NCBI GenBank assembly: GCA_037043015.1
Contig: CM073322.1
Location: forward strand, 29,868,864 to 29,932,863
Reading direction: 5' to 3'
DNA: 64,000 bases
Source of the DNA: Bryum argenteum
Lineage: Eukaryota > Streptophyta > Bryopsida > Bryales > Bryaceae
Part shown: in pieces, positions 1 through 64,000 of the stretch
How positions within the stretch are numbered: the first letter of the stretch is position 1
Layout: the number at the start of each line of letters is the position of its first letter
Program-made: the position numbers and the translations under genes
Notes under the pieces: model-generated
Database searches by the model: none
The model's input: only the letters and a program-made list of their open reading frames with translations
Told to the model about the DNA's origin: nothing

Positions 1-58
1 GATTCCCTACAGCACGATCGACATGAAATTGGCATACAAAACCGTGGCGAAAACCTAC

Positions 59-202
59 TTGCAAAACAGCATCGGAAGAGATTGCCAAGACGGATGAAGT
101 GACACTGCTCGAGGACGTGCCGCCCGTGGCGATGCTGGCACCTGCGGAGCCACTGCCCGAGGTGGTGTTGTTATTATTCAACGCCGCTTGATGGCCGTCC
201 AT
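59..202 (-). CDS. Partial first coding exon of an unidentified protein (runs off left edge)
   Basis: On the minus strand an ATG at 202 opens a 48-codon reading frame that begins MDGHQAALNNNNTTSG and stays rich in Ser, Thr, Gly, Ala and Asn (to about ISSDAVLQ). It ends at a good splice donor (CAA followed by GTAGGT) at 58. Low-complexity Asn/Ser/Gly starts of this sort are common at the N-termini of plant regulatory proteins, but no domain is visible, so no function is assigned. The GC-rich sequence at 203-720 would be its 5' UTR and promoter. The frame also stays open to the window edge, so the donor may not be used. The call rests only on an ATG, an open frame, a donor and base composition. 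Confidence 0.35.
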
Positions 203-720
203 CCCTACAACACCGCTTTCTAAGTCTCCCAGTCCTTGTGCTGCTTCATACAAAGACCAAAAGCAAACGCATCATCCACATCTACAAGGAGCTCACTCAT
301 TCGCACTTGGGTTTGCAGCTCCCATGTGGGTGAGTGCCAGGGAATTGAGGGTGGGTGGGTGGGTGGCAAGATGGGTGCCTGGCTGGATGGCTGCCTGCCG
401 GCGAGAGGGCGGAAAGCGGCGATGGCGTGCAGATGCTTCAAAGGACTTTCGGAACATGAGCAAACATCATTCCAAGGGGGAAGGATGGAGCAGCGGCAGC
501 AACAACAATGACAACAACAAACGCTCGTTCAAGATGATGCCATCGCTCGCTCAAGCAACATCGCTCTTCCATAGAATTCTCCTGTGGCCGGGGCCGGGCC
601 GGGCCCGGGCCCCGATGGAACGCCAGGTGTTCCGTCGCCCGGCCTGGCGTTTGCCCGGGTTCTCGCGTGAGCCCGAAATCCTGAGGCCTCAAAGATTCCA
701 CCCTTGATGGCCTAGAACAT
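203..720. other. GC-rich upstream region of the left-edge exon
   Basis: This stretch is clearly richer in G and C than the DNA to its right. It holds GGGT/GGTG runs near 350-365, a CAGCAACAACAATGACAAC triplet-like stretch near 500-520 and a GGCC/CCGGG run at about 588-612. It looks like a promoter and 5' UTR for the minus-strand exon at 59-202. The short open frames on both strands overlap one another and match nothing I know. Confidence 0.3.
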
Positions 721-3700
721 GTAAATACTATTTTGATATTTAGATCCCTTTCTAATTCCGAATCTTGTGAGCTTCCTCCGTTGTGGGTAGAAATGGTGGA
801 TAAAGTCCCCTAACTTCTTCAACACTAATATTTCTTTATCTTATTCAATTCAACACTCATGCTCTCTTTACACTAGAGTTGACAAGCCAAGAGGGGAAGG
901 ATAATTTCAACTAGTGGAAGGCCTAGGAATTGAGAAACTAATGAAGAGAGGCTTTAAGCAAGCAGATTTTAGTCGAGAGGAGAAAAGGGGCCATAAATGA
1001 AAATTTACTCCATCGGAGAAAAGGAGCCAAAGATGACATCGCAAGTTTTGTTGACAAAGATATTGCTATTCTTTATAGCCCCTTGAATTGTAATTAGGCC
1101 TACTTGTATGTAGTGGGTCTAAATAAAATTTGGAGGGCCATTCGGCGATAAACCACAACCAGTCATTTAGAATATTTTAAGTTCAATTTAGAAAATACTT
1201 CACATTGGAGACTTTGGCCTTCTCTCACCATAGATTACATTCAAAGGCCAAGGATTGGCTTTTCTCAAGTATGGGCCATGGCCCAAGTAAGGTTCGGCCT
1301 GAGGCTTCTCATTTCTTAATATAAAAATGGCCTTGAATTCCTTGACAGTGTTAGATCAAGATTCTACAAATAAGTACAGATTAAGTAGTAACACCCAATC
1401 GTATCATGCACCAAGATCGCTTGTTTATGTAAAGTTTACTGAAAGTTGATAGTGGGCTTGTCAATAATTCTCCTCATTTCTAATGTTGAAAATATTAACT
1501 AACGTTTTTTAGGTCATTCAGAAGCCTTTTTACCTTGTTATAAAAAATTGAAACAATATGTAAAAGAAAAGTTACTTTTAAAACTTGAAACCATAAGATC
1601 TTTAGGTCTGTTCACCTATTCATATAATTGAGTTTTTAAATATCACAAATTGAAATTCTTAAACAAGTTCGTAAGATTTGGCTACTCGGTTTTGGAGGTT
1701 GACTTATGCCAGCAAAGAAGGTTTTCAAACTTTGAAGCCTAAAATAAGTGTCAATCTCATGCCTTTAGTATGTCTAATTAATTTGAGCTGAGCTAATAAA
1801 TTATGGGAGTTACCCCAAGGTGCACATTGAATTCCCTTCTAATTGCTAAATTGGCACTAGTAACTCTTTGATGAATTTGTTATCAAGGAGTGTCACAAAA
1901 GTATAATGCACCATGGACCATTGAGCAACCAAAACCAAAACTTTGGAGTTAGATGAGCACAAAGAATTGATATGGTAGAAATTTGGTTTGGTAAAGGCAA
2001 GCGTGATTTTTGAGGAATTCCTAAAAACATCTAATCTTTCAGAAAAAATATTTTCCCTCATATAAATCCAATCTACATTCAGGATTTATGGCACATAATT
2101 CAAAATAATGGAAGTTATTGACATTGCAAATGGTGATACACTTGGTAAGGTATGCCCTTGTAGTTGTCCTTGGATGAAAAATGGTACAACTGACATTCCT
2201 TTAAGGCTTCAAAATGTACATTGTCTCAAAAATGAACACATGTGCATACAAGGAATAACAATCATGCAAACTTTCACTTTATTTTTACTGAGGCGATTTC
2301 AATGACCTAGATTTTTTTTACACATTAGTATATTTATTCTTAAGAACAACCTCTAGTTCTTTTCAAGTTTTTTCTCAGCAGTAGTTCTTAAATTTAGTTT
2401 GAAGCACGAGTGGTAGAAAATATCATCACAATAGATATCATAATGTTAACTCAAAAGTTTGTATTTAATACACAATCAAAGTTATTTTATGGATTTTTGT
2501 AAAGTAAAATATGGATGTTCAAATAGATCCTTACATACACCAACATTCGGACAATTTTGCCATTCGTGAATTGTTTTTTTGTTTTATAGAATTTCATCTC
2601 CTAATTATTCTTTGCTTAATAAATAGATGTCTTCATTAAGCTTTAGTCATGCCAAATGTCAAATTTGACATTTTGAAAACCCATTAAATCTTTAAATAGC
2701 TTCAACTTCTTTACTCTAAAGTATGATTTTGAGTCCACAAAAACTAATCTAATCATAATCATGGTCTAGTTTTTTGTAAAAGCTATAAATTTCACTAAGA
2801 TTATATAAGGTTATATTTATGAAGGCAAATTTAGTATAAGACTTTTCATACATGGGATAGGGACATGGAATATGTTATGTCATTGCACGTCAGAAACTTC
2901 AATTCAAACTACTTTTTTGAGATTTTTTTTTTTTTAAATTTTTTTTTTAATTTTTTTTTAATTTTTTAATTTTTTTTATTTTTTTATTTACAATCTTGAA
3001 ACGAATACCAAGAACATTCAAGTTCAAAGATTTTTACTTTTGAAATGATTTTTGCAGTGGATTTGCAATGATAATCTTTTATTGGAAAAACTAAAGGTTT
3101 CTTGAGGAGTTTTATTCCCTTTGTCCAATGTTAGATCTTACTGTATTTTGCTATGGATTTCAACTTGAATGTAATTTTCTGAGGTAAAGATCTTAGCTTA
3201 TTCAAGGATGTGATGAAGGTAAGGCATTCATTTTAGTGCGAGGGGTTTAGTTTTGGACTCTTTTTCCTTCGCAAATTTCGAGAATATGGAAGAAAATATT
3301 GATTGTGTCTTTAACAAAAAAATTTATAAAGGGTAGATTTATTTTACAATGTGGACCCATTTTGTTATCTTAATCAACTAGAATACTTGTCAATGTATAT
3401 TTATTTGAGTGACACTACTTTAATGTACTCAAGCATCCATGATTGCTAGTCCACATCATGACCCAAGCTTTCAAAATCCTATTCAATCTTTTCTTAGAAG
3501 ATTGACAACTGCGAGTAATGAGAAGTGAGTGTTTAGCACAATGACTTTTAGTGCTTAGAATGTTGATATCGACCATGATATCAAATTTCAATGTATTTAT
3601 GACTCCAAAAATATTGGAAATCATTTTTATGAGTGGGACAATGCCGCGGGAGGGTACTAGTATACTTTGTAGGATAAGGAGTACCCTGTAAAATTCATAG

Positions 3701-4540
3701 GCAAAAATAATACTTTCAACCCTTCATCTAAACTTCCCAAAATTATAAAAAATCCATTTTGGGTTTTACAAAACTTTGGAGGTTAAATACAATTTGTACA
3801 ATTCATGTTTGACCAAATTATTGTTTTTATACCTTTTGCTAGACTATAAATTGCATGAAGGTTCAATAAGCCAAATAAGTCTCTAAAATTTTGCATGGGA
3901 TTACTCAACTTGGTTCTTTACATGGAAAAAAAATGAGAAAAAATGTTTGGGGGTAACATTCATCAAGTCTACGTGAGAGGCACATGAGCGTAATCCTATG
4001 GAAAAATTCTTACAAAAAGTAGATGTGTTCCAATTAATTTTAGTGTGTCTACGTGGAGTGCAAAGAGCCGAGATGCTCTAAACATATATTGAGACAATCT
4101 TTTTAAGGAAGCTTTACACAAGGAAGCAAGGCCTGTAAATTTTGAGGCACTTCCATCCAAAATTAAGCCCAAATGGCTTAATGAGCTACTTGAAGAACAC
4201 AATAATAAATCGGTATAATAGGGGCCAATTCCTCTATGGAGCCAATTTGTACTTTTGATTTCTTCATATTACAATATTTCATTGCAATATAAAAAAAAAG
4301 AAAAAAAGAAAAAAAGCAACAATCCAAATGTCATAACATGGTCTTCCATTCTAGTGGCTTCCAAGTTTTGTAGCGCATGTTATGTCATAACATGTTCTCC
4401 ACCCACTGAGATATAATTTCAAGAATTGAACTTGACTCCTCATGTAAGACATGTTGCGTGTATGGACCAATTACTTCCAAAGATATTGCCCTCTTGAATT
4501 TCCAAACAAACAATCCTTTGTCATAGACTCGTCTTACCCT
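721..4540. other. AT-rich intergenic DNA, no gene seen
   Basis: I see no coding sequence. The region is AT-rich with a T-homopolymer-rich patch at about 2925-2990. Open frames are short (up to about 75 codons) and have no recognisable motifs. Confidence 0.5.
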
Positions 4541-4544
4541 AGGT

Positions 4545-4790
4545 TCTCCGAATCCTCTTGGGACCGCTTTACACGAGGGACCAAGCCATTCATGGGGCCA
4601 ATTCAAGGCCAAATCCTCTCTTGTGATTGAGCCAATTCTTGAAGGGCTTTACATGGCTAGTTTTCTAAAATTACATTATAATGGGTAGGGGACAAGTGAT
4701 GACACGGAGATTGATCCAAAAGTTGGAAGATACAAGAATGAAAGGCCAATTCAGCCATTGCCTAATTTCAATACAAAATCATTATATCAC
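4545..4790. repeat. Dispersed repeat family F, copy 1
   Basis: This segment has words such as 'ttacacgaggga', 'gccattcatggggccaa', 'gggggacaagt.atgacacgg' and 'ggagatacaagaatg' in the same order as 28,850-29,075. The two are clearly diverged copies of one dispersed sequence. There is no coding capacity and the ends are not defined. Confidence 0.6.
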
Positions 4791-5192
4791 TGAAATCATT
4801 ATAATGTGAACAAATCAAAAGCATGGAATGTAGCTAATAATACGATTTGACCCCATGACCTTGTTTTTCCTTCTACAAATCAGCCCCAAGGGCTTCACAC
4901 ATGGAGGAATTGACCCCCACAATGTTCTCCATGTGGCCCATAGAGCCAATTGGGCTCAAAATGTGAGTGAATCCACTTGAAGATTTATCAGCCTTGACTC
5001 CCCATGTAAAGCATCCCTAATATAACTTCTACAAAAAAGTGATATTTTTTGAGAAATTGGTGAGTACAAAGCCTCTAATGAAATCGTGCTAAAAGTGCAA
5101 GTTTCGTCCTTTCACATTGTCTTTACAAAAACACTAAGTGGAGAGGAACAATAAATTGGCTGCGTGAAAGAATCCCTGGCTGGCTTGTAGAG

Positions 5193-5245
5193 CCATCCAT
5201 CCATCCATCCATCCATCCATCCATCCATCCATCCATCCATCCATC
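5193..5245. repeat. (CCAT)n microsatellite
   Basis: About thirteen uninterrupted CCAT units. The minus-strand frame through it (repeated GWMD) is a by-product of the repeat and not a gene. Confidence 0.95.
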
Positions 5246-5315
5246 ATGCTTCGTGCTGACACTCACTGCTGCAAGTAAGGAAACAGCTGTTCCCCCAAAC
5301 AAGAAGTCGTCTTCT

Positions 5316-6062
5316 TTAACCCTGGAACGTCGGAGCCCATAACCGTGCCCTGAACTTTGATATGTCTTACTCTGAATCCTCCATTTCGCCACTTTACCTG
5401 AAAGTAAAATATTTTATTTTATTTTTCGTAGATGTGATCACATGCTTTTCATATCTTTGTAAAAATTTCAGATTTTTTGGGAAAATTTGAAATTCAAGTG
5501 AATTTTCAAAGAAAAACCAAAAATAATTCATATCAAATACAAATTACTTTCAAAAAATCTGAAATTTTTAGAATAAGGGGACATTGTAGTGAAGAATAGC
5601 ATGGTGTAATCCATGGTTTCGTGTCATGCTATATTTGAAAATTGAGAAAGAGACCCTATAGGCATGTAAACTTAAGGTGTCAGTCAATCACTAGATATTA
5701 GGAATTTCTTGAAATTCTAACTTGGAGTAGAAACAAGACTTGGTAAGATTCATTTTATGAATTGAGCTTGAACTCAAAAGAGATCATTTAGTTGCCTAAA
5801 TTTGAGACTTAATAAAAGTAAGAAAAAGTTGCAGAAATGCACTTTGTGGTGATTTGTTTTTAACCATTCTTTCAACTTTCATACCACATGTGATCTTAGG
5901 AAATACCCTAAATGACCTCAAATGAATTCCATGATATGCTATTATCATTCATAAATCCAATTACAAAAATCATGAATGAAATTCATCCCGCAATAATAGG
6001 TTACAGTGAGAAATGTTCTGTTCATCGGACATAAAATGGCCGCTCCGACGTTCCAGGGTTAA
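5316..6062. mobile_element. MITE with TTAA ends, 747 bp
   Basis: The two ends are perfect inverted copies for about 21 bases: TTAA, then CCCTGGAACGTCGGAGC on the left, with its reverse complement on the right. TTAA sits at both boundaries, as expected for a TTAA-target duplication. The interior is AT-rich, has further inverted homology (around 5467-5485 and 5552-5570) and no transposase. Perfect terminal repeats suggest it is not very old. The superfamily is inferred only: TTAA plus a 5' CCCT terminus is the piggyBac-type signature. Confidence 0.85.
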
Positions 6063-6431
6063 CAAAAGTGGCTCCTCTTCAAAAGTGCTCCTCTTTCTTT
6101 AAATGAGGGGCACTTGCTGATCAACTTGTGGTACCATATGAAGTGCGCACGCTTCGGCCACACACAAACTCATTTGAAAATTAAAAAATAATAATAAAAG
6201 ATCAGAGCTCTCAGGTGCCACATGAGCCATTTCCACGCAGGGGCCTGTTTACACTGTGGTGGAGAGGGGCCACCTACCCCTAGTCTACCACTCCTATTGT
6301 ACTAGAATGTACATCAAACACTCCTTATCTTTCTTATGTCGGCTTGCTCATCTCTTAAATATCACCCACGCTCCAACTATTGTGATATTTTTCAACACTT
6401 TCATAAATGAAAGTGACAATTTTTAGATGTG

Positions 6432-6656
6432 ACTACACTAAATCTGATAATTAGTGTTAGATTATTATAAGATTTGAAAATGCTGTAAATTTTTACTTTT
6501 GTTTAAAAAAAATTACCAAGAGCATTGATTCTGATACTATATAAGGACCCCCATCTTGGCCAATATAGTGGGTAAAATTATTGAACAACAGTAAAAACTT
6601 ATAACATATTCATATAAATTAGTGTATTTAACACTAATTATCAAATTTAGTGTAGT
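6432..6656. mobile_element. MITE with 28-bp terminal inverted repeats, no TTAA
   Basis: The ends ACTACACTAAATCTGATAAT... and its reverse complement (one mismatch, C/T) bound a 225-bp AT-rich element without coding capacity. I see no clear target-site duplication. Its terminal sequence differs from that of the TTAA elements next to it, so it is a separate family. Confidence 0.75.
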
Positions 6657-6669
6657 TGTAACGTAACAC

Positions 6670-6988
6670 TTAAGTGTTCAAGAAAGGCGGAAGGGAAGGG
6701 CTTGTTTCCAAGAGAATTTGCTCTGTGGCTATCGCTTTACTCAAGTTCCTTATTATATTTTGATGTCAAACTGGTCACCTTCTTATGATGCATTCGGAAA
6801 GTGAAATTGGAGTCGGATCACAATTTGTATGAGTAATTTTGTGCTTTGGAAGGATTGTGGTAGGTAGGTAGGTTGGGGTTGTACATAACCTTGTAGGAGG
6901 CTGCAAGCTTGGTTCATACATGATGCCCTAAGTTCAAAAGATGTTGTGATCTAATTTTGGGCTGCCCGTTTCAACGTTCAAGGGTTAG
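6670..6988 (-). mobile_element. TTAA MITE family A, copy 1 (reverse orientation)
   Basis: Read on the minus strand, this copy matches the family A elements at 9951-10,335 and 31,896-32,225 along its length. Shared words include 'gggctgcccgtttca', 'gttgtgatc', 'gtaggtaggttggg' and 'tattttgatgtcaaact'. Its right boundary has TTAG where other copies have TTAA, and the left end is diverged. No coding capacity. Confidence 0.75.
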
Positions 6989-7128
6989 CCCTCGAACGTG
7001 TGAGTCCATGACCGTGAATGATGAGGAAGTTGGGAAGATGATTTTATATGAAAAAAATATTGATTGTCAATTGTCCGGATGGTACCAGATCTCAAACTCA
7101 TTCGGTGGTTCGATGGTTCTAGGGTTAA
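6985..7128. mobile_element. Short TTAA MITE wedged between two others, 144 bp
   Basis: The left end (TTAGCCCTCGAAC) and right end (GTTCTAGGGTTAA) are imperfect inverted copies. The element shares its boundary tetranucleotides with the elements on either side. No coding capacity. Confidence 0.6.
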
Positions 7129-8068
7129 CCCTTTCATGACCAATCAACCAAATATGGTCGCTGAAGTGTGGTTATTCCATGATTGAGTAGAATCTGTGTA
7201 GAAAGAGCAAAATGTTAGAGAACAACGCCGGAAGAGGAGTGTGCACTAGATCTACTACACAAAACAACGATGCATTTGGACTCGTACTCCGCCTGGTAGA
7301 GCTGTCTATACATGGTGATGAGTATGCGATACGGTAGCTGGTCTGGTAAGAAGTGAGAAAGATTCAGGAAATACCGGCTGTCGAGGACACATGACACCAA
7401 TTCTAAGGGTCCCTTGGGAACATGGGAACATGGGGGTACTACTCAATTGGCTCCATCGACAAAAGAAGAGTTAATTTCTTTTGGCAACCCAACACCGTCT
7501 ATCATAGCGTATACGTTTGTACAACCTGAAATCCTCCCCAAAAAGAATCAACCATATATTATTTACACACTGATTCTACGTCAAGGCTCCGCGTCTGAAT
7601 AATGTGACCATGTCTGATTTTTCAATTTGACCATATTTGCTACGATATCCCATGTATTTCTCGTACGCTACCGTATACAAGGAACTGGGTTCTTGGTCTC
7701 TTTTCTAGTTTCATAAATGCTCGAAATGCAACGCTCATGGTGTTGTTGGATAGATCTTCAAACTCTCTACAATATTGACCACATGTGTTTTGCCCAAATC
7801 TGGATATTATGGTCTCTAATTCTAGTAAAAAGCTTCGAGGTCATATATACGCTATGTACTACACTTAACTCGGAACATCATAATACTCTAGTTCATACGG
7901 TAGATCTGACCCATGTTTGGCCACTAGCATGTATATAAAGTTCACTACACATTTATACGGTCGGATCTTAATTTTGACCCTTCATTTGTTCGATTCATTC
8001 CAAAATACATCCAGACACCTCAAAAAAATCTCGACTTCCAAAACAGGAGTGGTCATGAAAGGGTTAAC
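7125..8068. mobile_element. TTAA MITE, 944 bp
   Basis: The ends TTAACCCTTTCATGACCA and TGGTCATGAAAGGGTTAA are perfect inverted repeats with TTAA at each boundary. The interior has no recognisable transposase. It adjoins the 144-bp element to its left through a shared TTAA. Confidence 0.85.
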
Positions 8069-8678
8069 TTAAAACAAACACGCTAGCCTATGTACACATG
8101 ATGTACGTGCAAAGGTTGGAAATCTGAACAATATACTTTGTTATTCGTTAGAAAAAAGGATGTTTGGTTACAAGTGCTTTTATCTTAACCCACAAAATGA
8201 GAAGCTTGTTGTGACAACCTTGAGTTATGACCTAAGGTCCGCAATGAGCCATGGCATTGATGAAGGGGCAATGATTTTAATGAGAATGAGCAACGATACC
8301 AATGATGGAAGGAGAATGTACAGAGATACCTTCACAGTGAAGGAAATTGCTCAAAGACACTATTCACTTCCTATGATGGCATGTGCGCAAATTCAATGAG
8401 TGTTGGATGTGGGTATTTTGTAAGGCGCTCTCTCTCCGGTCCTTACTATAGGGCCGGCGTGAATGAAGTGTATGTTCATCTTGACAGTCAGCGAGTGCCC
8501 ACCGGGCAAAGGGTCACTTGCACAGTACAAGACTACTCACTCCTTTTGGGAATAAACACTCCAGTAGCAAAAAACCAAAAATCAAACCAAATAAATATAA
8601 TAGATACTTATATCCGTGATTTTCTTGTTTTCATATGACTATTATTGGTATTTTAATTTGTTGGTGGTCGTCAAGTCA
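8069..8678. other. Unassigned sequence with a dispersed repeat fragment
   Basis: There are short open frames at 8160-8399 and 8381-8638, with no domain I recognise. Words around 8450-8520 ('gcgtgaatgaagtgt', then a 'gacacc..caaagg'-like stretch) recur in diverged form at about 63,890-63,950, so at least this part is repetitive. Confidence 0.35.
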
Positions 8679-8895
8679 TGATTCCTAGTTGATTGGAAAG
8701 GATGTTGGTATTACAAATAAACCGTCCAGGTTTGATTCCCGTCGGGTCGGTTTGAGCTCATTTCGTGTTGTTTGTGAATTTTCTATAGGCAGGAGAATTT
8801 GTACCAATCAATCGGCCCAGTCTCATCGACCTGTGACAAGTGTTTATGGTGTAGAAGTGGTTTGCACCATTATTCCCACACCTTCTTTGTTTACT
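8679..8895 (+). repeat. Possible tRNA-derived SINE-like sequence
   Basis: TAGTTGATTGG at 8686-8696 fits the Pol III A box (TRGYNNANNGG). GTTTGATTC at 8730-8738 fits the B box (GWTCRANNC) with one mismatch. Their starts are 44 bases apart, the spacing found in a tRNA. The acceptor and T stems do not pair properly, so this is not a working tRNA gene. A tRNA-headed SINE or decayed tRNA copy is the best reading; no second copy was found in this window. Confidence 0.3.
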
Positions 8896-9950
8896 TAATA
8901 GTTGGTATTGTTTGATTGTTTTCTATTTGTCTTTTGTGTAAAATAAGTGAACCACCGCGTTATATAGAAACGATGTCTATTTTTTTGATTGTATGTTGAA
9001 TGCTTGTTTTATGTAGTTTGAATTTGTTCTTGAGGTGTTTCATTGAGGGGATATGTGTTGTACCTCTAGCTCTTGCAATGATCACTATGAGTGGGTTGAC
9101 TTTCCATCCTAGGTTAATGATTTAAATTAGTTTATGATATAATGTTGTATTCCATACTATACCTACTAGTTTTTAAATCCAATGCAACCACGTGGAATTA
9201 TTCTATCAACTTAGTTCTTAGTCATTGTATTTTGGGGCTCCTAGCTATTACTCTCCAAACTCCAAGCGCACTAGTTTGTGCCCCCAATTCCTATCAATTT
9301 GGCCCTAGCCCTAGTGCAAGAAATAGGGCCTTTCATATGAATTTAAGCTCACTTTTACATTTCAATTCTTAAAAAATAAAATTAAAATCAAGTAAATAAA
9401 AGTAATTTAGTCTATTCCAAAGTTACTACTCGTAGTGTTACTTCAATGTTAATGAACTCAAAGGTATTACTTTAGTATCACTTCAAAATTATTAAAATCC
9501 AAGCGGAGTGCCTAACTTCCATTTACACTTCCTTGGTGCAATCTTTAATACATCTATTAACATACTAAACACCTCTTAGATTTGTGATATGTAATTATAC
9601 TCAAATACACTATTTTCTCAATTTTCCAAAAAAGTCATTGAATTTTTTAAATTTATACAGATATACAGATAATATAATTTAATTGATTTATACAAAAGTG
9701 ATCATTACATAAGGTAATGTGCATAATCTAAGATAATGGTGAGTTGTGGTATGAGATGGGAAAGTCACGCTACTAATATAATGTCCAAAGTGAGACTTAG
9801 TAGTGACCTTGTAAAGGTGAGTGAAGCCCAAAACAAATCATTTCGCCTTTGGTGAAGTTTCCATTTACTCAATACTTATCGAACAAAACGACTAAAACTT
9901 TTTTCACGAATTAAAATTTTCCTTGAATCTTTTTCACAAGAGCATGCATA
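8896..9950. other. Intergenic DNA, no gene seen
   Basis: AT-rich sequence with no supported coding region and no clear repeat boundary. Confidence 0.45.
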
Positions 9951-10335
9951 TTAACCCTTGAAGGTCATTGGGGTCTGAAACGGGCAGCCCAAAATTGGAT
10001 CACAACATCTTTTGAACTTGGGCATCATGATAGTGCACTTTTAAAACTTGGGCATCATCAATAGACCAATCAATGATGAGCTTGCAACCTTCTATAAGTT
10101 TATGTACAACCCAACCTACCTACCACAATCCTTTCAAAGCACAAAATCACTCATACAAATTGTGATTTGAATTGTAGAATTTCACATTCTGATGCAGAAT
10201 TTCACTTCTTGAATGCATCAGAAAGTGACTAGTTTGACATCAAAATATAAGTGAAAAGTTGAGTACAATGAGAGCTACAAGGCATATTCTGTTGGAAAAG
10301 AACGCCTCGGGCTCACAAGGACCTTTAAGGGTTAA
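9951..10335 (+). mobile_element. TTAA MITE family A, copy 2 (best preserved)
   Basis: This 385-bp element is bounded by TTAA on both sides, with inverted ends TTAACCCTTGAAGGTC and GGACCTTTAAGGGTTAA. Two other copies of the same family occur in the window (6670-6988 reversed, 31,896-32,225). It contains no open frame of note. Confidence 0.85.
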
Positions 10336-10849
10336 CAAAAACATGCTTCTTCATGAGAAATTGGTACATAATTTGTTTATCCCTCTTTGAGCAATACAAT
10401 CTCTTTCAAAAATGAGATCATACTCTCAAAGCTTGATCGATACTCCCTCTGTCCCACTATAATTGTCTAGTAGGTTCTCTCAAATCTATCCCTCAGGGAG
10501 TACTTTTTTGTATGTTGCAGCATCTTTAAAATTGGTAATGATTTTGTTCTCCTCCCCAAAATATTTTCTAACAGTTACATTCCCTGCCCAACTACCCAGA
10601 AATTGACTTTTTCTACTCATTACAAGTATAGTACTATTGTACTATTACACCTATAATGCTAAAGTACCATTATATTGCATGGCACTATTGATATCACATA
10701 TCCCAACACTTTGTTGGCTCTAGATCCAAAGGAGAATATATTCCTTGCATGGAATTTGTCTAAATCCAAGTGTGGCTATATCCAAAGTGAGAATTGGATT
10801 AGAATCTTTGTTAGTTGTTTCTTTGAAGGTTCATGTAGTGCTTTTGCTA

Positions 10850-11110
10850 GAGTTTTAGTAGAGTGCTCTAAAACTGAGTAGGTTCTAGTAATCTTCACTC
10901 ATAGGTACATAATAGCTTCTCAATACAACACTATCATGTATTGAGGGCAATCATTATAAATTTCCTTTTAGAAACACCTATAAATCCATTTCCACTAACT
11001 GTAAAAGAGTCCAATATGGATGATTCCACTTGCTGTATGTTTCCACTTACTTTCCACATGAAACTTTTTTTTGCGTCAATTGTTAACTTTGCTATAATTT
11101 TACTTTTTTT
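10850..11110. repeat. Dispersed repeat family H, copy 1
   Basis: The ordered words 'agtgctctaaaac', 'aggtacataa', 'agaaacacct', 'agagtcca.aa...gat.a.tccact' and 'ttactttcc' recur at about 53,820-54,090. The later part recurs at about 63,160-63,370. A fragment of the start is repeated again near 11,268-11,340. No coding capacity and undefined ends. Confidence 0.55.
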
Positions 11111-11480
11111 AGAATTGACCCATTATTGATCACCTTACTATCTATAATCTGTGTTGACATGATATTGTTTCGGTAACACAAGTTTTAGGGAGAAGAATAA
11201 AAGCAAAAATTTCTTAGCATTGTCTCTAATGAACCCAAAAATTGACGGCATGAATTGGGGAGAGTGCTCTAGAATGGAGCGGTTCCAATAATTGAGCTCT
11301 TACTTCTTCACCCAAAGGTACATGATACCTTTCCTATTTTTATAACTTCTTATGGGAAAAAGTTTGAATGAAGGCCAAAAATGCATAATGAGGCTCTAAA
11401 ACTTTGAATGGGCACACTCAACCTACACGGAAAAAATCATGAGCAAATGTATTGGGGGTAACAATGACTATATTCCCCTG

Positions 11481-11684
11481 CATAAAGTAGACAATGTCAT
11501 TTAAACAATGCATAAAGTAGACAATGTCATTTAAACAATGCCCAAGAATTGTTTTGCTTCAGCTTTGAATGTTATGATTGCACAAATGGTGCACATTCAA
11601 CAATTGAAATCTCACATGTTTTGCTTCAGCTTTGAATGTTATGATTGCACAAATGGTGCACATTCAACAACTGAAATCTCACAT
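11481..11684. repeat. Two adjacent tandem duplications (30 bp x2 and 67 bp x2)
   Basis: The 30-bp unit beginning 'cataaagtagacaatg' occurs at 11,481-11,510 and 11,511-11,540. The 67-bp unit beginning 'gttttgcttcagctttg' occurs at 11,551-11,617 and 11,618-11,684. Copies of each are nearly identical, so both duplications look recent. Confidence 0.9.
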
Positions 11685-12687
11685 GGTATTAGTATCAGTA
11701 GCCAAGTTTGGGATCCCATGATTGAAAGTACCAAAAACACAATCCATCAACCAACAAGGTGATAGAATGTTGCAATTATGCATTTTGGAGATCAAAACGT
11801 TTTTTGGACCTTCCAAAAGCCATAGAGGTCTACGATAATTACTCTACGTAATCAAATGCCGTTGTAAACAAAATATAGGGTGAAATATGAATGTCCACTT
11901 GAAGCACATTCGCAAATGACTGAAAGGAAGGAATATACAATGGAAGTGTTGGAATATTCTTCTGTTGATAGATTGAGACTATACGACCAAAGCATATTAT
12001 TGATTGCAACTGGCAGCCAACTGTGAACAATCTTCGTCTGAAAATGGTCAGTGGAAATACTTAAACCTCCAAAATGTCCACTTGGCTCTGTGCACCTTAA
12101 ATCATTTGACCGGCTACTAGCATGTAATGATTCCACTCCATTTCACTGTTACTCAACTTGTAACTTATTAGAATATCCACCATCTTTCCAACATATCGAG
12201 TTGCAGAACTAGACAAAAGCAGGGCATCTCACCTTTTATCCATTCCATTTTAGAACAGTTTATCATTCACCGTCATGTACTGGAAACATGTCAACGCAGA
12301 GTATTCCACGAGACGGTCTTGCTAATGATTTGCCAGGATGTTTTATTTTTCGATAGGCCCGGTGTATCGAAAACCGGCATCGATGTATTGCAAGTTACAG
12401 CCAAAAAAATTGGATGCTGCCGGACTGCTCCATTTCTGATATACAACAGATCCAATGAGGAACGTGCTGCAAACATGAAGCTCCAATGGCCAAATTGTAG
12501 TGAAGTCAGCTGGATTTGTAACCCACTAGATAACTGAAGTTGGTCAGAATCGAAAGATTCTTGGAACAGTATGTCTGATCCAACGCAATTCTAATCTATG
12601 AGCTCTTGTCCGTGCAAAACGGGGATATCGCTTGGTCTGTTTTCGCACCTGAGGTGTTAAAAAGTGGAAAATTCCACAAGATTCTAC
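11685..12687. other. Spacer downstream of the DHHC gene
   Basis: The half nearest the gene is of more even base composition and probably includes its 3' UTR. The overlapping open frames at 11.8-12.5 kb have no recognisable content. Confidence 0.35.
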
Positions 12688-14602
12688 TCACTCCATTTCT
12701 AGAATATCATCGCTGCATGTTTGAAACCGTAAGCCAGGTCCCAAGTGGCCTGTTGCTGTCGGACAGAACCAGCAAGTGACACTAGGTCCCAAAGCCTGCA
12801 TAAAAAGAAGAGAACGAGATTATCAATACATGGCAAAACATACGTTGTTTCAGTATCCTGCATTGTACTATTCGTAGTTCAAGAAGCCAGATGAAAGTAG
12901 GATGGTGAATTAGAACTTACAGTTACTAAATTGGTGAAAACGCCTACATCATATGGATGCCGATAACGATGTCCTGCCTTTTCTGCAAGCCATTTAGCTC
13001 GTACACCTTCGTGATACTGTCCAGTACAACACACCGCTTTTGTAAGTGAACATGGCATCAAAACTAGGTGAATGATAGAATAAGCTTGTGTGCTAGGTGA
13101 CACTCCTGCTTGAATATGCAACAAGGAACGTACCTCGATTGTGGTCTTGTTGTGCAAGAGTAAAAGGAAATGCCATGTCATTAAGACCCCTACTGCAATC
13201 AATACAGGCACCAAAACAACCGCACAGATCACCTGCACACAAAATTGAGTAAGTAGGTCAGATATCGTTGCTTTTGTCGAGTGGTAGCCGATGACCAATA
13301 TAAACTCATGTTGAGAATTATGAAACGAATGAACCCATGGCATCAAAGACAATCAGAGGTATAGACTCACTCTTGTAAGTGCCGAAGAAGCGGCAGATGT
13401 ACTCAACGTCTTCGCATCTGCACCCGCGGGCAACTCTTCTCCTAAAGTGTGTATAAAGTGCGTCGCTAATAGAATCTACCACAAAAAATCAACGCCCTTA
13501 GTCTTCAAACATTGTGATTCTTGATCTAAACCAACAACAGGCTCAGGTTTATCTAACAAGTAAAAACAAAACAAGATGAGGTCTAGCGTACCATGGACTG
13601 TGAACTTGCACCCACTACATAAAGAACGAAGAGGAAGAAAGGTTTGTAGTTGTTGTGACCGACACAGTTGTTAATCCATACACAATGGTGATCCTGTCAG
13701 ACCACACATGAACAGAAGATTCAATACCGTCACACTCCAATCGCACTAGGTATGAAATAGAACTGTGAAGTGCCATCTGACCTAGCGTATTACTAAAAAT
13801 TAGCACTATACGTTGTGCGCGTAGAATGAGGTTTATATGATAACCAAGATTTCAAATTCAAACATTAAAAATTGATGAACAAAGACCGAAAGCTTAAACT
13901 ATACAGCATTTGTATTACCATACGAAGTACACATCGTTTGCAAACTCGGCAATGGTGAGCTCGCGGTGGCTTATACTGCTCACACTTTTGGCAGTACCGA
14001 TCTCCTCCCTGCAAGAAGTCACATAAGGACATCAGTTACGAAACTTGTTACTTGTTCAAGGCTCATATTTGTACTTCGCTTGAATCCTTCAGTGAGCTGG
14101 ACATACGACTTTACTTTCTCCACAGGAAGTTTCAGGTTATAACTAAGTTGACTGATAATGCTTCACTCTTCAAGGAAGTGATTATATACAACAAGATAGC
14201 TTAATGTAGGAAGAGTTTATAGAGACATGAATCGTGAAAAGTAAAGAAAGGCACCGGAAAGACCTTGCGCTTGACTTCCTGCAGAGCAACGCCTTCGTCC
14301 TCGAGGTCGGGTAGGTAGGATGACGGAATGTACCCAGGATCACGTACCACAGCCAGGGTGTAGGACAGCAGAGCCATGGTGCACAAGATGGTCAAGAGGG
14401 CTACATTGGCAAACCCAGTCGCTGTACTTACATTCAACCAGGGGTGGATGACAAGCACAACTACTGTATGGTACACAAACCCTATAATGAGCAGGACGGC
14501 CACCACGGGCACGGACACAAATCTCCACAAACCCATCGATTCCATGCTCTGGCTCGTGCTGGAGAACACGAATTCAGCATTCCCATGTGGAGTAATCTTC
14601 AT
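12688..14602 (-). CDS. DHHC-type protein S-acyltransferase (palmitoyltransferase), seven exons
   Basis: Exons on the minus strand: 14264-14602, 13919-14008, 13592-13693, 13371-13475, 13134-13232, 12921-13016, 12688-12795. They sum to 939 nt, 312 residues. The enzyme transfers palmitate to cysteines of membrane proteins by way of an acyl-Cys intermediate. The Cys-rich domain (residues about 116-160) reads YCQKC, then [17 protein letters not shown], then DHHC at 144-147 (catalytic Cys147), split by an intron just before DHHC. Four hydrophobic segments are expected; the clearest lie at about 27-53, 64-86 and 213-238. A TTxE motif (TTIE, 242-245) follows the last one, as in the family. Length and order match Arabidopsis PAT13-PAT16-type enzymes, and the segment [14 protein letters not shown] is especially close to that group. 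The start may be Met1 or an internal MESM at about 20. Probable location: Golgi, endosomal or plasma membrane (inference). Confidence 0.95.
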
Positions 14603-15590
14603 AGACTGCTACTGCAATGAAGTCGCTATCTCCACGCCCTCATCAAGCACACAAGAATGTCTTCAGTTTCTTGTATTCAAAGATTTGAACAGCATCAACA
14701 TATGCTGTTGCTCCCTGCCACTAGCTGTGCTACGTATGTCGAGGCCGATCCTTCGACCTCATAACCAAGAATGTCATGCCTTCACCACACTCTCTGCTGG
14801 CGGAACCTATCACCGAAATTTGAGCTTCCGCACTATGACTGCACGCACAGAAAAGTTTCAACAGTGAATAAAGTGGAAGTTGATCAAAATGGCAACCTCG
14901 GACTATTATCCTCTTAAAAAGCTAGTGAAACCTAAAATCGCGATCGCCAGCTTATTCCAAAAGCTCCATCCGAAATTAATATAGCAACAGATTGCCATTT
15001 CGTGTCTTATATTCCTAACAATACAATCACCTCTACTAGCTTCCGCACTCCAAAACCAGATTCAAGCATGGAAAAAATAGAAAGCCTGAAATGGAAGAAT
15101 ATAATTACTATTTTTTCCAGTGTCCTGGCGGAATGAGAAAGAGAGCAGTAGAGGATCCTGGACTGAGCATGCGCCACAAAACCCTCCAAACCCTACCGAC
15201 GCAGAAGCATCGAGCTCGCTCACTGTTGCGAATATTGAAAAGTTGTTAGAAAGCACAAGAGATCGAAATGTTGGAGATTAATAGAAGGCGACAATCTTAA
15301 TAACGAAATGGTGGATCGCAATGGATCGTGTGGAAGAAAGAGGAGGATTGAAGCTGCAGCGATGTAGTGAAGCAAGCTTTACTTGGAGTGGGCGACGGTG
15401 CCTGAGGTCTCAAACCATGGCCTAATCGAGGTCTTAGCTCCTCGCTTGGAAGTACTCCTGCTCTAATAATGATAAATAGTGTTCGCATTTAGAAATAAGA
15501 GCACCAAATAAAAAGCTCACCCGTCGTGACCTTATACAAACGGAAAGATAATAATTGGTCGTAAAGTGGTTCCTCCAAAAAATAATTGTA
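14603..15590. other. Upstream region of the DHHC gene
   Basis: This spacer is less AT-rich than the DNA to its right and probably carries the promoter and 5' UTR of the minus-strand DHHC gene. Minus-strand frames of about 60 codons at 15.0-15.5 kb have no recognisable domain. Confidence 0.4.
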
Positions 15591-15596
15591 AAACAA

Positions 15597-15782
15597 TATG
15601 ATATAAACTATCGTCTAAGGTATATAATATAAACTATCGTCTAAGGTATATGATATAAACTATCGTCTAAGGTATATAATATAAACTATCGTTTAAGATA
15701 TATGATATAAACTATCGTCTAAGGTATATAATATGAACTATCGTTTAAGGTATATGATATAAACTATTGTTTAAGGTATATA
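15597..15782. repeat. 26-bp tandem repeat, seven copies
   Basis: The core 'ataaactatcgtctaagg' recurs exactly every 26 bases (15603, 15629, 15655, 15681, 15707, 15733, 15759). Successive units mostly alternate between 'tatgat' and 'tataat', which suggests a 52-bp higher-order unit. AT-rich and non-coding. Confidence 0.95.
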
Positions 15783-15789
15783 TTTTGTT

Positions 15790-17339
15790 ACCAACAATTA
15801 CAAGAAGCAAGTTGTAGAGAATCATTACTTCAACATATGTTAGCAACAAGAATATTATATAATTTTGAGATTATATATGTTTGTACATTGAAACTCTATT
15901 ACTTATGTTACAATAATTCTTAAACTAAAAACCACAATCGTATCTCATTGACATTATATACCGCTTTAAACAAGTAAAAAGAATAAGGTGATTAGTTGCA
16001 TGGAAATGTCCATGATCATGGGTCCTTACACTTGCTAAGTTGGTATTATGGGGACATCAAAGTCAACCACTAGCAATTTAGGACACAAATACACATTAAT
16101 ATCTTTATTGGTGAAAGTCCTTAAGTCCTCTTTATTGTATTGTAACAATACTATTTGTGCTTATAACATAAATGCAAATCATTTCATTTTTAGCTAGAGA
16201 TTACATATCCTCGACAACATTCTTTTTTTGTAGCAGTGGTCGTGTAAATAGTGCCTAGTTGATTTATTATGCTCACATTACCTTTTTCACGAAACTTGTG
16301 GAAAAGCTCTCTTTCTAGTTAAATTCTCACTTGATAAAACATATCATTTATCATATTTCTAAAGAAGTCAAATGGAATATACCATTTGAATTTATCTTCA
16401 CTTCAATGTTTTTTCATGAAATATAACAAATATGCAATAATGTTTTTCATGGAGTTAGGCAATTTTATTTAGATATTATTCCATTGCTAAAAATGTCAAA
16501 AAGTTACCAATTTATTGACAAAAATATATATGTCACTTTGACCATGACAACAAAGTATTTTCAATTTACTTTAGGAATTCCAATGTTACAATTTATTTTC
16601 TTTCATTAAATTAGATATACTAATGTTAAGCAAAAAAACTTTACAATCTTTATGTATAACGTGAATCCCGTTAAATTGACATGTTTTATGTACAGAAAAA
16701 GTCACAAGGAACATGGATGTTCACCATTGTTGACCGGTGCAATGTTTCCAATGGCTGCTTAAAAACATTAAACCACAATGTTTTGCCCAATGTTTATGCA
16801 CAGTCACTCAAAATAAATAAATTGAAAGGCAATGTTTTAGGATGTCAAAAACTTCACAAGGTCAAAAACGGTCCAAAACCTCATCAAGTCAGGAATGGTA
16901 AAACCTTGGAAGGTCAAAAATGGTCAAAAAACAACATGACATATAAGGGGATCTAGTGGTAATTTTATACAACTAAATAATATCACAAAATGAGTGGAGG
17001 TTTGCACGGATGTTAGAGAAAGGCCTCATTTTAGGCCTCTAAAATGACACATGGAATAAAACCAATTTAACAAAGTTTGATTGTATCTACATTTCACCAA
17101 ACAAAAAAAATGGGTCATAAGAATAAAAGCAATAAATTACTCAAGTTTTAACAAAATTTGGATTCCCTAATCACACCAATTTCAAAATCACAAGTTAACA
17201 TCGAAGTCTCAATTTGTTGCTATATTTTTACAATCATTTTGTATTACATAGGAGTTTTGAGTTTTTATAAGCTCATAGCATAAGAGACTTACAAAGTATC
17301 AAATTGATGTATTTGTTAAATAATAGTACTCAAAAACTT
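15790..17339. other. AT-rich spacer, no gene seen
   Basis: The only open frame of any length (16,681-16,956) lies in AT-rich DNA containing short 'ggtcaaaaa.ggtc' echoes. It has no domain and is probably chance. Confidence 0.45.
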
Positions 17340-17970
17340 GTTAAATACATGTGCAATAACACATCTTACAATGTGCTAAATAGCACGTTCAAGCTACATG
17401 GCATGTTTAAGCACATGTAAGTACGTGCCAGATAACACATTTAGGCGACATGGTACATTGACCCGTCCCTTGACGTCTCTAGGTTAGATGACACGTCCAT
17501 GTACAAAGAATACGTATAGGTATGCGCCACATCGACGCATTTGAGCGTTCATAAACATACATGCCGCATGTTACGGACGTGTTGAAGTCAGATGGCATGT
17601 ACCACATGCCACGGTGAGGTTATTAACAAGTTATGTTGAAGTATGTTCAAGTCCGATGGCACACATATTCATGTACATGCTACGGCCATATCCATGTCGC
17701 TTTTGTATTGAGGGATGTGCCAAATAACACCTCGAGAGACATGACAGATAGCATGTTTAGGAGTAAACAAATCTACAAATGTGCCATGTAATATATCTAG
17801 GGGGTGTATACGGTAGGAGATTAGAGACATGTTAAATAACACGTTCAAAGACAAATATTATAGCATGTGTAGAGGCGTGCTAAGTGATTATAACGTTTAA
17901 GGATGTGCCATGTAGAATAGTTAAGAACATGATATATTATCACGTCCACAAACTTACCAAATAGCACATT
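17340..17970. repeat. Degenerate short-period repeat field with near-palindromic GTGC/GCAC cores
   Basis: Variants of GTGCTAAATAGCAC and GTGCCAGATAACAC recur, separated by 'ttcaag..acatgg.atgtttaag'-like linkers, across about 600 bp. The spacing is irregular and the copies are strongly diverged. No coding frame runs through it. Confidence 0.55.
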
Positions 17971-18433
17971 TGAAGAATAATGAGACTTTGGAGGCTCTTT
18001 CTTGTCAAAACTCATCAACAACATGAATAGTTTTATAAGTATTATTGATTGTAGAGTACATTAATATCTTGTCAAATAATAAGCGGCAAGTTCCCCAAGC
18101 AACTTTGTAGATTATACAACCAATCCAATTTTTATAGGCTAACAATATAATAAGAAATATATAATTTTTTTATAAAAGTTGTTGATTATAATTTTTTTAT
18201 ACTACCACTTTTAGTTTCTAGTAAAATTGTGTCACATGTCTACTCAAGTTATACAATAATAACAACTTATAGAAATGGTGCAACAATATTTGTTGAAATC
18301 TACTGAAGAGTTTATTACAATTGTGTACAAGAAGCTAAAATACATCTTGCCTCACAACACTGCAAGAAGTTAAGCTGAGGAGTACCTCATGGTTATTGCA
18401 ATCAAGTATGAGAAGTTATATCATATCTAATCT

Positions 18434-18915
18434 GAAAGCGGCGACAAGAAAATCTGTCAGTGACCACCTTAGTTAGAGTTTATTACATTCGTGTGAAAGC
18501 GGCGACAAGAAAATCTGTCAGTGATCACCTTAGTTAGAGTTTATTACATTCGTGTGAAAGCGGCGACAAGAAATTTTGTCATTGAACACCTTAGAGTTTA
18601 TTACATTCGTGTGAAAGCGGCGACAAGAAATTCTGTCAGTGAACACCTTAGAGTTTATTACATTCTTGTGAAAGTGGCGACAAGAAAATCTGTCAGTGAC
18701 CAGTGACGACCTTAGAGTTTATTACATTCGTGTGAAAGCGGCGACAAGAAAATTTGTCAGTGACCAGTGACCACCTCAGAATTTATTACATTCACGTGAA
18801 AGCGGCGACAAGAAACTCTACTAATGACCACCTCAAGAATTTATTGCATTCGCGTGAAAGCGGCGACAAGAAACTCTGTCAGTGACCACCTCAGAATTTA
18901 TTACATTCGTGCATG
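18434..18915. repeat. Tandem repeat, eight copies of 57-64 bp
   Basis: The segment 'gaaagcggcgacaagaaa' starts at 18434, 18495, 18556, 18613, 18670, 18734, 18798 and 18856. Unit lengths are 61, 61, 57, 57, 64, 64 and 58. The longer units have an extra 'cagtgac' (64) or 'ttag' (61), and lengths come in matched pairs. Each unit also contains 'tttattacattcgtgtg' and 'ctgtcagtgaccacc'. Decayed relatives continue on both sides (about 18,360-18,430 and 18,920-19,040). Part of it stays open on the plus strand but has no recognisable protein content. Confidence 0.95.
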
Positions 18916-18919
18916 AGAA

Positions 18920-21463
18920 ATTATTAGAGCGCTGCAACGAGATCTGCTAAGTAGTACCTTAAATCTAATTGAAATCATGTGTCAGAAGCTAAATAATATC
19001 TAATCTTAAGGCGGTGCAACCAAGTTAAGAACCACTTTGAAGTTTTTTACGATAGTGAAGCTAAATCATATGAATACTTCTTCAAAGAAAGTTCACAAGC
19101 CACAACTTCATTTCTATGATGAACAATCGAACCACTTTATGATTAATAACGAGTTGATGAAAACAAAAACCTGAGTAACCTCTTAGTAAATAATAACATG
19201 TTCAAACTCCTAGCTTTGATTTGATTTTAACCTTGGGGTAAACAAAATATCATTACAAGTTTGCCACTACCAAGTAAGAAGAGTAAGTTGAAGCCTCCAA
19301 ATCAAAAATAGCATCATAGGGAGAGGGGAGCATCGACATGGGGGGTTGAAGACAGTGACGGCCAGGGGGGATGGCAGATAATGAATTCATGGAAGTTACT
19401 AGTAACAGGAAAACCGTCACTCTCTCAGGTTCTCAGAGTATGAACATGGCGTGAGCTTTTTGCTGGAGAGGAGGAGGAGCTTGTAGCAGATTTTGCAGCT
19501 CCAGATTCGGTTCATTTTCATTGCGTGAATGTGCACTAAGCTTTGAATCCATGCCATTGCAGATTCTCTGTATAAACCTCCGACGTCTTCTGGCTTTGTG
19601 GCACTCCTCACAGAGTGATTCTAAATTCTCTCTCCTTCCATGATAGATTAATATCTTGTTGCGATCCGAACAGAGCTTTGATCTCGTTAGTGAACTCGAC
19701 GAACGCAATTCAGATAGTGCACGAGTCTGTAGTTTTAGAAGCTAGAGTTATGGAGGTGCATTTTCCATTTTAGTGATGAGTCTTAGAGTTCTCTAAAGTG
19801 CACGCGATTCATCAAACAGTGAAGACGAAGGAGATTGCATAATCAGGATTATATGAGAGTTGTGAGCAAGTAGAGAGGTTCGATTTTGGTTCGATTTTCC
19901 TGAGATTGACTTCTCTGGGAGTTCTGTAGTTGTTATATCTCCTGAGAGGCGAAGGAGTGTGCGACTCTCTGAGATTGGGAGTGGCTTGGCGGGTGAGTTC
20001 GATGATTTGAAATTGGGAGGGGTTGATGATGGACGGGTGTGGGGAGCCGAAGTGACGACGTCACTTAGGGAGCCATGGCGCCTGTGGTAGTGGTGAGAGC
20101 GGGAAGTGGAGAAACAGAGTAGGAGTGAAGGTACGAGCTGGCCTCCAGAAATTAAAAGCAGCGTCATTAGTTTAATCTATTTTATAAGCCCAAGATTCAC
20201 CATCGCCAAGTCGGCGGGGCCCTGATGATCGAGCGGACTGGAGAAGGGAGGTACCACTGAGCATGATGAATTGATGCGTGGCTGTGGGAGAAGGCACTCA
20301 TTGCGAGCATGCGCGACGGAGACCGACTGAGTGCGTCGATGTGAAATCCTCCTGCACCGCCGCCATTATCACGATAAAATGCGAATTGAGGGAGAAGCTT
20401 GTTCGCCACTCTACAGAGACGCCTATGAGAGTGGTGTAGCAGCAGGTTCGGAGACTCATTCACGATCTGGTGGCGGCTTCAGGTAGGCTGATTCTGACGA
20501 TAGCAGTCTTTGCCAAGTACGTAATGCATCGCAGTGGCGGGTCCAATTGACCGATCCAGTCAATTCTGTCCAATGGCTCCAGGTCTTGTGTAGCTGGCCA
20601 GCAACTGCTCCTCCGACAATTGTGAATCTGTTTAGGTTCATGAGTTTGTGTCGTCTAAGTGCAGGCGGAGTCGACTCTTCCAACCTTTTCATCTGGAGTG
20701 CGCTAGACTTACAAGCTTCCATGGATGGATAGAGGTTCAGTCCTGTTGATCACTTCTTTCTTTCGAGCAGGAAAAGTAAAATGATAACACTTAACTTCAG
20801 TTCACTGCACTTGCAGTGGTAGTGTTGATACGATCTATAATAAGGCTTCGAGAATTGTTATCACACCTTCAGCAATTCAGGTCGCCTTCTGGAGGTTTTG
20901 CCAATAATAGACTAAGTGCTAAGACTGAAGTCGTGAACGTTGATGTCAAGAACAGGTGAAGAATGGACGTTTATTATTTATTGACAGTCATTCTTGGTTC
21001 AGTTATCCCCACGCCTCCTTTCGGGAGTTGAAAAATAGTTCACAATTGCGCACTCCTTACTCAATTCCCTTCCGCTTTTACTTCTGTATATAGGTTCAAG
21101 GCTGGCGCAATTCGTGACGTGATTGTTACTTCCGACGCATAGATCAAAACTGCCAAATCAAAAATATATAATCAGCATAAAGGACTGAGGGCAAGCGCCA
21201 GAGAGAAACAGGAGGCAATTGCAGATTGGAGCCTCGCCTGTGCACAAAGAAGTAACCTTTTTGAATTGCGTCCTAATCGATGCTTCGATCGGTGTGAGCA
21301 ACTCGTTAACCCTACTTCGAATCGTCAACCTCGCCTCGTTTTCGTCACGATCGGCAGAGCGCGCCCAACTCGAAGCTACCAACCTTACGGGCTGCTGAAC
21401 TCGAAAAAGCTCGCAAAGCTTACCGCATTGTAGAGGTTAGAGATGGCATAGAAGGAATTGGAG
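18920..21463. other. Spacer with a GC-richer island (about 19.36-21.46 kb), no gene assigned
   Basis: From about 19,360 the sequence becomes less AT-rich. Minus-strand open frames at 19,433-19,708, 19,793-20,167 (Ser/Pro/Thr-rich) and 20,197-20,463 could be exons or UTR of an unknown minus-strand gene. I cannot join them with convincing splice sites or recognise a domain. The right-hand part should include the promoter and 5' UTR of the cap methyltransferase gene. Confidence 0.35.
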
Positions 21464-24400
21464 ATGGTTCAATCTCATGGAATTCGCGGAGGCGTAGTGA
21501 ATTTGGTGCCCATGACGCTAGGGTCGTCGTCCATGGTGGGAGGGTGGGGCACGTCGGGTCTCCACGGTCGATTGCACGCTTTTGTTAAAAGAGCTCTTCT
21601 CAAGCAACTGGTGTCGCCAGGCGCCTCCGTAAGCTTCCAACGTCCTTTCTCAAATTTCTTTCCGACTTATCTTTTGCATGCATAGTATGACTCTGTACCA
21701 CAAAGCCATGGAGGCATTTTCTGCATACAGTAGCTTTGGTAGCAGCCATGTTCCTAATGCTCTGTTTCAATTGCGTCTCTACTGATAGTCTGAATGTTCG
21801 AAACGTCCGTGTATGTCATGATTATGAATTATCCGTATGAGCAACGTCCAGCAAGTTCTGAGCACAATGGTTTTGGATAGAGAGTTGAGTTGACGAGGCC
21901 GACACACCAAGAGGGGTTTAGGTTAACAAGCGATAATTTTTGTTCTAGTGATGTATGAAGACTTACGAGATTCAATCATTTGCACGATCGTAAGCAACTG
22001 TTGTTGACAGTTCGTATACATGACTGATTTGTGTACTCATGCAGGTGTGTGACCTCTTCTGTGGTCGGGGGACGGATACAGCAAACTGGGCGCAAGCAGC
22101 AATCGGAAGCTACATCGGCCTTGGTGCCTAGCTGAACTCCATACTCCTGCTAGGAAGTGCATTTTAGTAGCACACAGGATCTATCATGTTTTGAAATCTA
22201 TCAACATCTTCACCCAAAATACTCCACCAATCACGGCGTTGAAACTCTTAACGACTAAGATTCCGGCTACTGCTGGAAAATTCTTTCAACGACCTCGTAG
22301 ATCTTGAGATGAGAAACTTATGGAGATTTGGAGATTTAAGTTTGACACTTGGAACTATTGTGTGTTGTGTGGTAAAAGATTTATCAGCATCAGCATTGGA
22401 AGAAGCGAAGGAACAGTGGGAGAAGTATGGTCAACCTTTTCCTGCCACATTTCAGGAACTCGATCCTTGCACTGTAAGATATATACCTGTCGAAATTAGT
22501 TCTATCGCTATGAACTGCACTTTGTTTAGTCGTTGAAATTCCACTTATCCATGATGCCTACTTTGAAGTAGACAGTCTCGACGAGCTCTTAACCTTGAAA
22601 TTAAGCTGCGAGAATTCGACTTTTCCTGAGACAAATTGCATCTGCATCTGCTTTTTAAGTTTCTGCATTTGTCATGGCCAGGGAAATATGGAAATACTGC
22701 AGGATGCAGGGATTCCTGTTGACTTTGTGACCTGCTTTGCACACCTACAGGTACCCAGTTGATGGTTCTTCTTTCGGTTCAAAATTTGTCCTTTAGTTAT
22801 CAACATAACGTTGTGCCGCCAGATGCAACAAATCCCTCACTCAGACAGCATGATAATTTTGTGCAGGATTGTTTTGCAAGTGAGGACATGGTAAGGCTGT
22901 TACTGAGGAATGTAGCGTCACTTCTAAATCCGGGAGGCTACTTCTTTGGAACAACTCCAGATTCTTCCACCATCTGGTTTGTGTCTACTTCTCAACCATC
23001 TTTGATAAGGCTCTCACGAGATGATTATGTCTCATGTAAATCAGAAGGCTAATCATGTAGCTTCCAAAGGAGCTTATTAGATAATGATTACCTCATGTAG
23101 CAAATTTTACAGTTCCTTTAAGTTAAACTCGACAAAGTATGGGCCCACAGGTTTAAAGCAAGATTAAGGAGGGACTGATCGTGGATGGGGATAATGTAAC
23201 AGGTACAAGTACCAAAAAGCAGTCGAGGAAGCAATGAAAACGGGCTCCTTACGTGTCAACGGTACTCTGCCTCGTGTTCGGAGCCCGCTCTATACTATCA
23301 TATTTGAGGATGACCGGTAGGCTGTCCATGCATGTTGTTTTTTGACGTAGTTCTGTTCAATGAGAAATTTTCGCGATCGAGTTTTTACAAATATGTCGCT
23401 AGAATCTCAAAGCTCACTGTGTCCACGTTCTAGCACTCACATCGGGAGATGGTAGTTTCATTTGATAACTGCATAGGTGGTAAATGTCAGAGAATTGTGA
23501 ACTCATTTGTCCGAAGCAGTCTCAAATGATTCCGCCGGTATAATCTCATCGCATAGCTGCCGTGTTCCTAATTAATCTCTAGGGAGTATACACAAATTGT
23601 TCGCTCATGCTTGGTGGGGGGTTCCAGATTCCAGATTTTTGGGTCAAGATACCAATTACGCTTCGTGGATGGTCTGCCCGCGCAATCACAACAGCTGGTT
23701 CACTTTCCCAGCTTCATCAGGTGCTTCACTTCTAACATAATCATCTAGAGTTGCTACACCCTCGAGGAATTGGCTTAGAGTGACTTGCTTATAACATCTG
23801 GAAGCCTCTCGATAACCTGATGAAAACTGTACTAATCATATACTAAGGGAAGTCAATCTTTGTGGGATGCTTAGTGATGCTCCGTTAATCATAAATTTCT
23901 ATTATTTTCATGCACTCATTTCTGCAACATGTACGGTGGAGAGTGATGGGCAGCAATATAGATATAGCCTTCATAACTCAGGTTAGAGATTCAGAGGTCC
24001 ATCATTATCCAAATCGTGTGCCTGGTCACCAGGGGTGTTCGGAGGTTCTCACTGTCTGTCAAATTGTTGCGCAGGCTTGCTGAAGAAGTGGGTCTAGAGT
24101 ATATTGAGATCCAAAACCTTACGGAATTTTATGACGATTACAGGTAACTCACTAAACGGATGCCCCTACAGGTGTAAAAGTCGCATATTGCTTGTTTTCT
24201 TTCTTCAAAAAATATTTCTCATATATACCACACAGCATACTGAGAAATTGGGGTGCATCAATGTAGAGAACCTTTCGCCTCAATGTTGCAGAGCAGTTGT
24301 AAGAATCTGCTGGATCTGAAGGGCCAGCCGATGGTTGATTCCCGAGGCAAACTTTCCGGGGTTGCTACCGACGTGTTGAGTAAGCTTCTCTCACTTAGAT

Positions 24401-26518
24401 GTGACCGTCTTCAAGTTAAATGCCATAGTTGTAAGTCCTCATTTTGCCTCTTGATGTGAAGACTAACCAACATGAGAAATAGCAAAACGAGGCTACTATG
24501 AGGTTTCGTGACAAAGTTCTCGGTCAATAATGCTCGATGATGCCTCAAAAGTATGACACCAGAACGCTGAAGACAAGATAATAAGAAAGACCCTGCTCTA
24601 CTTTTATATGGTTGCAGATTATGCCCGATTGAGGTTATAGAGTCGTCTCGTAGAATTACTGAGGAGAGTAAGATTTGTTGCTATGGGTGCTGCTCCAAAA
24701 GCACCTCTTTATCAATGTCTTCATAGGACATACACCTGGTTGTCCTTGGAGCTGTAAGACATATGATTCAATTCTCAGTTTATGAAATGAGAGAATTGAG
24801 GTGGTTGTGTATGTGGCAGGCCTGTACAGTACGTTCATATTCAAGAAGTCAAATCGTGTTGTGCGCCCTTCATCGTACTTGGATTACCTGGTGTCTACAG
24901 ACGGCTTTCAGTTTGACAAAGATTTAGAAAAGCGTAGCCTCAAGGCGGACTCGTCACCTGAAATGTCTCTAGATTACTTGATTACATTTGAAAGCACTCC
25001 GCAAGAATCTTCCCCAAGAAGCAAGAGAGGAGTGTTTCCGTTGTCCAGTGGAGAAGAGCTTATATGTTCCCCAGAGGATCCATCTGACGCAGCCAGGCTA
25101 AAAATGGAGCCACCACCAGTGGAAACTGTACAAGATTCAGTGTCACCAACCGGAAGGGTCTGTGAATCGCATCCTCAGGTCACAGATACCCCACTTTTCG
25201 ACCATTTCTCTCCTACAGTCAAGGTACTAAGTGACACAGATCACCAACTTCACTTTCAGAATCTTGATCATTTCGTGGAGGAGAAGGTTTCTGAGCTTGA
25301 GGAGAGGAACACAAGTGCTGCAGCTTCACCTGAAGAGGACTTTGAGGGTGTTCAAGAGTATTTCGAGAGGCAAGAAGAGGAGAAAGAGACGGAGCTTCAA
25401 GCTGGTGAAAATTGTGATGATCAACACCTGGAGGATGAAATGCCACATGAAGAGACGGTTCAAGAGGAGGTTGCTGCAAGTCCTGAGAGGGCTTCTACAT
25501 CCAAGAAGGGGAAGAAGAAGAAAAAGAAACGAACTGCACGCTTCTGCCCTACAGTAGTCGACCCAGCAGTGACGGGTCAAACCTGCAGTGTCAATTATCA
25601 GAGCGAGGTCGAGCAAGACGTCGTCCATGATCGAGAACAAGAAGATGATCTTTCGGTCCCAGAGCCGCCTCCATTTCAAGTTTACCAAAGAAAAAAGCGA
25701 GCCGAAGCAGGGCTGAGTGACGTTGTAATACAGGAGGCCAGCTTCAGTACTAATACAGGAAGTCTACGTGCACTTCGGCCTCGAAAATATAGCTCCGTTG
25801 TCGACCCTAAATTGACACCAGGTAGACAGAGCTGAACCGAGAGCTCCTTATATATATTAGCCTGTACTGCAAGTCTGTAACTGGCTCTTGTGGGTCACGA
25901 AAGCAACCTGGTAATGAGTGTCCAAATTGTAAAAAAAGGGGTAATTTCTGCTCAGTGTCACTCAATGCGTGGTGCACATTCGCCAGTTGTACATAAACTA
26001 AATAGTGTCTACTGAGCAGCATTGACCCGCAATGTGTAAATCTCCGTCATGGACATTCCATACATCCAATAAGCCAGTAAGCATACTGCCATCTGTGCAA
26101 TTTGAGCGCTGTGAGGGTTCGAGTCCTATATTTCTTACGTTCGAGTACCTGGCTGATACTTTCAGCAGTGACGAAAGGAAGTCGCAGCACTAAAGTCGAC
26201 AAAGGCTGGGCTGGAAACAGCAACAGCTCGATTGTAAATGACGAGCCTGGTGACTTCATCAGTGATGGGGCACCGACTGGTGGGCGCGGAAGAGCCCGAG
26301 CTGGCAAGGCAAGGGCTACCTCCATACAGCTCAAAGACGTTCAGGTTTCCCACGATATTGCTAATGGACGACGCTCAACGAGGTCTTGCAGCAGCAATAT
26401 CATTCCAGGTATTGGCGATGACAGCAGTGAGTTGCCTCAAGGAACGTCCGCAGAATCCAGCACGATGGTCATTCGCATGACGAGAATGCGAAGCTCTAAT
26501 CTACGAAGCTCTTTCTAA
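21464..26518 (+). CDS. mRNA cap guanine-N7 methyltransferase 2-like protein, eleven exons
   Basis: Exons: 21464-21628, 22045-22123, 22379-22473, 22682-22750, 22867-22976, 23203-23316, 23628-23720, 24075-24143, 24267-24379, 24820-25821, 26166-26518. They sum to 2262 nt, 753 residues. The enzyme methylates the cap guanine at N7 using S-adenosylmethionine, in the nucleus. The SAM fold is clear: motif I VCDLFCGRGTDT (from about 56), YIGLD with the acidic residue at about 82, then LLNPGGYFFGTTPDSSTIW, IFGSRYQLRF, HFPSFIR and LTEFYDDYR. This order matches Arabidopsis At3g52210 rather than the main cap methyltransferase. ATG 21,464 is the first in frame after an upstream stop. Residues from about 312 form a long low-complexity acidic tail with a Lys block (about 530-540, a likely nuclear signal). 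If the last intron is retained, the frame ends at 25,835 instead. Confidence 0.93.
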
Positions 26519-27048
26519 AGCTTACCACAGTCCTTCGGTCTCAGCCCACTTACATCATTGGGACTGGCTAAGATCACATGAGAGGTATCCACTTTTCTGT
26601 GTAATCAATATGTAAAAAAACCTAGTAATCATGTACGTCCAATAAGGAGAAGCGGAATTAATTTTGGCTTGAGCTCATTTAGACCATTCAGTCCACCCTT
26701 TCTAAACTCGTTACCTTTCTCATTATTAAGTAATCTACTTGGTCATCATGCACCACCCGTAATGTACATGATTCTTTTATGGAAGCAGTCTCGATCATGT
26801 GCTGCTGCTGTTTCCTTGGTTTCTCTTCCGAGGAGGGAAGATCGTGTGTGCACATCAATTTACTACAATGTTGAGCGTAGTTGAGTGTAATTAGTGTCTA
26901 ACCTTACCATGTATAATGTCTAACCTATTGTAGAAAGTTCACTATAAAAACATGAATGGTGTCAAGTGTTTCAAGTACTTGAGAGCACAATTGAATGTAC
27001 ATCACTTGGTCAATGTAAGTCACAAATAATGTCAAATAATGTCTCACT
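26519..27048. other. Downstream spacer of the cap methyltransferase gene
   Basis: Probably the 3' UTR followed by AT-rich DNA. No coding sequence is supported. Confidence 0.45.
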
Positions 27049-27323
27049 TTAACCCCTAAAGGTCTAAGAAAGCGGAAATCGCTTTTTGGATTTCCGAAGG
27101 GAGAAAATTCAGCCAACTTTGACCATTATAAATTTATAATCTCAAAATTGGAGAAACATTAATGGTTCAAATTTGACATTCAAGAAAAGGGTCAAGTTAA
27201 CTTCAAGATCCTACGGTTGGATCTTCTAATCAATGCTTAGATTGGGTTCTTTTGCACCTGAATTAGAAGAAGGTTCTTTTTGATAATTTAAACAATTTTG
27301 TATCAAGGACCTTTAGGGGTTAA
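27049..27323. mobile_element. TTAA MITE family C, 275 bp
   Basis: The ends TTAACCCCTAAAGGTC and GACCTTTAGGGGTTAA are inverted copies (one mismatch) with TTAA at each boundary. The interior shares the word 'caagatcctacggtt' with the family E elements, so families C and E are related. No transposase. Confidence 0.85.
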
Positions 27324-28849
27324 GTGCCTTGGTAGTGACATTGAAAGTGACTTCGTATTGGTATTTAGCAAAACTAAAATAGACTCCTCAAAACAAGCCA
27401 TTAGGGTGAGTTTTGAATAGGAGGTACATCTCAGGTTTAAAGGCATTTTCATCATCAAAGCAAGTGCACTTCTAAAAAAGGCCATTAGGGTGAATCCTGA
27501 AGTTTATAGAAGGTATATGAAAGCTTTAAAGATTCAATTTCATCGTACTCATCATAAACATTTCAGATTGTACCAACTTCAAATGTAAGTTATAAGATTA
27601 AAAACAATCATAACATGTACTTCAAATGAGTACGAAGAGTAAAATACCTAATCATATAAATTTAGTCATTTTGAACAACATGACTACTGCATTTTCTAGT
27701 AAGAAAAAATATGTTTTTCTACTAGTGAGACAAAATGAATATGGCTATGCAAAAGGTTGGTCTTGTCAATATGATATAAAATAACTCATGTTTATTATCC
27801 TTATGCTATCTTACTACTGAAAAACTCAACAAATGTGTTTAAAAAAGAATCCAAACTCTCGAAGCATTCCATAATTGCTAGTAAGAAGAACTACCACGGT
27901 AAGTCAAAGACCAGCCCAAATGTCTCCAATGAAATTAAGAGAGGACCCCTTGATGAATAAGACAAGCCTTGAAAAGTGCCACCTCAATATTGTGCAACAT
28001 TACTCGAGTAAAATAACCACACTTGGTAAATCTTCCTATTGAAAGAAAAGCGTGACTTTTGGTTTGGGTTTTGGATTATCGAACTTTTAGTCAAAGATAG
28101 TAATATCAAACGAGTCATACTTTATTATATGGGTCTGCAAATTTTACTACTCCTTTAGTAATCTTGATTCAGGGCCGAACCTAACTGATTTTGTTCAAAG
28201 TGAGTTTGGATGAAGGAGTTATAGCTCTTCAAAGTTTCTTCCCTTCATACAAAATTAGAAAAACAACATTGGAGACGTTTGGGGATTAAAGAAAAAAATC
28301 TCTTTGAAGTTAAATTGCCACAAACTCCATGACAAAAGTAAAGTCCAAAACCAATAAAAATAGACTCCAAAACCAAACACTTTCCACTAATATGTGTACT
28401 ATGTCCTCATGAACCCTTGAAGTGAGACAACAAAAATTAGACTCAAATAGGAATTAGACTCCAATAGATAGGTAGTGTGTAAGTCCAACGACAATTGTAG
28501 CAAATGTAGCTCCTCAAGGACCATAAGTATTTTCAAATTTTTTAGTCTCAATAGTCTTTGCAAATGCAATACCAAAAATTCTCAATTAAGGAACTTTCCA
28601 ACTACTAATTTGTTAAGTCTTATACTAAGATCACACTTTTCTAAATAAATTCATGAAATCAAAATAGGTTCACAAATGGGCTTAAAGTAGTAAAACATGC
28701 CATATTATACAAACCACAAAACAAAAACTCTTTGCACAATTATGCATGCCTATATTTGATAACATCTTAAATAGATAAGAAATTTTATTATTGAAATTAA
28801 ACCTATTCAAAAACTAGATAAAAAAGTTTTGACTCTTCAAAGTTTTAAC
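27324..28849. other. AT-rich spacer with a diverged MITE end
   Basis: No gene is seen. The stretch about 28,200-28,300 ('gttatagctctt', 'cttcat', 'caacattg') parallels 29,465-29,536, which ends in GGGGTTAA. It is probably an old right end of the same element family. Confidence 0.4.
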
Positions 28850-29075
28850 TTAAGGCCGCCTTGCACGAGAGGCAAAGCCAAGCATGGGGCCAATGGGAGC
28901 CAAAATAGAGCCCTTTGATTGGTTGAAAAATCTGAAATTGGCCCAAGGGGCCTTTCATGGGGAGTAAAGGCCTATTTTTCGAAACATTATTTTAATGCTT
29001 GGGGGACAAGATCTGACACGGCCCGTGCGCCAAAAATTTGGAGATACAAGAATGGAAGGCTGTTTCCAAAATCCC
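28850..29075. repeat. Dispersed repeat family F, copy 2
   Basis: This segment matches 4545-4790 in word order ('gcacgagagg', 'catggggccaa', 'gggggacaag', 'ggagatacaagaatgg'). Moderately diverged, non-coding. Confidence 0.6.
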
Positions 29076-29464
29076 TTAGATTTATTTTTTTTGTAAAAAA
29101 TCATTCTTTCCACAAAGGAGCACTATTAGATGGTGACTCAATCTGGACGGGACACTATTCCTCTTCTTTTCTTTCACTATCATTCTTTTCTACTTGTTAA
29201 TTCTTATCTTCTTCTTCTTCTTGTTTGAGCGTTTATTGCAATTTCTTGGTTTTTTGCTAGATTTTTTGAAATAGAATAAAAGGTTCGTCTTCTCAAATCC
29301 CCGGATGGAGTAGGGAGGATTATGATGCTTCGCATAGAGCTTGTAGTTTGAAATCCCACGCATTTCAGCCATTTACATATTTGTCATAGCAAAACCTACA
29401 CAAACTAGATTACATTTGGGACTCAACCCAAGTAATCTAGTCTAAAATGAAGTCCAGATGAAGA

Positions 29465-29536
29465 AGTTATAGCTCTTGAATTTTGCAGCCTTTCATCCGG
29501 ATGTAATTTTTCAACATTGTGGGCACTTAGGGGTTA
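29465..29536. mobile_element. Right end of a TTAA/CCCC-type element
   Basis: The sequence ends in CACTTAGGGGTTAA, the reverse complement of the CCCCTAA left ends seen elsewhere in the window. I could not place a matching left end with confidence. After the TTAA, 'cacattttataaca' recurs inverted beside the TTAACCCCTAAAGG end near 30,434, so these ends may belong to nested insertions. Confidence 0.45.
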
Positions 29537-29772
29537 AGGCACATTTTATAACAAATCTAAGTTTCTCTCTAAAAGGACTTTAGAGAGAACCAACTTTTGT
29601 TGACTTGTTCACAGAGACACATACATGGTTTGCAAAGTTTTGTTACAAAATTGATGCGGCTCGTCCTGCAGAATTTGCCTCAAAGGGAAACCGGCTCGTC
29701 CACTGGAAATTGCCTCAATACTCTGGATTGTTGATGAGTCCTTTACAATTTGATCAAAAAAGTAATATTCTG

Positions 29773-29998
29773 GGGTAAGCGTTCGTAGCAGCTACCAAGG
29801 AGGATGGAGGAGGGGTAATGAGCCCCCTAATTTTTTGATGTATAGACATTAAATGCCATGGAGTAGGCTTCCAAGGGTAACTTGGCGTCGTAGACCTCAA
29901 ATTTGAATTCAAAATTATCAAAAACGGTCTTGGGAGGTCCCCACAGATTCTAGGGTGCCTCCTTGGTAGCTGCCACGAATCATTGCCCGTAGAACTCC
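29773..29998. mobile_element. MITE with about 30-bp terminal inverted repeats
   Basis: The left end carries 'gtagcagctaccaaggagg'; the right end carries its near reverse complement 'cctccttggtagctgcca'. They bound a non-coding segment of roughly 226 bp. I cannot identify a target-site duplication. It is followed at once by a long T homopolymer. Confidence 0.7.
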
Positions 29999-30001
29999 GC
30001 T

Positions 30002-30008
<7 letters not shown>

Positions 30009-30048
<40 letters not shown>

Positions 30049-30072
30049 TTTATTTTATTTTTTTTTTTTTTC
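30009..30072. repeat. Poly(T) tract
   Basis: A T homopolymer of about 60 bases with a few interruptions. It may be the tail of a reverse-oriented retroposed copy, but no body is identifiable. Confidence 0.8.
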
Positions 30073-30917
30073 TTTCTTACACAAATAAACGAAATTCTTT
30101 ACTCGAGAGATAAAATATAAGGGCTTCCTTTGCCATGTTGGAACATATGACTTCCTAATCCATTCGATGAGATAGTCTTGGATAAGAAATTTCATTTAAA
30201 TGATAGTATTCTAGGTGTCATGTTGATACCAAAATCTAAATCACTTATTGCATCAAGATGGGTTGTGTAATATCATCTCTCTTTTGGGATGGCAATGCTT
30301 ATGCATTACAACTACACCACTTCGAGCCCAAAAATGGCCAAAATTCACATATCTCTCACCACTTTTCCAACCACCCTAAACTTGCTAATTTATAGAATAC
30401 GGAGCTATTTGAATTGAATGACCAATTTGGGCCTTAACCCCTAAAGGCCCAAGGGGTTTGAGAAAAACACTAAGATGTGTTATAAAATATGCATTTCATA
30501 ACTCCTATGAAGTAATACGTGTACCGAAAACAATATGATGACCTTAATGTCTAAATTAAATCTATAAGGTTGAACTTCCTAAAATAGTAACTATTTCTTT
30601 TATGTTGAATCAAAGACACTAAAAGTTTGAAAATCAATATCAATCAGAATCAATAAATTTCTTTCATTACTAATTGGAAATTGATATGATTGGCCAAAAT
30701 CACATATTTCATGATAACAAAGAGTGAGGCCACCAATAACCTACAATGAACACCATTAGTTTCCCAAAATGATACATTTTCTAGCACTAAGAAAACCTTG
30801 CCATGTTTGTGTTTGAAGGCTTATTGTGCACAATCTGTTACCCCAAATGAGAATTTGTTAATTGAATGTGATTCCCAACTTACCAAACTTTCAGAAAGTA
30901 AAAAAACTAATACTTTA

Positions 30918-30919
<2 letters not shown>
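30073..30919. other. AT-rich spacer with one TTAACCCC end
   Basis: No gene is seen. TTAACCCCTAAAGGCCC at about 30,435 is another terminus of the TTAA element group, without a clear partner. Confidence 0.4.

Positions 30920-30995
<76 letters not shown>
30920..30995. repeat. (TA)n microsatellite
   Basis: About 37 uninterrupted TA units. The 'YIYIYI' open frames through it are artefacts. Confidence 0.98.
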
Positions 30996-30996
<1 letters not shown>

Positions 30997-31079
30997 TCAA
31001 GCCTCTTTCATGTATCACTTTTAAGGAACAAGGAAAATACCATAGTATTAATGTGTCATATAAACGTTAATATGACTTT

Positions 31080-31566
31080 TTGGACACAATACTGTCACAT
31101 CAGTAAGGTATAACTATATCTTTATTGTTGATGCTCCTACCTTAAAAGGGTCTGCCATATGCACCAAAGTAAATCCATGAGCTAATCTACAAAGAACACA
31201 AGCAACTATCTTCTTAATCTCTAACTGTGGCCTAACTTGGTGAACACAAGTACTTTTCAAGAAAGGAGTCGACATTTTCAATAAGTTGTTGAAAGCGGGA
31301 AAACTCATTCTATAAAAGTGCTTGAATTTGTGATGATGCATATTCTCACTTGATCTCCACACTACTCTCTCCACATAATTCCAATGTGTGGATTCCCTTG
31401 GCTCAACCCAAAAATTCTTAATGACTTTTGACCTTTTTCTTTTATTGAGCCAAACTAAAAGAGGAAGAAGATGGAGAGTTAAAAAGGAAAACTTGCATAC
31501 TTTTAACACATGACGTGCTGTAGAAATGCTACTAATAGAAAAGGTCATGAGCATAGAGAGAAACAT
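31080..31566 (-). pseudogene. PIF/Harbinger-type transposase fragment
   Basis: A minus-strand frame of 150 codons contains YRMSFPAFNNLLKM, then a Leu-rich helical stretch (KKIVACVLCRLAHG) and FKVGASTIKI. This is the HARBI1/DDE_Tnp_4 layout 'FRMS..TF..LL...R....VAI.L.RLA.G.....A..FGVG.STV'. Only the N-terminal helix-turn-helix-like part is present. The frame closes just after STIK, and the DDE catalytic domain that should follow does not appear before the (TA)n tract. It is a truncated, dead copy of a plant DNA transposon. Confidence 0.75.
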
Positions 31567-31764
31567 TCAAATTAGCACAACTTGAGTTTGAAAAGAAGGC
31601 TCCATCTTCTTTTAAAATTGAACACAATGATGACAAGTAGTTAAAGATTTAAACCCTAAACCCCTAATTGATACAAATTTCCTATCACCTACACGAATAT
31701 AATACTAACATCAAAACACCTTTAAGATAAAATAAGTATAGAAAAAATAAAAAAAGGAAGAAAT

Positions 31765-31766
<2 letters not shown>

Positions 31767-31813
<47 letters not shown>
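31767..31813. repeat. Poly(T) tract
   Basis: A run of about 47 T residues following an A-rich segment. Confidence 0.95.
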
Positions 31814-31817
<4 letters not shown>

Positions 31818-31895
31818 AAAAAATAAAAAAATGAAAGAGAGTATCAAAACTCCAAAAGAAGGAGTATGAGAGTACAGAGACTCTCTTTTCAGGGG

Positions 31896-32225
31896 TTAAC
31901 CCGAAAACGCCAACGGGGTCTGAAATGGGCAGCCTAAATCATAGCATCTTTTGGACTTGGGCTTCATGAAAAGTGCACTTTTTGAATGTGGGCATCATGA
32001 ATAAACTAATCAATGATGAGCTTGCAACCTCTTACAAGGTTACGCACAACCCCCAACTACCTACCACAATCTTTTCAAAGCACAAATGATTCATACGAAT
32101 TGTGATTTGAACTGAAAATTTTGTGAATGCATCATAAGAAGGTGATTAATTTGACATCAAAATATAAGTGAAAAGTTGATTACAGACAGAGCTACACAGA
32201 AGATTCTGTTGGGGTCAGAGGGGTC
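31896..32225 (+). mobile_element. TTAA MITE family A, copy 3
   Basis: It begins TTAACCCG and follows the family A order (GGGGTCTGAAATGGGCAGCC, 'cttgggcttcatga', 'acctaccacaatc', 'gacatcaaaatataag'). The right terminus is lost or badly diverged near 32,225. The four G residues just before TTAA suggest it landed at the end of another element. Confidence 0.75.
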
Positions 32226-32264
32226 GTGGCAGGAGAAGACCTTTCGACCCGAGAAAAGCGGCAG

Positions 32265-32442
32265 TATGATACTGTAGCGGAATGAGCATTCTCATGGACT
32301 CATGGACCCCACACCGCCTTCGTTCACCATCTGCCAATCCGATGAAACCAGCATATGATACTGTAGCGGAACGAGCATTCTCATGGACTCATGGACCCCA
32401 CACCGCCTTCGTTCACCATCTGCCAATCCGATGAAACCAGCA
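32265..32442. repeat. 89-bp tandem duplication in the presumed promoter of the 33-kb gene
   Basis: Two nearly identical copies (32,265-32,353 and 32,354-32,442) beginning 'tatgatactgtagcgga' and ending 'gatgaaaccagca'. They lie about 600-770 bp upstream of the next start codon. The base composition resembles genic rather than repeat DNA. Confidence 0.9.
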
Positions 32443-33033
32443 TAGGACTCCCACTCAGTTCCGCAAATCAGAAGTTGTGACAGTGCTTACCTCCGGCTAC
32501 TCACCTGCCTCCTGAACTTTTGTCTAACAAGGCTGTACGTTGTCTCACTGCTCACGTTTCGAGCTGATTGCAAATTTGTAAGTAGCAGCATTTTCAGGTG
32601 TGTTTAGGAGAGACGTACGTAGATGATGTTTCACTCACTGGATCATCTTGCTTCCTTTCAATCCTTTTTCGGTTGAGAATCTATGCAGTTTTCGGGATCA
32701 CTGGTTTGATTGTTGGAAACATACATTACTTAGATGACTTTATATTAGAATTGTGCTAGAGCAGCGTTGACCTGACGAATTTCAATTACGTGCACAAATG
32801 GGTTCCTGGAGGTGATTAATTGGTATTGCCCCTGTGCTTTGAATCTTGGCGCTCCGGATTACAGGATGTAATTGATTCTGTTCTCGGTGTAATCCGTTCT
32901 GTCGTCGTACATTTTGATTTTGATTTTCCTTTTGGGTGTTGTTATCTCAACTTGAAAAGTAGCTGATTTCTTCCTAACACTTCTTGTGTTCCGCTAGTCG
33001 ATACGCAGTTTCTTCTTCAGACTCTTCGCAACC

Positions 33034-36000
33034 ATGTCGCAGACGAAAGGCATCAGTGGTGAGTTATCATTTCCTACCATCTTTCACTTTCCTCTGTAAG
33101 TCCTTATCATACTCCTGTACCTGAAATTTTCGTATATTTGAAGATCTGAAGTCTAAGAGGACTCATGGTCGTCTCTCAGATGATTTTCTAGTTTCATTTT
33201 AAACCTAATGGAACGATTACTCTTACACTGTTCCGTTCAGATGATTCAAGCATCACTTCTATCAACAATGAGCATCAAGACGACGTCCAAACCTCGCCAC
33301 CATTGATGGCGAAAACTCTGTTTACCGACTCAGGTGAGATTTTTGTATAATTTGAGTCTGAGTTTGCATGGTGATTGTGTGCTCCATCCATAGCTGCTTC
33401 GAGGAACGTGATGCTTTGAATGCGGAGCTTCCTGCTTTTTGTTTGGCCATGGAGATGCATGTTGATTACAGTTTTCTCCTTGATATGCATCTCACCATTT
33501 TCGAATCTCAGATATCCATGGCGTGCTAGTGTCAAAGGCCGATCCAAAGAAAAGTGAGCTGCCCGGAGAACCACCCAATCATTTGGATGAACAGGTATTA
33601 ACTCTCATTTTTTCTTGATAACTGTGGTTCAATTTGCTGGGTATGGCATATCTAACTTAGAACCGACTTCAGGTAAGTTTTGGTGCCAACTTTGCACAAC
33701 TAGGTGCAAGATGATGTTTTCTGGGCTCCACGTTCAGCGGTTGACTCTAGATATGCTAAGAAATTACATCATTATGAGTTCGGTACCCCAATATTCATCA
33801 ATATCCTTTCCAGTATGGATACTTTTGTGCAATTGAATCTCAGTGATTTCGTCATTGTGGACAGGAACGGGAAGGCAAAGTACGTGTCTGGGAGTTGAAT
33901 CTGGTGGCAGTTCTGTTCGGAATTGTTGACCATGAGATCCTCATCGATATCGTCACAAGACAAGTAACGTTTCTTTCAAATGTGAGAGGATGTTCTTATA
34001 AGCGATGCTGGACCCCTGAATACGTTCCGAAAGTTGAAAGGATGATCGAGAAGCTTTCTCGAGGTTGCAAATTGGACGAGATCATCTCCGGAGAAAAGGA
34101 TCTGGTTTTTCTTCGGAAACTTCTGGAGCACATACTGGACTCCGAAATCGTCTCGTCAAGCCGTGGTAATACTTCACCTCTCCCTTGTTGCAATGCCTGA
34201 GTACGTACTTTATAACAGCATCATTCACACCATGTTGGTGTAATGTCATTGAATATCAAATTCACGAGTGACCTGTATCGAGCGCACTTCCGTGAAAAGT
34301 TTGTCGATTTAGTGCAACGGGGGACGGCAGTCGTACGTACGACTACAATAGACGAGATAGAGTCGACTAACTCATTCCTTCTAAGAACCTTACCGGCATT
34401 TCCTTTTCCCGTCTGAGTACTCCTTCCATAGCGGATTCGAGGAACGTGATGCTTTGAATGTGGAGATTTATGCTTTTTGTTTGGCCATGAAGATGCATGT
34501 TAATGACAAGTGTGATTACAACTTTCTCCTTGATATGCATCTCACCATGTCTGAATCTCAGATATCCATGGCGTGCTCGTATCGAAGGTTGATCCCAAGA
34601 AAAATGAGCTGCTCGGAAAACCATCCAGTCATGTGGATGAGCAGGTATTTACTTTCAGTTCATCGTAATAACTGTGGTCCAAATTGTTGGGTATGACATA
34701 TCCAACTTACAACAAATTTCAGGGACTTTTTGGTTCTCATGATGTTTTCTGACCTCTACCTTTAGCTTCTACCGTTAGCTGTTGACCCTAAGTATCTATA
34801 ATTCTGTTAGAATGGTAGTATTCCAAGCACCCTTTTGTCACACCAACTTGCAAATGTATACTTCAAATATATTGTGTTGCTCAAGTTCACTCTTAATTTT
34901 TCAAAAATACAAATGTTAACATGGGCTTCAAATTCTGTATCATCACATGGTTTCTAGATGTCTATCTTGAAAGTTTTGACCCGTCTTTTTTACTAAATAT
35001 AGTAAATCTAATGAAATTATTGATCCTTAGATATGCTAAGGAATTACATCAGTGGGAACTTCTTTAAACACAAACATGGACAAGTTTAGGTATAAGATCT
35101 TACGGTTACATACTTGATTAAGTCAAAAGTTGAAAACTTTCATCTTGCAATGAAAGCGAGTAGTTTTGAGGAATTTTGGCACTTTTGGGGGTTTTCGACT
35201 TTAGGGGTTACATGAATTCCCAGAATTTTCTGTACCTTAAAATTCATCGCTGTTCTTTTCCCCTGTTCTTTTCCCTGAAGGTAGCTTTGTGCAATTGGAT
35301 CTCACTGATTGCGTCATTGTGGGCAGGAACCGGAAGGCGAAGTACATGGCGTGTTGGATCTAGCGGCAATTCTGTTGGGAATTGTTGGCCATGAGAACCT
35401 CATCGCTATCATCCTCAGACAAGTAACGTTTCTTTCGAATGTGGGAGGATGTTCCCATCATCGACACAGGACTCCTGAATACGTTCCGAAGGTTGGAGAG
35501 ATAATCGACAAGCTGTTGCGAGGCTCCGGATTGGACGAGATCATCGTCGAAGAAAAGGACCCGGTGTTTCTTCGGCAACTTCTGGAGCACATACTGGACT
35601 CCGAAATCATCTCGTCAAGCATCGGTATTACTTCACTGCTTGAATACTCTGTTACAACAGATGTCGGTAAATGTGCTTTACGACCTATCTCGAATTTTAG
35701 TGCCAATTCCGTGAAAAGTTGCCAAATAGTTACAGCGGAGGCGGCGATCTGACCTAGAATCACAATTGACGACATCAAGTCGACTAACTCATCCCTTCTT
35801 AAGAACCTTACAGGCATTTCAGTGAGAATGATTCTATTATTTTCACTAAGCCGAATAAGTCATTCAAATATAAGACACTCTCGGTGGGAGTGAAAAGCCT
35901 AGTGAAGTACCACACTTTTCGAGATTGTATCTTGCCATTTGTCTCGAGCTATCTAGCTTATCCTTCAGAGCGAAGGATCTCATTTGATACCATTTTCTTC

Positions 36001-36289
36001 CAAAGTATCTCATATGGATAATCCCGAGTAATGGAAAGCTCAGCTTCAAAGTAGCTTTGAGTTGAAGAGCTGTGTATTAGGGCGCGCGTGTGTACAAAAT
36101 AGGGTCTCGTCCGAGGTTGAGAGAGCTTGTAAAGCATCAATCTGAGTTGTTTCATTTGGTCTGACTGCAGATGCACAGAACGGGAGTGCATCAAGGCCCG
36201 ATGCGGTGCTCGAGGCTTTGGTAGCAGCACCATGCCACAGCCGTGCGTCTGCGAACTTGCCTGCGCACATTTGCGAGGAGGATGCTTGA
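33034..36289 (+). CDS. Unrecognised protein with an internally duplicated two-exon module, seven exons
   Basis: Exons: 33034-33058, 33241-33333, 33512-33594, 33865-34165, 34562-34644, 35327-35624, 36171-36289. They sum to 1002 nt, 333 residues. I do not recognise the family. The first 39 residues are acidic and polar. Residues 40-167 and 168-294 are two copies of one module. Each is a short exon starting DIHGVLVSK and ending in DEQ, followed by a long exon containing RQVTFLSNV, TPEYVPKV, LDEII, EKD, VFLR and LLEHILDSEI. The long exons are about two thirds identical by eye. Each two-exon module begins and ends in phase 1, so duplication keeps the frame. The last 39 residues are Ala/Ser-rich with three Cys. 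No signal peptide or membrane segment is visible; the module looks helical. The flanking introns are also similar between copies, so the duplication is fairly recent. Confidence 0.75.
34790..35211. mobile_element. Insertion inside the fifth intron of the duplicated-module gene
   Basis: In the second module, the intron sequence matching 33,735-33,765 ('gatatgctaag.aattacatca') is displaced, and about 240 bp of unrelated DNA is present. The 3' part ends in CGACTTTAGGGGTTA at about 35,195-35,210 and has 'aagatcttacggtt' near 35,095, features shared with the C/E MITE group. The exact borders are not clear. Confidence 0.45.
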
Positions 36290-36429
36290 GTGTTCGATGT
36301 AATTAAGTCCTCTCTCTGTCTCTCTCAGATCAGAATGGTTTCGAGACATGCTTGACCTCCACTTTGAACTTGAAGACCCGTGAGGATGGATCACATGGTG
36401 TGAAGTGTGTATAGCTAGCTACTATTGCT

Positions 36430-36945
36430 TTACTTATATTTTGTTCTTTTGTTTTTCTCCCTCTCCCTCTTCCTTTCCATTCAGATAGGAAATAGGAAAG
36501 GGTCCACTTCTTGGCCTATGTTCTTTCCTTGATTCTCTCGTTGATTGTATCTCCTTGCTTTATAAGAATTTTAGGATATCCTTCATTCCATGGATCCCTA
36601 CTTCCCAGCTATCCTCTGTTCTATTCTGGTTCCCCATTCTCTTTTTCTTTACTAATCACTCCCAACCTCAAATTTCCCATTCGCGGTTTCCATCCTTTGT
36701 TCCCGATTCCGGCTCCCCCATCCGGCCATCCCCCAATTTCCCTTCTTGGTTTCATCATTTGTTCCCGATTTCCATAATTTGTTCCCAGTTCCTATCATAT
36801 ATTCATGGTTCTCATTATTTGTTTTTGTTCCCATTCTCCGTGCCCAATTCCCAGTTCTTGTTCCATGTTCCCTTGATCTCCTCTTTACTCCTTTCTTTGC
36901 TTCATTTTACATGTTCCACATTCCTTGTCCCTTCGACTCTTGTTA
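36430..36945. repeat. Pyrimidine-rich degenerate short repeat
   Basis: About 500 bp built from variants of TTCCC(A/G)(A/G)TTCC. Almost all the C/T is on the plus strand. The long plus-strand open frame through it (Phe/Pro/Ser-rich, about 36,555-37,133) follows from the composition and is not called as a gene. Confidence 0.65.
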
Positions 36946-38507
36946 TGTTAATGAGATTTAATAAATTATTAATAACAATCAAGTACCACCTACAGAAATC
37001 CTTCAAAATCTTTGAAACTCTTCATATCGTGTATACTCTCATGGGCAAACCACCCTACTGCCGGGAAGGGTCACCAAGGACAAACAGAGAAAACCGGTTG
37101 CATCAGGTCGGGCAACCTGCAAAGGATCGCTAGCAAGTAATCTTGTTCTTTTATATATATAGATGAACCTTCATATCTTATTACTTTAACAAAGCGCATG
37201 AAAATAGCGAATATAAATTATGAATTATGTGAGAAGCAATCAAATTAAGTTATTGCAAAAATATGGGAATAACATGTTTAAATTCATGATTATTACCAAA
37301 GTTTTTTAAAATGTAAATATTGCTCATTATATTATTAATCACATTTCATAAGCATGGACATGAGAGATTAGGAGGACATTCATTTTAATATACAAGAATA
37401 ATTAATTAATGGTAATTTTTTTATTAATTGATGATACAATATTTTAAATATGTACTTCAAGGTAAAGCTTAACTTTGTATTAAAATAAAAGTAAAGAGGA
37501 AGTAAACATCAACTTACGAATGGATATGGAAAAAATAAAACAAAAATAACTAGTAAATAAATTTCAACTTAAATATATATTTACTTAAATATAAAATATA
37601 AAACTATACTTGAAATACATATCAGCTTAAAAATAGATATAGAGATAAAAAATAAATTGTCAAAAGAAAGTAAATATGAACTTACAAATAAGAATACAAT
37701 TAAAAAATCAAATTATTTTCTAAGTAAATTTTAGAAAGGTTGTACCCAATATATAAATAAATCATTAATCTCTTACTAATAGAGTTTTATGTGCAACTTC
37801 TATTTGTTGTTCATTAAATTTTACACTTGAAATTTATAAGGAGATCATGACTAGGACTAAAAGAGGTAATGGGTTGCGAGGGTGAAATCCTAATCGACTT
37901 AAAAAGCTTTCTTGCAAATTCAAATGTTGTACCTGTAGACTTTAGATGTCAAGTTATGACTAGAGGTCAAGGTACTGAAAGTCATAGAGGAATTTTTGTT
38001 ACAGCTTACGATCCGATAGATGACAATCTTAATGAAAACGTCCAAATGCATTCCAGATTTTGAATGTGATTTTGAACAAAATTTTTTCTCATAATTGGAT
38101 AGTCTTATGAGTCTTTACGTACGATAGTCTTAGTACATTGAACAGGAAGTTTAGTGTTAATTCATCATTATTTAAAAATTATTGATGTTTTTACTCCGGA
38201 TAAAATCATCATTGAGAGCATAAATTACAAAACTTTTGACAGATCCTTATTATGATCAATAACAAAATTATATTATTCCAATATCATTATAGTATTTTTA
38301 CAAAAAATAGTGTTAATTTTAAGTTTTAAATAGAATTTCAAGAGAAAATCTTACAAACTTACTCATATAATATTATTATTTTTAAATCCGATATATTATA
38401 ATGGAAGAAAGATAAAAAATTATAGACAAACTTCATGTATACAATCCTTATACAATTATTGTAAAAGTTGAGGTTATCGTACTTGGAAATGAACGTGTAA
38501 AAAGTGA

Positions 38508-38510
<3 letters not shown>
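36946..38510. other. Very AT-rich spacer, no gene seen
   Basis: A 100-bp island of normal composition at about 37,035-37,135 sits in otherwise extremely AT-rich DNA. The 64-codon frame at 37,869-38,063 has no recognisable domain. The stretch ends in a poly(A) tract. Confidence 0.45.
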
Positions 38511-38547
<37 letters not shown>

Positions 38548-38565
38548 AAAAAAAAGAAAAAAAAA
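38511..38565. repeat. Poly(A) tract just upstream of the NOL9-like start codon
   Basis: A long A run with a few G interruptions ends about 35 bases before the ATG at 38,600. It could be the tail of a retroposed sequence or an expanded simple repeat. Confidence 0.9.
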
Positions 38566-38599
38566 GACAGTCGTTGGTGGCTTTAGGCAAGCTTGTTGG

Positions 38600-41500
38600 A
38601 TGCAAAGTCATTTTCGTCCCCCAGCAGCTCTAGCAGGAGGAAAAGCGCCCCATGGGACGGAGGCGACAGCTTGGTGTTCTCTCTATGGTAGGACCACTTA
38701 CTGGTCCTTCTTCTTGTCTTTCAGGAAGGAAGTGAAGAATCGAGTGGAGCTGGGAGATGAGACCTTTTCGAAGTTGAAATCGGTCGCCTCAGGCGCAACT
38801 GTTCCGCACTTGGACGCCATGAAAGGGATTCTTTTGAAAGGCTTTTTCAGGTACAGATGGTTGGCCCCCGCTCTGAACGATTGGCCTCGGAAACGCAGAA
38901 AGTCGTTTGCTCAGCGTCAGGAGAGGCGTCAGAAATTGACTACTGCACTCATCTTCTCACAACAAGCGGATGCCGAGACTCCAATTGAGGATGTGCAAAG
39001 CGAGCAAATCGATGAGGTCCCAGCGGAGCTTTCAGAAATATCTGCCATACCTATTACTGTTCCTGATGCTCCAAGCGCACCGAAGCAAAAAACTAGCTTA
39101 TATCCGTGAGTATCTGTTCTACAGCATTACTGCCTAGTGTTCAATCTTCATTGAAGCCGCATGGTGTTCGATGCTCGTTTTTCTGTTTCATAATGTTGTT
39201 CGAGAAGCCCCTCACCCTCAGTAAATTCACACCACACGCTAAATCCAACTATTTGAATGTTGCAGAATTGTATCCTACGAAGGCAGTGTAGCTACAGTCA
39301 AGCTCGGCATCGGCCAGGTTAAACCCTTGCTTAAACCCTAGTTTCATTTGTCTTCGTGTATGTATGTAGGAGTAATGAATTTTGGTGTGTTTTGTTTTGA
39401 AACAACCGATCGTTGTGACTTGACAGATTGTATTAGTAGATGGGTGTGCAATGGTTCAAGTCGTGGAGGGTCAGGCGGCTATGCTTGGCTACTCTTTCCC
39501 TTGCAACACAGAGGTTCTTGTTTGCTCAAGCTCCAAGCTTGGTGAAGTGATCACCATTGAAGCGCGGCCTGAAAGATCAGGAGTGTCGACTTTGGAGGAA
39601 ACAAAGAACACGGGCGACGTGCTGGGTTGCCAATTAAGATTTGCCTCCCACACCCTCTCAACAACTGATGGCATTTCTGAAGGAGCTTTGTCCTTCAAAC
39701 TAGTAAGTGACTGTTTGTTGAATCCGCTCGGTCTAAATGGTTTCTTGTTAGTGACGGTCCCTTGTGATATATGTGTAACCTTGAACATATCAAATACCTA
39801 CCTGATTGACATGGGTGTTTTGTGTAGGATTTTGTTGGCAAGGATAGGGACAAAGTATTTGGAAATCAATATCAGGATGACACGAATCAGTTGGACAGCG
39901 AGAATGACGAACTCGATTTAGATTCAGAAGCGAGTTACTCAGATAGTGAAGATGAAGATGAGAGAGACGATCAGATCGAAGTACCTGCGGAAGATGTTGA
40001 GCCAGAAAGTGCGAAGAAACGTAAAGGTCGTGAGCTGAGAACATCTAGTGCGAAGAAACTAAGGGTAGTAGCAAGTTTGGAGGACTACTCTGCGGTAACA
40101 CAATTGCCATACGATTGGAAGGCAGCTGTTGAAACCATCACACAAGGTTCTGTTGTGCCGGTGATTGCCGTTTGTGGTGCGAAGAATGTTGGGAAGTCTA
40201 CATTTGCTCGATTCCTCGTGAACTCACTTCTTAACAGGTCTGTGATCTTGTCACTGGTTGTTTGATTGAAGTGACCATTGTTAAGTGAATTCGTCCTTTG
40301 CAAAATCTCATCATGCAGATGTACGTACTTGTAGCGATTAAGAATCATCCCTGACATGCTTTTGTACAAAAACCAGATATAAGGAAGTTGCGTATCTGGA
40401 TACCGATGTTGGACAACCAGAATTCACGGCTCCTGGGTGTATTTCGCTTCACATTCTTGACAGTCCAGTTGTTGGTAAGACTTCGGAGTTTTTGATAGCC
40501 TTTTCCTTCTGCAGCACTGTGAAAATTGTGCGCAAAAATTTCTTTTTTTTGTTTTCCCGTTTTGTATTCGATTTGCTGTACGTGAGAATTAGGGGTTCTT
40601 GCAAATCATCTCAAGTGCTCACTATGCACCATTGCTTTCTAGGCCCACCTGCAATGCATCTTCGGTCACCAGAGAGGTAATCTACGTCCTAGTTTCATGT
40701 TGTCCATGAAATTGCAACCTTATTATCGTTTCTTCAAACTTCTGGATCTTCATCGTAATTGAACTCAGCAGGTCTTGTTGAGCTAAACGCTTTTTTCAAC
40801 TTTTATATGAGACTGTGGGTTGATACTTCACATTCTAAGTATTGCTGTGTATCTGACTATGCAGGTGCTTTTTCTATGGAGATGTTTCGCCAAAAAGCAA
40901 TCCTTTGATGTATGGTGAACATGTGGCTGATCTGGTGAAGTATTTTCATGATAAGTATTCTGTCAATTCTACATCAAAGATCCCACTAATCATCAATACA
41001 CATGGATGGGTGAAAGGTATCAGCAACTCTTCTCAAGCACGTAACACCTGATTATCTTGTCAGCATCATCTCGATTATGTACATTTGCAAACAGAGATGA
41101 TGTTTTGCTAAGCAGTCATTTCTTATTTGTCGCAGGTATCGGGTACGATGTTGTCGTCAACATTTTGAATACTACATCTCCAACCCACGTGGTGCAAGTG
41201 TTAGCGAACTCGGAGAAGAAGAATCTGCCACGCAGCAAGTTCTGGGATGAAAGCAGTAGCGCGCAAACTTTATATGTAGAGAGTGCGGTTGAGAATCTGA
41301 ACATGTAAGCAACTCTGTTATCTTGGGACTTGTGCTGCATTCAAATGTGATTGTTTGTGTGTACCTTACGTACTCAAATCATACAACAGGCATCATCGAA
41401 GTGGAAGATCGGCGCATCATTTACGAGCAGCTCGATTGCTGGCGTATTTTCAACAGTGTTCTGGAGAGAATTCAGCCCCTTTTCCTTACCGGGAAAGCAA

Positions 41501-42332
41501 GCTCTTCGCTCAAACTGCGATGTCACTTGTGAAGGATACCCCTTATGAAGTTCCGTTCACAGCCCTGAAAATCAAGCATCTTCATTCTGAGGTGTGTGCC
41601 GGCCTTCTTACATTCCTTTCTCTGATCCTCAAAGAAAGAGGTGATTGCTCAATGAGGAGGATGTTCTCATTTCTTTTGTTTGTGTTTCTACTTGTTGATT
41701 TATTCAGGTACCACCATCAGAGAGTCTCCGATGTGTAAATGCAACTATTGTGGGTCTGGGGGTGACTTCTGGTCAGAACGAGGATGATGAGAGGAGGTCC
41801 GCCCTCCCGATCTGCTTGGGCCTCGGTAAGATTCTTCCAGAATGGTTCAAAAGCAATGCTTTTAGAGCTTTTACTATTATCTTGCTGACGTTTTTTTTGT
41901 GAAAAGCTTACGGAGGTGGTCTTTCATGAAAGTTGAGTATGGCTGTTGTGCAGGAATTGTGAAAGCAGTTGATGTAAAGAGAGGCGTGTTTTATATCAGC
42001 ACGCCCGTACCTCGTGAAAAGCTCCAACAAGTCGATGTCCTGCTTCAGGGTCGTGTTGAGATTCCAGTCCCACTCCTGATGGTAAGCAACCTCAGACCAT
42101 GTATGAAGTCCTGTGCAATCTCAGATCATGTAAGGAATGTTGTGCAACCTCAGATCATGTATGAAGTTTTGTGTTGGAGGATTTGTATTCTCGTATGAAC
42201 ATTTCTCGTTGGTGTCTGCAGGCTAGAGGATACATGTGTCCGTATTTGAGCAAAGCAACACAAATAGTGGACGGAGTAGGTGCCGGCGCCATGAAAAGCA
42301 CGAAGAAGCCTAGCGCGAAGAAGATGCCGTGA
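38600..42332 (+). CDS. NOL9: NOL9/GRC3-type polynucleotide 5'-hydroxyl kinase, twelve exons
   Basis: Exons: 38600-39105, 39266-39317, 39427-39702, 39828-40237, 40377-40474, 40643-40676, 40865-41016, 41136-41304, 41390-41591, 41708-41825, 41954-42081, 42222-42332. They sum to 2256 nt, 751 residues. GRC3/NOL9 phosphorylates RNA 5'-OH ends and is needed for ITS2 processing of pre-rRNA in the nucleolus. Seen here: Walker A GAKNVGKST (about 395-403), YLDTDVGQPEF (about 421-431), a lid-like HLRSPERCFFYGDVSP, LIINTHGWVKGIGYD and the C-terminal VDVLLQGRVEIPVPLL. This order matches Arabidopsis At5g11010 but with a long N-terminal part, as in animal NOL9: a beta-rich domain (IVLVDGCAMVQVVEG) and an acidic stretch plus a KKRKGR basic signal. 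The C-terminus is Lys-rich. The first exon's start is uncertain because the frame is open upstream into the poly(A) tract. Confidence 0.94.
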
Positions 42333-44382
42333 AGCTGTCTGTACATTCTTCGGAAGATATGATCAGTAATCTTCAAAGAACGAAGTTTTCTGCACCGTCT
42401 TGAGTTTTTGGATAGTTTGTACTTCGTTACCAAATTTTGCAATGTAGACTTGGTCCATTTTTGAGAGGAGGCCAAGGTGCTCAAGATTGTTCGGAACTAT
42501 TACTGTGTTGCTATTGCACAGTGAGGCATTTTCTGTAAGCTTCTTGCATCAATTCCAAGTGGAAGATCAATGAATTTTTTTGCGTGACTCGAAGGAACTT
42601 ATGTGCAGTCATTCAACTGCCTGTTTTGTGATATGAATTGTCTTCAAGTGCTATCGGTTTAAATGGAAACTGTAGATTGTGGTGCCCCGTTCAGAGTAAT
42701 CCATAAACGATAATAGTATTAAATTCTTTTTTAAAAAAAATCCACTGCAAAATTGTTGTGATATATGGTTGAACAGCCTATTTCTGAGCACCTTCCTAAA
42801 ACCGAACTCTACATGCCCATATTGAATCGAGCATCTCACCACCCGAAGTGGAGCTCATCAGTAGCTTGCCTCTTGCACAAACGCTAGGTGCTTTCCTCCC
42901 ACAGGGTGGTTCTTGTCCGCATGTGGGTTGGTGTGTGATGGGCATTAAGGAGTGAAACGCACAGTTTAATGCCCCACCTATGTCCCATTATAGCCGTCTA
43001 CTTGTCTCCCACTTTGGAAATTTATAGTAAATGGAGAATTATTGAGAAAATTATGATTCAACTTGGACTAATTTTCTGTTGTATTTGCTAATATGAGGGA
43101 AAAAGTTCATGTTCTGATTTTATGAAGAATTCCAAGAACCCCTTAAATGCTCAGGAATAGGCAGGTTGACTTTAGTTAATAATTATGATACCCTCTACAT
43201 AGTTGTTTAGTTTTCATTAACGTATTTAGGATGACCGTTCCTCTTTGTATCCTCTTCGTATCCTCTCTGTAGTGTGCATTGCAAAATAGGTACTGGCTCA
43301 AACATGGTATGAAGTACCAAGTTTTACACCCACAAGTACACCCTCCTTGGTGTGTAAATGTACATCATGGTGTACTAACTACACCGTTGGTGTAACTAGC
43401 CACTATTGCGTGTACCCAAAAGCGTGACATTGGAGCCAACGAAAGCGCCATGTGGAGTATATTTTTGGGTGTTTCCTCGACCTCCAGAACCAAAAACTGC
43501 CATTTTTCACCTTCGTTGGGAAATGGGGAAATGGAGAATTTTTTTTTTTCTGGTTTTAGACTTTGAACCGTAAGATCTTGTACCTAACTTGTATACAAAG
43601 GACTGGTCAAAATTTCAACCATTGGATGTTTGTCATTTGTGAGATCATAACAATCAAAGTTTGTCCAACACTTTTTTTTGCCTCTGCGTGAGAGGCGTTG
43701 TCTAAATGGTGCCAAGGGCAACTTGATGATTGTTACTCCAAATATTTTTCCCTCATTTTTTTTCATGTAGGTAATCAAGTTGGGTATGCTCATGCAAAAT
43801 TTTAGAGACCAATTCCACTTTTTGACCTTAATGTAAAATATTTTATGAAAGAAGGTCTAAAAATAACCATATAGTAAAACAAGCACCACATATGATATAT
43901 TTAGTTTGAGAAAAATCTCGACGGTGTGAAGGTGCATTATTTTATGATAATGTGAATTTCGAAAAAAAAAATCTTGAAAAAAAAGCAAAATCTCAAATTT
44001 TGGCAATTTTTGAAAGAAAAAATTGTAAAATTACTAGAAATTGTGAAGATTGTTTTTGAAAGTTTTGGAGGCTGCCCTTGTAAAATTGGTAAACTTTTTG
44101 ACTTTGGATACTTTGGAATTTGAATAGTAATTTGGTTATGAAAATATTTCTAAAAAAAATTAAAAAAATAAAATAATTTAACTGCCCGTTTTGAACTTGA
44201 AACCTAAAATTTCTAGATGAAGGTTATAAAATTAAAATTTGGCTTTACAAATTTTACCTCATACACATTACAATATGGGGAGCATCTTGTAAAAATCTTA
44301 GGCAATAATATCAATTTAATTCCTTAAAACGAGCTGCTCGAAATCTCAGAAAACCGAATCGCTTTTCCTGGATTTTTAGGGG
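42333..44382. other. 3' flank of NOL9-like gene and MITE-rich spacer
   Basis: The first 300 bp are probably 3' UTR. A reverse-oriented relative of the family C/E interior lies at about 43,560-43,690 (on the minus strand 'gttatgatctcac' and 'aagatcttacggtt'). The stretch ends in GGATTTTTAGGGGTTAA at 44,371-44,386, the right end of another TTAA element with no clear left end. No gene is seen. Confidence 0.45.
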
Positions 44383-44942
44383 TTAAGGTAGCGACACCCA
44401 TAACCGTCCCAATAAGCAAATATGGTTGGTTACAACCACCAAGAAAGCTTGAAAAAAATATCTACAGATTAGCAATTGAGAGTAAAAAATATTCGCTTTG
44501 AGAGAAGAGGTTATGTGACGAGCCTGAATTTATAAGAATTTTTCAAAGTACAAAATGAACATACTTATGTGCTTGTCCATAGGTGGAGCTAAAAATGACC
44601 ACGACTGAAGTGTTTGTTGTCCTGTAGCAGCTAAAAACCAAGAAAGATAGTTCCTATAAAAGTTAAACGGGAAATTGAAAAACGTCCCACCGTGGTTCAA
44701 AATTCCAAGCTGTGGATAAGCAAGATCTACCAGTAGAGGAAGAACATTAAAACACTATGCACTTTACACCATGACATACAACATCCATTTCCAACCAATC
44801 GGCAGTAAAGCACGCTTTAATGTACACCCATTACCGTCCCTTTTTCACAACAGTCAACTATGGGTCTGGAAAGGTCAGCAATAGGTACAATTATAGGTCA
44901 CACCAATTGGGACAAGGATGCTTATGGGTGTCGCTACCTTAA
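44383..44942. mobile_element. TTAA MITE with GGTAGCGAC termini, 560 bp
   Basis: TTAAGGTAGCGACACCCATAA at the left is perfectly mirrored at the right, with TTAA at both boundaries. Unlike the others its end is GGTAGCG instead of CCCT, so it is a different TTAA-targeting family. It sits against the GGGGTTAA end of another element, sharing the TTAA. No transposase. Confidence 0.85.
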
Positions 44943-45346
44943 TCGGTGAGCTAGTGGAGTGACAAGTCACAAGCAAGAGCGCATCTTGCTTGTGGTTTGG
45001 CAAAAGGCTAGTGGAAGTAGGCCAATCAGGGCCATCCAAGCGATCTTGCTAAACAAGGGATCTCACCAATACACACATGGAGTAGCCATGACACTAGTAC
45101 ACGCACCACTACAATAGTGTGCTCATACGGTGTACTCCTCTGGCGTAGTAAGGGGGCTTTTCCTCTAGTGAAGGAGAAACTCTAGATTGTTTAATTCTAA
45201 AATTACAAGAGGCCCACTTTGGGCTCATTTGGCTTTGGTTAGCTTTTGTATTACTATTTTTAGATCGCATGAAGTTGCTCCGGAAGAAACACCAAGGAGC
45301 TTTAGGGGCTAACCTGTTGAATAATCAAGCATGTAAAAGGAACTAC

Positions 45347-45613
45347 TTAACCCCTAAACGACCACGACCACCGATTCGGATTTTATTGTCAAGGCAAAAA
45401 AAATTTACAGTCAACTTCAAATGTTATGATCTCACATCTAGTGATGATCCAACGGTTGAAAATTTTCACACTACCACCAATGGTAGTCTACTTCAAGATC
45501 CTACGGTTAAAATTATCAAAAATTTCCAAAAATATTGGACGTACCCCCATTAGTACATAGTGGTCAGTGTTGGGATTTCAAGCTCCAAAACATTGTGGAT
45601 CTTTAAGGGTTAA
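45347..45613 (+). mobile_element. TTAA MITE family E, copy 1, 267 bp
   Basis: The ends are TTAACCCCTAAACGACC and GGATCTTTAAGGGTTAA, with TTAA at each boundary. The whole element is nearly identical to 62,357-62,626. The interior contains 'gatgatccaacggttgaaa' and 'caagatcctacggtt'. The open frame across it is not a gene. Confidence 0.9.
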
Positions 45614-46477
45614 AAACTCAAATTTCACATTAGGAAATTTGTATTGGAGTTAACTCCAAAACTACACGGCCTAGTTTCATCACTTCACCCTCCAAGCCAA
45701 AAAGTTTATTCAGAGGATTGTAACCGTAAAAATTTGTACATGATTATATACACCAAATCTCAATTTGTGAGATTTCTCACCATTTGCAAGATCATAACAT
45801 TTGAAGTTGTGTTAGAACATTAGAATAGATACCTCCAAACTCTGAATCTTTCACAGATTAGTCCAACTTTCTACTTTTATCCTTTACTTCTTGGTTTCAT
45901 TCATTTGATGATGCTCAGGCCTCGCCATTGAAGAGCAGCGATTGCGGCAATTAGCATCGTTTGCGATTCTCAGTCAGCCGAACCCAATTCGAGAGTGACA
46001 CAGGAGCTTCTCTTTGAGCAATCCCGTATCAACCCCATTCATCCTTTTTGATATCACCGAGATTTTTCAACTTTCACTTCCAATTGAGGCGCAGGAGCAA
46101 GCACTGCTGATATAATCGCTACATTCAACGAGTTCGAGCTTCCGAATATACTCTGTTTTCTTTGAATTGAGTAGCAGGAGCTGAAATTCAGAAAGCGGTG
46201 CTTGCAGCTTTACTTGTGAATGAAAACTGTTGAGGTGAGTTGCCACACCAATTCTTAATATACACTGAGAGATAGATAGATCGGCAATGCCCTCGACGCA
46301 AGTCTATCATAACATCCTTCATATCCCAGAGTTGTATCGAGTTTGAATGTTTGTATTATCTGACGAAGTTTGCAGCCAGTGCCATCTCGGTTATTAGGGT
46401 TTCTGGGTTGGTCCAATTGCACTTTCTTGGTCTATTTGCACTTGTGAAGATTGTGAACCGTTGTGCAGATTGTTGGA
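45614..46477. other. Upstream region of the LTO1-like gene
   Basis: A reverse-oriented relative of the family E interior lies at about 45,720-45,810. From about 45,900 the composition becomes genic, and the stretch probably holds the promoter and 5' UTR of the LTO1-like gene. Confidence 0.45.
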
Positions 46478-48356
46478 ATGATGGAGATCGCAAACTATTG
46501 TGTTCTCTCTTCAGCTCGGGCGCCGTGTGTTTGGAATGCACCAACTCGAGTGCAAAAGCTCAGAAGATTTGGTATTCTGAATCCCTCAAGACATCTTCGA
46601 GCCATTACGGTATGCATTCTGTGTGGTGGATTCTCATTACTTTGTGTGAGAGCCTTCGAAATATACTTATGTAGTTTGTGTGTGACTTAGAAAAGATGCT
46701 ACCGCCACCTTCCTCCTTCGCTTGGTATACGAGCCCAAGCTCCAGACGACGAAAATCGGAGCTCTTCAGAGCACGAGAATCGAAGCTCTCCAGTGCACGA
46801 GAATCGGCGCTCTCCAGAGCTCAGCGATGTGGAGGTCGTCAAACGGGTTGAAGCAGAGCCATCGAAATTGCGTTACGGGTTGATAACAGGCCTGGCAACG
46901 GCAGGCTTAGTAGAAACCACTTATCTAACATGGATGAAGTTGTATGGCGGACCAGTTTCGTGTCCTCTTGGTGGCACTGGCTGCGACGATGTCCTCAACA
47001 GCGAATACGGCACAATCTTTGGTATGAAACATTTCCTATCGATTGCAAATCGCAGCATAATATGCAGACCACTTTCATGGGTCTTGTTTGTTGTGTGCAG
47101 GGGTGCCTCTGTCGCTGGTTGGGATGCTTGCATATGGAACTGTGGCGCTCTTAGCTGGTCGTATGGCGACAAACCCGAAGGATCGTGCCATTGAGGAGGA
47201 AGGGTTTGTGAAGTGGCTGTTGTTGGCGAGCACCACAGCAATGGGCGTTGCAAGCTCCTACTTCATGTATATTTTGAATGTCAATTTAGGTGGTGCATCC
47301 TGTACTTATTGTGTGGGTTCTGCGATTCTGTCAACGACTCTACTGTTGTGTACACTTGTGGTGAGCTCACTCATCCATTCTTCTTGTTGTTGTGCTCATT
47401 GTTTGCGAGGCAACTAGTTTTGTTACTGCCGACTCTGGAATTTGTAGTCACATGGCTGAATTGTGCAGGGTTTCTCTCCTAAAGACCTTCGAAATGTAGC
47501 TGGGGTTCAGTTCGCCGCCGGGGCCTCCGTCGCCTTAGTACTCTCTCTGGCCTTCAACAACATCGACTCTGTCGCTCTCAGGCATGTTGCTTTGATTTTA
47601 TGCAACGTCGTTTGGATAGCAGCTCTCAGGCATGTTGCTTTGATTTTATGCAACATCGTTTGGAATGCAGATACCAGGAATGTTAATCGAATTTCATATT
47701 TGATTGCAGGTCAGGTGAGATAGATCTACCACCGATATCTCCAGAAGTTACACATGTTTCGAGCTCACAGGAGATAGCGTTGGCTAAGCAGCTGAAAGCT
47801 ATTGGCGCAAAAATGTACGGTGCATTCTGGTGCTCTCACTGTTTCGAGCAAAAGCAGGTATTGTCAAAAACATGCCGTGTTCGTGCAACCTGCTTTTATT
47901 TAGAGCACACGAACCTGCTAAGTCTCCGTGATTTCAGATGTTCGGTAAGGAGGCTATGAAGTACCTCGATTATGTTGAATGCTACCCCGAGGGTTACAGA
48001 AGTGGAGTTCAAATCGCCAAGGAATGTGATGCTGTCGACATTCAAGGCTTCCCAACTTGGATTATCAATGGCCAGGTACATTGCTTTGTTGCCGCTTGTG
48101 AATAAATTTTATTAAGAAAGTGTTCATCAACTAATTATGTGTGGACTACTGGATGTGCAGAGTTTCGTTTTCTAGGTTTTCAAAGTGCATAACTTCATTG
48201 CTAATCCCTTGTGCGTTTACTACGTTTCTTATGTTGGCTTTTAGTCATGCCACGGATTGATGGTTTTGATGTTTGGTTCAGAAAATCTCTGGAGAACAGG
48301 AGTTCGCAAAATTGGCTGAGCTATCAGGACTTGATGCCAGTAAAGTACCCGAGTAA
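46478..48356 (+). CDS. LTO1: Plastid VKOR-thioredoxin fusion (LTO1-type thiol-disulfide oxidoreductase), seven exons
   Basis: Exons: about 46478-46609 (join uncertain), about 46696-47021, 47101-47360, 47469-47581, 47710-47857, 47938-48075, 48282-48356. LTO1 sits in the thylakoid membrane and forms disulfides in lumenal proteins, including PSII subunits. VKOR part: SCPLGGTGCDDVLNSEYG with the paired Cys, several hydrophobic segments, then the CTYC active site (SCTYCVGSAIL). Thioredoxin-like part: AKMYGAFWCSHCFEQKQMF with the CSHC motif, then YVECYPEGY and GFPTWIING. The N-terminus (MMEIANYCVLSSARAP...) is Ser/Arg-rich like a transit peptide. Splicing exon 1 at its best donor (46,609) does not keep frame with the VKOR exon. 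Earlier donors (for instance after 46,571, or at about the GTGTGT near 46,526) do, so the N-terminal join is unresolved. Intron 4 begins with GC. Confidence 0.92.
47574..47669 (+). repeat. 48-bp tandem duplication spanning a splice donor
   Basis: The sequence 'gctctcaggcatgttgctttg' and what follows occurs twice, 48 bases apart, covering the end of LTO1 exon 4 and the start of the intron. Each copy carries the GC-type donor CAG/GCATGT, at 47,581 and 47,629. Because 48 is divisible by three, either donor gives the same downstream frame; the second would add 16 residues. Confidence 0.8.
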
Positions 48357-49054
48357 TGCGTCTGCTGCCTATTTGTAATTTACATTTGCTTCGTAGCAAA
48401 TCCCAAGGTGTACAATTAAGGAACTCACCCTTCGAGATTCTGGGATTCGATAGTCACAGTTTTTTGTTCCAAATTCGAAATCTACCGTAGTTTACTAGGA
48501 GCTCCATCATCAAATGTAAATTTTCATGATTATGGTAACGTGTTCGTCATATCTCTATCGGATTTGACCCGCAGAAAAGGAGAATCTCTACATTAAAACT
48601 GTTATTCAGTGTTGACACAACATATGATTAGAGTTTGTTACAACAAAAAAATTTGGTTACAGCTACTAATTATTGATGAATTTTTGTATCAAGTGTGTAC
48701 CTATTTATATGGTAAGGATCCTTCATGAAGGCCTCGATGATAAAAATCCTTCATGGAGGCCTCGGTGGTGAGTCCTCGATGAAGGCCTCAGTAGTAGCGT
48801 CTTTGATGGTTGACCTCAAGGAAATGAATCGGAAAATGAATCATCTCAGTTAACATGTTTCTGGCCTGTCTCGGAAGTACTAGGTTCGCTTCATGACTGA
48901 AAGTAATTGATAGTGATGAGGTGCATGTCAAGACTAGCTAGCCTCGGTTACTCGTGGACTTCTAGAAGAAGGCTTCCTGCGACCTTCGAGGCTGCAAGGT
49001 TGATGCTCAAGGCCACCTCCATGAATCTTACTGCCGAGGCTTAGGCTGGATGGG
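48357..49054. other. LTO1 3' flank and subtilase upstream region
   Basis: Short echoes of 'ccttcatg.aggcctcg.tg' occur three times in 48,720-48,800, a small degenerate tandem repeat. No coding sequence. Confidence 0.45.
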
Positions 49055-49062
49055 TATATATA
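49055..49062 (+). promoter_or_regulatory. Probable TATA box of the subtilase gene
   Basis: TATATATA lies 108 bases upstream of the subtilase ATG at 49,170, within a GGGTATATATAGG context. The spacing gives a 5' UTR of roughly 75-80 bases if transcription starts about 30 bases downstream. Confidence 0.6.
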
Positions 49063-49169
49063 GGAGATAGAGACGTATGCATTCTTCACACTTGCTTCGC
49101 TCATCGTGAGCTTTCTGGTAGGAGAGCGAATCTGAGTGACTAGATAGAGCAGACTAGTAATCAGTCGAC

Positions 49170-51530
49170 ATGATCAGGATTGGATGGATGCTTTTCGTGG
49201 CATTGCTTTTGACGAGTTTGATCGAGGGAGCGCCCGTCGGAAGCAAGACGTACATCATCCACACAGTGAAGAATGCTACTCATGTGGCCGACTCCGTTGC
49301 CAAGCATGCCTGGTACTCGGAGCTCCTGAGGGGAGCAGGCGAGCTTCTTGACCCTGACCACCCTGACGACGGCACCGATAGTTTGCATCATGTCTACCAC
49401 CACGTCCTCAACGGATTCTCGGCCCGCCTTACTCAAGAGCAAGCAGCCTACATGAGAACGCTCCCGGACGTTGTAGCAGTCCACCCCGACCGATTTCACT
49501 TTGCCCACACCACGCACAGCCCGGAGTTTCTGGGACTTCCGACTTCCAAGATCTGGCCCGAGAGCAAGTATGGAGGAGACGCGATCATCGGAGTCATTGA
49601 CAGTGGAATCTGGCCTGAGAGTTTGAGTTTCAGCGACCATGGACTGGGACCCATTCCTGCTCGCTGGAAAGGCCAGTGCCAGACCGGGACCAACTTCACT
49701 GCTGCTAATTGTAACAACAAGATCATCGGAGCACGCTACATTTCGAAGGGGTTCGAGAGCGAATTCGGTGCCATCAACGACACTGTGACGGATTACAAGT
49801 CGGCTCGTGATGTCGTCAGTGGCCATGGGACACATGTGACTGCCACTGCAGCTGGACGATGGACTTACAGGGCGTCTAGCTCCTCTGGAGTTTTGAAGGG
49901 AACAGCTCGGGGCATGGCGCCCAAGGCCAGGATTGCAGTTTACAAGGTGCTGTGGCGAACTGCAGAGGGCAGGGTGACAGGCGCGGATTCTGATATTGTC
50001 CATGCTTTCGATCAAGCTGTGGCCGATGGCGTGGACGTAATTTCGATTTCCATTGGTCCCAATGTGGATAAGGAATGGGGATTGGTTGACCTCTTTGAGG
50101 ATCCCATCGCCATTGCAGCTTACCACGCAACCAAGCTCGGTGTCTTCGTTGCTGTATCCGGTGGAAACAATGGTGAGATCGGGTCGGGCTCTATCGCCAA
50201 CGTGTCGCCGTGGATGACCACGGTCGCGGCCACCACCACCGACCGTGAGCTCGTGGGGAGTGTGGTAGTCGGTAATGGAAGCATTTTCCAGGGGCGGTCC
50301 ACTTACAACGGCAAGGTTCTTAGCGAAATCCCTCTGATTTTCGGAGGCGATGCTGCAATCAACAGTACCGACTCAGAGAGTGCAAGCTTCTGCGAGGTGG
50401 GGACACTGAATGCATCACTTGTCATGGGCAAGATCCTCATGTGCAAATTCGACAAGAATATCATGCACCAGATGAGTTTCGGTGAGGCCGCCGGTTCTGC
50501 AGCTCTCATTCTGGCCAACACCGACGTCCTCGGAGAAGAGCTGTTCACCATCAATGGGGATCTTCCAAGTCCTGTGATCCAATTGGGCAACAGGGCGGGG
50601 GAGGGAATGATGACATACATCAAGCAAGCGAGTGTACCTGTGGCCACCCTCGGCGGTGCCAGCTCTGTTTTCGATGTTGTAGCTCCGAGAGTAGCAGGTT
50701 TCTCATCACGCGGACCCATCAACATCCTGGATCGGCCGGAGAAGCAGTGGTTGAAGCCGGACCTGGCGGCACCCGGAGTGGACATTCTTGCTGCAGGAGT
50801 GGGAGACGAGAGGTATCGGATCATGTCGGGGACGTCCATGGCATGCCCTCACATTAGCGGTGTCGCGGCCTTGGTACGCTCAGCTCATCCGAAGTGGAGC
50901 CCGGCAGCAATCAAGTCGGCCATGATGACCACAGCCACCACTTTGAACAACAGGAATCGCACCATCACGAAACAGGAGTCGGGAGCGACAGCCGGACCAT
51001 GGGAATTTGGTGCAGGCTTCGTGCAGCCAGAGAAGGCCATGAATCCCGGCTTAGTATACGACATGGGCGCGAACGACTACCTGAGGTTTCTGTGCGGATT
51101 GGGGTATGACAAGCAGACGCTCAGCAAGTTCGATCATGGGTTCCAGTGCCCGTCTCATCCACGAGCACGGATCGAAGATACCAATTTTCCGTCTTTCGTT
51201 GCTCGCTTCGACAACAGGAACTCGACACTTTCCTCTTCCGGCATGACATTCAACCGAGCTTTGACGAATGTGGCGCCTGTTGGATCAACATACACAGTCT
51301 CCGTGGACTCGCAGCGGCTGCAACATTTCAAAGTCGTGATTGAGCCGTCGACTCTGGCATTCTCGGCTGAAGGATCAATTCAGAATTTCACTTTGACTGT
51401 GGCACCGCTTTCTCATGCGGACTTCACCGGTCTTGCCCACGGCCATCGTATCGAGGAGACCGCGGTACTCTCGTGGTCGGATGGCGTGCATGTTGTTCAG
51501 AGCCCGATTGTGACTATGTTCTACGCTTGA
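49170..51530 (+). CDS. Secreted plant-type subtilisin-like serine protease (subtilase, S8A), single exon
   Basis: 786 residues, the usual length for plant subtilases. The parts in order are: a signal peptide (residues 1 to about 20, MIRIGWMLFVALLLTSLIEG); an I9 propeptide (about 26-113); and a catalytic domain with Asp144 (GVIDSGIWPE), His219 (SGHGTHV) and oxyanion Asn333 (VSGGNNG). A PA-type insertion lies at roughly 385-480, then Ser556 (MSGTSMACPH) and a fibronectin-III-like C-terminal domain. All catalytic residues are present, so the enzyme should be active and extracellular. There are several N-glycosylation sites (NAT, NFT, NDT, NVS, NST). The gene has no intron, unlike its neighbours; many plant subtilase genes also lack introns. 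The ATG follows a TATA box at 49,055. Substrate unknown. The 321-codon antisense frame across it is a shadow. Confidence 0.97.
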   Translation: MIRIGWMLFVALLLTSLIEGAPVGSKTYIIHTVKNATHVADSVAKHAWYSELLRGAGELLDPDHPDDGTDSLHHVYHHVLNGFSARLTQEQAAYMRTLPDVVAVHPDRFHFAHTTHSPEFLGLPTSKIWPESKYGGDAIIGVIDSGIWPESLSFSDHGLGPIPARWKGQCQTGTNFTAANCNNKIIGARYISKGFESEFGAINDTVTDYKSARDVVSGHGTHVTATAAGRWTYRASSSSGVLKGTARGMAPKARIAVYKVLWRTAEGRVTGADSDIVHAFDQAVADGVDVISISIGPNVDKEWGLVDLFEDPIAIAAYHATKLGVFVAVSGGNNGEIGSGSIANVSPWMTTVAATTTDRELVGSVVVGNGSIFQGRSTYNGKVLSEIPLIFGGDAAINSTDSESASFCEVGTLNASLVMGKILMCKFDKNIMHQMSFGEAAGSAALILANTDVLGEELFTINGDLPSPVIQLGNRAGEGMMTYIKQASVPVATLGGASSVFDVVAPRVAGFSSRGPINILDRPEKQWLKPDLAAPGVDILAAGVGDERYRIMSGTSMACPHISGVAALVRSAHPKWSPAAIKSAMMTTATTLNNRNRTITKQESGATAGPWEFGAGFVQPEKAMNPGLVYDMGANDYLRFLCGLGYDKQTLSKFDHGFQCPSHPRARIEDTNFPSFVARFDNRNSTLSSSGMTFNRALTNVAPVGSTYTVSVDSQRLQHFKVVIEPSTLAFSAEGSIQNFTLTVAPLSHADFTGLAHGHRIEETAVLSWSDGVHVVQSPIVTMFYA

Positions 51531-52275
51531 TCAGTCGATCATCTCCTACACAGATCAGTCGTAACTTAGATAGCTTAGATTTGAGTGGAGCTTAAAATGG
51601 GTACTAGCTTGGCATGGAAAGTGGTGCATGAAGCCTTTTCCATACATGGAACATTACCACTATGACTTTACTTGTAGCTTTACTCAAACCACCTTTTTAC
51701 TAGTGCTACCGTAATATAAATTTAGTTTTACTATGTTCTGCATGAATTTTCACTCAATCCCAAGTGTACAGGTTACATGAATTTAAAATAAGCAAGAGGT
51801 ATTGGCCTAAATTGATCCTCCACCAACAAAAAATAACCATTCACATCTTCAGCGGAACTTGGAGCTCCGTTGAAAAAAGATACCCAGAACCTGGCTGATA
51901 TCACAATCAGTGTTATCTGAAGTCCCAAATAGCCTCAACCATTGATATTATTTAATTCATATGGCAATAGATAGTCAAATCGAAGGTGCAGTTCCGGTAG
52001 TCTAGTGATGTCGGTGTAGTGGTGAAGTGTTGCAGAGTTCAGTAAGCTATCACATGACTTAGCTTAAAACTTAGTCTTTCACTGCTACTTTGATCCACAA
52101 AGACAGTTTTCTGTTGATTAGTGATAGTTGCAGTCACTAAAAATTTCCTCGTAATTAGCAAGATGTGCATGGCTAATATTGAGAGTGTGAAGTTCTACCC
52201 CATCACGGTGCTCATTGCCGCGGCATTTCTGACAGCATTTGTTTGAGGTTGTTGTGTTGAACAGTCTGAGCAGTC
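51531..52275. other. Spacer between subtilase and WWE gene
   Basis: It should contain the subtilase 3' UTR and the promoter of the WWE protein. No coding sequence is supported. Confidence 0.45.
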
Positions 52276-52748
52276 ATGTGTATTACGAAGGAATGTGAAG
52301 ATCCCACCGCGCCAGGAATTTGGTGGCGCGACGATGCAGAGTGGAAGAAGTATGGTGCTTGGCATGCATTATGCATCCGTTCTCGCAAGACTTCCGGGAG
52401 GACCGGCCGTAAAAGCAACTTAGTCAAGCTTGGGTTAGTCAAGAGCTCCAAGTATCCCAGTGGCACAAAATATGTGGTGGACTTGAGCACGATGAAGCAG
52501 ATCAACTCGACAACCGGGTTCACTCGCGACATCAAAGTTGTCAACGCCCCCGAAACTTCTCCCACGTCCGCTGAGTTCGACAACATGAAGGAAGAGATTC
52601 GAGCCTGTCACGAGGTAAGCAGTCCATTAAACTACTCTGTGTCAAGCAGTTGCTCGTACTGAGATCATTAACATGTGAGATGTGAATGCAGGAGCTCGGG
52701 GAATTGAAGCAGGTAGTACACGAACTGATAGCGGATATCTCCAACTAA
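52276..52748 (+). CDS. Small WWE-domain protein, two exons
   Basis: Exons 52276-52614 and 52692-52748 give 131 residues. Residues about 14-92 look like a WWE domain: GIWWRDDAEWKKYG at the start, then YVVDLSTMKQINSTTGFTR, which follows the family pattern 'Y.vDF..M.Q.N..TG..R'. WWE domains bind ADP-ribose units or act as protein-interaction folds in PARPs and in ubiquitin ligases. In plants they are known mainly from the RCD1/SRO proteins. Here no PARP-like, RST or RING domain accompanies it. The C-terminal about 35 residues (EFDNMKEEIRACHEELGELKQVVHELIADISN) look like an amphipathic coiled coil, so it may dimerise. The frame stays open for 33 more codons after the TAA. The call rests on motif spacing judged by eye. 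Confidence 0.7.
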
Positions 52749-54104
52749 AAGGTGACAACTTCGATCAAAGCAGAGGAAGTTGCGTCAAGCCCTGATTCAT
52801 CAGAAGCTGAAGAGATAATCGATGGACTATTACAGGTCGCTGAGAAATAGGGCCTATTGAACTGGGATATGCATGCGAAGCAAGTTACTAGATCAATATG
52901 GTGGATCTTGCGACATATTTTCGATCGATGTTTTCGTTTGGTTGTTCATGCACTATAATGTTTGGTAAGTGTGTTACACTACCCACATTACCCACATTTC
53001 AAAGCTCCTCTCGAAGTTTGCATGCAATTAACTAGAAGTGACTAGATATTGTTACAGATGATATCTTCGATACTGTCGATGTTATTCGCCTTGCTGGTCG
53101 ACAATTCTGGACCTCGATGTGAACGACGCTGCTTGACCTCTTTTGATGAAGACTGCCGCTGTGGATTTTCATCGTTCGTGAGCCTGTCTCTCTAGCTACA
53201 TACCACCGTGCTCCTCCCACCTTGCAAATTACTGTCACAGAACTGCAGTACTCGAACTTCACTTAGGTGGCTCTCATGTTTGTTTCATGTTTCCATGATG
53301 TTTGTCTCGTGGTTTTGTGAATGCAACTTTTTTTGAATATGGAGTTTGTGTGTTCTCTTCCAACGTTCTCTTTTGAGTCTTCGAAATGAATTTTTGGAAT
53401 CCGAATTGTCTCCTTTGTCAGTATGTTAGGAGCCGCCTTTTCCAAACTCTTTAGTAATGGCTGCATTTTCGAACGGTAGACGAACGTCCAATAAGACAGC
53501 TTTCGTTTCATAAGAGGAATGGGTTCTGCTATATTCTTGCTGGACCTTGCCCTGCACGAGGTTACACGTTACAGCTTTAAAGGTTAAAGCTTGATCATTC
53601 ATGGGAGCTACCCATTGCATCAAAAAGTCATTTCAACTTTCTCAGCATTGGGTGTACTCGTTTTTTGATGGCTGGTTCACTCAAACCTCTTTTCTAATAG
53701 TTATGCGAATTTTGTTAAGAGACATTATTTCTACCCAAAGAGTCTCTTTCTAAGGATTGAGATACTTCACAAATGTACTTATACCCTTATAACAAATCTC
53801 TAAAGACTGGTAGCGTAACGGAAAGTGCTCAAAACTAGAGCAATATCAATCATGGAGCACTAGGCTACTTCACCCAGAGGTACATAACAACTTCTTCACT
53901 TAAGAGTAGCATGTATTCACAGCAAACCTTACAGGGTGCAAATTTAGAAACACCTCGACCACCTTCAAAAATTCATAGCAGATTGTAGAAGAGTCCAAAA
54001 ACGATGAATCCACTTTGACAATTTTCTTGTTTACTTTCCCCATGCACAGAAATTGCTTACTCCATTAAATTCACTACAGAAAATCTGAAATTCTGAGCAC
54101 TCTC
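52749..54104. other. WWE gene 3' flank, with repeat family H copy 2
   Basis: The stretch from about 53,820 to 54,090 is a diverged copy of family H (compare 10,850-11,110 and 63,160-63,370), with 'aggtacataac', 'agaaacacct', 'gaagagtccaaaaa' and 'tttactttcccca'. No gene is supported. Confidence 0.5.
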
Positions 54105-54460
54105 CGTTCGCGACGAAGCGAACTTCGTGCATCTCGTTCGGGAAACTAGCGACCGTTTTGGCGACGTACACAACGACAGCTTCGGAGGCGCGCCGTCAAT
54201 GAGTAGACGCAAAGTGACGCCCCAAATGGCAGGTCGCAACCCGATCCCGCTCGAAGTTCTCATCACATCTTCAACTCATTGTTCTACGCGAACTCATTTT
54301 CGACTCTCATGATGTGTGGCCAAATCACATCAGATGATAAGTATGCGATGATTTGTAGACGGCAGACAGGTCTATTTATTTCCAAGCAATAAAATTACAA
54401 CAAGCAGGAGAAAATCTGTTGCAATCTCGAACATCTGCACAAGCTGAGTCTTCCACGCTA
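54105..54460. other. Short GC-rich island and 3' flank of the SDR gene
   Basis: From 54,105 to 54,250 the sequence is suddenly GC-rich and open on the plus strand (about 60 codons, no known domain). It starts abruptly after a family H repeat. Confidence 0.35.
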
Positions 54461-54461
54461 G

Positions 54462-54612
54462 GTGCAAGAGGCCATGGAATCATTGCTGAAATCGTCCATG
54501 CCTCGTGCAAGAGGGAATACAGTCAATTGCTGAAATCTTCCGTTCCTGCTGCAAGAGAGAATGGAAGCACTGCTGAAATCTTCCATTCCTGCTGCTAAAA
54601 GGAATGGAGTCA
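54462..54612. repeat. 43-bp tandem repeat in the SDR 3' UTR
   Basis: The unit 'gctgaaatcttccattcctg...' recurs at 54,484, 54,527 and 54,570, about three and a half copies. It ends just downstream (on the minus strand) of the SDR stop codon, so it probably lies in the 3' UTR. Confidence 0.8.
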
Positions 54613-54641
54613 TTTTTCAGGCACAAGAGAGCGAGCTCGAG

Positions 54642-55459
54642 CTACTTGAGCATGGGAGAGTAGCCGGCGAACCAGTGTTTGAAGCCTGCAGGTACCGGCA
54701 GGCCGACAGTGCGAGCGGCGTCCAGGAGGAGGTTGTGGCCAGTGATGTAGCCAGCTTCCTCACTGCATAGAAACAGCACGGCGTTGGCCACGTCCAAACT
54801 GGTGAGTGGCCGATTGGGCAGCAGAGCTCTCTGGGCCATGCGGTCCTTGGTTTGCTGCAGGGTGTAAGCCTCCCCCGTGGAATCCTGCATCACCCTCTGG
54901 AACATGGGCGTGGCCGTGGCGTCCGGCGACACCATGTTGATGCGGATGCCGTAGTCGCGAAGCTCCAGCGACGTGGTGCGCACCAGCCCCTTGAGCGCCG
55001 TCTTGCTCACACAATAGGTGTGCGGCCCCAACCCGCCCATCATACTCGCCGAGCTGCCCGTGCACACTATCACCCCCTGCATCGAGGGCTTCATCACGCG
55101 CGTGGCGTGCTTGATGCCCACCACCGCCCCTCGCAAGTTCACGGCCAACGTCTCATCGAACTCCTCCAGGCACAGCTCCTCGATGGAGCCCAACGCGCCC
55201 ACGAAGCCCGCGTTGCTGAAGTAGACGTCCAACTTGCCCTTCCATCGCACGGCTTCGTCCACCAATGCCGCCACGTCTTGCTCCTCTCTCACGTCGCATT
55301 TCACGAACTGCGATCGCTGCTCCCCCAACTCTTCACACAGCCGCCGCCCCGACTCCTTGTTAATGTCCGCGATCACCACGTACGCGCCATGCTCCACGAA
55401 CTGACGCGCTGTCGCCTCCCCTATTCCACTTGCTCCCCCCGTCACCACCACCACCTTCC
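54642..55459 (-). CDS. Short-chain dehydrogenase/reductase of the plant SDR110C type (last exon)
   Basis: This classical SDR is an NAD(P)-dependent oxidoreductase with a Rossmann fold. The visible motifs are: cofactor site TGGASGIG; Asp after beta-2 (VVIADI, which favours NAD over NADP); KCDVREE; FSNAG; catalytic Ser in CTGSSASMMGG; and Tyr and Lys in YCVSK. These are followed by YGIRINMVSPDATATPM, typical of SDR110C, the group that includes xanthoxin dehydrogenase (ABA2), tasselseed-2 and secoisolariciresinol dehydrogenase relatives. The substrate cannot be told. A 280-residue frame starts at ATG 55,484. However, TTTGCAG just before GG-AAG-GTG (55,459) is a strong acceptor, and an upstream exon ending LEEK with a donor at 55,602 joins in frame (LEEKGKVVVVTGG). 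So the true start is probably upstream and unresolved. The long plus-strand frame opposite is a shadow. Confidence 0.92.
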
Positions 55460-55602
55460 CTGCAAACCTGTGATCAGCTTCCAAAGCACTGATTTCATCC
55501 TTCCCACCACAGAATCACTTCCTCCACAAACCACATTATCACAACACCATCGCCTCTCATTCATATCGAATTATGGAAAATTGCCACAAGCAAGCGGGTA
55601 CC

Positions 55603-55645
55603 TTTCTCCTCCAGGTGGACCTGTCCTTCGACTTGAATAAGAGCG
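55603..55645 (-). CDS. Probable upstream coding exon of the SDR gene (5' end unresolved)
   Basis: Read on the minus strand, this stretch encodes QVEGQVHLEEK and stops at a donor (AAAG followed by GTACCC, boundary at 55,602). It joins in phase 1 to the SDR exon at 55,459 to give LEEKGKVVVVTGG, like the RLEGKVAIVTGG of the family. The frame has a stop about 50 bases upstream and no ATG in between, so at least one more exon must lie further upstream. Confidence 0.45.
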
Positions 55646-55839
55646 GGGCAACTCGCACAAGCCAGGCATCAATGTCTCCGCTCTCTTGACAAGATTCGAT
55701 AGCCCACCATTCGCATATTGTCTGACATCAACGAAACAATCCAGGAATGTGAGCAATAGCAAAAATATCCAATCACTCGTGCATAGCCCTGCCACGACAT
55801 AGAAAAAGAATGTAACGAAAATGCGAGCACCTATTATGG

Positions 55840-56117
55840 GGTCTCTTTATTTCTCCCCTACGAGCGTGGCTCGGATGCCAGGCTCGGTGGGGATCAATTT
55901 TCTGGCCCTTCCCGTTTCTCCCATTTGGGGCCATTTTTTGAATTTTTTTTTGCAAAATTTGGGGCCTGGGGCCCCAAATTACCCTTGGAAGCCCCCTTTG
56001 TGTTCAAATGGGGCCTAAACAAATTAAAAAATAGGGGCAGATTTTACCCCACCCTCCCCACCCCCACCCGAGCCTGGCATCCAAGCCACGCTCGTAGAGG
56101 ATATTTAGACACTCCCC
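55840..56117. mobile_element. MITE with long terminal inverted repeats and 9-bp target duplication (Mutator-like)
   Basis: CTATTATGG occurs immediately on both sides (55,831-55,839 and 56,118-56,126). Between them, long inverted ends share CTACGAGCGTGGCT and GATGCCAGGCTCG. The 278-bp interior is GC-rich at its ends, with a 'ggggcctggggcccc' palindrome, and non-coding. A 9-bp perfect duplication and long terminal repeats fit a Mutator-like non-autonomous element. It lies in the upstream region or an early intron of the SDR gene. Confidence 0.8.
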
Positions 56118-56126
56118 CTATTATGG

Positions 56127-57190
56127 ACGTTGAGGATTTGTCTGATCGGGACCACGTGTGAGAAATGGCAACCTAAAGGACTTGATAAGAGCAGAGATGA
56201 GCCAGGTGGACGCCATAGCCGAAACGAGGAAGGGCTTCGCTATGGACAAAAAGCTACTTAACTGTCATTCGGCGATCAAGTTGACAGGACTGATTCCCAT
56301 CCACTACTGTACTGACTACTATTTCGCGCCGCAGCAGCGGGTCCCGCAGGCATGAGGACAGTAGGTCAGAAAAATAAAAATCCAGAAACAGTAAACGCAA
56401 ATTGCAGAACGATAAAGACTGACGGTGATTGACAACAGAGTCTACCGGAAGCCATTAAAGCCCACTCCATGCATTCATTGCGGAGATGCTTCTGCGCAGT
56501 CAAAGTACAAATGCGAACAAGTAGACAAGCTGTTGGCTAACTCCGCCGGCCAAAGAAAAAGCTTCCAACCGCAAACCTAAAAAGAGAGACTTCGATTCAC
56601 CAATGCTCGCAAGCTACCCCATTATTGCTAATGAAACGAATTCCTTCATCTGATCCCACTCGTGGAACTCGCACTAAGAATGAAATGAACCCTCGACTCA
56701 AAAAGTGGCAGGAGTTTCGTTCCAGACTTATGGCCAAGCGCTAATCGCAGTTGTGTGCAACAAAATCAAAAAGCAAAACCAATCAGACAACAAGTTAAGA
56801 CGCACCTCAAGCACGTCCTGAGATGGAACATGCTGTGCGAGAGCCAGCAATAGCGCAATCGGGCGCCGAATCGAAGCAACACTCAAGCTAGTCAACTAGC
56901 AAGCAACTTGGTGAATCAACTGTCGAACCGCATCGTAATGCTCGCACAATCTTCCGCTCATCACAAGCACCGACGATCCGAAACAAAAAAACTGAAAAGA
57001 CGATAACAGAGAACCACACTCTCTCTCTCTCTCTCTCTCTCGAAACGCACCGACTCAGAGAAACGCAACGAGAAAAACTAAACTTCCACGTCGGAAGTCA
57101 AAAGCTCGCAAAAGGCCCGAATTGGAGAGGCCAGTGATGAGGCTGCAGAGGTGGCAAATGAGCGAGGGAAAGCGGGTCAGAAGCAGGAGC
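56127..57190. other. Presumed 5' UTR/intron region of the SDR gene
   Basis: The stretch has moderate GC and a CT-rich tract at about 57,018-57,041, which reads as (GA)n on the minus strand, a common 5' UTR feature in plants. I could not place an upstream coding exon with confidence. Confidence 0.35.
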
Positions 57191-57198
57191 TATTTATA
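57191..57198 (-). promoter_or_regulatory. Candidate TATA box for the minus-strand SDR transcript
   Basis: On the minus strand the sequence reads GTATAAATAGC, close to the plant TATA consensus. The (GA)n tract lies about 150 bases downstream. Its use by the SDR gene is inferred from position and orientation. Confidence 0.4.
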
Positions 57199-57251
57199 CA
57201 AGTGGCAATGCTCAGGAATAAGCAGGAAGTGCGTGTGTCGGGATCCAGAAG

Positions 57252-58530
57252 TTGCTGGAACCCACGCCTGCCGCTCGCAAGCGATTGATGAATCTGGGGA
57301 TCTTGGTGTCGCATACATCCCCGCGCTTCCGCATTTTAGTGAGTACCAGCACCAGTACTCCTACTGGTCTAGCCTCTAGGTGGTCACTGCCACTTATTTT
57401 TAGCTCCTGTTGTGAACCTTCCCTCGCGGCACTTGGGATGCCGCGGTACTGTGCCATTTTGCAGGCGTCAAGTCAAACTACCATGCCATTTGGGTTTTGG
57501 TTTTTGCCCCGTGCTTGCACTGCTCTGAGAGTGACGAGCTCGACGTTGAGGTTTCCAGATATTTTGTTAGGGTTCCTGAGTGGCCTGCAAGACGATCAGT
57601 TTGTGGGGGTGTCAGGATGCAATGCATCATTGGCGACAGGTGAAGCCTGCGATGTGATGTGGGACAAACGTGTTATACCAGGAATTCTCACAACGACCAA
57701 CTCTCGGGTTGGAGTTTCCTTGTCATTTGTGATGCAGAAGCTTCCTTCAAGTGTTCCATACTTGGCATAATGGTCATAATGGTCATAGAAGGATCCACCA
57801 CTTGCTCCACTTTTAACGCTTTTTTTCCTGTTATTTTTGTCTCACGTCCTCTTTGCCTAGTTATTTACTATTTTTGTACCATAAATGGGTGTTAACCTTT
57901 AAAGGCTCCATGGTGGGGAGCTTTTACCTTTATCCCTATTCAAGATGAGCAAGTCAATGTATGAATTTTTTTTCAGATTTTTTAAGAGTAGATCTAAAAA
58001 GTTGTTACAGCATGATCTTTTGTTGTTTTAATACAAGAAGTATTATTAAATTATTCAATGTTTTTCAACGTATAGATTGAGAGATGTATGCTTTTGATAA
58101 ATCCAGGTATTTCAAAAAAAATCTTAGAGTTGACTTCAAGAATTACTTCATATAAGGTTGAAAACAAGGCATGTCTTGAAAATATGGTGCAAACTTTAAT
58201 CACCTAGAACACAATAATTTATTAGTTGCTATATTGGAGGTTTACGTAATCAATTGTTAGGTGTGCAATGAGTGAAGGTATTAAAAAAATCGAATAAATA
58301 ATATGCAAAACATGAGAGTCATATGAGCAATTTGAAATAAAGGGTTGCTTGGAGGGACCTTGCGTTTGACTCAAAAATGCACTAGACCAAAAAGCAACCA
58401 TGCATGACTACTATCTCTTGGGTTGTGCACATGGCACCGTACAACCTCGGCCATTTCAAAAAACGACAAAGAAGCTTCTGTGTGGGCTTTTAAGCCACCA
58501 CTCTTGCTTTTAAGCTGATACCCTTGCATA
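57252..58530. other. Unassigned region with a 172-codon plus-strand frame, then AT-rich DNA
   Basis: A plus-strand frame runs from 57,252 to 57,770 with no domain or signal I recognise. Its length is notable in this setting, but composition and an overlapping opposite-strand frame make it unconvincing. From about 57,900 the DNA is AT-rich and empty. Confidence 0.3.
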
Positions 58531-58538
58531 TACCTCTA

Positions 58539-58654
58539 ATGTGGTTGGCACACCCCCCCCCCCCCCGGGCACTTAGTTAAGTGATTGAGTTTCTATGATT
58601 AATGTGGTTGGCACACCCCCCGGGCACTTGGTCAAGTGATTGAGTTTCTATGAC
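58539..58654. repeat. Tandem duplication with variable C-run
   Basis: Two copies of 'atgtggttggcacac-(C)n-gggcactt.gt.aagtgattg'. They differ mainly in the C-run, 14 versus 6. Confidence 0.9.
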
Positions 58655-59442
58655 TGGTCACTTTTTATTGAGGTATGTGAAGGCAAGCTTCTGTAGCATT
58701 AATGCACGTTCATACTTGACTTTGCGAAAGTCGATGAGGCATTTCTCCATCGTATGCAAAGAGGGTGAAAGAAGGCCGACAAAAGGCCGATCACACCTCT
58801 GATCGCATCATTCTCACGTACCTTCTATTCAACTAAACATAAAATGTAGATAAAATCACTTTTTTTTTTTTGACAATATTGTGATCAACTAAGATAATCA
58901 TATGTGATTCTTACACACTCTATGTTTTACTAGCTCTTCTTATAAGGATGGGCAATTGGAGTTGTTACCTATCTCATACCAATACTAAAACAACAATCAT
59001 TTACAGAATGCAGAGTTAGAAAATTGTCCTTGTCTTGCCTCTCATCAATGTTCAAACCCATGAAGTTAAAGTTCATGATCTTGCTGAGTATAGTAAATAA
59101 TTCTACTCTAAAAACTCAAATACATGAACAAGTGAACTAACTTCTATTTGGAAATTTGGAAATTACATTTAATTGATTCTACCAATTTCTTCATATTTGT
59201 AAAATGAGGGAATCAATAACTTACATATAACTTGTAAGAACTTGGACATTCCGCAGTCTAAAAATATTCTTAACAATGAAGAAACCTTTGTTTATATGCT
59301 TTCAAAACAATCTCTCAAGCTTTACATCACAAGGAAGAAATAACTCCCAACTACGTCGAGTGCTTCTAGCAGCACCACCATAGTCCACCCAACTACCACA
59401 TGAGTTCTTGGATCTCATCGTATAGGTACCTCAAAGCCCCTT
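58655..59442. other. AT-rich spacer, no gene seen
   Basis: Short open frames only; no repeats stand out. Confidence 0.45.
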
Positions 59443-59628
59443 GGCAAAGTACCATGTTCAAGTATCTCTAAGGCACAAGTAGAGACTAGCATAGTACTAA
59501 CCATGGCGAAGTACCATGTTCAAGTCTCTCTAAGGCACAAGTAGAGACTAGCATAGTACTAACCATGGCGAAGTACCATGTTCAAGTCTCTCTAAGGCAC
59601 AAGTAGAGACTAGCATAGTACTAACCAT
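59443..59628. repeat. 62-bp tandem repeat, three copies
   Basis: The unit 'gcgaagtaccatgttcaag...ctaaccatg' occurs three times at an exact 62-bp period, with very few differences. It looks like a recent expansion. Confidence 0.95.
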
Positions 59629-59689
59629 GAGCAGGGTCAATACGTATTGCCACCACTGGTGTGATGACCTCCAAGCATAGTTGAAACAG

Positions 59690-60560
59690 ACACTCTATTC
59701 ACACTAGCCTAGATGGGTTTGGGGGTTCTTCTTCTGCTTCAAGCGGCTCCGAAGAATTTACAGGCTCGGCACACACGGAATGTAAAGGCGGTGCACCTTT
59801 ACTCCCCACTGGCAATCCACAACTGTAGAGATGCATGCAGTACCTCGGTTGAGAGCCAATAAAATAAACACGAAAGATACGTTCCACTTGGACGAGGTGG
59901 AAAAGGCGAGCCGGGGCAATTTCGGAGTCATTTGAGGGGGCATTGACTTGGTGTATTGTAGTGCATTACGACAAGCCAGGAGGACAAAGAAAGCAAACTT
60001 GCAAGATCGAAATCACTTCTCCGAGGACTGTGCCTGGTTTGTGGGGGAGCCACTGGCCTGGCCTGGCCCGGGCCCGGGCCGGGTGAGAATCTGCTAGATA
60101 GATGTACAGTGAATGCAAAGTGGCAAACCGCAATGGATAAGTATGATGCTCCACCCCAGCCAGTCACCGTCCTGCATCCCCGAACACCGATGAGAGATTC
60201 CTCTTGCTCCACGATCGAGGCTGTGGTGCGCCATGCAATCTGCTCCCATTTGCAACCCCCGCCCGCCCGCCCCCGCCCAACATTCTCCACATATTTATTT
60301 TTCCCCCATTTCTAGAATGTTGTTTTCCAGTGCCAATTTGCTATTCTGCTTCTGCTTCTACTGCACTGCATTCAAGGTCCTCTTTCGGGAAGGTGAGTGG
60401 GCTGTACTGCACTGCATCACTACCACAGTGGGCACTGTGTCACCGTCGCCGTGGCTTTTGGCCTCCTTTCCTCGACGTTTCCTTGCCGCCTCCATCAATG
60501 ACAACTTGACCCTGTCGTGTTTCTCGAATGTACGAGAAACCTAAATCCGGACGGCTCCCC
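59690..60560. other. GC-richer island with a CCCGGG-rich palindrome, no gene assigned
   Basis: The sequence GGCCCGGGCCCGGGCCGGG (about 60,064-60,082) resembles the GC run near 588-612. Overlapping frames of 60-120 codons exist on both strands, none with a known domain. It may be promoter or 5' UTR sequence of a gene I cannot see, or a gene relic. Confidence 0.3.
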
Positions 60561-62356
60561 ATAATCAGACAGTCCAAATGAAGATTTTCTTAGGATGGAA
60601 TGAAGATTTTTATTGGGTAGTAAGTTATGTACACGCAATAGGGTGAACGACTGTAGGTGTACTTGTATTAATCACTTCTAGTTAAATATGTGAGTTCTAG
60701 ACGATGAAGCTTTGAGAAGACTAATCAGGGTATCAAGAATGATTGTAATTGCCGCTTACAAACCTTTATGGTATGCACACCTATATGCGGTCACCTACCT
60801 AAAGGCGTGCACCCAAGATTCTTTCTTTCATGAAGATCTAACCTCCCTTGCATGTACCTCATTCGGACATAATTAGGGTGTCCGCCTTTAGGCTACTGCT
60901 TTTAAAAATTGTATTTAATTATGTGTATTTTTTTAAGCCACAAATATAGGGAAAGTGAGTCTTTTCCTATTTCTCATCCCTGAAAAATAGTAACCCACTC
61001 ATTTCTCTTTCCAAGTATATAGATTTCCTCAATTTTCCTTAAGTGCACGATAATAGGTGTGCATACCATAGTTGAGCTAAAGGTTTTAGAGATACACACA
61101 TTGAAAGGTAGTTTGTGCCTTGAAGTCACTTAAAACACAACATGGTCATGTTTTTCATAGTTTGTGCCTTGAAATCACTCAAAATTTAAACAATGATCAT
61201 ATTGAAGTGCTTGAAGCGGTGTTCGCCTTCTCACATCTCATAGGATAGAATAGCCATGCGTTTAAGTAATCACGATTTACAAAAGCCAGATTCACTCATC
61301 CGTAGAATTTTGGTCAAAATAGGGGTAAATTCAACTCCTTGACACAGATTTTTGGTGTTAAAAATATGACAAAAATAGGAAAACCTTGTCTTAATTATTT
61401 GTTAACCAGTGAAAAATAGTAATCACACATGTCATCGCAATAAATATGGTGAATAGTTTAAGTGTTCCAAAAATAGGTGTACTTACCCTATCAAAATTCT
61501 TGACAGTTTTAGGAAAAATTAACAACCACCTACTGAGCAAGGCAACTTGCCTTGGCTTAGTATGTATTAGTTCAATTATTAATACATTATTGTTTTTTAA
61601 AACTCTTTTATTACCATTTCTATTGTTTAAGAAAAACCTATTTTAAGAAGAAAAAAAATTGATGGTAAACTTTCCTCATAATACACACACCACTCTGACC
61701 ATAAGGTAGAGTGCTAAAAAAATGGAGTAGTGTCTATAATGGCTCATCAGAGCATGGCCACTCTTGCTCTGAATACTCATACAAGGGCTACACCGGGGGC
61801 CGAGTGGCCCCAGCTCGAGGGTGGCGCCCGAGTAGCAAGGGGCGCTTTTTCCCCAGTTGGGGGGAGGAGGGTGGCTTGCATCCAAGAGGCCCCCTTCCTG
61901 CCCGGCTAGAGGCACCACCAACTGGCCTCTAGAGGGCGTTTTCTTTTGTTTGCTTTTAAAATTTTCTTTACCTCACTGTAATGTACCAAATTTTCATTGC
62001 TTTGTTTCAAAAAAGGTGAATAAAATAACCAAATTTTTATTGATGTGCAATTTATTTATTTGTAAAGTTGATGTGAAGTGAGCATTAATCCTTTTGAATT
62101 TTTTATATTTAAAACTAACAATGTACCTGTCGTCCTGATCGACAAGCTCTTTATATGGTACTTTTACAAAATTATCCCTTGTCTACCATTTTCTCATATT
62201 ATGTTTATTATTTTGATTTTTTGATTTTTTTTAATACATCATCCAAAAAACATAAAAGAAGGTTGGTAGGTAAGTCTATAGGTTGGTACGTTGGTGGGTA
62301 GGAATGATCGTCGTTGCCCCCTTTTCTACCCAGCCCTGCTGGACCAACCTGCTAGT
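60561..62356. other. AT-rich spacer with a small GC-rich island at about 61,780-61,935
   Basis: The island ('accgggggccgagtggcccc', 'gagggtggcgcccgag', 'ggcctctagagggcg') has abrupt edges and short internal inverted repeats. No gene is seen in the rest. Confidence 0.4.
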
Positions 62357-62626
62357 TTAACCCCTAAACGACCACGGCGACCGATTCGGCTTTTACCAAC
62401 AAGGCCAAAAAAAAAATTTACAGTCAACTTCAAATGTTATGATCTTACATATAGTGATGATCCAACGGTTGAAAATTTTCACACTACTACCGATGGTAGT
62501 CTACTTCAAGATCCTACGGTTGAAATTATCAGAAATTTCCAAAATATTGGACGTACCCCCATTAGTACATAGTGGTCAGTGTTGGGATTTCAAGTTCCCA
62601 AAACATTGTGGATCTTTAGGGGTTAA
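62357..62626 (+). mobile_element. TTAA MITE family E, copy 2, 270 bp
   Basis: Bounded by TTAA on both sides, with ends TTAACCCCTAAACGACC and GGATCTTTAGGGGTTAA. It differs from copy 1 at only a handful of positions over its whole length, so both were inserted recently or one derives from the other. Confidence 0.9.
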
Positions 62627-64000
62627 GGCCACAACGGCCAGCAAGGAATCCAAGCCCGCCTGTCCATGCTGGCTTGCTTGCTGAACTGGGCTGCATCCCC
62701 GATGTAGCCCTGCTATCACCATCAATATATTGAATTTCGTGTACTTTTAGAAGCGAAGAGCCTCAAATTTAATTAAAGCCCCATCCATCCTCACAATACA
62801 CATGTTTGCATTATATGTTCCCATGTTTTCCCTTCGTGAGTGCCGCAACTTCCTCCGCAAAGCTTTGTTGTTTACAGCAACTTCTTCCTCCGTTACACAA
62901 AACTTCTTTCTCCATTTTCTGGAGCTTCTATTGTGACGTTGTAGAATGTCAAATTCGTTGCTTGGGGAGAGACCTTTTGTGCACGCTAGGATAGCGGCCC
63001 CATGATGATTTTGAGTGAGCGCATAAGCAATATTGCGTTATGTGCTTCAACGGTGACCTTTCTTTTTAAAAACACACCACAAATAGTTACGATTTGTGTT
63101 GATTACTTGACAAGTGGCCATTCTCTAAGGCTAATTTATCGAAAAGTACATAAGAGAGTCGCCAACCAATCTTCCATGTACTCACAACAAACATTATAAT
63201 GTGTGATTTTCACGGCACCAAATTGGGAAACATTTTAAATCAAGTTTCAAGATTCATAGCATAATCTAGAAGAGCCCAAAAATGGTAAGTCCACTCGATC
63301 TATCTTTTTGCTTACTTTGCCCATACACAAAAATTGCCTACTCTATCAACTTCAACGGAATCCCAATGTCAAAATGTGATACATCATTGAGAAAATTACC
63401 TTAATTGATGGTTGAGTAAGGTCATTGAGCAACAAAACATGGAAAAATCAACCTTTTACCCATGATTTTGTAATTACGCACTAATTAATGCATTTGACTC
63501 CTTTTTCAACTTATCTACTAACAATGGTTTATGGTGCTAGAAGGGTATGCATTCATGGCCTTTGCAAGTTTTACTTCACTTACACATAAGTATAGAAAGT
63601 CTATTTCACTAAAAATTTCAAGTTGAAAAATAAGAAAAATCAAAGGGTATTGACGAATAAAGCCGTATTCTCTAATATCCTAATCATATAACTCCGAGGC
63701 GTCCAAGATAAGTAAAGGGTTCTAGCTAGGTGCTTCTAATTCTCTAGCTAGGTTTGATGAATATTGGTTGGAATTCAATGCTTTCACCCCTAAAGATTCT
63801 TACAACCCAAAATGGGATTTGTGATTTCATGCAACTTAAATGAAGGTTTTGATAGATAGATAGATAGAAACTCCAGTCCCTTTCTAAGGGGCCTGCGTGA
63901 ATGAAGTGTCCGTTCGTAATGCTAATATCCCGATGGACACCTGACAAGGGGAAATTGGATGAAGGGTTTGACTCTATAGTTTTTGGTTATAATTGTAAGT
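62627..64000. other. Right-edge spacer with repeat fragments
   Basis: Family H material lies at about 63,160-63,370 ('agaagagcccaaaaatgg', 'cttactttgccca'). At 63,885-63,950 there is a diverged copy of the 8450-8520 repeat ('gcgtgaatgaagtgt'). A (GATA)n stretch of four to five units lies near 63,851-63,868. No gene is seen. Confidence 0.45.

Follow-up and report, generated by a model that had tools for sequence, protein, structure and literature searches.

A two-module gene of Bryum argenteum is probably a chimera of two paralogous single-module genes

The window analysed here, a stretch of 64,000 nucleotides of Bryum argenteum DNA (C2:29868864-29932863), contains a gene that carries two consecutive copies of a two-exon module. 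This gene has no single closest relative along its length. From 5′ to 3′, the closest sequence switches from a locus on contig C3 to a locus on contig C9, then back to C3 in module 1 and again to C9 in module 2 and the 3′ end, so that different parts of the gene have different closest paralogues, and the switches between them are clustered. Because each module is closer to a paralogue on another chromosome, our preferred reading of the gene is a chimera. On the sequence comparisons described below, we consider it probable that non-allelic recombination between two paralogous single-module genes produced it. We refer to the two parental types as type A, represented today by the copy at C3:13.921 Mb, and type B, represented today by the copy at C9:8.070 Mb.

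The gene lies on the forward strand and has seven exons. Exon 1 (33034-33058) starts with the ATG and has a matching exon in the C3 paralogue L007, and exon 2 (33241-33333) follows. Module 1 is composed of a short exon (33512-33594) and a long exon (33865-34165), the latter encoding approximately 100 amino acids that are helical according to a weak prediction. Module 2 has the same composition, with a short exon (34562-34644) and a long exon (35327-35624), and the last exon (36171-36289), whose surroundings are C9-like, encodes a conserved C-terminal tail and the stop. The six introns are all GT-AG, and their phases are 1-1-0-1-0-1, with phase 1 after exons 1 and 2, phase 0 after the short exon of module 1 and phase 1 after its long exon. 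The model comprises 334 codons including the stop, or 333 amino acids, without an inner stop. The seven-exon structure with agreeing phases proposed by a sequence-only reading of this DNA is thus reproduced. The same reading had described a module of about 128 residues, which we find as two in-frame copies of 384 and 381 nt in one model. It had also judged the long exons to be two thirds identical by eye, and their measured protein identity is 68% over 100 columns; the three blocks that it singled out, RQVTFLSNV, TPEYVPKV and LLEHILDSEI, are the same in both modules. Furthermore, the symmetric phase-1 introns that border the modules on both sides keep the frame, as had been argued, and the four module-skipping products that we tried are all in frame.

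The similarity between the modules extends beyond the coding sequence. Two DNA repeats link them, of 284 nt and 222 nt, each at 83% identity and far above chance, and blastn alignments show that intron DNA was copied as well, with 33376-33684 matching 34414-34734 and 33824-34402 matching 35286-35820. Between these two blocks, the inner-intron stretch does not align as a whole between modules. The inner intron of module 2 contains a dispersed repeat (35065-35210) that is in place also in the C9 copy, and the inner introns of module 1 and of both C3 genes are short and lack this repeat (270, 271 and 253 nt). Of the 46 matches listed, 35 fall on this repeat, with 40 of 851 candidates scored. A transposon was considered and rejected, given that the long exon occurs at six places in the genome and that, among the matches scored (again 40 of 851 candidates), only 35065-35210 is dispersed within the gene region. 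We also regard it as extremely unlikely that the structure represents two separate genes, one per module. Each module does resemble a different paralogue, but exon 2 and the last exon each occur once in the window by tblastn, as does exon 1 by eye, and tblastn with these three exons as queries found no remnants of them between the modules (34166-34561) at E ≤ 10.

The relatives of this gene in the genome are few. In 258.8 Mb of sequence on 25 contigs, a protein search with the long exon of module 1 found six places: both window modules and two each on C3 and C9, with one of the C9 places partial. The same six places were found at E ≤ 10 when the most distant family member was used as the query. 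The last exon occurs at five places, including one that contains a stop and has an E value of 0.11, and a further place on C9 holds exon 2, in a broken frame, together with a short exon. The two C3 genes, L007 (C3:13920851-13922461, 201 aa) and L008 (C3:13937247-13938834, 235 aa), are intact five-exon models with the phases 1-1-0-1, and they share this plan, the long exon and the C-terminal tail with the window gene; unlike the window gene, they have one module each. The number of modules in relatives, which the sequence-only reading had proposed to compare among species, can be stated within this genome, where one module is the rule for both of the other intact models. L007 differs from the window gene further in that its intron 1 and 3′ end are distant, and its intron 4 donor (ATA/GTTTCC) seems weak by eye. 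The long exon of L008 is 60-66% identical to the four other long exons, and its short exon is 167 nt long, compared with 83 nt. In the main C9 copy (8.070 Mb), the exon 1 region is missing, and the long exon lacks 1 nt close to its 5′ end, so that the frame is broken as modelled; this copy is probably dead. The two further C9 places are fragments.

The evidence for the chimera comes from comparing the window gene with the C3 and C9 copies segment by segment. The 5′ flank (29397-33033) is collinear in pieces with the C3 flank, read on the minus strand from C3:13932427 to exon 1 at C3:13922461, both loci having insertions and the pieces having identities of 95% (29397-29767), 91% (30040-30665), 93% (30661-30904) and 96% (32157-32223), and the piecewise collinearity of the C2 and C3 loci, interrupted by insertions, continues from 29397 to 34162. 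Directly upstream of exon 1 (32540-33033), the identity is 89.3% to C3 and 68.2% to C9. Within this otherwise C3-like 5′ half lies a C9-like tract (33083-33395), which covers most of intron 1 up to the start of intron 2, with identities of 91.7% to C9 and 80.2% to C3; the indel state of the window is that of C9 both in intron 1 and where intron 2 begins. The following unit (33396-34165), which is module 1 and includes the end of intron 2, the short exon, intron 3 and the long exon, is C3-like. In the segment that runs from intron 2 into the start of intron 3, its identity to C3 is 96.8% (C9, 85.5%), and in the long exon segment, 33824-34165, it is 91.4% (C9, 82.8%). C3 is alignable in two segments, and there module 1 groups with it at supports of 87 and 89; the two also have a 12-nt gap in intron 2 in common. 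Module 2 is closer to C9, with 89.5% identity from intron 2 to the start of intron 3 (C3, 82.9%) and 96.2% in the long exon segment, 35286-35624 (C3, 84.6%). In three module segments, it groups with C9 to the exclusion of module 1, with supports of 100, 100 and, in intron 4, 98. Finally, the 3′ end (35880-36450) is 90.7% identical to C9 and 73.8% to C3, and the tree support is 99. The 5′ flank and module 1 are therefore closest to type A, and module 2, the last exon, the 3′ flank and the tract of approximately 310 nt at 33083-33395 are closest to type B.

The non-coding distances follow the same pattern. Kimura two-parameter (K2P) distances between the closest pairs range from 0.049 to 0.116, and those from C3 to the window upstream of the gene and in the introns of module 1 fall in this range, whereas the distances from the window to the other type in the flanks and intron 1 range from 0.344 to 0.673. 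In intron 1, the window is at 0.095 from C9 and at 0.368 from C3; farther downstream, C3 is at 0.344 from the window at the end of intron 4 and at 0.673 beyond the stop. Moreover, sites at which the window agrees with just one of the two copies, C3 or C9, occur in clusters. On the path through module 1, 220 such sites fall into 56 runs, and none of 10000 shuffles produced as few. On the path through module 2, C9-like sites outnumber C3-like sites by 191 to 42, and they form 55 runs, as few as in 22 of 10000 shuffles; at 36200-36299 on this path, six sites are C3-like and six are C9-like.

These comparisons bear directly on the proposal of the sequence-only reading that the two modules arose by a recent, local, in-frame duplication through exon shuffling. 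The modules are indeed direct repeats in register and in frame, with phase-1 borders, but they are not sisters in any of the three module segments tested. Their mutual identity is 84.2% from intron 2 to the start of intron 3, 83.2% in the long exon segment and 72.1% in intron 4, and they are separated by a K2P distance of 0.431 in intron 4 and of 0.154 in introns 2 and 3. The distance from module 1 to C3 is 0.049, and that from module 2 to C9 is 0.104 in introns 2 and 3 and 0.092 in intron 4, although in introns 2 and 3 the interval for module 1 to module 2 (0.104-0.209) partly overlaps that for module 2 to C9 (0.063-0.154). The copies are thus not each other's closest relatives. The nearest relative is C3 for module 1 and C9 for module 2, so the duplication was not recent and not a simply local event, and we consider the original proposal very unlikely.

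A recombination event that was out of register may account for the gain of the second module. In such an event, intron 4 of a type-A gene would have been joined to intron 2 of a type-B gene; because both of these introns are in phase 1, the product would stay in frame and gain a module. The candidate junction is the intron between the modules (34166-34561), which we read as a hybrid, with a donor side from type-A intron 4, an acceptor side from type-B intron 2 and a junction near 34400-34416. Intron 4 of the C3 copy does not align to the donor side, and we infer its type-A label from its position after module 1 and from its identity of only 73% to C9. A single fusion would leave the B-like tract at 33083-33395 unexplained, which calls for one more exchange at the least; this tract may be a gene-conversion patch or the result of a second crossover. 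Several observations count against the chimera. The tree support for grouping the B-like tract with C9 is 72, the four-sequence tree of the segment directly upstream of exon 1 shows no supported grouping (36) though the identities differ widely, and the C3-like sites on the module-2 path are also somewhat clustered. The A-to-B distances in introns 2 and 3 all take intermediate values (0.154-0.216), with the overlap between intervals given above, so the module cores may have exchanged sequence later.

The main rival to the chimera is an older two-module gene. According to this explanation, the module was duplicated in tandem within the gene long ago, and the C3 and C9 copies spread later from the two-module gene, each losing one module. 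This history would explain why the C3 and C9 copies each resemble one of the window modules more closely than these resemble one another, and intron 2 of the C9 copy matches what would remain if the window gene lost one repeat unit. The C9 copy itself may derive from a two-module gene. However, the older duplication predicts a roughly even distance between C3 and the window gene along its whole length, and the low distances upstream and in the module 1 introns contrast with those in intron 1, at the end of intron 4 and beyond the stop. It also requires that parts of C3 were replaced. We therefore regard the older duplication as unlikely, while giving it serious weight, and we prefer the chimera.

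A large collinear block was rejected. When the whole window was compared with C3 over 76 kb and with C9 over 65.5 kb (blastn, at least 150 nt, E ≤ 1e-10), collinearity was restricted to the gene and its 5′ flank; the other matches are scattered, one of them being 921 nt long at 43471-44387. In the surroundings, an insertion of approximately 802 nt (30905-31706) is absent at the collinear place on C3, and a minus-strand open reading frame inside it (31114-31566) had no match in Pfam; we take it to resemble a Harbinger transposase. An 89-nt head-to-tail duplication, 99% identical, lies upstream of the gene (32265-32442), and a 31-nt reference recurs downstream (36680-36851) as a run of six degenerate copies, with a spacing of about 20 nt in most cases. 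A repeat of about 230-350 nt occurs three times in the window (6708-6939, 9951-10295 and 31896-32212) and has relatives at C3:13953.7k and C9:8040.1k. The neighbouring open reading frames at 46793-47194, 49170-51530, 52276-52662 and 54642-55484 have matches to the VKOR, subtilase (with fn3_6 and I9), WWE and short-chain dehydrogenase families. Neither Rfam matches nor tRNA genes were found in the window. On C9, a stretch (L010, C9:8073947-8076759) has inverted ends of 582 nt that are 99.7% identical, and its right end adjoins the truncated family copy that starts at C9:8076758. Two other C9 stretches, C9:8052325-8061163 and C9:8089416-8100376, are repeated to each other in pieces at approximately 71-96% identity; the first stops 4 nt short of the family fragment at C9:8061167 and may have cut this fragment off.

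The gene had been called unrecognised, and this description holds within the libraries that we searched. Pfam returned no families at E ≤ 10, the best values in NCBIfam and PHROGs (E = 0.13 and 0.032, each for one of three members) were not usable, and a sequence search of the PDB gave no usable match. Pattern matches in viral contigs (14) and in prokaryote genomes (108) were in no case confirmed. AlphaFold2 models of the long exons, built from two sequences each, are all-helical with five helices, at a pLDDT of 66 for module 2 and 58 for module 1; because these models are weak, we claim no fold beyond "helical". A Foldseek search of the PDB with the model of pLDDT 66 alone gave 59 matches at E ≤ 10, the best at 0.99, and none at E ≤ 0.001. 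With relatives sought in its own genome, in viral contigs and in prokaryotes, we read the family as a putative lineage-specific group of small, soluble, helical proteins. The predicted product of the window gene would be soluble, with an N-terminus that is probably disordered, two tandem helical domains and a conserved tail. Because the module borders are in phase 1, alternative splicing could yield A-only, B-only and A+B proteins, and the corresponding products of 206, 205 and 333 aa are all in frame. We would guess, with low confidence, that a binding partner is recognised by the helical module, and that a tandem pair raises valency or allows splicing to pick an A or a B domain. There is a slender chance that, by uniting A-type and B-type modules, the locus provides a new two-domain protein or a choice of domains through alternative splicing from a single promoter.

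Whether the gene is still working is a separate question, which is compatible with any of the histories above. It may be a decaying or untranscribed copy whose open frame is left over from its parents; we consider this a doubtful explanation, albeit a substantial one. The long exons have dN/dS values of 0.48-1.06 in ten pairs, none of them significantly below 1 (smallest p, 0.086). The value for module 1 against module 2 is 1.06, and those of the window modules against their closest relatives are 0.62 and 0.48, neither significantly below 1; exon 2 has values of 0.85-1.74 in three pairs. The state of the C9 copies, one without exon 1 and with a broken frame as modelled and two more reduced to fragments, also fits decay. 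On the other hand, the reading frame is open in all five long exons across the part that was compared, and a substitution-only neutral simulation (kappa 3, with the C3 sequence as the root) kept all five open in 119 of 5000 runs. The gaps in exons are few and, except for the C9 shift, measure 3, 9 or 12 nt, whereas the gaps in introns are many and of mixed lengths. The splice sites are kept. The short exon has dN/dS values of 0.17-0.36 in eight of ten pairs (one other is 0.87 and one undefined) and the last exon of 0.38-1.30 in six pairs, values that are based on small numbers and on pairs that are not independent. These signs of coding constraint apply to the family; for the window gene itself, the sequence gives a weak indication.

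In exon shuffling, a block that is bounded by phase-1 introns on both sides can be gained in frame. The window gene is similar in having gained an in-frame block bounded by phase-1 introns, and it differs in that this block is unlike a cassette copied recently from the same gene. Another parallel is found in the Dm resistance genes of lettuce, where gene conversion or unequal crossing over between clustered paralogues is reported to have generated chimeras (PMC3924838). In both cases, a new gene would result from an exchange between related copies. In contrast to the lettuce genes as described there, the closest relatives of the parts of the window gene now lie on contigs different from its own, very few family members were found and no known domain could be recognised. 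This kind of event is known in plant gene families (PMC3924838), and here it concerns a small family for which the libraries searched gave no match. An apparent recent duplication of a module within one window can thus prove otherwise after comparison with paralogues elsewhere in the genome. The gene may represent a readable case of in-frame domain gain, in which the frame survives an out-of-register exchange between paralogues because the intron phases match.
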